DNA of 50,538 nucleotides, taken from contig JAPLCP010000174.1 of NCBI GenBank assembly GCA_026392155.1, positions 1-50,538 of the forward strand. Reading direction: 5' to 3'. The notes below the pieces were generated by a model, which was not told where the DNA came from, ran no database searches, and saw nothing but the letters and a program-made list of their open reading frames with translations. A program made the position numbers and the translations under genes. This document shows, in pieces, positions 1-50,538 of the stretch; position 1 is the first letter of the stretch, and each line of letters begins with the position of its first letter. This DNA comes from Armatimonadota bacterium. GTDB taxonomy: Bacteria; Armatimonadota; Armatimonadia; Armatimonadales; Armatimonadaceae.

Positions 1-33
1 TATTTTTACGACTAAAGATCTACGCTTAATCAC

Positions 34-63
34 TTGACGATCGTGATGGTATCCTAGTATAAT
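34..63 (+). promoter_or_regulatory. Sigma-70-type promoter of the WG-repeat gene
   Basis: TTGACG at 34-39 and a perfect TATAAT at 58-63 are separated by 18 bp. Transcription would start near position 69-70, giving an untranslated leader of about 150 nt before the start codon at 222. This is one of the few places in the window with both boxes close to consensus and a long leader; many other genes have only a -10 box directly before the start codon. Confidence 0.7.
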
Positions 64-68
64 TTGCA

Positions 69-152
69 GTATCTAGGTGTCCAACAGGTGGTGACATTTT
101 CGAGGAAGCCCAGATGTCGGTAGGTGTCGACCAGATACCAACGACGTTTTTT
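69..152 (+). promoter_or_regulatory. Structured 5' leader, possible attenuator
   Basis: The predicted transcript begins with GTATCT (69-74), which pairs with AGATAC (133-138); the stem extends by GG (76-77) with CC (131-132) around one bulged A. Inside it GACAT (93-97) can pair with ATGTC (114-118). A competing short hairpin, GTCG (126-129) with CGAC (142-145), is followed closely by six T residues (147-152) and would use up part of the first stem. The layout resembles a regulated leader, but no known riboswitch class was recognised and the pairing was found by eye. Confidence 0.35.
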
Positions 153-221
153 AATTGGTTGCATCGGAAAACTCTTGTCGAGAGAATATCAAGTTAAATA
201 GGGAAGGTCGTAGAAAAGATC

Positions 222-506
222 ATGAAAAGAGTCTTAACTTTGTTGGGAGCGCTTGCTCTAGTTGCATCCCTCAGCACGCCGGCATCTGTCAAAGCGGCTC
301 CTGTTAGTAAGAACATCACCTGGGGTGAGAGCATCATCTGGGGCGGTATTATCGGTGATAATATTACCTGGGGTGAGACAATTTTACCTGCAGGGACACT
401 CATCGGTTACAGTGTTGCTTCGTCGACATCGGTCTATGTCTGGGCTTGGGTGCCTGGAACCGCCACGCCGGTCATCATTGGTGAGCAAGCAATCTGGGGA
501 AGCTAA
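222..506 (+). CDS. Small secreted protein with Trp-Gly (WG) repeats
   Basis: This encodes 94 residues. Residues 1-25 form a signal peptide (Lys-Arg, a hydrophobic core, then small residues ending near VKAAP), so the product is exported. The mature part of about 68 residues carries the motif [N/S/A]-I-x-W-G-[E/G/S] four times: NITWGE, SIIWGG, NITWGE and AIWGS at the very C-terminus. Similar tandem IVWGD/ITWGE strings are known as tails of some secreted S8 proteases, but here the motif stands alone. There is no cysteine and no enzymatic domain. Its own promoter and a strong terminator frame it as a single-gene transcript. The function is unknown; a surface or assembly peptide is one possibility. 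The Shine-Dalgarno is weak. Confidence 0.75.
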   Translation: MKRVLTLLGALALVASLSTPASVKAAPVSKNITWGESIIWGGIIGDNITWGETILPAGTLIGYSVASSTSVYVWAWVPGTATPVIIGEQAIWGS

Positions 507-534
507 TACTTTCTCGAAGGCTGCAAGTCTGAAG

Positions 535-568
535 GCCCACTCTCTCCAAATAGAGAGTGGGCTTTTTT
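535..568 (+). terminator. Rho-independent terminator after the WG-repeat gene
   Basis: An 11-bp perfect stem, GCCCACTCTCT (535-545) with AGAGAGTGGGC (552-562), has a 6-nt loop and is followed directly by TTTTTT (563-568). It lies 29 bp after the stop codon at 506. Confidence 0.9.
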
Positions 569-569
569 G

Positions 570-597
570 TTGAATTCTGAAACGCAGGCGGTAAAAT
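570..597 (+). promoter_or_regulatory. Putative promoter of the 1043-aa repeat protein
   Basis: TTGAAT (570-575) and TAAAAT (592-597) are spaced by 16 bp, directly downstream of the preceding terminator. This predicts a leader of roughly 45 nt before the start codon at 648. Confidence 0.45.
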
Positions 598-647
598 AGA
601 GTCTAAGGGAACCGGGGAAGCCAACCGAGAGTATCTTAACTAGAGGA

Positions 648-3600
648 ATGCACACCAGTACCATGCGAAAGACATTATCTGAGAGACCAGAGAGAGAAAG
701 TTCAAGAAGGCAGTTCTGTCTTTCCCTTTCGTTCGTCTTACCCCTCGTCAGTAGTATGACAGCATGGGCGCAGGCTCCACAGCCGACTCCGCCGCCGCCC
801 GTTCGCAACAGTGTTCTTCAGCTCCAGCAGACCCCGAAGTATGCTACCAATCTCGCCTTGCCGACAATGGCAGACGACACGTTTCTCGGGCAAGACAAGC
901 CAGGTCCCTATATTCTGACATGGCGAAACTTCCAGTCGGGCGGTGGCAACCCTGTACAGATATTTGTGGATGGCAAGCTCCTAGGCGCAGGGATGTACAA
1001 CCTCGATGTCGAAAAAGGCGAGCTCCTGTTTCAGAACCCGATCAAGCGGGCGCAGCTTGTCCGTGTGCGCTACGGCTATTATCTGGGGATTGCCACCAAG
1101 AACCCTAACGCGACTCCCGCTGCGCCTCTGACGGTCTCGCTGGCCGCCCTAGGAATTGCCAACCTCTCGATGACGGCCCTCCCGACGGCGGATGCCAATG
1201 GCCCGCGCATGGTGCTCAACCTTGGCTCCAAGAGCCAGCTTCTCGGTGGCGGGTTTTCGTCGCAGCTGAACTTCGCCCCCGATGCGGGGGGGCAGGGGAT
1301 TACGGACGGTGTTGCTGCCGATAAGCTAGGAGTTAAGCTTGGCTATGCGGCGGGCAACGCGAAAAATGGGCTGGACTTGGGATTTTTGCGGAGCGGTAAG
1401 CAGTTCGCCTCCAGTGTTGGCAAGGGACTGGGCTTCGGTGAGGCCGTTCAGAACATGTCGCTGGCGGGACGCATGACACCGATGCAGTGGCTTGGCTTTA
1501 ACGTGGGCCGCACCGAGATTCGCGATCTTAATGGCAAGGGGGCAACGGAGGCTCAATCGCTCGGGTTTCGCCTGGGAGGCACCAAAGGCACACCGGTTGC
1601 GAATCTCTTACGCAACACCGAGAGCAAAACCGATGCCAAAGGCCTCCTCACCGAGACAGTCACCGAGGGAGGGGATTTCGCGGGGAAGCTCGGCGGTGCC
1701 AATCTCGTCGCCAAGCGTAATGAGACTACCACCACCGGCCCCAATAAAAAAGAGAGCAGTGCACTCCAAGAAAATCTTGGCTTCAATCTCAACGCCAAAG
1801 GCGCACCTACCCTCAACCTCAACCGGGTCGAGGACTCCAAGACCGATATCACGGGCTTCAAGACAGGCTCGCAGGTAGAGAAGGGCGATCTGGCTGGCAA
1901 ACTTGGAGGGATCGCTTTCAATGCCAAGACCAATAAGAGCCGGGTTGCCACGGACATAAAAAACGTAAAGCAAGTCACTCAGGTCTACCAAGAGGCCTAT
2001 AACTTCGCCTACGCTCCTAAAAATCAGCCCAATGTAAGCGTCTCGCGCAACAACGACTTCACGATCAACCCTGCCGGAGTGCGTGTTGGCTCAGGCAGTG
2101 ATAAAGCGGAGTTTGCAAGCAAGTTCAAGACCGGCAAGTTTAGTGTCGCGGATCTGGTGGCACGCACTCAGAAAGTGCTAACATCGACTCCCGATAAGAA
2201 ACAAGTAGAAGTCGAGACGCAGACTCTTGGCCTTAACTACACCGGTGCGAAACCTGGAGTCCCCACCGTCCAGCTTGCTCGTATTGGGGAAGAGCGTACC
2301 GATGCAAGCGGTATCACAAAGACCGAGAGCGAGATTCTCGGGTTTAAGAACCAGCTCGGGCCACTCAGCCTTGATGTGAAATCAACCAGCGCGGACTTGG
2401 TAACCACCGATAAGAAAAACTTCGATATCGAGCAGCAGAGCTACACACTCGGCTACGGCGATGGGAAAAAACAGCCCAAGTTCGGTTTCTTCCGTGCCGA
2501 AGATGAGCGCAAGCAGGAAGGTAAAGACTGGTTTGGAGCTGTGGCAAGCCGCTACGACGTGGCCCATCAGGTCGGCAGCGCCAACTTTGTCTACCAGCTC
2601 CAACAGAACACACAAGTCACTGCGGATCAAAAAGAGACCGACACGGATCTGGCAACACTTCAAGTGCGTCTCGCCAATGGTCCTAAACGTCCTGCGCTGG
2701 CGTTTACTCGCACTGCGGATGAGAAGACCGATGCGCTGGCAAAGAAAACGGAAGTGGTTGTCAATAAGACGGAGCTGACCAGTAAGCTGGGAGCGGCAGA
2801 TGCTGTTGTTCGTACCACGCAGGCGGAGACAAACACGCCCGACCCTAAGACCACGGGAGTGGCGCAGGAGACTGCGCTCTCTCTCGCGGCTGTGGGAGGA
2901 GCCAAGGGAACCGGCGCAAGTATCACTGTCACCACGGGCCAGTCGGCGACAGGGGCAGCGACCGAGCAAAAGCAAGGGGTGGGCGTAAAACTCCAGCCAT
3001 CGCCTAAAGTCACTCTCTCGGCAGAGCAAAAAGATCAGGTCATTACTCCCTTTATGCCCGATGGTAAGACAGGAACCGTGAAGAATATCACGAGCCTGAC
3101 GACGGGGGCGGAGCTCATGCCAATGCCAGGAACCAAGCTCACCGGAGCCTTTCAGTCCACGGAAGATGGCACTACACGGGTAGGAGCCAACAATTATGGT
3201 GCTGCCTTAGGAACAGAAAAGAGTGCCTTCCAGTTCACCGGCAACCTCAAAGACCGCTTTGCTCTGGGAAGTGCCACACCCAATGTGGCGGCAAACTTAG
3301 ATACAGCTAACGCAAAGTTGGCACTACGGCCCTTTGCCGGTTTCCAAGTAATGGGTGCCTATACTCTCAACCCCGAAGACCCCGCAAAACAAAATCAGAT
3401 CAATCCCCTGACACGTCGTGAGTACGGACTCGCGGCCAACCTGGGGGCGATTCAGCTTGGTGGCACGTATGCCATGAATGAGTACAATGCCAAGCACCCT
3501 GAGGCCGTTAAGGCAGGCGCGGCAACGTTTGGTGAGTACCAGGTGAACCTGGGGATGCGCTTCAGCCGCTACACCAATCTCAATGGTACCTACAAGAACA

Positions 3601-3779
3601 CGTTCTTCTATGGCGCAGGCCCGAAAGGCTTGCAAGTTTACACCTTTGGACTGACACACAATGTTGGCTCCACCATGAACCTTACCATGGGGGGAAGCAT
3701 GACCTCGAATCTTGCCATTGCGTCTGGAGCACAGCGCAACGAGTACAAGGCTGAGGCCAAGCTTGGCGTTAAGTTTTAG
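648..3779 (+). CDS. Large repetitive exported protein, probable outer-membrane beta-barrel
   Basis: This encodes 1043 residues. The N-terminus has a Tat-like signal (SRRQF at about residues 24-28, a hydrophobic stretch, then AWA before QAPQ). A Pro-rich linker and a conserved-looking beta module follow (about 60-145, containing VQIFVDGKLL). From about residue 309 to 750 a unit of 72-75 residues recurs about seven times, each marked by a G-x-P-x-[hydrophobic]-x-x-x-R segment and then a K/R-T-D-A-like motif (near 309, 381, 455, 530, 601, 674 and 747). The protein is Gly/Thr/Lys rich, has almost no Cys, and ends in Lys-Phe, the aromatic terminal residue typical of BAM-inserted barrels. GAGGA lies only 1 nt before ATG 648, so ATG 663 (spacing about 17 nt) is an alternative start. 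No family was recognised; a barrel or surface-fibre role is inferred. Confidence 0.75.
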   Translation: MHTSTMRKTLSERPERESSRRQFCLSLSFVLPLVSSMTAWAQAPQPTPPPPVRNSVLQLQQTPKYATNLALPTMADDTFLGQDKPGPYILTWRNFQSGGGNPVQIFVDGKLLGAGMYNLDVEKGELLFQNPIKRAQLVRVRYGYYLGIATKNPNATPAAPLTVSLAALGIANLSMTALPTADANGPRMVLNLGSKSQLLGGGFSSQLNFAPDAGGQGITDGVAADKLGVKLGYAAGNAKNGLDLGFLRSGKQFASSVGKGLGFGEAVQNMSLAGRMTPMQWLGFNVGRTEIRDLNGKGATEAQSLGFRLGGTKGTPVANLLRNTESKTDAKGLLTETVTEGGDFAGKLGGANLVAKRNETTTTGPNKKESSALQENLGFNLNAKGAPTLNLNRVEDSKTDITGFKTGSQVEKGDLAGKLGGIAFNAKTNKSRVATDIKNVKQVTQVYQEAYNFAYAPKNQPNVSVSRNNDFTINPAGVRVGSGSDKAEFASKFKTGKFSVADLVARTQKVLTSTPDKKQVEVETQTLGLNYTGAKPGVPTVQLARIGEERTDASGITKTESEILGFKNQLGPLSLDVKSTSADLVTTDKKNFDIEQQSYTLGYGDGKKQPKFGFFRAEDERKQEGKDWFGAVASRYDVAHQVGSANFVYQLQQNTQVTADQKETDTDLATLQVRLANGPKRPALAFTRTADEKTDALAKKTEVVVNKTELTSKLGAADAVVRTTQAETNTPDPKTTGVAQETALSLAAVGGAKGTGASITVTTGQSATGAATEQKQGVGVKLQPSPKVTLSAEQKDQVITPFMPDGKTGTVKNITSLTTGAELMPMPGTKLTGAFQSTEDGTTRVGANNYGAALGTEKSAFQFTGNLKDRFALGSATPNVAANLDTANAKLALRPFAGFQVMGAYTLNPEDPAKQNQINPLTRREYGLAANLGAIQLGGTYAMNEYNAKHPEAVKAGAATFGEYQVNLGMRFSRYTNLNGTYKNTFFYGAGPKGLQVYTFGLTHNVGSTMNLTMGGSMTSNLAIASGAQRNEYKAEAKLGVKF

Positions 3780-3783
3780 AGTG

Positions 3784-4467
3784 CTAGAATAGTCCTTTCT
3801 CCTTGAGTGAGACCCAGCGGTTGTCGCCTAAGACGATGTGATCGAGTATCTCAATCCCCAGAAGCTCCCCGGCCTCTGCGAGGCGCTTGGTCACGGCGAT
3901 ATCTTCTGGGCTGGGTGATGGGTCGCCCGAGGGATGGTTGTGGGCCACAATCAGGCTCGCCGCTCCATGACGGATGGCCTCTGAGAAAACCTCGCGGGGG
4001 TGCACGATGCTGCTGGAGAGATCCCCGACACTCACCGTCCGGCTCCGAAGCACGCCGTTTTTCGTGTCCAAGAGAAGGGCCATGAAGTGCTCACGCTTCT
4101 CTTCGCGCAGCATCGGCCCTAGTAGATTGTAGACATCGCGCGGGGAGCGGATCTTGGTGCGCTCCTCCGGGCTTGCCGCCACCAGCCGCCGCCCTAGCTC
4201 AATGGCCGCCTTGAGCTGTGCCGCTTTTGCTGGGCCGATCCCGTGAACCCCAGCCAGCTCCTCAATCGTGGCATGCGACAGCCCGCGTAGGTTCCCGAAC
4301 TGGGCCATTAAGTGATCGGCCAGCCCTACCGCGCTGTATTTCTCCGTCCCGGTGCGTAGCAAGATCGCCAGAAGCTCCGAGACAGAGAGCACGTCGGCTC
4401 CGTAGTGGATCAGTCGCTCGCGCGGGCGCTCCTCCGTGGGAAGCTCTCGAATTCGTGTATGGTACAT
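3784..4467 (-). CDS. radC: RadC-family JAMM/MPN+ protein
   Basis: This is 227 residues, the usual RadC length. The N-terminal part holds a helix-hairpin-helix-like segment (LAGVHGIGPAKAAQLKAA, about residues 67-84). The C-terminal JAMM metal-site motif is complete: HNHPSGDPSPSPED at 176-189, with an upstream Glu in REVFSEAIR. Despite the historical name, members are not proven repair factors; they are predicted metal-dependent hydrolases often linked to DNA metabolism and mobile elements. A GGAGGAAA Shine-Dalgarno precedes the ATG at 4467. The gene converges on the repeat protein, leaving 4 bp between stop codons, and diverges from the glycosidase at 4540. Confidence 0.93.
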   Translation of the reverse strand: MYHTRIRELPTEERPRERLIHYGADVLSVSELLAILLRTGTEKYSAVGLADHLMAQFGNLRGLSHATIEELAGVHGIGPAKAAQLKAAIELGRRLVAASPEERTKIRSPRDVYNLLGPMLREEKREHFMALLLDTKNGVLRSRTVSVGDLSSSIVHPREVFSEAIRHGAASLIVAHNHPSGDPSPSPEDIAVTKRLAEAGELLGIEILDHIVLGDNRWVSLKEKGLF

Positions 4468-4527
4468 AGGTTTTGGTTTCCTCCAGCCCTAGAACGGGTG
4501 AGAGATGCCAATTCTGATAAAAACGGC

Positions 4528-4542
4528 TAGAATATTTTCATG
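4528..4542 (+). promoter_or_regulatory. Leaderless -10 box, TAGAAT-6 nt-ATG
   Basis: TAGAAT at 4528-4533 is followed after 6 nt by the ATG at 4540 with no Shine-Dalgarno. The transcript would begin at or next to the start codon. Confidence 0.55.
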
Positions 4543-6414
4543 ACGACCTATGAAACTTTGTTTCTCATTCCCAACCTAGCTGGCAATCCGTTTGATCCAG
4601 AACAGAACAATGTTGTTGTGGACTTCTATGGCACAGGCGGAAAGACCAAGACCATACTTGCCTTTTTCGATGGTGGTACCACCTGGAAGGCACGCTTGAC
4701 GGCAGAGGGCACTTGGAGAGCGCAGCGTGTGATCCGAAATGGCTTGCTGGTAAAGACAAAGCTCACCACAACCTCACAGCCGCAGCCTTTGCACTTTGTC
4801 CGGCGCAAGGGGCTAGGCTTTGCCTACGACAATGGCAAGCCCTACTGGCCCATGGGGCACAACGTGGCATGGCGCTCGGGCAATTTTGATGTGGCCGATG
4901 CCTTTGCAAAAATGGGTGGAGCGGGCGAGAACTGGTCGCGGGTGTGGATGTGCCACTGGGACGGTAAGAACCTAGACTGGGACACCAAAGACGACACACT
5001 CAGCTTGACCGTGGCAAAGCGCTGGGATGGGATTGTGGAGGCTGCACAGAAGCATGGGATTTACTTCCAGCTCGTCTTGCAGCACCACGGGCCCTACGCA
5101 CTTAATGTCAACTCTAACTGGGGCGAGAATCCGTGGAATGTCAAGAACGGCGGTTTTTTAAAGACCACAGCGGAGTTTTTCACGCACCCCGAGGCACGGC
5201 GGCGCACCAAAAATAAGCTCCGCTATACCATTGCCCGCTGGGGCTACTCCCCGAGCATTCTGGCATGGGAGCTTTTCAACGAAGTCGAGTGGACGGAGGG
5301 CGCAAAAAACGCACCCAAGACCGTGGAGACATGGCACAAAGACATGGCGGCGTATCTGCGCAGCCTGGACATTCACCAGCATCTTGTGACGACCAGCTCC
5401 CATCTGCCTGGCGGTGATCTCTACGCGGCGGTGGACTACGAGCAGCCCCACGCCTACCCGCCGGATCTAGCGGCCACAGCGCTCTCCGTGAAGCCAACAA
5501 ACAAGCCGATTTTCTACGGCGAGATCGGTCCTTCGGGAGATCTCAATGGCGATGATGGACGGTACTTAAAAGCGGGGCTCTGGGCCAGCCTCTTCTCGGA
5601 CGCGTCGGGGGCGGCGCAGTACTGGGCCTGGGAGAATGTCGAGAAACGTAACCTCTACGGGCTCTTCAAAGCGGCGACGGGATTTATGGCAGCCTCGGGC
5701 GTGACGGCGCTACGTCCGGCAACCGTAGCCGTCACGACACCCGATGGTGGCGTGGCATCATCGGGGCCGGGAAAAGGCTGGGGGGAGACCAAGCGCACTC
5801 TATTTCCTGTCCGTGCCGATGGCACGATCGAGGGAATCGGGGAGATGCCCAGCTTCTTGCAGGGCACCGCGCACCGCGAGATGTTCCCCAAGGCCGACTT
5901 TCCCGTGACACTGAAGCAGGCGGGAAGTATCACAGTAGAGGTGCAGACTGTGGCACGCTCTGGGGGGACTCTGGCCATCAAGCTCAATGGAAAGACCATC
6001 GCGGAGAGAGCCTGGCCCGCTAGCGGGAGCGACACTCAGGTCAATGCCACCCTCACGGCGGCAATTCCCGCAGGCACCCATACCCTCACCCTCGAAAACC
6101 CTGGCGCGGACTGGGTGACGATCCGCAAGATCACGGTGGGGCCTGTGGGAGCCAGCGTGTCTGTGCGGGCAAAGGCCGACAGCACCCGCGCCGCACTCTG
6201 GCTCCGTCGCACAGCAAACGAGGCCTATCCTAGTGATGGGACACTCACGCTCAGCGGCCTGCGCGTCGGTGCCTACAAGCTAATCTGGTGGGACACGGTG
6301 GCAGGCAAAGCGATTCGTGAGCAGAGTGTCCGCGCCACAGCCAGTGGTCAACTAACCATAACTTTTCTTCCCTTTCGCGGCGATATCGCTGCATTTTTAA
6401 AGAGAGTAGGATGA
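4540..6414 (+). CDS. Glycoside hydrolase, GH5-like (beta/alpha)8 barrel with DUF5060-like N-domain
   Basis: This encodes 624 residues. Residues 1-85 resemble the DUF5060 beta-sandwich found before cellulase-like barrels. The barrel (about 90-400) has the clan GH-A signatures: WELFNEVEW with the acid/base Glu at 248, and IFYGEIGPS with the nucleophile Glu at 328. Residues about 425-530 look like a carbohydrate-binding beta-sandwich, and the last 80 form another beta domain. It should hydrolyse a beta-linked glycan; the substrate cannot be told. No signal peptide is visible, which is unusual for this class and suggests a cytoplasmic role or another export route. It overlaps the next gene by 4 bp (ATGA). 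Confidence 0.85.
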   Translation: MTTYETLFLIPNLAGNPFDPEQNNVVVDFYGTGGKTKTILAFFDGGTTWKARLTAEGTWRAQRVIRNGLLVKTKLTTTSQPQPLHFVRRKGLGFAYDNGKPYWPMGHNVAWRSGNFDVADAFAKMGGAGENWSRVWMCHWDGKNLDWDTKDDTLSLTVAKRWDGIVEAAQKHGIYFQLVLQHHGPYALNVNSNWGENPWNVKNGGFLKTTAEFFTHPEARRRTKNKLRYTIARWGYSPSILAWELFNEVEWTEGAKNAPKTVETWHKDMAAYLRSLDIHQHLVTTSSHLPGGDLYAAVDYEQPHAYPPDLAATALSVKPTNKPIFYGEIGPSGDLNGDDGRYLKAGLWASLFSDASGAAQYWAWENVEKRNLYGLFKAATGFMAASGVTALRPATVAVTTPDGGVASSGPGKGWGETKRTLFPVRADGTIEGIGEMPSFLQGTAHREMFPKADFPVTLKQAGSITVEVQTVARSGGTLAIKLNGKTIAERAWPASGSDTQVNATLTAAIPAGTHTLTLENPGADWVTIRKITVGPVGASVSVRAKADSTRAALWLRRTANEAYPSDGTLTLSGLRVGAYKLIWWDTVAGKAIREQSVRATASGQLTITFLPFRGDIAAFLKRVG

Positions 6415-6932
6415 TGCAAGAGAGATTTTTAGCCCAAAAAGTGCGTGGTTTGACCCTCGCCGAAAACCTCACCGACGAGCAGCTCAACGCCCGCCCCGAC
6501 AGCGATACTTGGTCGCTGGGAATGCAGCTCGATCATATTGCGATATCACTGGAGAAAGCCGTCGGCGAGATGGAGAAGTCGCTTGCGAAAGGCATCCCCT
6601 CAGGTGATCCTGCCGCGTGGAGTCCTAACTTCTTTGAGCGCAAGTTTATCGAGATGGTTGGAGCCAGACCCGGTGGGGCGATAACGCCTGTTCCCAAAGG
6701 CTTTGAGCCGAGTGAGGCGCACTTAGAGAAAGAAGCTCTCCTGAGCCGCTACGCCGAGGCACACGATAAATTTGTTGCCGTGATCGAGCGCACGGCAAGC
6801 GCCGATCTGAAGCGCATCAAAGTCGCCTCCGCCGCACTTCCCTTGCTCAAGCTCTCGCTGGGGGCATGGTTTGCCGCGATGGCAAACCACACCGACTATC
6901 ATTTAGAGAAGGCAGCGCGCCTAAAGCCCTGA
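6411..6932 (+). CDS. DinB-like four-helix-bundle protein
   Basis: This encodes 173 residues. The DinB/YfiT-type metal-binding pattern is visible: His in LGMQLDHIAIS (about residue 43) and a C-terminal H-x-x-x-H pair in MANHTDYHLEKAARL. Such proteins are putative metal-dependent transferases or hydrolases, some acting on bacillithiol-type or other small thiols; the substrate here is unknown. The ATG overlaps the stop of the glycosidase gene (ATGA at 6411-6414), indicating translational coupling. A second ATG follows immediately at 6414. Confidence 0.82.
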   Translation: MMQERFLAQKVRGLTLAENLTDEQLNARPDSDTWSLGMQLDHIAISLEKAVGEMEKSLAKGIPSGDPAAWSPNFFERKFIEMVGARPGGAITPVPKGFEPSEAHLEKEALLSRYAEAHDKFVAVIERTASADLKRIKVASAALPLLKLSLGAWFAAMANHTDYHLEKAARLKP

Positions 6933-7535
6933 GCTGAGCACGCCGCCTGCCTTGGTGGAGACCGCACGCGTCGCGGGAATTCCCGGTAGCCCGAGCTTCT
7001 CCGCCAGAGTGGTCTCCGGCTTTGCCGCGCCTTGTTGACTTCCCAGCCCCTTAAACACTTCTAACTTCTTCGGTGCGGGAGGCAGCATCCCTGTCCAGCG
7101 CACAGACTCCAGGAGCTGCGAGAACGCCACGACGCCTTTCTCGGCACGGGGCATGGGGGCGGTGTACTCAAACACATAGAGATTCCCCGCAAAGAGTGCG
7201 AGCATCTGGTAGCTACGAACCGGCTTGCCATACTGGAGGCGCTCGATCCCAGAAAAAGACGCGGTCGCGCCGCTGACCTGCATGCCCTCGGCGGAGCCAC
7301 GCAAGAAAGTCTTTCCGGGGAGCTTGGGGTGAAAGTGGGCGTAGACCTGGGCCGACGACTGTGGCTTCAGCTCGGTGAGGCCCGTGTTGCGCTTCCAGAG
7401 CTGGACGGTGATTCGCTCGCCCGCTACTGTCAGGCCACACCAAAGATAGCCCGGCACGGCGACGCGTCGAAAGCCAGCAGGGGCTTCAAACGAAAACTTT
7501 TCTTTCGGGTAGTTCATGCGGTTCATAAACGTCAT
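6921..7535 (-). CDS. Hypothetical protein, DcrB/PsbP-like flavour
   Basis: This encodes 204 residues when started at ATG 7535 (MTFMNRMNYPKEKF); ATG 7526 and 7517 are alternatives. The frame stays open upstream to 7988, but that part is a shadow of the methyltransferase gene and is rejected. The sequence pattern (FSFEAPAGFRRV..., an amphipathic beta-rich middle, then MLALFAGNLYVFEYTAP and FSQLLESVRW) is reminiscent of the PsbP/DcrB/DUF1795 fold, where the second half commonly ends with a helix carrying a conserved Trp. No signal peptide is seen. The function is unknown. It converges on the DinB-like gene with a 12-bp 3' overlap. Confidence 0.6.
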   Translation of the reverse strand: MTFMNRMNYPKEKFSFEAPAGFRRVAVPGYLWCGLTVAGERITVQLWKRNTGLTELKPQSSAQVYAHFHPKLPGKTFLRGSAEGMQVSGATASFSGIERLQYGKPVRSYQMLALFAGNLYVFEYTAPMPRAEKGVVAFSQLLESVRWTGMLPPAPKKLEVFKGLGSQQGAAKPETTLAEKLGLPGIPATRAVSTKAGGVLSSGL

Positions 7536-7563
7536 TTTCGGTTGCCAGAGGCTTTGCCTGAAG

Positions 7564-7579
7564 TACAATAGCACTTGTG
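7564..7579 (+). promoter_or_regulatory. Leaderless -10 box, TACAAT-7 nt-GTG
   Basis: TACAAT at 7564-7569 lies 7 nt before the GTG start at 7577 of the methyltransferase, with no Shine-Dalgarno. Read on the other strand the overlapping TATTGT could also serve the divergent gene at 7535. Confidence 0.5.
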
Positions 7580-8314
7580 GATGACGATGCGTTTTATTTT
7601 TCTCCCGCCGAGGGCTTTGCACGGCTGGCCGACACCTACGATCTACGGCTCTCCGGCAACCCGATGTTGCTTTTAGAGACCTCACAGACTCTGGCGGCGC
7701 TGCCCAATGTGGCCGGAAAAGCGGTCGCCGATATTGGCTGTGGCACGGGGCGCTATGCGATTCAGTTGATGCGGCTCGGTGCGGAAAAAGTGGCGGGGGT
7801 GGATCTGAGCCCGGCGATGCTGGAAGTGGCGCAGCACAAGTCCCACAGGGCGGAGCTACCGATTGAGTGGGGAGTGGGCGATCTGGCCGAGCATATCCCC
7901 ATCCCGGATGCCACGCTCGATGCCGCGGTCTGCGCACTGGCCCTGACTTTTGTGGAGTCTTTGAACACGGCGTTTGCGGAGCTGTCACGGGTGCTGAAGC
8001 CTGGCGGCGTGCTGGTGGTCTCCGAGCTCCACCCGCTGGGCCTCACTTTGGAGCGTGCGGCATCAAGTGCGGTGTTTCGCAAAGACCGTGCGCCGTACCT
8101 GCGCTTCACCGACCTCCAGGGTCAGGAGTGCCGCATCGCCCGAACCCCCCACACCCTCGCGGACTATGTCAATGCGGCATATGCTGCCGGGCTCACGCTC
8201 ACTTTTGTCGCCGAGCCGCTGGTAGATACGCGCCTTGCGGTGACCTTTGGGCACTTGAAAGAAAAAATCGGCTTGCCTTTGGCACTCATCCTGAGGTTCC
8301 AGAAGTGCATGTAA
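7577..8314 (+). CDS. Class I SAM-dependent methyltransferase
   Basis: This encodes 245 residues with a GTG start. The Rossmann-type motif I is VADIGCGTGRYA (about residues 53-64), followed by VAGVDLSPAMLEVA and the post-motif LKPGGVLVVSELHP. This matches the ubiE/BioC-like Methyltransf_11 family. The substrate cannot be deduced; small-molecule methylation is likely. The 3' end overlaps recF by 10 bp, so the two are co-transcribed and probably coupled. Confidence 0.88.
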   Translation: MDDDAFYFSPAEGFARLADTYDLRLSGNPMLLLETSQTLAALPNVAGKAVADIGCGTGRYAIQLMRLGAEKVAGVDLSPAMLEVAQHKSHRAELPIEWGVGDLAEHIPIPDATLDAAVCALALTFVESLNTAFAELSRVLKPGGVLVVSELHPLGLTLERAASSAVFRKDRAPYLRFTDLQGQECRIARTPHTLADYVNAAYAAGLTLTFVAEPLVDTRLAVTFGHLKEKIGLPLALILRFQKCM

Positions 8315-9438
8315 GCCGCTTAGAGCTCACGGATTTTCGCAACTATGTCCGCTTGGATTTCTCACCAGGGGAGCGGCTGAATGTGCTGGTTGGCCCCAAT
8401 GCGCAGGGCAAGACCAATGTGTTAGAGTCGCTCTACGCGCTGGCGACGACCAAGTCTCACCGGACAAGCCGCGATACCGAGCTGGTGCGCTTTGGTGCCC
8501 CACTGGCGCGAGTCGTGGCGGAGGTGCAGAAGCGCGGCGATATTTCTAATGACTTAGAGCTTGCCATTGGTGCGGGAGGAGTGGGGACATCGGGGAAGCT
8601 GGTGAAGCTGGGAGGGAGTAAGCAGCCGCGCTTGACGGACTTACTGGGGCACTTAAACGCGGTGCTTTTTGCCTCGACGGATCTGGATATTATCCGGGGC
8701 GAGCCCGATGAGCGCCGTCGGTTTCTCAACTACGAGATCAGCCAGCTCTCGCCACGCTACGCCCTGGCACTGGCGGCGTATCGCAAGGCGCTGGAGGGGC
8801 GCAATCGGCTCCTCAAAGACTTCAAGCATGGCCATGGGGATGTGGCATCGCTGGAAGCCTGGACCGCGCCGCTGGTGGAGCACGGGGCAAAGCTCATTGA
8901 GCGCCGCCGAGACTGGCTGCTACGGCTTACAGCGCTTGCGGGGCCGATCCACGAGTCGCTGACGGGTGGGCTGGAGACGCTCGATGTGGGCTATCAGGTG
9001 TCGTTTCCCCTCACCGATCTCAGCGTCCCCGAGGCGTTTCTTGCCTCGCTAAAAAACGTCCGCCGCGAGGAGACCGCACGCGGCGTGACAACGCTAGGGC
9101 CACAGCGCGATGATCTGACGTTTCGTATCGGGCCACCGGGCGGCACGCTCTTAGACGCCCGCACCTACGGCTCTCAGGGCCAGCAGCGCACGGTCGCACT
9201 TGCCTTGCGCCTCGCGGAGCGTCAGCTGATCGAGGAGACCGTCGGGGAGCCGCCGATTGTCTTACTGGATGATGTCCTCTCTGACCTAGACGAGAGCCGT
9301 CGCAACCAGATCTTCGCCCTCTCCCTCACGGGCGGACAAACGTTTTTGACAACCACGGATCTCAGCCCGATCCCACTGGATGCCGTCAAGAACGCCCGAG
9401 TGATCACCGTTCGCCAAGGCGTCTTCCGCGATGTCTAG
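8305..9438 (+). CDS. recF: DNA replication and repair protein RecF
   Basis: This encodes 377 residues from GTG 8305, chosen because TGAGG lies 8 nt upstream and the protein then begins with the classic M-H-V-S-R-L-E-L-T-D-F-R-N-Y. The ABC-type ATPase parts are complete: Walker A GPNAQGKT (30-37), signature GSQGQQRT, and Walker B IVLLDDVLSDLDE near residues 318-330. RecF binds gapped DNA and, with RecO/RecR, loads RecA. The usual dnaA-dnaN-recF-gyrB context is absent; here it sits behind an unrelated methyltransferase. The longer reading frame from 7867 is a shadow. Confidence 0.96.
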   Translation: MHVSRLELTDFRNYVRLDFSPGERLNVLVGPNAQGKTNVLESLYALATTKSHRTSRDTELVRFGAPLARVVAEVQKRGDISNDLELAIGAGGVGTSGKLVKLGGSKQPRLTDLLGHLNAVLFASTDLDIIRGEPDERRRFLNYEISQLSPRYALALAAYRKALEGRNRLLKDFKHGHGDVASLEAWTAPLVEHGAKLIERRRDWLLRLTALAGPIHESLTGGLETLDVGYQVSFPLTDLSVPEAFLASLKNVRREETARGVTTLGPQRDDLTFRIGPPGGTLLDARTYGSQGQQRTVALALRLAERQLIEETVGEPPIVLLDDVLSDLDESRRNQIFALSLTGGQTFLTTTDLSPIPLDAVKNARVITVRQGVFRDV

Positions 9439-9475
9439 CCCTGTCTTGCGGTAGCAGTGGTAAACTCAACGCAGT

Positions 9476-11707
9476 ATGCAGGAAACAACTCTTTGGTATG
9501 AACAGCCCGCCGCCGACTGGAACGCGGCGCTTCCCGTGGGCAATGGGCGCTTGGGGGCGATGGTCTTTGGCGGGATTGAGCACGAAAGAATCCAGCTCAA
9601 TGAAGAATCGCTCTGGGACGGCTACGCGCAAGACCGGCACAATCCAAAGGCAAAGGCGGCGCTACCGGAAGTGCGCAAGCTGATCTTTGCAGGCAAGCAC
9701 CAAGAAGCCGAGGCACTCTGCAAAGAGGCACTTTTGGGTATCCCAGAGCGCATCCACTCTTACCAGAGCCTCGGGGATTTGTTTATCGAGCAGACACTTC
9801 CCGGCCCGACAAAAAACTACCGGCGTACCTTAGACCTAGACACGGCAGTTGCCAGCACGGCGTTTACGGCTAAGAGTACACGCTTCACCCGCGAGGTCTT
9901 CTCCAGCGCCCCCGATGACGTGCTCATTGTCCGCTTTCACACCGATGCACCCGAGAGCCTGAACCTCAAGATTCGCCTCGCACGCGCTGCCAAAGACGCG
10001 AATCAGACCTTGGAGATCAAGGCCATGGGCCGCGATAGCCTGGCGTTGCGTGGCCAGATCGAGCGCGAGGGCAGGGGGCTTCACTTTGCCTGCTTTGTCC
10101 GTGCCCGAGTTGAGGGCGGCTTGGTCAAGGCCACCGACGACACGATCCAGATCGTGGATGCAACCGTAGTGACGCTCTTTCTGACGGCCCGAACGAGCTG
10201 GCAGGCACGCAACCCCGAGGACGCGCAAACCACGCTAGAAGATGCCTTTCATCGCCCCACCACTGAGCTGATTGCCCGCCACCAGGCCGAGCACCAGCGG
10301 CTCTTCCGGCGCACGGAACTCTCACTTCCCGCCACGCAGGCTAAGCTGCCCACCGACAAGCGCCTCAAAGAATTTCCTGAAGACCCCGGACTGGCGGCGC
10401 TGTACTTCCACTACGGGCGCTACTTGCTCCTCTCCAGCTCCCGCTCCGAGAACCTGCCCGCCAATCTGCAAGGGCTCTGGTGTGAGCACATGAAAGCCCC
10501 GTGGAATAGCGACTACCACACCAATATCAACCTCCAGATGAACTACTGGCCCGCCGAAGTGACCAGCCTCTCGGACTGCCACGAGGCGCTTTTTGCCTAT
10601 ACCGAGAGCTTGGTCGCTCCCGGCAGAGAGTTCGTCCAAAAACACTACGGCTTCAAGCGGGGCTGGGTGGTGCACCATCTCTCGGATATCTTTGGTTTTG
10701 TCGCGCCCGCCGACGGGATCTGGGGGCTCTGGCCACTGGGTGCAGCGTGGCTCTGTCAGCACCTCTTTGAGCACTGGCGCTTCGCTCCCGAAAAACAGAA
10801 GCACCTCAAGCGGATCTATCCGATTCTGAAAGGTGCGTCGGAGTTTTTGCTGGACTTTGCCGTCGTGGGGCCAGACGGAAAGCTCACCACGTGCCCGTCG
10901 CAGTCGCCGGAGAATAGATTCCGCACAAAAGAGGGCGAGGAGTCTTGGTTCACCTACGGCGCAACGATGGACCTCCAGATCATCCGTGAGTGCTGGGAGA
11001 ACACGCTGGCCGTGGCGCAGCTCCTTGGCACCGATGACAGCTTCCAGAGCGAGCTAGAGCGTGCCCTTGGAAACCTCGCCCCGCTACAAATTTCTCCCCG
11101 CGATGGCCGTCTACAGGAGTGGCAAGAAGACTACGACGAGCCCGAGCCGGGCCACCGGCATATCAGTCATGCGTATGCTTTCTACCCCGGCAATGCCATC
11201 ACGCTCCGAGGCACCCCCGAGCTGGCCGAGGCGCTGAAGAAGACCATCGTGGCCCGACTAGCGCATGGCGGCGGGCACACCGGCTGGAGCCGTGCGTGGT
11301 TGCTCTGCCTCGCGGCGCGCTTCGAGGACGGCAAGGCCGTGGGCGAGCATCTGCAAGCCCTCTTTACCCAGTGCACGCTCCCCAATCTCTTCGACTCCCA
11401 CCCACCTTTTCAGATCGATGGCAACTTCGGCGCGACAGCGGGAATCGCGGAGTGTCTTCTCCAGAGCCACGCCTACGAAGTGCATCTCCTACCAGCTCTG
11501 CCGCCTGATTGGAAATCAGGCAGCATCACGGGCCTGCGGGCACGCGGCGGGATCACGGTGGAGTCGCTCGCGTGGGCAGAGGGCAAGCTCACACAAGCCA
11601 CTCTGGTCGCAAGCCACACCCTCAAAGTCCCCGTACGCGTTCAGGGCTCAGCGCACACCAAGCTCATCACGCTTCCTGCCGGAAAATCCGTGGTGATTAA
11701 GGGGTAA
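9476..11707 (+). CDS. GH95 family alpha-L-fucosidase/galactosidase
   Basis: This encodes 743 residues, the usual GH95 length. The N-terminal signature [19 protein letters not shown] leads the beta-sandwich domain; the (alpha/alpha)6 barrel carries the residues known from AfcA: Asn350 and Asn352 in [12 protein letters not shown], the general acid Glu479 in CPSQSPEN, and Asp648 in FQIDGNFGA. These enzymes invert terminal alpha-1,2-linked fucose (some prefer L-galactose). No signal peptide is present, suggesting cytoplasmic use of imported oligosaccharides. TAAACT lies 9 nt before the ATG. Its last 11 bp overlap the convergent nucleotidase-like gene. Confidence 0.93.
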
Positions 11708-13106
11708 GCTTTCCGAGCCCCACGATCACGGCTTCACGCAAGTCGCCGCCGACACTGAGGCGGCTTGCGTCTATTTTGAGTGTCCCCGTGGCCGTAAAGT
11801 CCACCAGCGCAACCGTGTAGAGCTTCGCGGGATCGCTTACGGGGGCGCTCAGGATCAGGCCCTTGTTCTTCTGCTTTAGCTCGGTCAGCTCCGCGCCGGT
11901 CATCGTCAGAGTGGCGACTTTATTCTTAAAAGGCATCACGGCCCAGATATCGTAGCGGGTGAGCGTCTCGGTGCGGAAGGCATCGAAGAATCCATCGCCC
12001 TCTACATGGAGCCCAATTTCCGCGTTGGTTGCTTTGGCGAGCGCCAGAGCCACCGCCTCGCTCGTGTGGCGCGTGCGCTCGTCGGGTGTGGCCCCCAGAA
12101 AGCGCTTTGGCAAGAGCACCGTGGGGCCGTTCTTTAGCGGCGCAGCGTAGGCATCCGCGACCGCTTTCACGTCTTTTGCCTCTTTGAGCTTTGAGGTAAT
12201 GGGGAGCAAGGTGTAGTCGTAGCTCGCCAGCTTCCAGCCACCGGCAGGCGTTTTGGCAAAGTGTAGGTCGAACTTTCCGAGATTCACTCCAAACTCGCCG
12301 GTCTGGACAATCGGAACCCCGTTGACCTCGACCGCCTTGTACAGAAACGTGTGCGAGTCCCCGCCGACAATCGCATCAATGCCCGGCACCTCTGCGATTT
12401 TCTTATCGTCGTCCACGCCCACGTGCGTCAGCGCCACCAGCACATCGCAGTTCTTACGGACAACTGGCACCCACTTTTTGGCCGCCTCGACCGGATCGCC
12501 GACCCACCAGCCCTTCACTTGCGGATAACCACTGGAGCGCGGCGCGGTCAGCCCGAGAAAGCCCACGCGCACGCCGTTGATCTCGCGCACCAGATACGGG
12601 TGGACGCCCGGAATCAGCTCGCCCTTTGCCGCCTCCCCGACACCCGCATTGGCACAGACCCAGGGAAAGTGCGAGCGGCGCAGCACTTGCAGTAGCGCGT
12701 TCTGCGCCCCGGTGGCATCGAAGCGCTCGGCGGCGTCTTTCAGCTTAAACTCATTGTTGCCCACCGTCCCGATATCGTAGCCCGTCGCATTGAGCGCCTC
12801 GATATCCGCGATTCCCTCATAAGCATTGGTCAGTGGGCCACGGGTCGCCACATCGCCCAGATCAATCACCATGACCGGGTTCTTCGCCTTTTTCTTCAGC
12901 TCCCGAATCAGAGTCGCCCGCCGCGCCGCGCCCCCCACCGATGCCTGCTCGTCTTTGCTGCGCTCCGGCTCGGTGTAGGCAAAGGGCAGCGTGTGCCCGT
13001 GCAGGTCGTTGGTGTGGAGAATCGTCAGATCCAGCTTGTCTTGCGCCCACGCAGGGAGCACGGCAAGAGCAAGAGCGGCGGCGAGAAAAACACGGCGGGT
13101 TAGCAT
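11697..13106 (-). CDS. UshA-like 5'-nucleotidase family protein with altered catalytic dyad
   Basis: This encodes 469 residues. The signal peptide is of Tat type (TRRVFL at residues 3-8, cleavage near AWA). The calcineurin-like metallophosphoesterase domain begins with [11 protein letters not shown] (28-38) and has DLGDVATRG; the C-terminal 5_nucleotid_C domain spans about 310-469. The motif normally written GNHEFD is GNNEFK here (His to Asn118, Asp to Lys121), and the GGHSH-type metal loop is GGDSHT (Asp250). In UshA the His and Asp are the catalytic dyad, so activity is doubtful. It is probably periplasmic. The leaderless box TAAAAT lies 6 nt before the ATG. Confidence 0.88.
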
Positions 13107-13118
13107 GTCGCTATTTTA
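13104..13118 (-). promoter_or_regulatory. Leaderless -10 box, TAAAAT-6 nt-ATG
   Basis: On the minus strand TAAAAT (13113-13118) is followed by AGCGAC and the ATG at 13106. The same arrangement, TAAAAT-AGCCGC-ATG, precedes the Uma2 gene at 14486. Confidence 0.55.
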
Positions 13119-13125
13119 CCCCGTG

Positions 13126-13185
13126 CCGCCGGTTGAAAACCGACGTCTGCAGTGGCGTTCCGCCGCGAAGCCCGTGCCGGGCTCG
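13126..13185. repeat. Hairpin-array repeat, single arm (copy A)
   Basis: Three short hairpins follow each other: CGGTT-GAA-AACCG (13130-13142), GGCG-TTC-CGCC, and AGCCCG-TGC-CGGGCT, joined by the linker ACGTCTGCAGT. The arm fills the space between two divergent genes (starts at 13106 and 13203). It matches the left arms of the copies at 14501 and 35681 in layout and linkers, while the first stem has a different sequence. Confidence 0.75.
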
Positions 13186-13202
13186 GGATAAAATAATGAC
13201 AT

Positions 13203-13979
13203 ATGACCACCTGGGAGATCGTTGAACGCGGAGAAGAGCTCTACCAAACCAAAATCCGTGTGCATGTCGAGACGGAGGCAAACCAAGGGAAATTCGTCGT
13301 CTTAGACATCCTGACCGGTGATTTTGTGCTCCATACAGACTCTCCACAAATTGCCGCTAACCGCCTGCGAGAGAGGCACCCACAAGCGGCGATTTTTGGC
13401 CTCCAGATAGGCGTGGACGCTCCCTACATTGTCGGCCTTCCCAAAACGCCTCCCCCACCAGAAAGTTCAAACACAGAGGTACGGTCTTACCAAGATTATG
13501 AACGTGAGCTGGCCAAGCTCGTTTCAGGGCTTTCCCCCTTGACAGGTATCCGGTTTGGACTCTCATGCGTGACTACTCTCACAAGGCTTGCCCAGGAAAA
13601 CATTGACGCAGAAGTATCCGCAGAGCATAAAATTCTCTACGGTGCGATTTTCGAAGAGATCGAGCACAATAGCGGACAGGGAAAACTTCTCTCTACAGAG
13701 CGGGCAAGCGAGCTAGGCACTGCGCTACTCAACAATATTATGGGCACAGACACCGATACCTGGATTGATGTAGACTCCCTTGTGTCCAACTGGGTACTTG
13801 GTCTTCACCATCTCCTTCAGTACTGCCAGAAACCCGACCACACCCACTTAGAAGCAGTGGCGACAGAGGTTATTAACACCCTGGACTATCTCCACGATCC
13901 AGGGTTGCCTGCGATGTTCACTCTGGCCCCTTTCCACGACGAGTGGGAGCGTCAGCAACGCGCTGTAACTGAGGAATAA
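13203..13979 (+). CDS. Two-part protein: Uma2-neighbourhood N-domain plus helical C-domain
   Basis: This encodes 258 residues. Residues 1-80 follow a pattern familiar from small proteins encoded next to Uma2-type nucleases (GKFVVLDILTGDF, then RERHPQAAIFGLQIG, then PYIVG). After a Pro/Ser linker (about 82-92), residues 95-258 are predicted all-helical (ERELAKLVSGLSPLTGIRFGLS...) with a faint DUF416-like pattern; that part is not recognised with confidence. TAAAAT lies 8 nt before the ATG, consistent with a leaderless mRNA. The gene converges on the Uma2 gene with 9 bp between stops. A regulatory or antitoxin-like role is inference from position only. Confidence 0.65.
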   Translation: MTTWEIVERGEELYQTKIRVHVETEANQGKFVVLDILTGDFVLHTDSPQIAANRLRERHPQAAIFGLQIGVDAPYIVGLPKTPPPPESSNTEVRSYQDYERELAKLVSGLSPLTGIRFGLSCVTTLTRLAQENIDAEVSAEHKILYGAIFEEIEHNSGQGKLLSTERASELGTALLNNIMGTDTDTWIDVDSLVSNWVLGLHHLLQYCQKPDHTHLEAVATEVINTLDYLHDPGLPAMFTLAPFHDEWERQQRAVTEE

Positions 13980-13988
13980 AGATAGGAT

Positions 13989-14486
13989 CTACACCGTGAC
14001 GGTGCAACCGCAGGTGAGTGTGATGCTCTGTGGCGACGGGTAACGCTGCTCAGAGTGGCCGGGGCGGAAGTGGCGTACTTCGCCTGTGGCGGGATCGAAG
14101 ACAATCACATCCTTGATGCCTTGGCGTAGAAAAAACGGCACCCCGACACTGAGGTCCTTGCCTTCGTAGTCCGGGCTGACGATCTCAATCACGGCCTCGG
14201 GGAGCATGGTGACCGCCGTGGTCTGCTCCTCGGGCTCACCACAGAAAATCGCGATATCGGGGCGCTTGAGCGAGCCATCGGGGAACTGGACATAGATATC
14301 GGCGTAGTGAACACAGCCACAGTCGGTGATGGGGCTTGCGGCAGGCTTGATTGAGGCGCGAATGCGATCCACGGCCCGCTGGTGGCGCACTGAGGGAAAC
14401 GCCTCCCAGGTCGTGATGCCGCCCGCCACTTCCAGCCGGACACCGCTCGCCTCGCCCAGCCGAATCGCCTCCTCAAAGCTGCTCAT
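13989..14486 (-). CDS. Uma2 family (DUF820) PD-(D/E)XK endonuclease
   Basis: This encodes 165 residues, somewhat shorter than the usual 180-200. The restriction-like core is visible: RPDIAIF (Asp of the active site), then EAVIEIVSPDYEGKDL (Glu-x-Val-x-Ser-Pro and Lys), then GIKDVIVFDPATGEVRHF. The family is abundant in cyanobacteria and other environmental phyla, but its biological role is unsettled. The leaderless box TAAAAT lies 6 nt before the ATG. The C-terminus contains an unusual CGC-type pair (TCGCTVTV). Hairpin arrays flank the 13-14.6 kb accessory block. Confidence 0.88.
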   Translation of the reverse strand: MSSFEEAIRLGEASGVRLEVAGGITTWEAFPSVRHQRAVDRIRASIKPAASPITDCGCVHYADIYVQFPDGSLKRPDIAIFCGEPEEQTTAVTMLPEAVIEIVSPDYEGKDLSVGVPFFLRQGIKDVIVFDPATGEVRHFRPGHSEQRYPSPQSITLTCGCTVTV

Positions 14487-14498
14487 GCGGCTATTTTA
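14484..14498 (-). promoter_or_regulatory. Leaderless -10 box, TAAAAT-6 nt-ATG
   Basis: On the minus strand TAAAAT (14493-14498) is followed by AGCCGC and the ATG at 14486; no Shine-Dalgarno is present. Hairpin array B begins 3 bp further out. Confidence 0.55.
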
Positions 14499-14500
14499 CC

Positions 14501-14628
14501 GCCGATTGAAATCGACGTCTGCAATGGCGTTCCGCCACGCAGCCCGTTCCGGGCTAAAAATCCCCAGCCTGGAACAGGCTTTGCGGCTGAGGGACGAAGC
14601 CACTGTTGACGCCCAATTCTATTGGGCG
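14501..14628. repeat. Hairpin-array repeat, two inverted arms (copy B)
   Basis: The left arm has CGAT-TGAA-ATCG (14503-14514), GGCG-TTC-CGCC (14526-14536) and AGCCCG-TTC-CGGGCT (14541-14555). The right arm has AGCCTG-GAA-CAGGCT (14566-14580) and ends with CGCCCAAT-TCT-ATTGGGCG (14610-14628), directly behind the uppS stop codon. The right arm is roughly the reverse complement of the left, but the stems differ and remain paired. It fills the space between the Uma2 start and the uppS stop. Confidence 0.8.
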
Positions 14629-15414
14629 CTACTTCAGCCCGCCGAAGCGGCGCTCACGGCGCTGGAACTCGGCGATGGCTTCTTCGAGGTTTTCTTTGCG
14701 GAAGTCGGGCCAGCGGACGGGCGTGAAGTAGATCTCGGCGTAGGCGATCTGCCAGAGGAGATAGTTGGAGATGCGCAGGTCACCGGCGGGGCGGATCAGC
14801 AGGTCCGGGTCGGGCATACCGGCGGTGTAGAGCTCCTGCTCAAAGAGCGTGTCGTTGATCTGATCGGGAGTCAGCTCGCCCGCCGCGACTTTCTCGGCGA
14901 GGCGACGTGCGGCGTCCACGATCTCGGCGCGCCCGCCGTAGTTCAGGCAGACATTGAGAATCAGGCCCGTGTTGGCGCTGGTGACCTCGCAGTGGCGGTT
15001 GAGTTCTTTACGCAGATCGGCGGGGAGCGCCTCCAATCTACCGGAGAAGCGCATCTGGACATTGTTCTCGTGCAGCTCTTTGAGCTCACGGCGTGCGCCT
15101 TCCACAAAGAGCCGCATCAGGCCGTCGGTTTCGAGCTGGGGGCGGCGCCAGTTTTCGGTGGAGAAGGCGTAGAGAGTCAGCGCCTCCAGCTTCATGTCCG
15201 AGGCCGTACGCACGACCTCGCGGACGCTCTGGTAGCCCTCCCAGTGTCCGGAGAGGCGCGGTAGCCCTCGGTCCTTGGCCCAGCGCCCGTTGCCATCACA
15301 GATAATCGCGACATGGCGGGGTAGGCGCTCCGGGGTCGGGTCGTAAGGGAGCGGTTTGGCGGGCGCGGTAGACATATTAATCGGTCGGGTAGCCAGGGTC
15401 GTCATTTGATTCAC
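14629..15414 (-). CDS. uppS: Isoprenyl transferase (undecaprenyl diphosphate synthase)
   Basis: This encodes 261 residues. The cis-prenyltransferase hallmarks are present: HVAIICDGNGRWA with the catalytic Asp at 40, SGHWEGYQSVREVV, LYAFSTENWRRP, and the C-terminal PDLLIRPAGDLRISNYLLWQ. It condenses IPP units on farnesyl diphosphate to make the C55 lipid carrier for peptidoglycan and surface glycans. GAGG lies 4 nt before GTG 15414; ATG 15405 is an alternative. No cdsA or dxr follows, unlike the common cluster. The hairpin at 14610-14628 may end its transcript. Confidence 0.95.
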   Translation of the reverse strand: MNQMTTLATRPINMSTAPAKPLPYDPTPERLPRHVAIICDGNGRWAKDRGLPRLSGHWEGYQSVREVVRTASDMKLEALTLYAFSTENWRRPQLETDGLMRLFVEGARRELKELHENNVQMRFSGRLEALPADLRKELNRHCEVTSANTGLILNVCLNYGGRAEIVDAARRLAEKVAAGELTPDQINDTLFEQELYTAGMPDPDLLIRPAGDLRISNYLLWQIAYAEIYFTPVRWPDFRKENLEEAIAEFQRRERRFGGLK

Positions 15415-15476
15415 TTTGCCTCACAAAGAACTTCGCAGACAAAGTATCATAGTTTACCCCATTGGTCAAGCCCAGT

Positions 15477-17156
15477 TTACCCGACAGTCTTCAGCCACGC
15501 GCGGATTTCGTCGTCGCTGAGTTTCTCAGGCTCCAGGCGGCAGGGAATATTCTCGGCGCGAAACTTTCGCTGTGTGTTGTGCAGAAGCAGTGGTTTATTA
15601 TTGGCTAGGAGCGCCGCCGTGTGAAGTCCGCCAATCCCGCGCAAGCCCGGTGCATAGGCCCGCTCCAGGTACGCGGCGTCGTCATCGGCGGCAAAGCCCT
15701 GCAGGTCCACCACGGTCGGGCCGGGACAGAACTCGGGAGCGACCGCGCGCGCCAGCAGCACCTCGATTCCCCCCATCAGGGTGATGCTCCCGACACCTGC
15801 CTGGTTCGCCTCGACCATGTTCTTCAGAACCGTCTGCACCTGCTCGCCCAGCGGCGTTCGGTTGTAGCAGGAGAAAAAGTCTTTCCAGAGCGCCTTGGGA
15901 TCGTGGTCCAGCGGCGCAGCGGCGATCTTGATCCAGTCCGCTCGGCCTTTTTTGCCTTTCCCTTCGGGGGCGTCCACGGCGAGCGACAGCGCCAAGCCCT
16001 TGCGCAAGAGCTCACGGGATTTTTTGTCGTTTTTCTGGCGCAGGGCGAGAGCTGTCTCACTGCGCTTGCGCTTTAGGTCGCTCAGCAGCTCAGTGTCGCT
16101 CTTGCCGGTGGGGCGCTTGACCCGAAGCTGCTTGGGATCGAGCTCCAGCGGCTTTTCTTTTTCGCCCGCCTCGCCGTGCAAGTGCTTCTTGAAGAACGCG
16201 TACATCACCTCGCGGCTCTCGACATTGTAGTTGTGGCCGTAGTTAAACTGCACCCACTGGAGGTTCTCGGGCTTGCCATACAGCTCATAGACTTTTCGCG
16301 CCGCCGGGCCTTCCTCAACCGGCACTTTGCTGGTCCAGTCCCCCGTGCACGAGACAAAGAGCTGGGGCTTGGGGGCAAACACCGACGCGACTTCCACATT
16401 GTCCGTCCCGACTCTTAAACCCGGCGCGTTCTCGCAGTTGCAGCCGCCCTGCATGTAGGCCGAGACCATGTTCACCGGGACACTCACCTGCACCCGATCA
16501 TCAATCGCCGCCAGCAAGAAAGTCTGGGAGCCGCCGCCCGATGCGCCGGTCGCGCCGAGCTTTTTCTTGTCAACGAAAGGCAATGACTGCAAGTAATCCA
16601 GAACACGAATACTGTTCCAGGTCTGCACCCCCAGCTCGCTCACGCCCCAGAGCCACTGGTCTAAACTAGCGCCGAGCTTGCGGTGGACGAACTGGTCGGT
16701 GTCGTTGTAGCCCAGCATGTCGTAGGCAAAGACCACAAAGCCCTGCCGCGCCAGGCTCGCCGCCAGCGCCACGAGATCGGCCTTCCCCGCCCCACGCGGC
16801 CCCGGTGCAGGGGGAGCTTTAGGCACATCCGCCTCGCGCTGTAGCCGCCCGTCTGCCCAGTGCCCGTGCATGTTGGCAATCGCTGGAAACGGCCCCGCGC
16901 CCTTGGGCTTATACAGGCTGCCGCACAGCCAGAACCCCGGAAAGGTCTCCAGCGCCACATTCTCAATCGTGATGTCCGCCAGCTCGACTGTGCTCGTCAC
17001 TGTGGGCCGCAACGGCGTCTTCTTGGGCAGCGGCCAGAGCCCGCAGGAGAAGAGAATCCGCTCCCGAATCTCCTTGGCACGGGCCTCCCACGCCTCACGG
17101 GTGGCAGGGGCAGAAAACAGATGATGCGTATCAAGATCACGCGGCGGTGCAGACAT
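15477..17156 (-). CDS. Alpha/beta hydrolase, acetyl-xylan-esterase-like
   Basis: This encodes 559 residues. The hydrolase fold covers about residues 60-330: MHGHWADGR (oxyanion region), FVVFAYDMLGY, the nucleophile elbow GASGGGS near residue 205, and FNYGHNYN carrying the probable catalytic His near 300. A Cys-Asn-Cys loop (GGCNCENAPG) lies between. The C-terminal 200 residues form a second, poorly characterised domain common to long hydrolases of this kind in Planctomycetes-like bacteria. Ester cleavage of a polysaccharide substituent is plausible but unproven. No signal peptide is visible. A good AAGGAG Shine-Dalgarno lies 8 nt before ATG 17156. Confidence 0.8.
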   Translation of the reverse strand: MSAPPRDLDTHHLFSAPATREAWEARAKEIRERILFSCGLWPLPKKTPLRPTVTSTVELADITIENVALETFPGFWLCGSLYKPKGAGPFPAIANMHGHWADGRLQREADVPKAPPAPGPRGAGKADLVALAASLARQGFVVFAYDMLGYNDTDQFVHRKLGASLDQWLWGVSELGVQTWNSIRVLDYLQSLPFVDKKKLGATGASGGGSQTFLLAAIDDRVQVSVPVNMVSAYMQGGCNCENAPGLRVGTDNVEVASVFAPKPQLFVSCTGDWTSKVPVEEGPAARKVYELYGKPENLQWVQFNYGHNYNVESREVMYAFFKKHLHGEAGEKEKPLELDPKQLRVKRPTGKSDTELLSDLKRKRSETALALRQKNDKKSRELLRKGLALSLAVDAPEGKGKKGRADWIKIAAAPLDHDPKALWKDFFSCYNRTPLGEQVQTVLKNMVEANQAGVGSITLMGGIEVLLARAVAPEFCPGPTVVDLQGFAADDDAAYLERAYAPGLRGIGGLHTAALLANNKPLLLHNTQRKFRAENIPCRLEPEKLSDDEIRAWLKTVG

Positions 17157-17192
17157 GACAAAAGCTCCTTTATATACTAGTTTAACACAAGG

Positions 17193-19220
17193 CTAAGGTT
17201 TCTTTTTGAGAGACTCTTCGAGGGTCTGGAGGGTGGTTTCCAGAGCGGCTCTATCGGCAGATTTCCCCCCAAAGCGGGCTTGTTGATAGAGGGCGACGAA
17301 CTGTTTTGCGGCGGGCTGGGTGGCTTCGGGGAGCGAGGTGAGGCGCTCTGACCAAGGCTCGGTGGGACTCAGCGAGGCTCCTGCTTTTACTAAAATAGCT
17401 TCGAAGCGCTGTGCGAGCGTGGCGAGATCGGGGGGAGGGAGGAGAAAGTCTAGGAGCGAGGGGGCTGATTTGCGGCCACGGCGCTGGAGGAAAACGACCA
17501 GCCCAATCACGACAAAGGGCCCCATTAAGAGCATCGCAAGCTGCGTGGGTTCGCGGTCTGCGAGCCAGGAGAGTGCTTTTAGCCAGAGGTCTTGGAGCCA
17601 CTCCCATGCCTTGCGCCAGGGCTCTATCGGGCCCTTGGTCTGCTCTGGCCAGCCTGCTGGGGGAGTAGCCTCCACGGTCAGCCAGCCCTTGCCCTCTACC
17701 CAAGCTTCGCACCAGGCGTGGGCATCGCGCTGACGGACAATAATGGTGTTGGGAGCCTCTTCTTCATGGGCAAAGTAGCCCGTCACGTAGCGCGTCGGAA
17801 CTCCCACACAGCGCAATAAAAGAGCCGCAGAAGAAGCAAAGTACTCACAGTGCGCTCCTTGTTTAGGATTAGCCAGTAAGAAGCGTACTACCATATCCAT
17901 TTGCTTGCCATCGACAAATCGTCGCATGATATTGGGGTTATCTTTGGCAAAGATAAACCCTCCCTTAAAATTGAGGCTATAGGTGTAGTTTTCTAATAAG
18001 TACGAAGTCACCGCCGTCACTTTTTCTGCGGGGGTCTTGGCATTTTGGGTGATCTTCTGTGCCAGAGGCGACAGCTTTGCGCGAACCTCTTCGGAGAGCA
18101 AGAGCTGCTTTGCCTGCACCTCAGGGGTAGGGAGCCCCGGTAGAGCCATCAGCCCCTGGAATCCGTCCTTGCCCTCTAGGTAGGAGTAAGTGTACGGCTG
18201 GTTGGCGCGCACGCGGACGGGGCCACTCGCATTGCTTGCCCACTCCATTTGCTCCACGTCCCCGAGCTCCAGAGACAGGGTTTCGAGAGGGAAAAAAATC
18301 TGGGGGTCGCTACTCTGGAGCCGGGTGACCATGATCCGGTTAGGTACCACACCACGTGGGACGGGAAGCGAGAGGAGCTGCGGGTTCAAGGTGATGAAAG
18401 AGCGGGCCGGTATGGGAAGCCACCAGCGGTTGCCATCGTAAGTGTCGTAGGCGGCTCCTCGCAGGTGATAGAGGTTAGGAGTTCCCTCTAGCCGGAGTAC
18501 TCGCGCATTGGAGCCTCGTCCTCCAAAGCTTGCACCAAGAGTGGGTTGCTGTGCAAGACCGGTTAGTTCTGCCTGCGGGCGCTCGTTCATGAAGCGATTA
18601 CCCCACTCCGTGAGGCGCTCACGGTTGCGCTGAACGGTCTGAATCCCAAACCAACCTGTGCCTAGCGCAAGGGCCAGAGCCGGAAAAAGAAGAGTCACGG
18701 TAAGGCGCTGGAGGCTAGGGCGCTGCCTGAGGTTTCGGAGCGCTAGGCCCGTCATCACCAGCATGGCAGGGAGTAGTAAACGAAGCAGGCGCTCATCAAA
18801 CGTATTGCAGCTTGCCATCAGCGAAAAGATGCCCCCAAGGAGCGCAAAGAGCTTGGGGCGCCCGGGATCACTAGGGGTGGGGCGGTAGAACTGAAGGGTC
18901 ATCACGATTGCCATCGCTTGGGCAAAAAGGAACGTCGCTCGTGCGGTGCCGATCATGGCGGGGCTCTTTGGCCCATCCAGCGGGGTACTCAGGATCGCCA
19001 TCCCGAGGAGAGTGCCGCCAAAGAGCAAGCTCGGAAGCCAGATCGTCGGCAAGCGCAAGCGAAGCACATAGGACGACAGGATCAGAATTGCCAGCGGAGC
19101 CAGTAGCCAGAGAGCTCCTCCCGATACCAAAAAGAGGATCAACAAGACTCCCAGACCAAAGAGAGCGATACTAAAAGGGAGGGTGACAGGGCGAGTTTGC
19201 ATAGAGGTGCTTGTCTTCAT
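17193..19220 (-). CDS. TgpA-type membrane transglutaminase-like protein (DUF3488/DUF4129)
   Basis: This encodes 675 residues. Six or so N-terminal membrane helices (residues 13-200) are followed by a large extracytoplasmic region with the transglutaminase core: Cys458 in GAHCEYFASSAALLL, His501 in DAHAWCEAW, and WLTVEATPP carrying the third catalytic acid as Glu. One more membrane helix (about 570-590) precedes a cytoplasmic DUF4129-like helical tail. Homologues are usually encoded with MoxR ATPase and DUF58 proteins and act on periplasmic or cell-wall substrates. GGAGGT lies 7 nt before the ATG. It normally abuts the DUF58 gene, but here 430 bp separate them. Confidence 0.9.
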   Translation of the reverse strand: MKTSTSMQTRPVTLPFSIALFGLGVLLILFLVSGGALWLLAPLAILILSSYVLRLRLPTIWLPSLLFGGTLLGMAILSTPLDGPKSPAMIGTARATFLFAQAMAIVMTLQFYRPTPSDPGRPKLFALLGGIFSLMASCNTFDERLLRLLLPAMLVMTGLALRNLRQRPSLQRLTVTLLFPALALALGTGWFGIQTVQRNRERLTEWGNRFMNERPQAELTGLAQQPTLGASFGGRGSNARVLRLEGTPNLYHLRGAAYDTYDGNRWWLPIPARSFITLNPQLLSLPVPRGVVPNRIMVTRLQSSDPQIFFPLETLSLELGDVEQMEWASNASGPVRVRANQPYTYSYLEGKDGFQGLMALPGLPTPEVQAKQLLLSEEVRAKLSPLAQKITQNAKTPAEKVTAVTSYLLENYTYSLNFKGGFIFAKDNPNIMRRFVDGKQMDMVVRFLLANPKQGAHCEYFASSAALLLRCVGVPTRYVTGYFAHEEEAPNTIIVRQRDAHAWCEAWVEGKGWLTVEATPPAGWPEQTKGPIEPWRKAWEWLQDLWLKALSWLADREPTQLAMLLMGPFVVIGLVVFLQRRGRKSAPSLLDFLLPPPDLATLAQRFEAILVKAGASLSPTEPWSERLTSLPEATQPAAKQFVALYQQARFGGKSADRAALETTLQTLEESLKKKP

Positions 19221-19235
19221 GAACCAACCTCCGAG

Positions 19236-19650
19236 GAAACCCCGGGTGCCCTCTGGGCGTTTAGCCGTGGGAGGAATCGGGAACCGAATGGAAGTTTCCG
19301 CGATTGAGTCTTCAAATTATTTTGGCCTAACCTTTCCGGGGTGTTGAAATTCTGCTGAGTATCGTCATGGCTCTAATGCCAGGTATGAAGGCACGAAACC
19401 TCCTGTGAGGCTGTCACGGTTTATTTACCTTTACAAGTGAGTGTAGGTGGTTGAGTCAACACACCGTTTTGGCTCGTAAAACATTCAGACGGCATCAGGA
19501 TTCTCTTTCTGGTGTGGTCGGACTCAGGATGCCTGCTTGCAGGATATGTACTGAGTGACGACACGGGGCAATGTAACTTGCCCTATAGACGGGACGACAG
19601 GCTTGCCTTTCGTTACTGTCAAAGTCCCCGTGCTTTAGCCGGGGGATAAG
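19236..19650. mobile_element. Probable non-autonomous IS200/IS605-type remnant
   Basis: About 415 bp without a credible ORF lies between two genes that normally touch. At the right edge is a hairpin, CCCCG-(bulged T)-GC-TTTA-GC-CGGGG (19626-19644), 6 bp from the DUF58 stop codon. A mid-stem extrahelical T with a TTTA loop is the design recognised by IS200/IS605 TnpA. At the left edge a related hairpin in the same orientation is formed by CCTC...GGC-GTTTA-GCC...GAGG (about 19251-19275). The two same-direction end hairpins suggest a transposon derivative that lost tnpA/tnpB; an RNA product is possible. No coding remnant of TnpB was found. Confidence 0.45.
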
Positions 19651-21006
19651 TTACAGCATGTCTATGCCTCCTTGGGCCAGCATCTGGGGAGTGAGTACCT
19701 GGAGGCCCGCCTCATCGGGTTGGGCCTCTTCATTCTCCGCGATCCAGAGCACTTTGACCCCGACTCCGTGCTGGCGTAGCTCGTCTACAAACTGCCGCCG
19801 GGGCTCATCCCAGTCTAGGACGATACAGATTACCGTGGTGAGCCGATCAAGCTCTTGGTGCAGGCGTGGGGCAATGTGCGAGAGGGGGTCCTCCGGGCTG
19901 CCTTCCACGCAGGCAAGGATATCTAATATTTGCTCCCGGTAAGCAAGGCTTCGGCCCGCAGTGAGGTGGTAGAGATTCGGCCCCGCGGCAAAAATATCCA
20001 CGATATAGTCTTGGCGGGCGAGGGCATCGCTCACGGCGGCGCAGACAGAGACCGCTCGCTCTAAGGCGGCTAAGCGCTGCTCTTGGGAGGTGTGCCCCGG
20101 CAGGCGCTCGCTGAGCTCCCGCAGAAACATCCGCTTGGAGGTGGGCTTTCTTACGGGAACATGGGTGTCTAGCACCACACCGACCCGTAAAAAATACTCC
20201 TCGCGCCACTCTCGAACCACGAGCGAGGCGCTTGTCGCCCCGGCGAGCCTTGCCGTGGCACGCCAATCAATATCGCGTGGATTATCGCCATCGCGCCACT
20301 CCCGGTTGCCCAGATACTCAAACGAGTCTCCCACTTGGGAGGCCATCGCGATCCCTCCTGGCTGGAAGCGTCGCCCACTGGGCAGGTTGAAGCGCGTGAG
20401 GGGACGAAAGGCGGGGTGGACGATCAGGCGGGTCGGAGTCCGCTGGATGCGGTAGGCCTGAAGAAGACCAAAGGGAAAGTCTGTGAGAACCCGGCAACCG
20501 CCTAAGATGTAGGCACCGCGTCCCTGGCAAGTCAGAGGGAACGCAATTGTCTGGCTTTCGTAGCCGCGTAGCAGGCCCAGAGCGATCCCTTCTTCGGGCT
20601 CCGCATCCACTTTGAGCGGAAGTCCCCAGCCCTGCACGGTCAGATCCGCCAGTGGCCAGCGGCTCGTGTTCTCCACCGTGATCTCTACCTGGAGGGTCTC
20701 GCCTGCCGTGATCCGCTCCGCGTGGCGCATCGTCGCTCGAATCGGTATAGGTAGGAACGCGAGAAGGGAGACAGCCCAGAGCCCCATGATATAGAGCGCC
20801 AACGTGACCGTCTGGGTATCTAAGTTCCAGAAAATGGAGATGACCAAAAAGAGCGAGGCAGTGAGACCGAGAAACCAGCGCCCGGCTCGGGTGAAGCGAA
20901 AATGGTAGAAGCGCCAGACCCACTTTCCCGCTGCCCCTTGGTAATACGGATGCAGGTCAATATCTTTTGAGGCGGGGTAGCCTACCATGATCTCACGGAG
21001 TGTCAT
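19651..21006 (-). CDS. DUF58 domain protein (vWA-like), partner of the transglutaminase
   Basis: This encodes 451 residues. Two membrane helices lie at about residues 40-85, followed by a beta-sandwich (ITAGETLQVEITVENTSRW) and the DUF58 signature FEYLGNREWRDGDNPRDIDWRA-like segment (residues about 230-252). The rest has a von Willebrand A-like layout (VGVVLDTHV, VICIVLDWDE). Such proteins form a conserved trio with MoxR ATPases and TgpA-type transglutaminases. The MoxR gene is not adjacent here: upstream lies a divergent hydrolase. TACAAT lies 9 nt before the ATG, so a leaderless or near-leaderless transcript is possible. Confidence 0.88.
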   Translation of the reverse strand: MTLREIMVGYPASKDIDLHPYYQGAAGKWVWRFYHFRFTRAGRWFLGLTASLFLVISIFWNLDTQTVTLALYIMGLWAVSLLAFLPIPIRATMRHAERITAGETLQVEITVENTSRWPLADLTVQGWGLPLKVDAEPEEGIALGLLRGYESQTIAFPLTCQGRGAYILGGCRVLTDFPFGLLQAYRIQRTPTRLIVHPAFRPLTRFNLPSGRRFQPGGIAMASQVGDSFEYLGNREWRDGDNPRDIDWRATARLAGATSASLVVREWREEYFLRVGVVLDTHVPVRKPTSKRMFLRELSERLPGHTSQEQRLAALERAVSVCAAVSDALARQDYIVDIFAAGPNLYHLTAGRSLAYREQILDILACVEGSPEDPLSHIAPRLHQELDRLTTVICIVLDWDEPRRQFVDELRQHGVGVKVLWIAENEEAQPDEAGLQVLTPQMLAQGGIDML

Positions 21007-21038
21007 CTATCCGCTATTGTACCTCCCACGCGCTTTTA

Positions 21039-21175
21039 CCTCTCCCCGCGCTTTAGCGCACGACCCTCTCCGGCTTTCGGTCGTTCCTCCCTGCGAAGAG
21101 GGATAGGGAAATGCCCCCCCCCTTCGCGGAGCCGGAGGGGGGACGGCGAGGAACGAGCCAGGGGGGAGGTAAAAA
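21039..21175. repeat. GC-rich palindromic repeat (CCCTCTCCGG family)
   Basis: Two inverted arms can be seen: CTCTCCCCG-C-GCTTTAGC-GC followed by CGACCCTCTCCGGCTT and GCGAAGAGGG on the left, and GGAGCCGGAGGGGGGACGGC with GAGGAACGAGCCAGGGG on the right. The left part recurs at 30772-30820 inside a coding sequence. It occupies most of the 258-bp divergent intergenic region and resembles REP-type repeats. Confidence 0.6.
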
Positions 21176-21264
21176 GCTCAGGGTGAGAATTATCTGACAG
21201 TAAAGGCAATAAATAGGAGGATAGAGAACAGATAAGGCGATAATCTAAGGGTAGGAGTGGTTGA

Positions 21265-22080
21265 GTGAACGTATTTTTTTTAGGAACAGGAGCCGCTGAA
21301 GGCTTCCCGGCGCTGTTTAGCCGTACCCCGATCAACCGGGAGGCACTACGGCGTGGTGGAAAGAACCTCCGGTTGCGCTCAGGGATCTTACTGGACAAGA
21401 CGATCCGTGTGGATCTCTGCCCCGATGCGCTGGCACAGGTGCATAAGTACCCGGAGCGCGATCTGACGGCGATTCAGCACCTGCTCTTCACCCACACCCA
21501 CGACGATCACTTTGCTGCCCGAGAGCTCCAGTATCTCTCCTGCAACTTCGCGCCAGACCGTGAAGGACCGCTGCAAGTCTGGGGCAGTGAGCAGGCACTC
21601 ACCAAGCTTCAGGGAGAGGTCAAGCACTTTTTTGAAGCGCCACTACTCCGCTCTTGTGTGCTAGAGCCTTTTGTGGAAGTGCAGGTGGGGCATCTCTTTG
21701 TCACCCCGATTACCGCGTACCACAAAAGCGATGAGCTATGCTTTAACTTTCTCTTCCGCGAGGCAGAGACAGACAAGCGCCTGCTCTACGCCTCGGACAC
21801 GGGCTGGTACGCGCCCAAGACCTGGGAATTTCTGGAAAGCATTCCTCTCGACGGTGCGATTATCGAGTGTGGCCGGGGAGTTTCGCAGAGTACCTACGAG
21901 GGTCATCTAACACTGGAGCAGTGCATTGCCTTCAAGGAAAAGCTGGCCCTAAAGCTTGGCGCACCGATCTACCTGACGCATATCTGCCACACGGGCTTGC
22001 TTCTGCACGAGGAGATGTCGGAGCTTTGCGCCCCGCATGGCATCTCAGTCGCCTACGACGGCTTAGAACTCTCGCTCTGA
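21265..22080 (+). CDS. MBL-fold metallo-hydrolase (PhnP/RNase Z-like branch)
   Basis: This encodes 271 residues from GTG 21265, supported by AGGAG 7 nt upstream. The metallo-beta-lactamase signature is FTHTHDDHFAARE (residues about 75-87, giving HxHxDH), followed by VTPITAYHKS, LLYASDTGWY and LTHICHTG, which supply the remaining ligands. It resembles the PhnP-like hydrolases that cut cyclic or diester phosphates, but the substrate cannot be assigned. A run of eight T residues encodes Phe-Phe-Leu near the N-terminus. It overlaps the convergent glycosyltransferase by 28 bp. Confidence 0.87.
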   Translation: MNVFFLGTGAAEGFPALFSRTPINREALRRGGKNLRLRSGILLDKTIRVDLCPDALAQVHKYPERDLTAIQHLLFTHTHDDHFAARELQYLSCNFAPDREGPLQVWGSEQALTKLQGEVKHFFEAPLLRSCVLEPFVEVQVGHLFVTPITAYHKSDELCFNFLFREAETDKRLLYASDTGWYAPKTWEFLESIPLDGAIIECGRGVSQSTYEGHLTLEQCIAFKEKLALKLGAPIYLTHICHTGLLLHEEMSELCAPHGISVAYDGLELSL

Positions 22081-23024
22081 GGCTCAAAGCCTAGTTTCTC
22101 CGAGAGAAGATAGAGCGGGCGGCCCTTGACTTCGTCGTAGATGCGCCCGATGTACTCCCCGATCAGCCCCAGGGTGATGAGCTGGACGCCCGAGAGAAGC
22201 GATAAGACCACGATAATACTCGTCCAGCCCGCCTGGAAACTGCCTGGTGCGAGGGCGTAGCGCGCGGCCTGAATCACCCCGTAGACAATAGAGGCCAGTG
22301 CGACAAAGGCTCCCAGATCGCGTGCGAGCTTGAGCGGCGCGTAGGAAAAGCCCGTGACCGCGTCCATGGCCAGCTTGAACATCTTGCGGAAGGGGTACTT
22401 GGTCTCCCCCGCGGCACGTGCAGGCCTATCGTACTCCAGCGCGTACTGTTTAAATCCCACCCAGGCCGCCATGCCGCGCAGGAACCGGTGCTGCTCACCC
22501 ATCGTATTGAGCGCATCCACAACTTTCCGGTCCATCAGGCGAAAGTCCCCGGTGTTCTCCGGGATAGCGACACTGGTGAGGCGCTGGAGGGTTTTGTAGA
22601 AAATCGCGGCAGTGAGGAGCTTGAAGGCCGTCTCGCCCTCGCGGCTCCGGCGCTTGCCATAGACCACCTCCCAGCCCTCGTCGCGCCAGAGCCGGATCAT
22701 CTCAGGGAGCAGCTCCGGGGGGTCTTGTAGGTCGGCATCGAGTAAGACAACGGCAGCACCTGAGGCATGGTGCATCCCCGCCGTTACGGCCACTTGGTGC
22801 CCAAAGTTGCGCGAGAACGAGAGCACCCGCGCCCACGAGTGTGTCTGTGCCAGCTCCCGGAGCTGCAAGAGCGAGCCATCGCGTGAGCCATCGTTGATAA
22901 AGAGCACCTCAACCGTATCGCCGTCTTTTTCGAGTATCGGCAAGAGCGCCTCCAGCCGCGCGACCAGCACGGGGAGTACCGCCTCTTCATTGAAGATCGG
23001 GAAGACAAGCGAGATCAGGGCCAT
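22053..23024 (-). CDS. Family 2 glycosyltransferase, GtrB/DPM1-like
   Basis: This encodes 323 residues from ATG 23024; the TATAAT box 6 nt upstream fixes this start, and the longer frame to 23072 runs through a repeat. The GT-A domain shows SLVFPIFNEE, INDGSRDGS, LLDADLQDPPELLP (metal-binding DxD) and a GtrB-like FRLMDRKVV. Two C-terminal membrane helices span about 230-300. Such enzymes transfer a sugar to polyprenyl phosphate at the inner membrane; the GtrA-like protein encoded at 42686 would be a typical flippase partner although it lies far away. Confidence 0.92.
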   Translation of the reverse strand: MALISLVFPIFNEEAVLPVLVARLEALLPILEKDGDTVEVLFINDGSRDGSLLQLRELAQTHSWARVLSFSRNFGHQVAVTAGMHHASGAAVVLLDADLQDPPELLPEMIRLWRDEGWEVVYGKRRSREGETAFKLLTAAIFYKTLQRLTSVAIPENTGDFRLMDRKVVDALNTMGEQHRFLRGMAAWVGFKQYALEYDRPARAAGETKYPFRKMFKLAMDAVTGFSYAPLKLARDLGAFVALASIVYGVIQAARYALAPGSFQAGWTSIIVVLSLLSGVQLITLGLIGEYIGRIYDEVKGRPLYLLSEKLGFEPQSESSKPS

Positions 23025-23036
23025 GTAGGTATTATA
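23022..23036 (-). promoter_or_regulatory. Leaderless -10 box, TATAAT-6 nt-ATG
   Basis: On the minus strand a perfect TATAAT (23031-23036) is followed by ACCTAC and the ATG at 23024. Confidence 0.6.
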
Positions 23037-23038
23037 CG

Positions 23039-25315
<2,277 letters not shown>

Positions 25316-25329
25316 TACGGCGAACGAAT

Positions 25330-25460
25330 GCGAGGAGTTGAAAATTCCTCGCTGAACGCCTTCGGCGGAACGTCCTGCCGGACGATGAGGCGTGGATTTA
25401 TCAGCCCGTGAGGGCGTTCGGCAACTTGTTGCCTCTAGCGAGGGATTTTCAACCCCTCGC
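25330..25460. repeat. Hairpin-array repeat, two inverted arms (copy C2)
   Basis: The outer hairpins are GCGAGGA-GTTGAAAAT-TCCTCGC (25330-25352) and GCGAGGG-ATTTTCAAC-CCCTCGC (25438-25460). Inside lie CGCC-TTC-GGCG, GTCC-TGCC-GGAC and GGCAAC-TT-GTTGCC (25420-25433). It follows C1 after 14 bp and ends 43 bp before the start of the next gene. Confidence 0.78.
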
Positions 25461-25491
25461 CGTATAAGGAACCATAGGTCGGTTTTAGGGA

Positions 25492-25505
25492 TAGAATGCG
25501 CTATG
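25492..25505 (+). promoter_or_regulatory. Leaderless -10 box, TAGAAT-5 nt-ATG
   Basis: TAGAAT at 25492-25497 lies 5 nt before ATG 25503, which fixes the start of the short gene in preference to upstream codons inside the repeat. Confidence 0.5.
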
Positions 25506-26003
25506 AGCAACCTACACAAAGCGTTTGTCTTCGATGAGGCCGCCTTCCGCCGCGACCTCGCCCCGATTCTGGATCGGCACGACGACACGGCGCTGGAGCA
25601 CTTTATCAGCGACCACCGGGCACAGCTGCGCAACCCTCGCAACGGAGTGCACATCGAGTCCGACTGGCGCGACGATGCCGCTTTCGATGGCTTTGGGCGG
25701 CGCGCGACGCTGGCGCTCACGGCTTACTACGACCCGACCGCCAATATCGGGCTAGGAAGCGCCGCGTCGAAGTGCCGCTTTGGGCTAATTGACCTCTACC
25801 CTGAGAGCCGCGTCTTTGTGGGTGGCGGTGCACTAGGAGTCCCCGACGGCTACTTCCAGTCCGCCAGCTACGTCGCCGAGAGCGTTGCTATACTAGAGAA
25901 CCTCCGTGCTCAGCTACCGCTCAAGGCCGAGATCATTGACCCCGTTCTCATCATGCTCCATGCCGCAACCGCTGAGAATAAGGGGCTTTATTTGTTGCTA
26001 TAG
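25503..26003 (+). CDS. Hypothetical protein
   Basis: This encodes 166 residues from ATG 25503, 5 nt after a TAGAAT box. The frame stays open upstream to 25392, but that stretch is hairpin repeat C2. No family was recognised. The N-terminus is acidic and helical (FDEAAFRRDLAPILDRHDD), the middle is mixed alpha/beta with a single Cys (SKCRFGLIDLY), and the C-terminus ends in hydrophobic residues. There is no signal peptide or membrane helix. The region is bounded by hairpin repeats upstream and a bidirectional terminator downstream. Confidence 0.65.
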   Translation: MSNLHKAFVFDEAAFRRDLAPILDRHDDTALEHFISDHRAQLRNPRNGVHIESDWRDDAAFDGFGRRATLALTAYYDPTANIGLGSAASKCRFGLIDLYPESRVFVGGGALGVPDGYFQSASYVAESVAILENLRAQLPLKAEIIDPVLIMLHAATAENKGLYLLL

Positions 26004-26013
26004 AGACACAAAA

Positions 26014-26042
26014 CCCCCTCTCGCAAGCAGGGCGAGAGGGGG
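26014..26042 (-). terminator. Terminator between hypothetical gene and sucB
   Basis: An 11-bp stem, CCCCCTCTCGC (26014-26024) with GCGAGAGGGGG (26032-26042), has a 7-nt loop. On the minus strand it is followed by TTTTG, so it ends the sucAB transcript 14 bp after the sucB stop; the A-rich side also allows weak use in the other direction. Confidence 0.8.
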
Positions 26043-26055
26043 CAGGACGAGGAGG

Positions 26056-27261
26056 CTACCCTTCCAGCAAAAGCGTCTCGGGGTCTTCGATCAGCTCTTT
26101 GATCTTGACTAAGAACCGGACGGCGGTGCTGCCATCAATAATTCTATGATCGTAGCTGAGCGCCAGGTACATGATCGGGCGGATGACGATCTCATCGCCG
26201 ACCACCACGGGGCGCTTGACGATATTGTGCATCCCGAGAATCCCGACCTGGGGGTAGTTGAGGATCGGGGTGGAGAGCATCGAGCCGAACGTTCCGCCGT
26301 TGGTGATGGAGAACGAGCCACCGGTCAGATCTGCGAGCCCGAGCTTGCCCTCTTTGGCCTTACCCGCCAGCTCTTTAATTTTCTTTTCGATTGCGGCAAA
26401 GCTTAATTTATCGGCATCACGAATGATCGGGACGACCAGACCATCTTCCAGCCCGACGGCGATTCCGATGTCGTAGTACTTCTTGAGGATAATCTCTCCA
26501 CGAGCGTCGTCAATCTCAGCGTTGACCATGGGGAACTGTTTCAGTGCCCCGATAGTCGCCTTGGTGAAGAAGCTCATGAAGCCCAGCCCGACGCCAAAGC
26601 GGCTCTCGAAGTCGGCTTTTCGCCGCGTGCGCAGCTCCATGACCTTGCTCATGTCCACTTCGTTAAACGTCGTGAGAATGGCGGCAGTGTTCTGAGCGTT
26701 TTTGAGATTATTGGCAATCGCCTTGCGCTTGCGGGCCATCGGGATGCGCTCAATGGGCCGCTCCGATGGGGGGGCAGGGGGCAGGGGAGCAGGAGCTGCA
26801 ACGGGCGGCGCAGCTGCCTTGGGCGTTGCGATCTTTGCTTCGACATCGGCTTTCCCGATCTTGCCAGCAGGGCCCGTGCCTGCGACGCCGTCAAGCGGGA
26901 CATTGTTGGCTGCTGCCATCGCCGCGGCAACCGGAGTTGCGTCTGCTCCTCCACTAGTGGGGGCTGGCGTGTCCCCCTTCGCGGCAGCTTGTGTTGGGGC
27001 TGTGGCAGGTGCACTTGCCGTCGCGCCCGCCTCAATCACGCCGATTGCTTGGCCCACGGCGACCGTGGCTCCGACCTCGGCTAAGATTTGTGTCAGCACG
27101 CCGTCGGCGTCGGCCTCGATCACTTGATTGACCTTGTCTGTTTCCAGCTCCACCAGCGCTTCACGCGCCTTGACGGCCTCACCGGGCTTCTTTAGCCACT
27201 GCGCCACGGTTGCTTCGACGATGGACTCGCCCATCTGGGGAACTACTATCTCAAGCGGCAT
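26056..27261 (-). CDS. sucB: Dihydrolipoyl succinyltransferase (E2 of 2-oxoglutarate dehydrogenase)
   Basis: This encodes 401 residues. The order is: lipoyl domain (1-76) with the lipoylated Lys43 in LETDKVNQ; an Ala/Pro/Thr linker; the E3/E1-binding domain (about 105-145, [20 protein letters not shown]); a second Ala/Pro linker; and the catalytic domain (about 170-401) ending with DHRIIDG, giving catalytic His372 and Asp376. It transfers the succinyl group from lipoamide to CoA. The gene starts 3 bp after the sucA stop codon, so the two form an operon. No lpd (E3) gene is in the window. Confidence 0.96.
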
Positions 27262-27264
27262 TTG

Positions 27265-30111
27265 TTACTTCGCTCTCTTTCTTGCGGGGACGTTCTGGAA
27301 CGCCTCAGTGACAATCCGAAGCTGTTCGGTATTGTGGGTGGTTTGAGAACCCTCCGCGGGGCTTGCCTCTTCGGGGCGACCAAGATACACGGGCTTGAAG
27401 CCCAGGAGCTTCTCCAGACGCGGGGCCATAAAGTTCCAGGCGCCCATATTCTGCGGCTCCTCTTGTAGCCAGAAGACTTCCTGTACCGACGGATAGCTGG
27501 CGACGAGTGCCTCAAGATCACCCGCAGGGAACGGATAGAGCTGCTCGACGCGTGCAATCGCAACGCCCTCAGCGGCGAGATAGTCAGGCCGCTCGGTGTA
27601 CTGCGGAGCCGCACCGTAGACCATATCGTAGTAGACCTTGCCAGAGCATAGCACCAGCCGGGTCACACTCTTCTTGCGGCTTGCGTCGCGGGTGTCATCA
27701 AGAACCGCCTGGAAGCCGCCTTCGGACAGCTCGGTGAGGCTTGCGGCAGCGCGGGCATGACGCAGCAGGCTCTTGGGAGTCATCACGATCAGCGGACGCG
27801 GATCGGTGTGAAGTGTGGCTGCCTGGCGACGGAGCAAGTGGAAGTACTGTGCCGCCGTGGAGCAGTTGGCTACCCGAAGGTTATCGCCCGCACACTGCAG
27901 TAAAAATCGCTCTAGGCGCGCCGACGAGTGCTCGGGGCCTGCGCCTTCGTAGCCGTGGGGCAGCAGTAAGACAACCGTGGGGTTCTGCTCCCACTTGGCC
28001 TTGCCGCTGACAATAAACTGGTCAATGATCACTTGGGCGCCATTGACAAAGTCGCCAAACTGCGCTTCCCAGAGTACCAGTGTTCCTTCGGCGTGCACAG
28101 AGTAGCCGTACTCAAAGCCTAGCGCAGCGCTCTCGGAGAGAGGCGAGTTGTAGAGTGCAAGCGAGGCTTTTGCGTTCGGGAGGTTGTGGTGAGCACAGTA
28201 GCTTGTGCCCTTCTGAATATCATGCCAGACCAGCTGACGCTGCGTGAAAGTTCCGCGCTGGGTGTCTTGACCCGTGAGGCGAATCGGGATACCGTCTTCG
28301 AGGATCGAGGCATAGGCAAGCGCTTCGGCATGCGCCCAGACGATCTTATGCTCGCCGTCTAGAGCGGCTCGTCGCCCTCCTAAGAATGCTTTCTCTAGCT
28401 TACTGTCAATCGCAAATCCCTCAGGAACGGTGTTTAAGAAAGCATTGGTGCCGCTCAGGCGCTCGGCAGAGACTGCCGTGGCTACTTGCCAGGGATCACT
28501 CTCGCGGGGCGCATGGTCTTCATGCTTGGGATAGCCCGTCTGGAGCGCGATCTCTTTTGCGACTTCTAATCGCTTCCACGCCGCATCGCTCAGAGCATCC
28601 ACATCGGCCTGCGTGAGCTGACCGCGTTGCACCAGCTCGCTTCCCCATTTTTCGCGCAGTCGGGGAAACTTACGGATGATCTCATACATCTGGGGCTGCG
28701 TGAACGAAGGCTCTTCTTGCTCGTTGTGGCCCAGCCGCCGGTAACCCACTAAATCAATCAAGAAATCTTTGCCGAATTTTTGTCGGTAGGCCACCGCCAT
28801 ACGAGTCACGGCCAGACATGCCTCGGGATCGTCGGCATTCACATGAACAATTGGGATCTCAAAGCCCTTGGCCAAGTCGCTGGCGTACATCGTCGAGCGG
28901 CCATCTTTCGGGTCCGTGGTGAAGCCGATCTGGTTATTGGCGATGATATGGATCGTCCCCCCCACCCGGTAGCCCGAGAGCTGGGAGAGATTGAGGGTCT
29001 CAGCGACCACGCCCTGGCCGGGAAACGCGGCATCGCCGTGCACTTGTACGGCCAGCGAGGCGAGAATATCACGCTTGGGCTGGCCCACACGGTCGCGGGT
29101 CTCTTGCGCGGCGCGTGCTCGGCCCACGACGGCAGGGTTCACAAACTCTAAGTGGCTGGGATTGGGAGCCAGCGTGACGGGCATCGAGACCGAGCCGCCG
29201 TTTTTATAGGTGCGTCGGAAGCCCTTATGGTACTTCACATCGCCGGTGTAGGCATGGGTCTCGCCGCCCGAGCCCTCTAGAGCGTCAATGGCGCGGGGAT
29301 CTTTGGGGAACTCGGCGAGCACGTCCTCGTAAGACTTTCCGAGCACGTGGGTTAGCACATTAAGTCGTCCGCGGTGCGCCATGCCCATCACCAGCTCACG
29401 GGTTCCCGCTTTGGCGGCCTCATGGATCAGGGTATTGAGCACGGGCACCAGCATATCAATGCCCTCGATCGAGAAGCGCTTCTGGCCCTTATACGGCTGG
29501 ACACGCTCCAAAAACTGCTCGAAACTATCCACCGCGGTGAGCTGCTCCAAAAGTGTTGTGCGGTCTTCGTCGGTGATGGTGTCAAAGTAGCGACGGCTCT
29601 CGACGGCCTCCCGGAACCAGTTGCGCTCCGCAGGAATCTGGATGTGATCGTCTTCGTAGCCCACCGTTCCCGAGTAAATCCCACGCAGGCAGGTGAGCGC
29701 CTCCAAGGCATTGGCCTTGCCCTCGGCACACGGACCACCGACCACGCTTGCGGGAAGTGAGGCCACATTGGCCTCGGTAAGCCCATGGTAGCTCAGGGAG
29801 AGCTCGGGGTCTCCGGGGGGCGGATGGATGCCAAGTGGGTCAAGCTTTGCTTCTGAGTGCCCCATCTCACGCACCAGCCGCGCCACGCGGCTCACTCGCA
29901 CGATCACATCCACCTGCGTGGCCGTCAGAGCGGCAGGCGAACCCGCCTCCAAAGAGGGCGGGGGAGCCGATACACTGATCTGCGGAGAGAATCCCTCACC
30001 AAAAAAAGCACGTGTCTCTGCGTCAACAGAACTTGGGTCGCGTTGGTATTGTTCGTATAGCTCAAGGGCATACCCGGCGTTGGGGCCGTGGAAATCCAGC
30101 AATGTATTCAT
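27265..30111 (-). CDS. sucA: 2-oxoglutarate dehydrogenase E1 component
   Basis: This encodes 948 residues, the normal length. It has the E1 N-terminal helix (YALELYEQYQRDPSSVD), the substrate and ThDP-binding region MGMAHRGRLNVL, the histidine-bearing segments GDAAFPGQGVVAETLNLS and IIANNQIGFTTDP, and the C-terminal transketolase-like half (HGYEGAGPEHSSARLERFL). It decarboxylates 2-oxoglutarate and passes the succinyl group to SucB. TACAAT (30129-30134) lies 17 nt before the ATG, so the leader is short. The -10 sits between this gene and the stop codon of the upstream ligase gene. Confidence 0.97.
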   Translation of the reverse strand: MNTLLDFHGPNAGYALELYEQYQRDPSSVDAETRAFFGEGFSPQISVSAPPPSLEAGSPAALTATQVDVIVRVSRVARLVREMGHSEAKLDPLGIHPPPGDPELSLSYHGLTEANVASLPASVVGGPCAEGKANALEALTCLRGIYSGTVGYEDDHIQIPAERNWFREAVESRRYFDTITDEDRTTLLEQLTAVDSFEQFLERVQPYKGQKRFSIEGIDMLVPVLNTLIHEAAKAGTRELVMGMAHRGRLNVLTHVLGKSYEDVLAEFPKDPRAIDALEGSGGETHAYTGDVKYHKGFRRTYKNGGSVSMPVTLAPNPSHLEFVNPAVVGRARAAQETRDRVGQPKRDILASLAVQVHGDAAFPGQGVVAETLNLSQLSGYRVGGTIHIIANNQIGFTTDPKDGRSTMYASDLAKGFEIPIVHVNADDPEACLAVTRMAVAYRQKFGKDFLIDLVGYRRLGHNEQEEPSFTQPQMYEIIRKFPRLREKWGSELVQRGQLTQADVDALSDAAWKRLEVAKEIALQTGYPKHEDHAPRESDPWQVATAVSAERLSGTNAFLNTVPEGFAIDSKLEKAFLGGRRAALDGEHKIVWAHAEALAYASILEDGIPIRLTGQDTQRGTFTQRQLVWHDIQKGTSYCAHHNLPNAKASLALYNSPLSESAALGFEYGYSVHAEGTLVLWEAQFGDFVNGAQVIIDQFIVSGKAKWEQNPTVVLLLPHGYEGAGPEHSSARLERFLLQCAGDNLRVANCSTAAQYFHLLRRQAATLHTDPRPLIVMTPKSLLRHARAAASLTELSEGGFQAVLDDTRDASRKKSVTRLVLCSGKVYYDMVYGAAPQYTERPDYLAAEGVAIARVEQLYPFPAGDLEALVASYPSVQEVFWLQEEPQNMGAWNFMAPRLEKLLGFKPVYLGRPEEASPAEGSQTTHNTEQLRIVTEAFQNVPARKRAK

Positions 30112-30162
30112 TCGTTTACCGATTTATTATTGTACCGTGTTGTCGTTCTCGATAGATATAGC

Positions 30163-31995
30163 TTATTGAAAGAACTTTTCCAGTCGTGTGAGAGTTTCTG
30201 TTTTTTCTGCGTTTCTCTCGGGGAGATGGCTCATCGTGGTCTCAAAAAGGGCAATGAGCTCGGTGTGACGGGTGCGGGCTTTTTCTAAGCTATTATCCAA
30301 AACATTGTAGGCTTGAAGCTGATACACCGGGTCAGTGAAGGAGTGGGCGACAATCGTGTCGGCGCACTTATCCCACTGCTCCAGGGCGGCGTAGGCAAAG
30401 GCTTGGTGAATCCCCGTGACCTCCGGAATCGCCCGGATTTTCCCCGCAGGCCCCTCAACTACCCGAACCAGCTGCTGCCAGGTCACTTTTGCGCCATCTT
30501 TATCGCCCGCTTTTTCTTGCGTCTCGGCCAGCGCCCGCAAGGTCTGAAGGTCGTTGGGATCAGCAACGCGAGCTTTCTGAAACGCGGCAATCGCCGTGGC
30601 GTAGTCCCCCGCCTGCTCGGCGCGGCGTGCGATCATGAACTGCCAGCGTGGCGTGGGGTCTATCGCCGCGGCCTCGGCCAGTTTCCCGGACTCGGCAAGC
30701 GCCTTGGGCTGCGCTGGAAAGATGCCCGCTTGTGAGAGCAGTGCGAAGAGAAGGCCCAGTGCGGCGGCTAGCCTCTCCCCGCCGCTTAGACGGCGACCCT
30801 CTCCGGCTTCGCGAAGAGGGTTTATTGGAGGTGCGAGGAGCCCGGCGACGGTCCAGAAGGGGAGGGAGTTGCCCTGAAGTGCCCACTCGGAGTCGAAACA
30901 GCTTCGGACGAGAGCAGCGAGCAAGCCTCCGGCGAGGGCTGCACATACCAAGTTCCCGCGCCGGACGGAAGCAAGCGCCAAGAGAGCCGCGGTAAGCAGA
31001 CCCAGTGCGGTGGGGATGCCGTTTTCTGCGGCGACTTGGAGATAGGACTGGTGCGCGAGACCCGTGCGCCCGACCTCAGCGTAGCGGGGGTAGAGCGCGG
31101 GAAATGTTCCCGGTCCGGTGCCAAAGACCGGGTTTGCCAGCGCCATCTTCGCTGTTCCGCGCCACGTGTAGAGGCGAAACTCATCAACCAAGCCGCGCTT
31201 GGTCGTGGTCTGTCCGCCCGTTTTGTCTGCTCGCGAGACAATCGCGCCTTTGAAGCCAAAGCCCAGCGCCAAGCAGGCAAGCAACAAAACCCCAAGGCGT
31301 TGCCAAGGAATTTGTTTGATGCTAAAGAGAAGCGCTACCAGCAAGCCCAGCCCAGCTGCTGCCAGTCCGACACGGCTTCCGCTGGCAATCAGCGCTCCAA
31401 AACCCAGGGCGCTGGCGAGGCCAAAGCCCAGCGTCACGAGTCTTTCTTTTGCCAACAGACAAAGCACAAAGGCCAGCGGCAAGAGCAGGCCGATAAAGCC
31501 TGCGGAGAAGTTGGGGGAGAAAAAGAGCCCGGTGGCACGGAACCAGTCTTGACCTGCCTGCTTTGCTGTGCCGTACTGCTGCGCCGCCATGAGTGCGTGA
31601 AGTCCCAGCCCCACGATCAGCGCGATACTGATCTTCTGCCGCTGGCCTTCGTCGGACTTTGTGGCGAGCGAGAAGACCAGCGCGGCGCAGAGCAAGTCCA
31701 GGACGGCGGGAATCTGGGCAAAGAGCAAAGACGGCGATGTGAAGAACTTGGAGTGGATCAGGAGCGAGAGCGCGGACCAAGCGACGGCAAACCACAGCGC
31801 CACATTCCTCTTCCCTGCCCTGAGGGAAGGGGCTAGGGGATGGGTTTGGGAGGCAAGCGCCGCGACCAGCACCAGAATGCGTAGCGCACCAAGGCTAGCA
31901 TCGCTGTTGTACTCCGCGCCCGCCGGATTGCCGCCCAGAAACGGAGCGAGCGCTAAGGCGAGCAGAAGGGCATAAAAGCCGACTTTTGGGATCAC
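30163..31995 (-). CDS. O-antigen ligase-like membrane protein with C-terminal TPRs
   Basis: This encodes 610 residues from GTG 31995, which overlaps the stop of the upstream GT gene as GTGA; the open frame to 32151 is a shadow. About ten to twelve membrane helices carry the Wzy/WaaL-like central loop (FGTGPGTFPALYPRYAEVGRTGLAHQSYLQ). Residues after about 430 are soluble tetratricopeptide-like helices (AIAAFQKARVADPNDLQTLRALAE). The protein likely ligates or polymerises surface polysaccharide at the periplasmic face. Two short polar peptides look inserted from dispersed repeats: THPLAPSLRAGKRN (about 51-64) and NPLREAGEGRRLSGGERL (about 390-408). Confidence 0.85.
   Translation of the reverse strand: MIPKVGFYALLLALALAPFLGGNPAGAEYNSDASLGALRILVLVAALASQTHPLAPSLRAGKRNVALWFAVAWSALSLLIHSKFFTSPSLLFAQIPAVLDLLCAALVFSLATKSDEGQRQKISIALIVGLGLHALMAAQQYGTAKQAGQDWFRATGLFFSPNFSAGFIGLLLPLAFVLCLLAKERLVTLGFGLASALGFGALIASGSRVGLAAAGLGLLVALLFSIKQIPWQRLGVLLLACLALGFGFKGAIVSRADKTGGQTTTKRGLVDEFRLYTWRGTAKMALANPVFGTGPGTFPALYPRYAEVGRTGLAHQSYLQVAAENGIPTALGLLTAALLALASVRRGNLVCAALAGGLLAALVRSCFDSEWALQGNSLPFWTVAGLLAPPINPLREAGEGRRLSGGERLAAALGLLFALLSQAGIFPAQPKALAESGKLAEAAAIDPTPRWQFMIARRAEQAGDYATAIAAFQKARVADPNDLQTLRALAETQEKAGDKDGAKVTWQQLVRVVEGPAGKIRAIPEVTGIHQAFAYAALEQWDKCADTIVAHSFTDPVYQLQAYNVLDNSLEKARTRHTELIALFETTMSHLPERNAEKTETLTRLEKFFQ
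30772..30820. repeat. CCCTCTCCGG-family repeat inside a coding sequence
   Basis: The stretch CTCTCCCCG-CCGCTTAGACGG-CGACCCTCTCCGGCTT-CG-CGAAGAGGG matches the left arm of the intergenic repeat at 21039-21110. It stays in frame within the ligase gene and encodes a polar segment between two membrane helices. Confidence 0.55.
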
Positions 31996-32885
31996 TTTCG
32001 TCTCCGCCAATCTCTCCCACCTGCTCCCGTGAGGCGGCGCTTGGCGATGCGAACATAGGCGCGTGCCCAGATTCCCGTCCAGACAAATGGCTGCAAGATC
32101 CCGGGGACTTTGTCGGCGAAGAAGCCACGGTGCTTTTGCCAGAAGCGCCACATCGAGCGGGAGTGCTCTAAGATCATGCGCTCGGCGGCGTTGTCCGACG
32201 ACTTACCGATGGCGTGCGTGACAACGCATCCAGGGAAATACACGACGCGCCAGTTGCCTTGGTGCGCACGGAGAGACCAGTCCATGTCCTCACAGTACAT
32301 GAAGAATGTCTCCGCATCAAGCAAACCGATCTGCTCCAGGCAGGTTTTTCGGATGAGCAGGGCACAGCCCGAGACCCAGTCTACATCAAGCACGCTGGCG
32401 TGGTCGAAGTCCTGCATCAAGTAGTCCGATGCGGGTTTGTTGCCCGGAAAGAGCCTCCCGAGCCAGACATTGCGAAACATTCCCGCAGCAAACGTCGGCC
32501 AGCGGCGGCAGGAGTACTGGATCGAGCCGTCGGGGTTGATCACCTTGGGGCCGATAATTCCCGCATCGGGTGTGGCATCGGCAAAAGCGAGTAGCCGCTC
32601 CAGCCCGCCCGGCTCGACCGTCGCATCGGAGTTGAGGAGCAGGGCATAGTCAGCGTCCAAACTCTCCAGCGCGATATTGTTGCCGCCAGAGAAGCCCGTG
32701 TTCTCGGAGAGTGCGATGAGCTTGACGTCGGGGAACTCACTCGTCACCATCTCCGCGCTGCCATCGCCCGATGCGTTGTCCACCACGACCGTCTCCCAGC
32801 CACGAACGCTCTTTAGGCACTCACGAAGGTCGTCCTTCGCTCTCCAGCTCACGACGCAAACTCTCAGGCGTGGTCTCGCCGCCAT
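31992..32885 (-). CDS. Family 2 glycosyltransferase, rhamnosyltransferase-like
   Basis: This encodes 297 residues from ATG 32885, preceded by GGAAGAG; the frame open to 32978 lies in the neighbouring gene. The GT-A fold is clear: RVCVVSWRAKDDLRECLKSV, VVVDNASGDGS, LIALSENTGFSGGNN, YALLLNSDATVEPGGLERLL (metal site), and the acceptor side with FMYCEDMDWSLRAHQGN. The first strand needs residues near the ATG, so the 65-bp same-strand overlap with the upstream GT gene is probably real. It belongs to a three-gene polysaccharide operon. Confidence 0.92.
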   Translation of the reverse strand: MAARPRLRVCVVSWRAKDDLRECLKSVRGWETVVVDNASGDGSAEMVTSEFPDVKLIALSENTGFSGGNNIALESLDADYALLLNSDATVEPGGLERLLAFADATPDAGIIGPKVINPDGSIQYSCRRWPTFAAGMFRNVWLGRLFPGNKPASDYLMQDFDHASVLDVDWVSGCALLIRKTCLEQIGLLDAETFFMYCEDMDWSLRAHQGNWRVVYFPGCVVTHAIGKSSDNAAERMILEHSRSMWRFWQKHRGFFADKVPGILQPFVWTGIWARAYVRIAKRRLTGAGGRDWRRRK

Positions 32886-33681
32886 CTCTTCCAAGCGATT
32901 TCCCCCAGCGCCCGGTCCGTCGCCAGGCGTCCAGCGTGACCGCCACGCTGGCCAGAGGCCGTAGCGGGTCACGCGCAAAGTGTTTCTTTAAAAAGCGCAG
33001 CCAGGCCCGCCGCGACTCCCAGACAGCAGACTTACGCACGCGCCTCGTGGTTCCCCCATGCCCGTGTTTGACCACTGCCTCTGGGATATACCACGTTTCC
33101 ACCCCCGCCCGCTGTGCCCGCAGGCTCCAGTCCACATCGTTGAAGAACAGCGGAAAGCGCTCGTCGAGCCCCCCGATTGTCTCGTAGACCGCTCGTGTGA
33201 ACAAGAGGCACGACATCATCGGCTGCGGTGCAGGTCCCGCTTTTTCGTAGTCAAACGCCAGCCGCGTCCAGCTTCCTGTGATCGTCGCCAGTGGTGTCGG
33301 AAACGCCCGCACCGACTTCTGCACCGAGCCATCGTCGGAGACTAACTTCGCTGCTACAATCTCTTTTTGCGCCCCGATGAGCTTGTCAATCGCGCCTTCG
33401 GTGACACACGCATCGGGGTTTAGTAAAAGAAAATAGTCGCCCATCGCCGCTTGAAGCGCCTGGTTGGTCGCCGCCGCATAGATGAGATTTTCGGAGTTCG
33501 CGATCACCCGCACCTCCGGAAACTCCGCCGCCAGCATCGCCACCGCGCCATCGCGCGACGCATTGTCCACCACAACAATCTCCGTCTCACCGCCACGCCA
33601 CGGAAATTCCCGAAGCGCCGCCAAACACTCCCGCAGATCAGGAGCCGTGTTCCAGTGGACAATGATCACCGACAGACGCAT
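32821..33681 (-). CDS. Family 2 glycosyltransferase, rhamnosyltransferase-like
   Basis: This encodes 286 residues. It is a paralogue of the next gene, with the same blocks in order: SVIIVHWNTAPDLRECLAAL, VVVDNASRDGAVAML, VIANSENLIYAAATNQAL, YFLLLNPDACVTEGAIDKL and LFFNDVDWSLRAQRAG. It should add a sugar to a growing surface glycan on the cytoplasmic side. It is the first gene of the GT-GT-ligase operon. TATAAT lies 8 nt before the ATG, so the operon mRNA has little or no leader. The C-terminal tail (Arg/Glu-rich) overlaps the next coding region. Confidence 0.92.
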   Translation of the reverse strand: MRLSVIIVHWNTAPDLRECLAALREFPWRGGETEIVVVDNASRDGAVAMLAAEFPEVRVIANSENLIYAAATNQALQAAMGDYFLLLNPDACVTEGAIDKLIGAQKEIVAAKLVSDDGSVQKSVRAFPTPLATITGSWTRLAFDYEKAGPAPQPMMSCLLFTRAVYETIGGLDERFPLFFNDVDWSLRAQRAGVETWYIPEAVVKHGHGGTTRRVRKSAVWESRRAWLRFLKKHFARDPLRPLASVAVTLDAWRRTGRWGKSLGRDGGETTPESLRRELESEGRPS

Positions 33682-33695
33682 CAGGCTCTATTATA
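33679..33695 (-). promoter_or_regulatory. Leaderless -10 box, TATAAT-8 nt-ATG
   Basis: On the minus strand TATAAT (33690-33695) is followed by AGAGCCTG and the ATG at 33681 of the first glycosyltransferase gene. Confidence 0.55.
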
Positions 33696-33737
33696 ACCGC
33701 CGCAACCAAACCGAGTGGTCTTACGTCTAGTACATCC

Positions 33738-34190
33738 ATGAAGCTCGTTTTCAAACTTCTCATTGGCGCGTGCACCTTGGTCCTCCTCTACGTCGGCGGC
33801 TCTTTTGCTTACTACACGGCTAAGACAGGCAAGACTCCCCTCGCGAGTGCTCGCGCCGCTGAGTTCGCCGCCGCAGGGACGCTCTCCGAAAGCGATGTTG
33901 CGGCGCGTCTGGCAAAAGATCCCGGTGATCCCGTGGCGCACTGTGCTCTGGCGGAGAAAGCACAAAAGCGAAGAGATTTCACCAAAGCCATCGAGGAGCG
34001 CAAGCTAGCCTTGCAGTGTGAACCCGCAAACCCCCAGATTCTGCTAGACAACGCACTCGCTTGCGTCTTTGCTAAGCGCCCCGACGAAGCCAAGCTCTAC
34101 TGCGAGAAAGTCATCGCCACAAAAGACCCAAGCTGTAGCGACATTGCCCAGAAGATTTTGACGAAGCTCGCGAAGCAAAACAAGATCTAG
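33738..34190 (+). CDS. Membrane-anchored TPR-like protein
   Basis: This encodes 150 residues. A single N-terminal hydrophobic segment (about residues 5-26, LLIGACTLVLLYVGGSFAYY) serves as an uncleaved anchor or signal. The rest forms about three helical hairpins of the tetratricopeptide type (DPVAHCALAEKAQKRRDFTKAI, CEPANPQILLDNALACVFAK, DEAKLYCEKVI). Four Cys residues lie in the soluble part. It probably mediates protein contacts in the periplasm or at the membrane. It diverges from the polysaccharide operon and overlaps the next convergent gene by 4 bp. Confidence 0.75.
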   Translation: MKLVFKLLIGACTLVLLYVGGSFAYYTAKTGKTPLASARAAEFAAAGTLSESDVAARLAKDPGDPVAHCALAEKAQKRRDFTKAIEERKLALQCEPANPQILLDNALACVFAKRPDEAKLYCEKVIATKDPSCSDIAQKILTKLAKQNKI

Positions 34191-34828
34191 TAGTCGCTGC
34201 GCATCCAGGTTAGCATTCCGTCAGCGAGTCCTGGCGGATTGTTATTTTGGGTGGCGGGAATTGTGATTCTTTCATCTATATCGTTGCAGAAGCTGATACC
34301 AACGGGAATTGCTTTCCCAAAATTTGTCGTTAGGACTCCTTCGGCATGAAGACGATGGATCAGCTTCCCACAGATTTCCAGAAACCAATTGAGCTCTTGC
34401 AAATCCAGATCGCGCAGTTCGGGATGCTCAAGGGGATTCAGGTAGCCAGGTTGCTTCCTTTTCCAGGAAAAGAACGCTTCACGAAGCGACAGTCCATCAG
34501 GATCGCCTTCGTCACGTTCGACATCCTCGTAGTAACTTGTGTATTCTGGTGAGGGCCAGGGATCGGCGCAAAGTTCAAGGGAGGCGCTTACTGTGTAGTC
34601 TGCGACACCAGGAGAATGGGTATAGCCAAAATAGGAATTTATTCGCTCAGGAGTCGCGACGGAGTGCCGAAGTGGCATCACATGAGAAAAAGACGGTTTC
34701 GTGGGTTCATCCTCAAAAAGTGCCAAGACGATCCAGATTCCGTAGATGTCGTCGAAGCCTTTCCAGCTCTGGAGGGCATCAACGAGGCGTGGGTAGAGGT
34801 AGGAGAGGAGGGCATCTTCAGGAGTCAT
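34187..34828 (-). CDS. Hypothetical protein encoded behind the HicB-like/PIN pair
   Basis: This encodes 213 residues. No family was recognised. The protein is acidic and rich in Trp/Tyr, without signal peptide or membrane helix. Readable blocks are YGIWIVLALFEDEP, SYFGYTHSPGVADYTVSASLEL, PEYTSYYEDVERDEGDPDG and a helical ELNWFLEICGKLIHRLHAEGVL. The overall style resembles small immunity-type proteins (for example DUF4303-like), but this is an impression only. Its ATG lies 3 bp after the PIN toxin stop, so it is the third gene of the toxin-antitoxin operon. Confidence 0.7.
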   Translation of the reverse strand: MTPEDALLSYLYPRLVDALQSWKGFDDIYGIWIVLALFEDEPTKPSFSHVMPLRHSVATPERINSYFGYTHSPGVADYTVSASLELCADPWPSPEYTSYYEDVERDEGDPDGLSLREAFFSWKRKQPGYLNPLEHPELRDLDLQELNWFLEICGKLIHRLHAEGVLTTNFGKAIPVGISFCNDIDERITIPATQNNNPPGLADGMLTWMRSDY

Positions 34829-34831
34829 GAT

Positions 34832-35260
34832 TTATTCGGGGATTGTCCAGTCTTCTTGAACGACCCCAGGAATCCGTTCGTAGTCGCGGCGATTGCGTGT
34901 GACAACTACCGCGCCTAGCTCTAGGGTGAGAGAGGCGATTCGTAGATCCATGGAGCCCACGTTTAGCTTCTGAGACTTGAGTGTGGCGAAGCGCTGGAGG
35001 GAGGCTTCGGAGAGAGGAAGCACGGGGATCAGTGCGAAGAGCTGCATGCTCCGTGAGATTTCTGTATAAATGCGCGCCTCTTGCTCGGGCGTTTTGGTTC
35101 GTCGTAGAAGGGCAAACCAGCCGCCAAGCTGTTCCTCGACGGTCACGACACTGATACCAACACTTTGATGGGCCAGAGCGGCCCGTAGTCGGGTTGCAAG
35201 AACCTCATCACCGCGCCGCCAGAGAGAGAACGTGTCGGTATCCAGCAAGTAGCGGATCAC
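34832..35260 (-). CDS. PIN-domain ribonuclease toxin (VapC-like)
   Basis: This encodes 142 residues from GTG 35260, which overlaps the antitoxin stop as GTGA; earlier starts are shadows. The PIN acidic cluster is visible: Asp7 in YLLDTDT, Glu43 in VTVEEQL, Asp105 in SMDLRIAS, and Asp126 with Asn123 in TRNRRDYERIPG. It should be a Mg-dependent endoribonuclease that slows translation when freed. It is paired with a HicB-like rather than a VapB (AbrB/RHH) antitoxin. Confidence 0.92.
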   Translation of the reverse strand: MIRYLLDTDTFSLWRRGDEVLATRLRAALAHQSVGISVVTVEEQLGGWFALLRRTKTPEQEARIYTEISRSMQLFALIPVLPLSEASLQRFATLKSQKLNVGSMDLRIASLTLELGAVVVTRNRRDYERIPGVVQEDWTIPE

Positions 35261-35556
35261 GCTGCCTCGCGCTCCTGGCGATATTGTGCGATTGCGTCCT
35301 GCCACTCGTCATAGAGCGGGTCGTCGCGCAAATCTCCGTAGAAATCATCAAGCGACGAGGAAGAAGTCGGCAGATTGATCTCCAGGGTGTCGTAGGAAAC
35401 GGTTCCCTCGAATGCTTCTTGAATCCGTAGTCGAAGGTTCTCTTTCGCCTCCCCTAAAGACTCCCCCTCGGCATCCCAGCCCAGCGGACCGCGCCCCAGC
35501 CCCGAGACACGGACACGACCATCACTGCGTTTTTCGATCAGAACAGGCACATTCAT
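35257..35556 (-). CDS. HicB-like antitoxin
   Basis: This encodes 99 residues. Residues 1-55 follow the partial RNase-H-like HicB fold (VPVLIEKRSDGRVRVSGL, then GESLGEAKENLRLRIQEAF). The C-terminal 40 residues are acidic (SSLDDFYGDLRDDPLYDEW) and probably occupy the PIN active site; no ribbon-helix-helix or HTH domain is evident. The operon has TATAAT at 35578-35583 and GAGGAAG 7 nt before the ATG, so unlike many neighbours it has a normal leader with a Shine-Dalgarno. Confidence 0.85.
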   Translation of the reverse strand: MNVPVLIEKRSDGRVRVSGLGRGPLGWDAEGESLGEAKENLRLRIQEAFEGTVSYDTLEINLPTSSSSLDDFYGDLRDDPLYDEWQDAIAQYRQEREAA

Positions 35557-35680
35557 AGCAGAGCTTCCTCAAGTGAGATTATATCGCCATCAGACTTTTC
35601 CCGTTACCAAATTCAGAGGGACTTCGGTCGTCGGTTTCGGTGAGGGATAGACGGGCATATTCTTCCCTCTGACGGTTCCG

Positions 35681-35812
35681 CCGCCCACTGAAAGTGGGCG
35701 TCTGCAATGGCGCAAGCGCCGCAAAGCCCGTGCCGGGCTACCGAGTCTATTCCCCAGCCCGGCACGGGCTTCGCAGCCGAAGGCTACCCAGACGCCTACT
35801 TTCAGTGGGCGG
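35681..35812. repeat. Hairpin-array repeat, two inverted arms (copy D)
   Basis: The left arm has CGCCCAC-TGAAA-GTGGGCG (35682-35700), GGCGC-AA-GCGCC (35709-35720) and AGCCCG-TGC-CGGGCT (35725-35739). The right arm has AGCCCG-GCA-CGGGCT (35756-35770), AGCC-GAA-GGCT (35775-35785) and CGCCTAC-TTTCA-GTGGGCG (35793-35811), with one T-G wobble. The arms are near reverse complements around a centre of about 16 bp. This is the clearest copy. Confidence 0.88.
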
Positions 35813-35821
35813 CAAAGCGAT

Positions 35822-36037
35822 TCACAGACGCTGATCTCGCTCCCGCACGGATTGATCTACTAGCCGCACTGTCTGATGCGCTATCCGCAGATGCTGATTG
35901 TGATTTTTCACAGTCTGATTTTGCTCCCGCACGCGCTGATGTGCTTTATCCGCTGTCTGATTTTTCTGTGACACACTCTGATTCTTCCGTGACACGCTCT
36001 GATCTTTCTTCGACACGCTCTGATTTGCTTTGTACAC
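35822..36037 (-). CDS. Small heptad-repeat protein from a 21-bp tandem repeat (uncertain gene)
   Basis: This encodes 71 residues from GTG 36037. Almost the whole sequence is ten copies of a 7-residue unit, [N/D/H]-Q-[S/T/R]-V-x-x-x (NQSVSKK, DQSVSRK, NQSVSQK, NQTADKA, HQRVREQ, NQTVKNH and so on). It is basic, polar and predicted helical. The opposite strand is also open and gives an acidic heptad (R-S-D-L-S-S-T type), so the coding strand is not certain. No clear Shine-Dalgarno or -10 precedes the GTG. It lies between hairpin array D and the thioredoxin-like gene. Confidence 0.4.
   Translation of the reverse strand: MYKANQSVSKKDQSVSRKNQSVSQKNQTADKAHQRVREQNQTVKNHNQHLRIAHQTVRLVDQSVRERDQRL
35825..36037. 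repeat. Degenerate 21-bp tandem repeat, about 10 units
   Basis: Units of the type CTCTGATTTTTCTGTGACACG recur every 21 bp on the plus strand; the units at about 35955-36030 are the most alike and those near 35830-35940 have diverged. Every unit keeps a TCTGAT-like core. The 21-bp period without spacers excludes a CRISPR array. Confidence 0.75.
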
Positions 36038-36075
36038 CTGCTGAACGACTCATCGCATGGGGCGGAATACGGAAA

Positions 36076-36552
36076 CTACTTTGCCTTGTCCAGAAACTCG
36101 CGAAGGCTTTTCTCGCCGCTCTCGATGCGGGGGCCTTCGGTGCGCCAGAGTATCTCGCCTTTGGGGGTGACGATAAAGGCGTAGATTTTCTTCTGGTCTT
36201 TGAGGCCCAGCGGCTTCATGAACGCGCCTTTGTCGGAGTAGATTGTGATGGTCGTGGCGCGGGTGGCGGGGTCGGGGATGCCGCGTCGCATGCCGCTGTT
36301 GATGAAGCCGCGCATCATCCCGATCATCTTGCCGATCACGGGGAACTCGTAGAGACGCAGGGTGGGGTGCGCTTTCATTAGCTCCTTGGCGAGCGGCACC
36401 CAGGTATCTATCTCACGCTGCTGGTTGCGCTGAAAGGCCACGAAGACGAGGTTGTGCGTGCCCGCGAAGTCTTGCGGGAAGCGCAGCTTCTTGCCTTCGA
36501 GGTTGTCGGCTTGGACAGCGGGAAAGGTGATGGTGGGAGGCGGCGTTTGCAT
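36076..36552 (-). CDS. Thioredoxin-fold protein, ATP10-like
   Basis: This encodes 158 residues from ATG 36552. It starts with a peroxiredoxin-like entry (ITFPAVQADNLEGKKLRFPQDFAGTHN), then NLVFVAFQRNQQREIDTWVPLA, and a segment YEFPVIGKMIGMMRGFINSG followed by a Thr/Tyr strand, which resembles mitochondrial ATP10 and related bacterial proteins. No CxxC motif is present, so it cannot act as a classical thioredoxin. Redox chaperone or assembly roles are guesses. It follows aat on the same strand after 28 bp and may share its transcript. Confidence 0.65.
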   Translation of the reverse strand: MQTPPPTITFPAVQADNLEGKKLRFPQDFAGTHNLVFVAFQRNQQREIDTWVPLAKELMKAHPTLRLYEFPVIGKMIGMMRGFINSGMRRGIPDPATRATTITIYSDKGAFMKPLGLKDQKKIYAFIVTPKGEILWRTEGPRIESGEKSLREFLDKAK

Positions 36553-36580
36553 GGTGAAAATCCCAACGCTTGTTTTGTGG

Positions 36581-37255
36581 CTACGGTTCCCTTTCAAAGA
36601 GCGTGAGAGGGGCTTGCTGGACCGCGGTGAGGCGGTCGAGATACTCCGCGCGGGAGATCTCTTTGGCACCCAGCATCTCAAAGTGGGGGGTCATGGTCTG
36701 GATATCAATCCAGGTAGCGCCGCGCTCTTTGAGGTGCTCGATTAAAAATAAGACGCAGAGCTTGGAGGCATCGCTAATGGTGTGGAACATGCTCTCGCCG
36801 GAGAAGACACCGCCTGCAGTGACCCCATAGAGCCCTGCCACTAAGCTCCCGTTTTCGTCCCATGCCTCGATACTATGGGCATCCCCCACTTGGTGCAGGC
36901 CCTTGAACGCGGTGACGATCTTCGGGGTGATCCAGGTGCCTTCCTGTCCGGGCCGGGGCGCTTTGCGGCAAGACGTGATCACGGTCTCAAAAGACTGATC
37001 TATCGTGAAGTGCAGGGGGAGCTTCTTGCGCCGACGAGCAAGGCGCTCAGGGATATGAAGCTCATCGAAGTCTAGGACAGCACGAGGGTCGGGGTTGAAC
37101 CAGAGCAGAGGCAAGCCGGTGTGTGGCCACGGAAAGATTCCCTGGCGGTAGGCGCACTGGAGGGTCGGCACATCCAGCGGCCCACCAATCCCGACAATTC
37201 CTTCGGAGGTGGCTTTCTCTGGCGGGCTAAACCCGAAACGACGGCGAAACAACAC
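36581..37255 (-). CDS. aat: Leucyl/phenylalanyl-tRNA-protein transferase
   Basis: This encodes 224 residues from GTG 37255, chosen because TACAAT lies 7 nt upstream; the ATG-type start at 37273 would lie inside that promoter. Family blocks are present: CAYRQGIFPWPHTGLPLLWFNPDPRAVL, FHTISDASKLCVLFLIEHLKERG and IDIQTMTPHFEMLGAKEISRAEYL. The enzyme attaches Leu or Phe to N-terminal Lys/Arg, creating N-degrons for ClpS/ClpAP in the cytoplasm. The neighbouring clp genes are not in the window. Confidence 0.95.
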   Translation of the reverse strand: MLFRRRFGFSPPEKATSEGIVGIGGPLDVPTLQCAYRQGIFPWPHTGLPLLWFNPDPRAVLDFDELHIPERLARRRKKLPLHFTIDQSFETVITSCRKAPRPGQEGTWITPKIVTAFKGLHQVGDAHSIEAWDENGSLVAGLYGVTAGGVFSGESMFHTISDASKLCVLFLIEHLKERGATWIDIQTMTPHFEMLGAKEISRAEYLDRLTAVQQAPLTLFEREP

Positions 37256-37299
37256 GAGCCCGATTGTACCCAATCGAGGAGAGGTATCCTAAAGGCATG
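37253..37299. promoter_or_regulatory. Divergent leaderless promoters of aat and the phosphorylase gene
   Basis: In a 41-bp intergenic region, TACAAT on the minus strand (37263-37268) lies 7 nt from GTG 37255 and TATCCT on the plus strand (37285-37290) lies 6 nt from ATG 37297. Neither gene has a convincing Shine-Dalgarno, although AAAGG lies next to the ATG. Confidence 0.5.
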
Positions 37300-38595
37300 C
37301 ACATTCTGGAAATTATTGCAAAAAAGCGCGATGGGGCGGCGCTGAGTGCGGCAGAGATTACGTTTTTCGTGGATGGCTACACGAGAGGCGCTGTCCCAGA
37401 CTACCAGGCAGCGGCACTCCTCATGGCGATCTATCTCCAGGGAATGGACGGCCAAGAGACGGCAGCGCTCACGGCGGCGATGGCGGGCTCAGGGCAGCAG
37501 CTTGATCTCTCAGACTTGCCGCAGGCACTGGACAAGCACTCGACGGGAGGAGTGGGCGATAAGACCAGCCTGATCGTGGTCCCGATTCTGGTAGCGGCGG
37601 GCGTGCCGGTCTGCAAGATGAGCGGGCGAGGACTGGGCCACACTGGTGGCACACTAGACAAGCTAGAGGCCATAGCGGGCCTTAGTGTTGCGCTCTCGCC
37701 AGAGCAGATGTTGGCGCAAGTCCACTCGGTCGGAGCGTGTCTCGCGGGCCAGACCGAGACTCTCGCACCTGCCGACAAAAAACTCTACGCCCTGCGCGAT
37801 GCTACCGCGACGGTCGCTTGTCTGCCGCTGATTGTCTCCTCCATTCTCTCTAAAAAGCTGGCGGGCGGCGCACCCTCGTTTCTCTTTGATGTGAAAGTGG
37901 GCAGTGGGGCACTGATGAAAACACAAGTCGAAGCACTTGCTCTTGCCGAAGCACTGGTCGCGGGCTCGACTGCCAACGGACGACGAGCCGTCGCCTTGGT
38001 CACCGACATGAGCCAGCCACTCGGACGCACAATTGGCAATGCCCTGGAAGTCAAAGAGGCCCTAGAGCTACTAGTGAGCCCCGAGAGCGCTGAGCCTCGG
38101 CTTCTTGAGCTCTGCCTGCGGCTTGCTGCCGAAGGGATCTCACTGGCGCAGGGCAGCTCCGTCGAAGCGGGTCGGGAGAAAGCTGAGTCGTCTCTCAAGT
38201 CCGGAGCAGCGCGAGACAAATTCCAGGCGATTATCGCGGCGCAAGGAGGCAACTTAGCACTCGGCCTGCCGGAAGCCCCCACGGTGGTGCCAGTCACCAC
38301 CTCTGTAGCGGGCACCATTCAGGCGATGGAAACCCAAGCCTTGGGAGAGCTTGTGGTTCGGCTCGGCGGGGGACGGGCAACGAAAGACGCTCAGATAGAT
38401 CCTGCTGTGGGACTGGAGCTGCACGTTGCGGTTGGGCAGAGGGTGGAAGCTGGGCAGACACTGGCATTTGTCCACGCCCGCAACCCGGAAGCGGCGGAGC
38501 AGGCCGCGGCCACAGCCCGTGCGGCGATCTCAATGACTCCTGCGCCACAAGAGGCTCCACCACTAATTCATCAGATCGTAAAATTACGGGTTTAG
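37297..38595 (+). CDS. pdp: Pyrimidine-nucleoside (thymidine) phosphorylase
   Basis: This encodes 432 residues from ATG 37297. The family signature KMSGRGLGHTGGTLDKLEAI is complete, preceded by DKHSTGGVGDKTSLIVVP (phosphate-binding loop) and followed by FDVKVGSGALMKT. The C-terminal PYNP_C barrel-sandwich domain (about 340-432) is present. It cleaves pyrimidine nucleosides with phosphate to the base and (deoxy)ribose-1-phosphate. Whether it prefers thymidine (DeoA) or is broad (Pdp) cannot be told. It stands alone, without cdd or deoC. Confidence 0.94.
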   Translation: MHILEIIAKKRDGAALSAAEITFFVDGYTRGAVPDYQAAALLMAIYLQGMDGQETAALTAAMAGSGQQLDLSDLPQALDKHSTGGVGDKTSLIVVPILVAAGVPVCKMSGRGLGHTGGTLDKLEAIAGLSVALSPEQMLAQVHSVGACLAGQTETLAPADKKLYALRDATATVACLPLIVSSILSKKLAGGAPSFLFDVKVGSGALMKTQVEALALAEALVAGSTANGRRAVALVTDMSQPLGRTIGNALEVKEALELLVSPESAEPRLLELCLRLAAEGISLAQGSSVEAGREKAESSLKSGAARDKFQAIIAAQGGNLALGLPEAPTVVPVTTSVAGTIQAMETQALGELVVRLGGGRATKDAQIDPAVGLELHVAVGQRVEAGQTLAFVHARNPEAAEQAAATARAAISMTPAPQEAPPLIHQIVKLRV

Positions 38596-38682
38596 CACCG
38601 CAAAAATACGGGTTTTTTTTGTGGAGCAATTACATGGCAAGCTTCCTGTGATAGTCTCCAGATACAAGGGACACTTATAGAG

Positions 38683-39627
38683 ATGAACCGTAAACTTAAC
38701 ACTACCATTTTGGGACTCATGACTCTCGTGGCGAGTTTTTCTACCGAAAGTATTGCACGAGCACAAGGCAACGCACAAGCCCCTGAGGGTGTGGTCTTAC
38801 CGGTATTTGTACCGCAGCGAATCGCGCCGGGCAGAGATCGTTTCTTAAATGACCCTGTACTCACCACCGAGGCGCTTGTTGAGGCACTAAAGACCCAACC
38901 AGCGTTCCGTCGTAATATCGCCAAGCACTTCAATCTTCCCGAAGATCGTGTGGTTGAGTTTGTTGAAGACGCACTAGTTCCTTACATTCTGCCGACAGAT
39001 ACGAGCGTGATGAACTATGGTGTGACCAAGTCGGGTCTGATCTATAGCAAGAAGATGAGCCTGAAGAAAGGCACCCGTGTCTGGGCGACTCGTGATGGCA
39101 AGCCAATTCTCAAGTGGAGCTGCTCCAATCCCTTGCTGCCCAAAGCCCCGGTGCTAAAAGAGAAGCCGAAAACAGCCCCGGTGGCGACCATGAGTCGCCC
39201 TCAGGGTCTTCAGCAAGTTGCTGCCAATATCATCGCTCCGGCGGGTATGGAAGCCCTAGAGGGTGGCGATCTCTCCCCCTTCGGTCCCGATGCTCCTGTG
39301 GCACCACCGATTGCACCGCCGATTAAAGTGGTAGAAGTCCCCAATATCCCAGATCCCGTTAAGCCCGTCGCGCCTCCCGTACCTCCTCAGTTTGTTCGGA
39401 CAGGATTGCCGCTTCTGTCACTGGCGGGAGTGGCGGGGGCGGTGGTGCGCTCCGTGAAGGTTCCCGAGTCCACGGAGGAGGAAGTGCCCGTCGTGCTCGC
39501 CCCAGCGATGACGACGGCAATGGCGGCCAGTAGCCGAACTACTCATAATGCAGTACCAGAGCCTGGCACACTGATCTTCGCCGCTCTTGGACTTATTGGG
39601 TTGCCTCTGCTCTGTCGCAAGAAGTAG
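38683..39627 (+). CDS. PEP-CTERM anchored exported protein
   Basis: This encodes 314 residues. An N-terminal signal peptide (residues 1-28, ending ARAQ) and a C-terminal PEP-CTERM sorting signal frame it: VPEPGT, a hydrophobic helix (LIFAALGLIGLPLL), then CRKK. Such proteins are processed by an exosortase and linked to exopolysaccharide in diderm bacteria. Residues about 30-140 form a compact domain (EALVEALKTQPAFRRNIAKH...), followed by a long Pro/Val/Ala-rich stalk. No exosortase gene is in the window. It has its own terminator directly downstream. Confidence 0.88.
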   Translation: MNRKLNTTILGLMTLVASFSTESIARAQGNAQAPEGVVLPVFVPQRIAPGRDRFLNDPVLTTEALVEALKTQPAFRRNIAKHFNLPEDRVVEFVEDALVPYILPTDTSVMNYGVTKSGLIYSKKMSLKKGTRVWATRDGKPILKWSCSNPLLPKAPVLKEKPKTAPVATMSRPQGLQQVAANIIAPAGMEALEGGDLSPFGPDAPVAPPIAPPIKVVEVPNIPDPVKPVAPPVPPQFVRTGLPLLSLAGVAGAVVRSVKVPESTEEEVPVVLAPAMTTAMAASSRTTHNAVPEPGTLIFAALGLIGLPLLCRKK

Positions 39628-39631
39628 TCTC

Positions 39632-40126
39632 TTAGCTCTCCGGAACCGGCTCGCTTTCTCGTAAAGCGAGCCGGTTTTGTTTTTCGTGAAAGAGCTGCTC
39701 GCGCCACTGGCTTAGAATCGTCCCGAGCGAGACCCCAAAAGAGTCGTAGACCACATCCGCAGCCACTCCCCAGCGTGAGGGAATAAAGCTCTGGTGCCAC
39801 TCGTCGCTGGCGGCGTATAAGATCCCCAGGAGCATCGTGAAAACCACATGGCGACTCCGAAAACGAGGGTGATCTGCCCGGATGGCTCGGTAGGCTAAGA
39901 GCGCCAGAATCAGATACTCCATCACATGGCTGGTCTTGCGGATATTGAAGTCCACGCGCTCCAGCTGGTTTGGGGTCAGCTGCGCGGCGAGGCTCGGTAA
40001 GTATTTTCGTAAGACACTGTGGACGAGGGGTTGGGTACGGGCAGCTGAGCCCGTGTCGGTAGACATAGCGAAAATTAAACTTAACCAAAGAACTAAAGGA
40101 AGGGTATAACGAGCGAAGCGACGCAT
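39632..40126 (-). CDS. VanZ family membrane protein
   Basis: This encodes 164 residues with about four membrane helices. The VanZ pattern is complete: KTSHVMEYLILALLAYR and SDEWHQSFIPSRWGVAADVVYDSFG-type residues (Asp-Glu-x-His-Gln and Arg-x-x-x-x-x-Asp). VanZ was named after teicoplanin resistance in enterococci; most homologues have no proven role. TATACT lies 7 nt before the ATG, consistent with a leaderless mRNA. The 3' end encodes RLALRESEPVPES within a terminator hairpin that serves the convergent gene. Confidence 0.9.
   Translation of the reverse strand: MRRFARYTLPLVLWLSLIFAMSTDTGSAARTQPLVHSVLRKYLPSLAAQLTPNQLERVDFNIRKTSHVMEYLILALLAYRAIRADHPRFRSRHVVFTMLLGILYAASDEWHQSFIPSRWGVAADVVYDSFGVSLGTILSQWREQLFHEKQNRLALRESEPVPES
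39644..39685 (+). terminator. Terminator of the PEP-CTERM gene, inside the vanZ-like gene end
   Basis: A 14-bp perfect stem, AACCGGCTCGCTTT (39644-39657) with AAAGCGAGCCGGTT (39663-39676), has a 5-nt loop and is followed by TTGTTTTT. It lies 17 bp after the PEP-CTERM stop and, on the other strand, within the last codons of the VanZ-like gene. Confidence 0.9.
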
Positions 40127-40192
40127 TAAGAATAGTATATGCTAAAGTAGTTTAGACGAGCAAACTCAAGGGCATACTGCTATAGCTAAGGA

Positions 40193-41524
40193 ATGAATCT
40201 CTTTACTCCCGACGAAACGGCTACTCCTACATTTTCTGCCGCTCCTCTCGCCGCACGAATGCGCCCCAGTGCTTTAGATGAGCTGATGGGACAGGAGCAT
40301 CTGCTCTCCGTTGGGAAATCGCTACGGCAGGCAATTGAGCAAGATGAGCTTCGTTCCGCGATTTTTTGGGGGCCACCAGGCTGTGGAAAATCTACACTCG
40401 CATCGCTGATCGCCCGCACGACTCGCTCTCATTTTGAGAGTTTCTCTGCGGTTACCGGTGGGGTTGCCGATGTCCGTAAGCTGATTGAGCTGGCCAAAGA
40501 GCGGCGCAAAGCCTACAACCAGCGGACGCTGCTCTTTGTGGATGAGATCCATCGGTTTAACAAAGCCCAGCAGGATGCGTTCTTGCCTCATGTGGAAGAT
40601 GGCACGATTGTTCTGATTGGAGCCACCACGGAGAACCCCTATTTTTCCGTCAATGCGCCCCTGCTTTCCCGGGCGCGCGTCTATCCGTTTCAGGCACTGG
40701 GCAACCATGAGATTGCTGCGCTACTCACACGAGCACTGACCGATCCAGAGCGCGGGCTCGGGGAGCGTGGTCTGGTACTGGAACCCCAAGCCCATGAGTA
40801 TCTTGCGGCGGCGGCAAACGGCGATGCAAGGGCCGCTCTGGGAGCACTGGAGCTGGCCGCATCGCTCGCCAAGGGAGCAAGTATCACGCTGGCCGTCGCC
40901 GAAGAAGCCGTTGGGCAGCGCTCCCTTGGCTACGATAAGATGGGCGATACGCACTACGATATGGTCTCCGCCTTGATCAAGAGTATCCGAGGCTCCGACC
41001 CTGATGCTGCGATCTACTACCTCACGCGGATGCTGGAGGCGGGAGAAGATCCCCGGTTTCTGGCACGCCGCCTGGTGATCTTGGCCTCCGAAGATATTGG
41101 CTGTGCCGACCCGAGCGCCCTGCCTTTGGCAATGGCAGGCTTTCAGGCGACCGAGAGCATTGGGATGCCCGAGTGCGCGTTGAACTTGGCCCACGTCACC
41201 CTCTATCTCGCAGCGGCTCCCAAGTCCAATGCCTGCACAAAGGCGCTGGGTCGGGCTCGGGAAGATGTGCGAAATGCGGCATTTCCGGGGATTCCCAAGC
41301 CCCTGCGCGATAGCCATGCAAAAGGGGTTCGGGCGCTGGGACACGGGGAAGGCTATCTCTATCCCCATGACTATCCCGGTGGGTTTGTCAAGCAGAGCTA
41401 CCTACCGGAAGGGCTCCCTTCACAGGGCGAGCCCTACTACCAGCCTACGGAAAATGGGGTTGAGGCAAAACTTAAGGCGCGACTGAGACGCCTCTGGGAT
41501 GGTGATACTAATGAGAACACTTGA
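40193..41524 (+). CDS. rarA: Replication-associated recombination protein A (MgsA/RarA AAA+ ATPase)
   Basis: This encodes 443 residues. AAA+ elements are complete: RPSALDELMGQEHLL, Walker A GPPGCGKSTLA (about residues 62-72), Walker B LLFVDEIHRFNKAQQD, sensor 1 GATTENPYFSVN, and arginine finger LLSRARVYPF. The C-terminal helical tetramerisation domain shows DKMGDTHYDMVSALIKSIRGSDPDAA. RarA acts at stalled forks. AAGGA touches the ATG and TATAGC lies 6 nt before it, so the mode of initiation is unclear. It overlaps the following TPR gene by up to 26 bp. Confidence 0.96.
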   Translation: MNLFTPDETATPTFSAAPLAARMRPSALDELMGQEHLLSVGKSLRQAIEQDELRSAIFWGPPGCGKSTLASLIARTTRSHFESFSAVTGGVADVRKLIELAKERRKAYNQRTLLFVDEIHRFNKAQQDAFLPHVEDGTIVLIGATTENPYFSVNAPLLSRARVYPFQALGNHEIAALLTRALTDPERGLGERGLVLEPQAHEYLAAAANGDARAALGALELAASLAKGASITLAVAEEAVGQRSLGYDKMGDTHYDMVSALIKSIRGSDPDAAIYYLTRMLEAGEDPRFLARRLVILASEDIGCADPSALPLAMAGFQATESIGMPECALNLAHVTLYLAAAPKSNACTKALGRAREDVRNAAFPGIPKPLRDSHAKGVRALGHGEGYLYPHDYPGGFVKQSYLPEGLPSQGEPYYQPTENGVEAKLKARLRRLWDGDTNENT

Positions 41525-42668
41525 GGCGCTGGAGGCGATTCTGAAGTCCGCACAAGAGCCTCGTGCGCAGGTGGATGCTGCCAATACGCTGGCAGAGTAC
41601 CTGGTTCGTGCGGATCTGGTGCGGTGTGGTTTGCTCGTTGAGGAGACTCTGGTAAAGGCACGCCAGCTCGGCTATCGTCTGGGGGAGGCAACCGCTCTTA
41701 GGCAACGCGCGGTCTGCAACCTGATCCAGTCAGATCTTGCGGCCGCCGACACGGACTATCAGGCCGCATTGGCACTGAGCCGCCAAGAGGGCTTTGGTGA
41801 GATTGAGGCGTCCTGTCTTCTCGGGCTGAGCACGCTCCGTCGTAAGGTGACCGACTACCCAGAGGCAATGAGTCTTCTCCTGGAGGCACGTCGTTTGCGC
41901 CAGCAACAGGGCGATGTGCGCGGCGAAGTGGCGACCCTCAATAACCTGGGAGCGCTCTGTGTGGAGCTCGGCAGCTACGACCAAGCAACCGCTTTTCTGT
42001 TGCAGGGACTAAAGCTTTCTCGCGAGCACGCGCTTCCCGAGTACGAGATCTTCTGTCTCTCTAATTTTGCAGGGATTAAGCGTGAGGCGGGAGAGCTAGA
42101 AGGAGCAATCGAAGACCTCCAGATCTGCCTGGAGCGAGCACTGGAGCTGGAAAACCACTATGTTCGTCCGCATCTGCTCGCATCTTTGTGTGAGACGTAT
42201 CTAAAGCAAGGTCAGATTGAGGAGGCGCTGCGAGTCAATGAAGAGGCACTCGCCCTTGCCAGCACAGGGACGGATCGTCAGGTTGAGCTCTCTCTCTTAG
42301 TCCATCTAGGAATTATCTGTGATGAGCTTGGGATGCCCGAAGCCGCTGAGGCCGCCTTTACGCGGGCTCTGGATCGGACAAAGCGCCTGGGCGATCTGGA
42401 GCGCCATTTGGAGGCACTCTGCCAAGCCGCCGCGTTCTACCAGCGTCAGCAGCGCAATACAGAGGCGCGGCAGGCGTTTCATGAAGCACGGGATCAGGCC
42501 CAGCTCGCCGGTGCACGACGACACCTTGCTCGGATTCTACGCGGCCTTGCGAGTCTGGAGCCCGAGAGCCTTGTTCACTATGAAAGCCAGGCGGAGGCAA
42601 TCGAGGTAGAACTCAAGGAGCAGGCCCTGAAAAGCAACCAGCTCGCTCAGGAGGCACGGGGACTTTAG
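41499..42668 (+). CDS. Tetratricopeptide repeat protein
   Basis: This encodes 389 residues from ATG 41499, or 385 from ATG 41511. About eight TPR-like helical hairpins of roughly 40 residues cover the whole length, for example GEVATLNNLGALCVELGSYDQA, EYEIFCLSNFAGIKREAGELEGA and VELSLLVHLGIICDELGMPEAA. No enzymatic, signal or membrane segment is present. The layout resembles the TPR part of sensor or regulatory proteins, here without an output domain. It overlaps the end of rarA, so it is probably co-transcribed with it; a functional link is unknown. Confidence 0.85.
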   Translation: MVILMRTLEALEAILKSAQEPRAQVDAANTLAEYLVRADLVRCGLLVEETLVKARQLGYRLGEATALRQRAVCNLIQSDLAAADTDYQAALALSRQEGFGEIEASCLLGLSTLRRKVTDYPEAMSLLLEARRLRQQQGDVRGEVATLNNLGALCVELGSYDQATAFLLQGLKLSREHALPEYEIFCLSNFAGIKREAGELEGAIEDLQICLERALELENHYVRPHLLASLCETYLKQGQIEEALRVNEEALALASTGTDRQVELSLLVHLGIICDELGMPEAAEAAFTRALDRTKRLGDLERHLEALCQAAAFYQRQQRNTEARQAFHEARDQAQLAGARRHLARILRGLASLEPESLVHYESQAEAIEVELKEQALKSNQLAQEARGL

Positions 42669-42674
42669 CCGTGT

Positions 42675-42688
42675 TATAATGCCCTGTG
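42675..42688 (+). promoter_or_regulatory. Leaderless -10 box, TATAAT-5 nt-GTG
   Basis: A perfect TATAAT at 42675-42680 lies 5 nt before GTG 42686 of the GtrA-like gene. It sits in the 17 bp behind the TPR gene stop, so gtrA is likely transcribed separately. Confidence 0.6.
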
Positions 42689-43198
42689 CTAGCGCTACTT
42701 CAACGACCCGGCATCAGGCAACTTATTAAGTTTTGCCTTGTTGGGATCTCTTCATTTGTGATTGATGCAGGCTTACTAAGCCTGTTACATTATCGTGTAG
42801 GACTACCTGTAGCGGTGGCCGGAACCCTCTCGTTCCTGTGTGCGGTAACCAATGGATATATCTGGAATAGCCGCTGGACATTCCGTGATCGTCAGGGAGA
42901 TTCTAAGAAGCAGTACCCCAAGTTTCTTGCCACCAACGTGGTCGGCTGGGGGCTGAACCTGACGGTGATGACTCTGGCTATTGTGATGGCGATGCGGCTT
43001 GGTGTGATGCACACAGAGCGCTCCACAAATGAAATTATTCAAATCATTGCCACAGGAAAAGGCAAGAGTGAGTTTAGCCCGGTCGTGTTGATTGGAGCAA
43101 AGGTTGTGGCTGCAGTGGTTGTGGTCACGTGGAACTTTACGGCGGCACGGCTGTGGACGTTTAAAGCGTCTGAGGCCAGTGTGGCTGAGCCCGCCTGA
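42686..43198 (+). CDS. GtrA family membrane protein
   Basis: This encodes 170 residues with four membrane helices. GtrA marks are present: RQLIKFCLVGISSFVIDAGLL, AVTNGYIWNSRWTFRD and VVVTWNFTAARLWTFK. GtrA-like proteins are thought to flip polyprenyl-phosphate-linked sugars made by GtrB-like transferases. An extra charged loop (about residues 112-135, HTERSTNEIIQIIATGKGKS) between helices 3 and 4 is longer than usual. Initiation is at GTG, 5 nt after TATAAT. Confidence 0.9.
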   Translation: MLALLQRPGIRQLIKFCLVGISSFVIDAGLLSLLHYRVGLPVAVAGTLSFLCAVTNGYIWNSRWTFRDRQGDSKKQYPKFLATNVVGWGLNLTVMTLAIVMAMRLGVMHTERSTNEIIQIIATGKGKSEFSPVVLIGAKVVAAVVVVTWNFTAARLWTFKASEASVAEPA

Positions 43199-43272
43199 AG
43201 AGATTTGGGCATTTTTAGAAATTTGAGTCAGGAACGAGGCAGTGTCGCTGTTGGTTCTGGCAGGAGACTGTT

Positions 43273-45165
43273 TTGAAGGAAATCATCGTCAATAGTGACG
43301 CACGAGAGACGCGCGTTGCTGTCCGCGAAGACGGACAACTGATTGAGTTGCATATTGAGCGTGATGAGCGCGTGGTGGGAAGCATCTACAAGGGCCGGGT
43401 AGACAATATCGTGGCTGGGATTGATGCCGCTTTTGTGGACATTGGGCTAGATCGGAACGCCTTTCTCTACGCCGGAGATATTATTCCGGGTGGCGGTGGC
43501 GACGATCTGGAAGAAGAGGGTGGCTTTGACCGCCGTGGCCGTCGCCCACGCTCCCACACTCCCATTCGCGATCTGGTGCGCCGGGGCCAGGAAGTGCTCG
43601 TGCAGGTTACCAAGGGCGCTCGAAGCACCAAGGGAAGCCGGGTCAGCACTCGCATCTCTCTGCCTGGGCGCTATCTTGTGTTCATGCCCGAGGAGAACTC
43701 TACCGGAGTCTCGCGCAAGATAGACGATCCCCGAGAGCGAGACCGCCTAAAGAAGATTATCGAGAGCATCCGCAAGCCCGGCTACGGCCTGATTGTTCGC
43801 ACCGAAGCTGAGGGAAAGACCGAGCGCGAGCTGCGCCAGGACCTAGAGTTTCTGGAGCGCTCGTGGGCGGAGATCAAGGCGAAGGCGACGGCGATGCCCG
43901 CGCCGAACCTCATCCATGCTGACCTGACACTGCTTCTGCGTATCCTGCGCGACACATTTGGCTCCGATGTCGAGAAGATGTATCTCGACTCAACAGCAGA
44001 GTACCGCAAGGCGCATGAGCTACTCGACTTCTTTGGGCCGACCCTCAAAGACCGCGTCGTGCTGTACGATGGCGACAGGGCGATCTTTGAGAACTTTGGA
44101 ATCGAGGCGGAGATTGAGCGCTATATCAAACGTCGCGTTCCTCTCAAGTCTGGTGGCTACTTGGTGATTGACCAGGCTGAGGCTCTGACTGCAATTGATG
44201 TTAACTCCGGAAAGTTTGGGGGCAAGACCGAGGGGCTCAATGACACGATTGTCCAGACCAACCTAGAAGCCGTAAATGAGATCGCACGCCAGCTTCGTCT
44301 GCGAGACATGGGCGGCATTATTGTCCTTGACTTGATTGACATGAACAATGCCAGCGATCGTCGCAAAGTGGAGCAGGCCTTTGAGAGTGCCCTCAAGACC
44401 GATAAGAACCGCTGTAAGGTCAGCCATATCTCCCCGCTAGGCCTCATTGAGATGACCCGAAAGCGCACCGGCGAGACCGTCAATGAGCAGATGGATGAGG
44501 TCTGCCCTTACTGTGCCGGAACCGGCCAGGTTTCGTCGCCGCAGAGTGTGGCCATGGTGATCGAGCGTGATCTACGGCGACGGGCACGGAGCGAGAAGGG
44601 GGAGGCATTCCTGGTAAGCTGTCATCCCTTAGTTGCCGCTGCCCTTGTGGGAGAAGATGGCTCTGAGCTAGAAGAGCTGGAGCACGCGCTGGAGCGAGGG
44701 ATCTATGTCCGTGCTACGGAAGTGGGTCACCATGAAAAGTACGAGCTGACCACGGGGCGCCTAGATGATTTTGACCGCCGCTATGGAGCGATCAAGCGGG
44801 GGCAGATGGTAGAGGCGCGTGTGCTGACCATCAGTGATAGTGTCCCCCCCGTTGCGGCAGGGCTGGCGGAAGGCGGAATGATCGTCTTCGTTCCCCCAAC
44901 GGGCCGTCAACCAGGCCATGGTGTGCGCGTCCGACTGGCCTCCGTCAACCGCTCGTTTGCGGTGGGTGAGGTGCAGGGCAAGGGCAACAATAATGGCGGC
45001 GGTGGCAGTGAGCCCCCGTCCTCTCCAAAGCCTGAGCCGCCCCGCGCCACTAAAGCAGCACCTCGCGAGCCTGCTCAGGCAGATCCCGCCAGTGACGAAG
45101 GCCGCAACCGCCGCCGCCGCCGTCGTGGTGGAGGACAGCGCACCGGCACCGCGGCTTCGGCTTAG
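43273..45165 (+). CDS. Ribonuclease E/G family endoribonuclease
   Basis: This encodes 630 residues with a TTG start and AGGAGA 5 nt upstream. The order is: an S1 domain split by a Gly/Asp/Arg-rich insert (about residues 75-100), the 5'-sensor region, and the DNase I-like catalytic domain with Asp in LTAIDVNSGKFGG (about 310) and in IIVLDLIDMN (about 355). The zinc link is CPYCAGTG (about 412-419). After the small domain comes a TRAM-like beta module (about 515-575) and a disordered basic tail ending in an Arg-rich RRRRRRGGG. It processes rRNA and mRNA. It is between RNase G and RNase E in size. Confidence 0.95.
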   Translation: MKEIIVNSDARETRVAVREDGQLIELHIERDERVVGSIYKGRVDNIVAGIDAAFVDIGLDRNAFLYAGDIIPGGGGDDLEEEGGFDRRGRRPRSHTPIRDLVRRGQEVLVQVTKGARSTKGSRVSTRISLPGRYLVFMPEENSTGVSRKIDDPRERDRLKKIIESIRKPGYGLIVRTEAEGKTERELRQDLEFLERSWAEIKAKATAMPAPNLIHADLTLLLRILRDTFGSDVEKMYLDSTAEYRKAHELLDFFGPTLKDRVVLYDGDRAIFENFGIEAEIERYIKRRVPLKSGGYLVIDQAEALTAIDVNSGKFGGKTEGLNDTIVQTNLEAVNEIARQLRLRDMGGIIVLDLIDMNNASDRRKVEQAFESALKTDKNRCKVSHISPLGLIEMTRKRTGETVNEQMDEVCPYCAGTGQVSSPQSVAMVIERDLRRRARSEKGEAFLVSCHPLVAAALVGEDGSELEELEHALERGIYVRATEVGHHEKYELTTGRLDDFDRRYGAIKRGQMVEARVLTISDSVPPVAAGLAEGGMIVFVPPTGRQPGHGVRVRLASVNRSFAVGEVQGKGNNNGGGGSEPPSSPKPEPPRATKAAPREPAQADPASDEGRNRRRRRRGGGQRTGTAASA

Positions 45166-46145
45166 CGCTTGAGCTGGGCCTGCTCCCATGCCAGTGTCTC
45201 GGGGAGTCCTTCTTCGAGGCTGCGGGGAGCATAACCCAGCTCTTGCTTTGCCTTGCTATTATCACCCAGGTAGGTAGTGCCCGCGGAGACGCGCAGAAAC
45301 TCGGAGGAGTACTGCTCGGGCAAGGTGAGACGGATGCTCTCTAGGAGTGCCATCGTGCTGGCGAGGGCTCGGAGCATTCCGGGAGAAGCACGGCGCTTGG
45401 TGAGCGGGATTCCCGTGAGCTTCTCTGCGATTTCCAGCGCCTCCACCAGAGTATGGGGCGGTCCGGCGATGATATAGCTCTCGCCGGGCTTTCCTTTTTC
45501 CATCGCCAGCCAGTGCCCCAAGACAATGTCGTCCACGTGTGCCCAGCAGTAGGCCGCGCCCTGCGGGATCAGGGGGAGCTTTCGGGTAAGAAACTGCTGG
45601 AAGGTCTGGTGGGCTGCGCTGGTGTCGCCGGGGCCGTAGACAAGGCCCGGCTGGACAACTACCAGAGGAAGCCCCTGCGCGATAAACGCGTCCGCGATGT
45701 CATGAGCCGCGGCCTTGGTACGGTCATACTCCGAGAGGTGTGGGCCGTCGTAGCGATAGTTTTCGTCGGGTAGCTCGCCGTGGGTGTCGGAGAAAATAGC
45801 CAGCGTGGACGTGTACACGCCCTTGGGGATTGCCAGCTCCTGCATTACTCCTAACACATTACGGGTTCCCTCGACATTGACTGCCACTCCCTCATTCGAC
45901 CTTGCCCCTGGCCCGATCTTGTACCAGCCCGCCACATGAAAGACACTCTCGCAACCCGGCATTGCGGCTCTGAGGGACGAAAGATCAGTAATATCGCCTT
46001 TAGCCAGTGTTACTCCAAGCTCCGCGAGATTTTGTGCCTTTTCGGGAGAGCGTACCAGCGCCACGACCTCGTGACCCTGTGCGCGTAGAAGTGCCGCCAA
46101 GCGTCCGCCAATAAAGCCGGTCGCCCCGGTTAGAAAATAACGCAT
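45162..46145 (-). CDS. NAD-dependent epimerase/dehydratase (extended SDR)
   Basis: This encodes 327 residues. The Rossmann motif TGATGFIGGRLA lies at residues 6-17, and the catalytic set is TSTLAIF with Ser/Thr, and YDRTK (Tyr-x-x-x-Lys). It resembles the hopanoid-associated sugar epimerase (HpnA) and dihydroflavonol-reductase-like branch; the substrate cannot be fixed. It overlaps the rne/rng stop by 4 bp on the opposite strand. A small gene of unknown function ends 4 bp upstream and is probably co-transcribed. Confidence 0.88.
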   Translation of the reverse strand: MRYFLTGATGFIGGRLAALLRAQGHEVVALVRSPEKAQNLAELGVTLAKGDITDLSSLRAAMPGCESVFHVAGWYKIGPGARSNEGVAVNVEGTRNVLGVMQELAIPKGVYTSTLAIFSDTHGELPDENYRYDGPHLSEYDRTKAAAHDIADAFIAQGLPLVVVQPGLVYGPGDTSAAHQTFQQFLTRKLPLIPQGAAYCWAHVDDIVLGHWLAMEKGKPGESYIIAGPPHTLVEALEIAEKLTGIPLTKRRASPGMLRALASTMALLESIRLTLPEQYSSEFLRVSAGTTYLGDNSKAKQELGYAPRSLEEGLPETLAWEQAQLKR

Positions 46146-46149
46146 GAGG

Positions 46150-46461
46150 TTATCGCTTCTTCTTGACGCTCATGGGTTTGAGAGGCTTGCTGGCCTGATC
46201 GTGCTCCCGCAGGAACTTTTCCACAAAGCGGGGGCCACGGTCTTCGACAAGCTTCTCCAGCACAAGACGTGTTCGTGCTTCTTCCAGCGTGATTTTGTTG
46301 GCCTCGGCGGAGTCAAGGAGAGCTTTCTCTAAAAAGGCGATCGAGGACTCGGTCTGTGTGGCCATCCACTGCTCCCAGAGGCGAGCAATGCGCTCAGGAG
46401 TGCCGTAGAGCTGGGCAAAGCGCTCCCAGACATTGGTGTGTAACGAATCGGTTTCGGGCAT
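46150..46461 (-). CDS. Small hypothetical protein, helical
   Basis: This encodes 103 residues. It is predicted almost entirely helical (WERFAQLYGTPERIARLWEQWM, FLEKALLDSAEANKITLEEARTRLVL) with a basic tail (PLKPMSVKKKR). No family was recognised. TAGAAT lies 6 nt before the ATG, so it starts a leaderless transcript that continues into the SDR gene 4 bp downstream. A nucleic-acid or partner-binding role is only a guess from the charged helices. Confidence 0.65.
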   Translation of the reverse strand: MPETDSLHTNVWERFAQLYGTPERIARLWEQWMATQTESSIAFLEKALLDSAEANKITLEEARTRLVLEKLVEDRGPRFVEKFLREHDQASKPLKPMSVKKKR

Positions 46462-46470
46462 ATCGCTATT

Positions 46471-46896
46471 CTATCGGTTAGGGCTGTAGTTAGCCGTGCG
46501 AAGAAGAAGAAAAGCCAAGGTGCCCAGAAGAAGCACGGCAAGAATACTGCCCCCAACTCGTAGCTGCTTCTGCTTGCGCTCTTGACGATCTCGCTCAGGA
46601 TTGGGCCAACCGACGGCTTTATACGTGCTGGCGTAGGTGTACATGGCGCTATCGGCAGCACGATTAAGAATGTCCTCCGAGTTTGCTGCAACTTCCATCT
46701 TGATACGCCCTGCCCGTCCCGGCTTCCAGGTGATCATGACATCGGCAGGCTCACCGTCTATCTTGATGATTCCCACAATTTGCCCATTGGCAAGATTGGT
46801 TTGTGTGACCTTGCCAAGTCGGCGATAGGCACGCAAGGCTCGCTCGCCTACACGCTCCATATCTCCTTCGACGGATAGTTCTAAGTACCGACTCAT
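46471..46896 (-). CDS. Hypothetical tail-anchored protein
   Basis: This encodes 141 residues. The soluble N-terminal part (1-110) is mixed alpha/beta (RYLELSVEGDMERVGERALRAY, then VGIIKIDGEPADVMITWKPG), in the style of a small domain that handles envelope or lipid components. A charged stretch (ERDRQERKQKQ) precedes a single C-terminal membrane helix (GGSILAVLLLGTLAFLLL), leaving a short tail. No family was recognised. CATAAT lies 8 nt before the ATG, a weaker leaderless-type box. The stop lies 9 bp before the next start. Confidence 0.65.
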   Translation of the reverse strand: MSRYLELSVEGDMERVGERALRAYRRLGKVTQTNLANGQIVGIIKIDGEPADVMITWKPGRAGRIKMEVAANSEDILNRAADSAMYTYASTYKAVGWPNPERDRQERKQKQLRVGGSILAVLLLGTLAFLLLRTANYSPNR

Positions 46897-46905
46897 CTCT
46901 CTTTA

Positions 46906-47619
46906 TTATGACGTAGAATTTGGGCCAGTGTTGCGCCAGAGTGAAATTTTTGCGTCCGAAAGCAGCTCCGCCACACTCCAGAGAGGCAGGCCGATCACAT
47001 TGGAAGGGTCGCCTTCGAGATGCGTGACAAACGGCATGGCACCTCCCTGTATACCATAACCTCCGGCTTTGTCGAGTGGCTCACCTGTGGCAACATAGGC
47101 ACGGATCGCATCTTCAGGCAGGTGGGCCATGGTCACGCGGGTCTCGACAACGGTCAGCGCCTCTGCGATGATCTGGCCGGGCTGAGCTACTGTGAGAAGC
47201 GCAACTCCGGAGAAGACCTTGTGGGTCTTGCCCGAGAGCGAGCGCAGCATCTGGATAGCATCGTCGGAGTCTGTTGGCTTTCCGAGAATAGTGCCATCGG
47301 GCGCGACTACATCGGTGTCCACGCCCAGTATCCAGCCTGCGTGTCGCTGCGCAACATCTTGGGCCTTGCTGAGCGCGGCCTGCTGGACATAGACACGTCC
47401 GTCTGTCAGATACGCCAGCGACGACTCATCGAAGCGGCTTACCTCCACGATAAACTCGACCCCAAGCAGGCCCAAGAGCTGTTGCCGACGTGGGGAGGCC
47501 GAGGCTAGGACGAGCTTAGCCAGCCGCTTCGCCCTCAGGCTTCTTGCGGGTGCGTGGCGCGGCAGGTTTCTTGGGCGCAGGCTTTGGCTTGGCTTCTGCG
47601 ACCGGTTTTTCCTCTGCAA
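46906..47619 (-). CDS. maf: Maf family nucleotide pyrophosphatase (start uncertain)
   Basis: The Maf core begins at KLVLASASPRRQQLLGLLG and contains GVDTDVVAPDGTILGKP, KTHKVFSGVALL and KAGGYGIQGGAMPFV, ending with SNVIGLPLWSVAELL. It hydrolyses non-canonical or UTP/dTTP-type nucleotides. The frame is open to TTG 47619, but the first 32 codons only mirror the neighbouring gene and overlap it by 104 bp. No ATG, GTG or TTG lies between there and the core; CTG at 47523 or 47538 would give a normal length. The neighbour's stop TAA (47516-47518) overlaps this point, so coupled re-initiation is possible. Confidence 0.82.
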   Translation of the reverse strand: MQRKNRSQKPSQSLRPRNLPRHAPARSLRAKRLAKLVLASASPRRQQLLGLLGVEFIVEVSRFDESSLAYLTDGRVYVQQAALSKAQDVAQRHAGWILGVDTDVVAPDGTILGKPTDSDDAIQMLRSLSGKTHKVFSGVALLTVAQPGQIIAEALTVVETRVTMAHLPEDAIRAYVATGEPLDKAGGYGIQGGAMPFVTHLEGDPSNVIGLPLWSVAELLSDAKISLWRNTGPNSTS

Positions 47620-48163
47620 CTGGCGCTGAGGCGGGCTCGTCGTCTAGCTCAAGCATGGAAAACGGCGATACTTCAGCGGGTTTTTCTGGCTCTGTCACCG
47701 TGGTAGGGGCGGAAGTCTCGGTGGGCTCGGGGCTGACTTGTTGCTCTAGCTCACGAACACGGTTCTCCAGTGCCTCAATGTCATCAAAATCACTGGTGCC
47801 CGTGCCAGGCGCTGCATCGCCTTTATGGGTTGCCTTGTTGAAGACATCGGTAACATTAAAGCCTTTAAAGCTCTCGCTCAGCCTCTCACGGATGGGACGG
47901 CCCTTCTCTTCCATATCGGCCAGAAAGCCCGGGGTGTCCTGGCGAATCTGCCGCACTGAGTCGTCGAGCTGGCGGGCTGCCTGATCCAGAAGATCCACGG
48001 CTGCCTTACCCAGACCAAACGTAATGTCAGTGACACGCTCCGCCGTCAGCGGGGGCATCGTTTTTTGCGTCTCAGAAGTGGCTTCTGCCTGCGCTTCAGC
48101 TTCCACGGTTGTTGTCTCCTCAGGAGTGGGGTTGGGGGTTTCGAGGGTAGGTTCGTCGTTCAT
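47516..48163 (-). CDS. Phasin-like helical protein with acidic head and Lys/Pro/Ala tail
   Basis: This encodes 215 residues. Residues 1-40 are acidic and Thr/Glu-rich; 40-115 form amphipathic helices (ITFGLGKAAVDLLDQAARQLDDSV); a short coiled coil follows (IEALENRVRELEQQV, about 130-144); then an acidic linker and a tail of Lys-Pro-Ala repeats (KPKPAPKKPAAPRTRKKP). The helix-plus-KPA-tail plan resembles phasins such as PhaF, which bind storage granules and DNA, but no phasin motif is decisive and no pha genes are nearby. Its stop codon overlaps the beginning of the maf core. Confidence 0.6.
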   Translation of the reverse strand: MNDEPTLETPNPTPEETTTVEAEAQAEATSETQKTMPPLTAERVTDITFGLGKAAVDLLDQAARQLDDSVRQIRQDTPGFLADMEEKGRPIRERLSESFKGFNVTDVFNKATHKGDAAPGTGTSDFDDIEALENRVRELEQQVSPEPTETSAPTTVTEPEKPAEVSPFSMLELDDEPASAPVAEEKPVAEAKPKPAPKKPAAPRTRKKPEGEAAG

Positions 48164-48211
48164 AGTACTTAGGACAGCATAAACGGTAGTTGGGTTGCGT
48201 CTATTAACGTA

Positions 48212-48766
48212 TTAAAGCGGTCCTGCATAAACATCGCGCTTGAGAATACCCACGTAGGGCAGGTTCCGGTAGCGCTGGTTCCAGTCGAGGCCATAGCCGA
48301 TCACGAATGCATCGGGGATGGTGAAGCCCACGTAGTCGGCCTCGAGAGGCGCACCACGCTTGGCGGGCTTGTCCAAGAACGTGATGATCTTCACGGATGC
48401 GGGTGCGCGCTGACGTAGATTCCGCAGAACATAGCTCAGGGTCAGGCCCGTGTCAATGATGTCCTCGACAATGACCACATGGCGGCCCTCAATAGACTCA
48501 TCGAGGTCCATGGTCAGGCGTACTTCCCCCGTGGAGTTGATGCCACTGTAGGACGAGACTCCCATCAGGTCCAGGGTAAGAGGCAGGTCAATGGCACGCA
48601 TTAGATCCGAGAGGAAGGGGAGTGAGCCTTTCATGATCGTCACTAAATGGAGATCGCGTCCAGCATAGTCTTGGGTGAGCTGCGCTCCCAGCTCGCGAAC
48701 CCGCTGCTGGACCTGCGCCTCACTGTAGAGCACTTCTTGAATATCATCGTGCATCGGATGGGGCAT
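48212..48766 (-). CDS. hpt: Hypoxanthine phosphoribosyltransferase
   Basis: This encodes 184 residues. The PRPP-binding loop VVIVEDIIDTGLT lies at residues 97-109, preceded by VTIMKGSLPFLSDL and followed by KPAKRGAPLEADYVGF and VIGYGLDWNQRYRNLP, all typical of bacterial Hpt. It salvages hypoxanthine or guanine with PRPP to IMP or GMP in the cytoplasm. TACAAT lies 5 nt before ATG 48766, within the last codons of the upstream gene, suggesting its own leaderless promoter. The usual tilS-hpt-ftsH order is not seen. Confidence 0.95.
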   Translation of the reverse strand: MPHPMHDDIQEVLYSEAQVQQRVRELGAQLTQDYAGRDLHLVTIMKGSLPFLSDLMRAIDLPLTLDLMGVSSYSGINSTGEVRLTMDLDESIEGRHVVIVEDIIDTGLTLSYVLRNLRQRAPASVKIITFLDKPAKRGAPLEADYVGFTIPDAFVIGYGLDWNQRYRNLPYVGILKRDVYAGPL

Positions 48767-48769
48767 GGG

Positions 48770-49435
48770 CTATTGTACCGCGTGTTTTCGGAGACTTACC
48801 GTCAGTAGGCCTACACCAACGAGCCCCGGCACCCAGAGCCCCATGTTCAGGCAGACACTCGTCCAGAACGCAATGCTCAGTAGTCCGCTGGTCATGACTT
48901 CTATCGGAGCACTCGCCCAGTCAGACTTTCGTCCCAGCCATGCCCCGAGTGAGCCGGAGAGTAGCCAGCCCAAGAAATTAGAGAGGGGCACGGAAAAGTA
49001 TGCCCCACCCGCCTCGTAGCGCCAGAACTCCTGCGCCACCGCACCCGGATCAAGGCACAGGTCCACTCCGACGAGTAGGGCTCCGGCCAGGAAAATCCGT
49101 CCTTGTGAGAGGGTCAGTGCCCAGAGCGCCAGCGGCGTCCACGAGAACGGGACGGTCCACGGTACGGCATCAAACAAGAGCTTCCCGATCTTGGGACCGT
49201 AGGAGAACCGCCCATAGGGCACGCCTGTCTTCACCGCCACGGTCTCTAAAACCAGCGCGTAGGCTCCCAGAAGCACTAGCAAACCCACGCCACGCTTTGC
49301 CCCGAGCCAGCGCACGATTGCGGCATAGCTCGGCCAGGCAAAGACCAACACGAAGATCGCCGAGACAATCGCCAGCTCGGGGCGGACGGGGAAACGCGCG
49401 ACGAAAAAACCGCTGATAGCGGCGAAAATAAGCAC
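48770..49435 (-). CDS. CruF-like carotenoid biosynthesis protein (DUF422)
   Basis: This encodes 221 residues from GTG 49435 with about seven membrane helices; an open frame to 49567 overlaps the divergent gene and is rejected. The DUF422 marks are visible: VKTGVPYGRFSYGPKIG, VPWTVPFSWTPLALWAL, GVDLCLDPGAVAQEFWRYE and GAYFSVPLSNFLGWLL. CruF is a carotenoid 1',2'-hydratase that acts on the psi ends of lycopene-type carotenoids or C50 intermediates in the membrane. Divergent to a UbiA-type lycopene-elongase-like gene, it points to a bacterioruberin-like pathway. Only 3 bp separate its stop from the hpt start. Confidence 0.85.
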   Translation of the reverse strand: MLIFAAISGFFVARFPVRPELAIVSAIFVLVFAWPSYAAIVRWLGAKRGVGLLVLLGAYALVLETVAVKTGVPYGRFSYGPKIGKLLFDAVPWTVPFSWTPLALWALTLSQGRIFLAGALLVGVDLCLDPGAVAQEFWRYEAGGAYFSVPLSNFLGWLLSGSLGAWLGRKSDWASAPIEVMTSGLLSIAFWTSVCLNMGLWVPGLVGVGLLTVSLRKHAVQ

Positions 49436-49455
49436 AGACGGTAGAATAAGCCGTG
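49433..49455. promoter_or_regulatory. Overlapping bidirectional leaderless -10 boxes
   Basis: In a 17-bp space TAGAAT on the plus strand (49442-49447) lies 5 nt before GTG 49453, and TATTCT on the minus strand (49443-49448) lies 7 nt before GTG 49435. The two boxes share five base pairs, so one short motif would fire both carotenoid genes. Confidence 0.5.
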
Positions 49456-50289
49456 ACCCTCGCCCGCCTTTGGCAGACAAGCCGCCCTCGATTTTGGATG
49501 TATGTTCTTGGCCCCTACGTGGTGGGTCTTGCGGCTCTGAAGTCACCTGCGGTTTTCTACTCTCCACTGGCTCTGCTCTTTCTGGCGTATTTTCTGCTCC
49601 CGGCGAATCTGCTGATCTATGGCATCAACGATATCTTCGACTACGAGACGGATGTTCTTAATGCCAAGAAACGCGGCTACGAGGCATTGGTTCCCCCGGA
49701 TGCAAGAAAGCCTCTGACGATTGCCATTGTCCTGACTAACCTGCCGTTCTTTATCGCCGCGTTTTTTCTACCACAGCCCGCGCAGCTTGCCCTACTGGCG
49801 TTTGTTGCGCTCTCTGCATTCTACTCCGCGCCCCCCATTCGGGCAAAGGCGAAGCCCTTCTTGGACGCTGCATTCAATGCGCTCTATCTGTGCCCTGGCT
49901 ATGTCGCTTACTTTCTCGCAGGCGGCAACACTCTCTCCCTCCCGACTCTCTTGGCGGGCTGGGCGTGGGTGATGGCGATGCAAGCCTACTCCGCCGTCCC
50001 GGACATCACCGCAGACAAAGAAAGCAAGACGTTTACGGTGGCGACGACGCTGGGATTGCGTGGGACACTGCTCTTTTGCCTCGCGCTCTATCTCACCGCC
50101 GCCGCACTTGCCTCGGTTACCCTCGGCTGGCTCGCTCTGCCATTGGGCCTTGTCTACGCCACGCTCATGCTACTCTCGCTCCGTGCCGGAACCGAAGAGG
50201 GCGTGATGAAGCTCTACAAAAACTTCCCTCTTCTGAATACCTTCTGCGGAATGATTCTCTTCTTTGCCGCACTCCTACCGTTGCGCTAG
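49453..50289 (+). CDS. UbiA-family prenyltransferase, lycopene-elongase-like
   Basis: This encodes 278 residues with a GTG start and about eight or nine membrane helices. The first Asp-rich motif is INDIFDYETDVLN and the second is VPDITADKESK. The pattern SRPRFWMYVLGPYVVG at the N-terminus, FYSAPPIRAKAKPFLD in the middle and AMQAYSAVPDI later is characteristic of lycopene elongases (LbtA/CrtEb/LyeJ type), which add C5 prenyl units to lycopene ends to build C50 carotenoids. The divergent CruF-like gene supports this. The identity of the acceptor is inferred. Confidence 0.85.
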   Translation: MTLARLWQTSRPRFWMYVLGPYVVGLAALKSPAVFYSPLALLFLAYFLLPANLLIYGINDIFDYETDVLNAKKRGYEALVPPDARKPLTIAIVLTNLPFFIAAFFLPQPAQLALLAFVALSAFYSAPPIRAKAKPFLDAAFNALYLCPGYVAYFLAGGNTLSLPTLLAGWAWVMAMQAYSAVPDITADKESKTFTVATTLGLRGTLLFCLALYLTAAALASVTLGWLALPLGLVYATLMLLSLRAGTEEGVMKLYKNFPLLNTFCGMILFFAALLPLR

Positions 50290-50290
50290 T

Positions 50291-50538
50291 TTAGTCCACC
50301 ACACTGGCGCAGGCCATTTCTAATACTCTTCGCAGGCCATCGTCACCGCCGAGGGTGCCGTCGTGGAAGAGGCTGCGGGGCGTTGGTTTCCAAGTGTCAC
50401 GGCTGGTGTCTTGTTGCGGCTGGGGGATTTTCGTGTAGGTCGGGTCGTACTGGAAGTTGCCACCACCCATTTTGTAGAGCACCAAGTCCAGCGACGGCAC
50501 GACATAGAGGCAGAAGCCGCCCGCGCCGGACTTCCAGA
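50291..50538 (-). CDS. C-terminal end of a serine hydrolase (beta-lactamase family), partial
   Basis: The last 82 codons of a gene that enters from beyond the window edge can be read in the frame starting at 50536: WKSGAGGFCLYVVPSLDLVLYKMGG, then a Pro/Gln-rich tail and RVLEMACASVVD. The block G-x-G-x-[YFC]-x-V-V-P-x-L-D-L-V is the C-terminal strand of class C beta-lactamase-like serine hydrolases and esterases. The catalytic SxxK and YxN motifs lie outside. It converges on the prenyltransferase with 1 bp between stops. Confidence 0.75.
   Translation of the reverse strand, partial: WKSGAGGFCLYVVPSLDLVLYKMGGGNFQYDPTYTKIPQPQQDTSRDTWKPTPRSLFHDGTLGGDDGLRRVLEMACASVVD

Follow-up and report, generated by a model that had tools for sequence, protein, structure and literature searches.

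What are the hairpin arrays in this DNA, whose stems differ from copy to copy yet remain paired? The stretch analysed here, hereafter the window, comprises 50,538 nt of contig JAPLCP010000174.1 from an Armatimonadota genome (GCA_026392155.1). The initial annotation had described two two-armed copies (elements D and B) and one single arm (arm A), which agree in the order of their parts, in linkers and in loops and differ in the first stem; the sequence verified every point of that description.

Architecture and distribution of the arms

Read from its outer end, an arm opens with GCCGCC at the start of an outer hairpin, H1 (7–8 bp, loop GAA or TGAA), which is followed by the linker TCTGCAGT, a middle hairpin, H2, of type A (GGC..GCC) or type B (AGC..GCT), the letters CAAA, an inner hairpin, H3 (AGCCCG-TGC-CGGGCT, with the core GCCCG-TGC-CGGGC), and, last, a short spacer. 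Across it the two arms face each other, the second repeating the first in reverse (Table 1). Folded as single-stranded DNA, the left arm of D has z-scores of −3.8 and −3.9.

Table 1 Positions and parts of elements D and B and of arm A in the window
Feature	Position	Strand	Description and basis
Element D	35680-35813		Two inverted arms and spacer; sequence
D left arm	35680-35742	+	Covariance-model match, E 8e-19; ssDNA fold
D left arm H1	35682-35700	+	Followed by linker TCTGCAAT
D left arm H2	35709-35720	+	Type A
D left arm H3	35725-35739	+	
D left arm GTAG foot	35738-35741	-	Read on the minus strand
D central spacer	35743-35753	.	Variable; sequence
D right arm	35754-35813	-	Inverted; sequence, covariance model, fold
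D right arm H3	35756-35770	-	
D right arm H2	35775-35785	-	Type B
D right arm H1	35793-35811	-	
Element B	14500-14628		Two inverted arms; sequence
B left arm	14500-14557	+	H1 at 14500-14517; sequence, covariance model
B right arm	14564-14628	-	H1 at 14610-14628; sequence, covariance model
Arm A	13125-13185	+	Single, between divergently oriented genes; sequence, covariance model

The initial annotation had likened the outer hairpins to those of a BIME. The arms are indeed inverted and facing, but they are not symmetric. Among the scored pairs of this genome, a GTAG foot adjoins the inner hairpin of one arm in 29 of 40 and of neither arm in 11 of 40; both arms carry it in 0 of 40 pairs here and 0 of 25 in a genome of the same genus (G001), where 5.3 and 2.9 would be expected. 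Because GTAG stands on one arm or none and never on both, the two ends are not equivalent, as in IS200/IS605. About one paired copy in four lacks the tag, and other arm families do not have it as a constant feature. The stem mismatches are biased by strand: on the strand that runs from H1 to H3, A.C outnumbers G.T by 54 to 14 in this genome and by 31 to 8 in G001, in counts of sequences rather than of independent events, with one column giving about half of the bias and the bias persisting without it. This excess implies that G.T wobble is kept on the opposite strand, which reads GTAG-H3-H2-H1.

Further copies, for which the initial annotation had proposed a search, are plentiful. A DNA search found dozens in the 4.77-Mb genome and in G001, and a covariance model derived from 36 arms gave, at E <= 0.01, at least 138 arms in the former (150 candidates scored) and 115 in the latter; other relatives hold few or related arms. 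The fetched loci comprise 44 pairs, with spacers mostly of 8–17 nt, and 31 single arms or arms far from a mate. The closest copies are mostly about 85–93% alike and many insertions are common to the sister species, so most insertions look old. At the copy edges, whose inspection was also proposed at the outset, no target duplications were noticed by eye. Comparison with the sister genome gave no clean empty site: gene content differs at site A, and divergence at C48 is too great.

Within the window, element B is matched by an orthologous copy at the equivalent position in G001, and the H1 of its right arm abuts the stop codon (14629-14631) of a UppS-like gene. Arm A is missing at the corresponding place: the common sequence stops at its left edge, the flanks match on one side only and the gene content beyond the arm differs between the two genomes. 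At site D, synteny is lost in the fetched region of the sister genome. A search of the window with a loose 16-nt pattern, itself weak, returned matches no better than chance.

Several features adjoin these copies. Beside arm A, positions 13203-13979 hold a 258-aa gene with no Pfam match that is absent from the corresponding place in G001, and degenerate 21-bp direct repeats resembling TCTGATTTTTCTGTGACACAC adjoin element D at 35826-36050. Elsewhere, the copies at L002, L003 and L005 lie inside a further outer palindrome, TTTTTCACGAATCG...CGATTCGTGAAAAA, which may mark a favoured target or represent a fourth hairpin on the outside, and at L243 and L262 of G001 another GC-rich repeat, CCCCCTTCGCAGCGAAGAATGAGCCGCCC..., occupies the spacer next to the inner hairpin.

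Both sides of the stems change together

That the stems change on both sides yet stay paired holds across the family: about 97% of alignment cells pair, with a covariation score roughly four times that of shuffled data. For 123 distinct arms of this genome, 96.8% of cells are paired against 80.2% after shuffling, 12 of 17 pairs carry changes on both sides, and the score is 0.391 against 0.100 ± 0.006, a value reached by 0 of 500 shuffles; controls with slid partners score at most 0.055. The arms of G001 behave alike (97.2% paired; 0.274 against 0.079; 0 of 500 shuffles). Fitting to the structure biases these two full alignments in its favour, whereas the 36-arm alignment, made by MAFFT alone, has 98.2% of cells paired and a score of 0.315 against 0.077.

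Orthologous sites provide a comparison in place. In 18 orthologous insertions with common flanks in the two species, 493 base pairs are comparable, of which 34 show double changes that still pair, 5 double changes that do not and 20 one-sided changes. As about 10% of single positions differ, around 5 double changes of any kind would be expected under independence, a figure inferred from the same counts as the observed ones. The 34 compensated changes in place answer the objection of shared ancestry. Neither of the two outcomes that would have refuted the initial annotation, a lack of further copies or a lack of covariation, was observed. Compensated changes of a single pair occur at L207/L243, at L024/L282 and in element B, whose right-arm H3 differs from its orthologue by one C-G/T-A change; at L013/L270, three adjacent pairs changed together while the loop was kept.

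The co-change of both stem sides in place is therefore shown; its cause may be selection or a copying mechanism. It is possible, at odds that we place clearly short of even, that the paired changes are mainly mutational, produced by quasi-palindrome template switching or by gene conversion that swaps hairpins. Such an origin is compatible with transposons and would alter what the covariation means. It accords with first stems that fall into few recurrent classes, with the scarcity of single-sided intermediates and with the joint three-pair change at L013/L270. Against a mutational origin stand the compensated changes of a single pair (L207/L243, L024/L282) and three features that indicate a recognised structure: linkers and loops that are conserved though unpaired, the bias of tolerated mismatches towards one strand, and the recurrence of the layout, with unrelated sequences, beside one branch of transposases.

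Subclass 1.2 transposase genes between hairpin arms

This genome has three places with Y1_Tnp (PF01797). P0001 (150 aa; locus L055) lies between inverted arms of this family that are identical over 57 of 57 nt, and its gene stands where element D has its spacer. P0002 (147 aa; locus L054) has a complete element on each side, with an outer arm pair around the whole; in G001 the orthologous site holds a short element only, though with a right arm of a second family. The two proteins score 78.3 and 93.7 bits, respectively, against PF01797 (cut-off 23), and are sisters in the tree with support of 100/96. Both carry the HUH motif MPDHVH, in agreement with DH[IV]H, and the tyrosine motif Y...Q..HH (YVQEQKTHH and YVKNQKQHH), whereas the W motif reads FRWGNGY in P0001 and FRWANGY in P0002 instead of containing WQ, which several homologues do have. 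Judged by tyrosine motif and tree, both proteins are on the TnpAY1 subclass 1.2 branch, without being strict members by every motif. G001, despite its 115 arms, yielded no Y1 gene flanked by arms of this family. The third place (L056; G000 C68:74961-75294) holds an interrupted gene whose parts are in different frames, with a multi-hairpin inverted repeat of another kind, GGGGCCTGAAAGTCCCC..., on its flanks.

The same layout recurs across the phylum. A survey gave 42 Y1 places, 33 of them with Y...Q..HH, and inverted multi-hairpin arms lie on both sides of about 30 of these 33 genes. Inverted-repeat scores there are mostly 19–82, against cross-locus maxima mostly of 10–19; five Y1 genes of another clade (four in G017, one in G036) score 9–11 and have no such arms. 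The arm sequences are unrelated between elements and the layout recurs, with an outer hairpin bearing a TGAA-type loop and one or two more hairpins. In each of three genomes (this one, G014 and G006), an arm family of its own is accompanied by its own transposase and many miniature copies. In G014, a single contig of 7.6 Mb, a Y1 gene lies between such arms, and the 60 arm matches include many inverted pairs about 30 bp apart, with stems that by inspection also change in pairs (for example CCCCGCATTGAAATACGGGG, CCGGGCAATGAATTACCCGG and CCACGCACTGAAGTACGTGG); G006 has the same arrangement and 24 arm matches.

Another miniature element, alike in layout and unrelated in sequence, occupies positions 25178-25317 of the window. 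Its arms are about 80–85% identical to those flanking a subclass 1.2 Y1 gene (L331) in G001. Just after it, at about 25330-25354, stands an outer hairpin, GCGAGGAGTTGAAAATTCCTCGC, that flanks another subclass 1.2 transposase (L329).

Outside the phylum, we examined the 80 nearest homologues from GTDB genomes, 74 of which have Y...Q..HH. The palindrome CCNNNGGTTNAAACCNNNGG occurs within 600 bp of 49 of the 80 genes, at 133 sites in all, and in 111 of 134 the letters at its free NNN positions complement each other. Counted over whole genomes, it appears 0–25 times per strand in 12 of these genomes, against 0–1 for the reversed control, and in several of the 12 most sites adjoin the transposase gene. 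Palindromes with similar loops stand beside subclass 1.2 homologues in Bacteroidota, Chloroflexota and other phyla. Because the Bacteroidota palindromes are simpler, this extension is an association rather than proof of the same element. Hairpin density in noncoding DNA within 300 bp of the transposase genes is only twofold that of the in-locus control (6.8 against 3.4 per kb), since the outer parts of the loci hold the same hairpins; the whole-genome pattern counts and the cross-locus inverted-repeat scores were used as controls instead.

Other genes are also found between arms. At C126 (L199/L142) in this genome, the arms enclose a 224-aa gene of the SUKH family (SUKH-1, SMI1/KNR4; PF09346), where the orthologue in G001 has only a short spacer. 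C201 has an ORF region between arms in both species (122 aa here), and at C69 the arms enclose a DUF7822 gene, with one arm missing in G001. These cases, together with the 258-aa gene that borders arm A, suggest that arms can bracket passenger genes, a reading that stays a lead because separate insertions on the two sides of a gene would give the same picture. The stop codon of the SUKH gene at C126 falls inside the GTAG foot of an arm.

Proposed mechanism, alternatives and known systems

We propose that the arrays are terminal arms of single-strand-DNA transposons of the IS200/IS605–REPtron kind, together with miniature (REPIN/MITE-like) derivatives. We give this a probability of about 0.85 and infer within it recognition, cleavage and movement. 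Y1 enzymes of IS200/IS605 and TnpA-REP bind folded single-stranded ends, cut them by a tyrosine and rejoin them in a strand-specific manner (PMC8266576). The autonomous form would carry a Y1/HUH transposase of TnpAY1 subclass 1.2 between its arms, and the non-autonomous miniature form a short spacer; a few elements would have a passenger gene there. First, the transposase would recognise the folded arms on one strand, in the order GTAG-H3-H2-H1 from 5' to 3', reading fold, loops and linkers and not the letters of the stems, which would be why the stems change in pairs. It would then cut and rejoin the arms, thereby spreading copies, with differing roles for the two ends; copies with only a spacer would spread in trans. 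The initial annotation had rightly seen a folded strand that is kept, facing arms and many copies; the cognate Y1 gene, the kinship with REPINs, REPtrons and TIRtrons, the difference between the ends and the phylum-wide recurrence were absent from it. A broader and far more tentative reading is that subclass 1.2 Y1 proteins are the transposases of widespread single-strand transposons (at least in Armatimonadota, Bacteroidota and Chloroflexota) with interchangeable hairpin arrays recognised by fold, distinct left and right ends, and the capacity to move passengers, such as SUKH-family genes, as arm-gene-arm cassettes.

The old insertions common to both species, and the host functions reported for REPs of other bacteria (PMC8266576), would fit BIME-like sites that bind gyrase or nucleoid proteins and serve chromosome structure, with the transposase as a historical source only. 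This is unlikely, because it leaves unexplained the transposase gene inside the element and the several families that each have their own. Less likely again is a structured RNA (a terminator, an mRNA end or a regulatory RNA) selected as such. The folds are stable, and of about 57 classifiable copies 20 lie between convergent and 24 between tandem genes; however, 13 lie between divergent genes, every paired element has arms in both orientations, so that one of the two is reversed in any transcript, the bias of the mismatches goes with the arm, the transposase gene can replace the spacer and Rfam has no match for the arrays. The initial annotation had left selection on RNA or on single-stranded DNA open; that a folded single strand is maintained stands, and the transposase association and the mismatch strand bias favour DNA. 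Ordinary DDE-type MITEs with long terminal inverted repeats would share the inverted ends and miniature copies, but are very improbable given that the gene between cognate arms is repeatedly Y1/HUH, that no target duplications were noticed by eye and that the two ends are structured and unlike.

The single-strand transposons proposed here resemble several known systems. REPIN/BIME elements with RAYT (TnpA-REP) REPtrons, of subclasses 2.2 and 2.5 in E. coli, Pseudomonas and Stenotrophomonas, likewise have inverted palindrome pairs in many intergenic copies, a Y1/HUH gene flanked by its own repeats and GTAG at a hairpin foot, here on one arm of many copies. The 44 pairs and at least 138 arms also form a dispersed multi-copy unit of two inverted palindromic repeats, as REPINs do. 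In contrast to REPtrons, there are three hairpins per arm and about 130 bp in all, GTAG stands on at most one arm where REPs have GT[AG]G at each foot, and the protein has the class 1 motif Y...Q..HH instead of the class 2 Y...NP of TnpA-REP, yet is flanked by cognate arms; the RayT of E. coli takes a very long branch in the tree, and its place is unsure. TIRtrons (TIRYT; Di Nocera 2013, PMC3733652) also have a Y1 gene flanked by long terminal inverted repeats, which in some cases are self-complementary, and repeat families occur in the same genome. Subclass 2.1, with HTH tails, takes in 20 of 26 TIRYTs, and a GGGGWSAS motif accompanies most (Quentin 2018, PMC6006769), whereas the present elements combine the subclass 1.2 signature with hairpin arrays of covarying stems. 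IS200/IS605 (subclass 1.1) share the class 1 Y1 transposase, palindromic ends and non-equivalence of the two ends; here, however, the ends are inverted three-hairpin arms, the gene is low in copy number and the miniature copies are many, and no tnpB was noticed between arms.

The initial annotation knew of no described family with this layout, and in the partial literature consulted we found no named one either. In that literature, which has few subscription journals and no preprints, we found no paper later than the 2018 survey that gives subclass 1.2 repeats. The closest published relative of the protein is TnpAY1 subclass 1.2 itself, with DHVH, Y...Q..HH, 147–150 aa and low copy number. It was described as lacking REP association and as occurring mainly in Cyanobacteria and Bacteroidetes, and, for all its kinship with IS200/IS605, as having neither IS properties nor repeats (Quentin 2018, PMC6006769). 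In contrast, hairpin arms flank members in Armatimonadota, and palindromes flank members in Bacteroidota, Chloroflexota and other phyla. This published HUH branch, reported without repeats, thus gains a candidate DNA partner and a testable assay. The free turnover of stem letters, with loops, linkers and fold retained, is a natural experiment on how a single-strand-DNA transposase reads hairpins, and many unannotated intergenic palindromes in several phyla would be explained.
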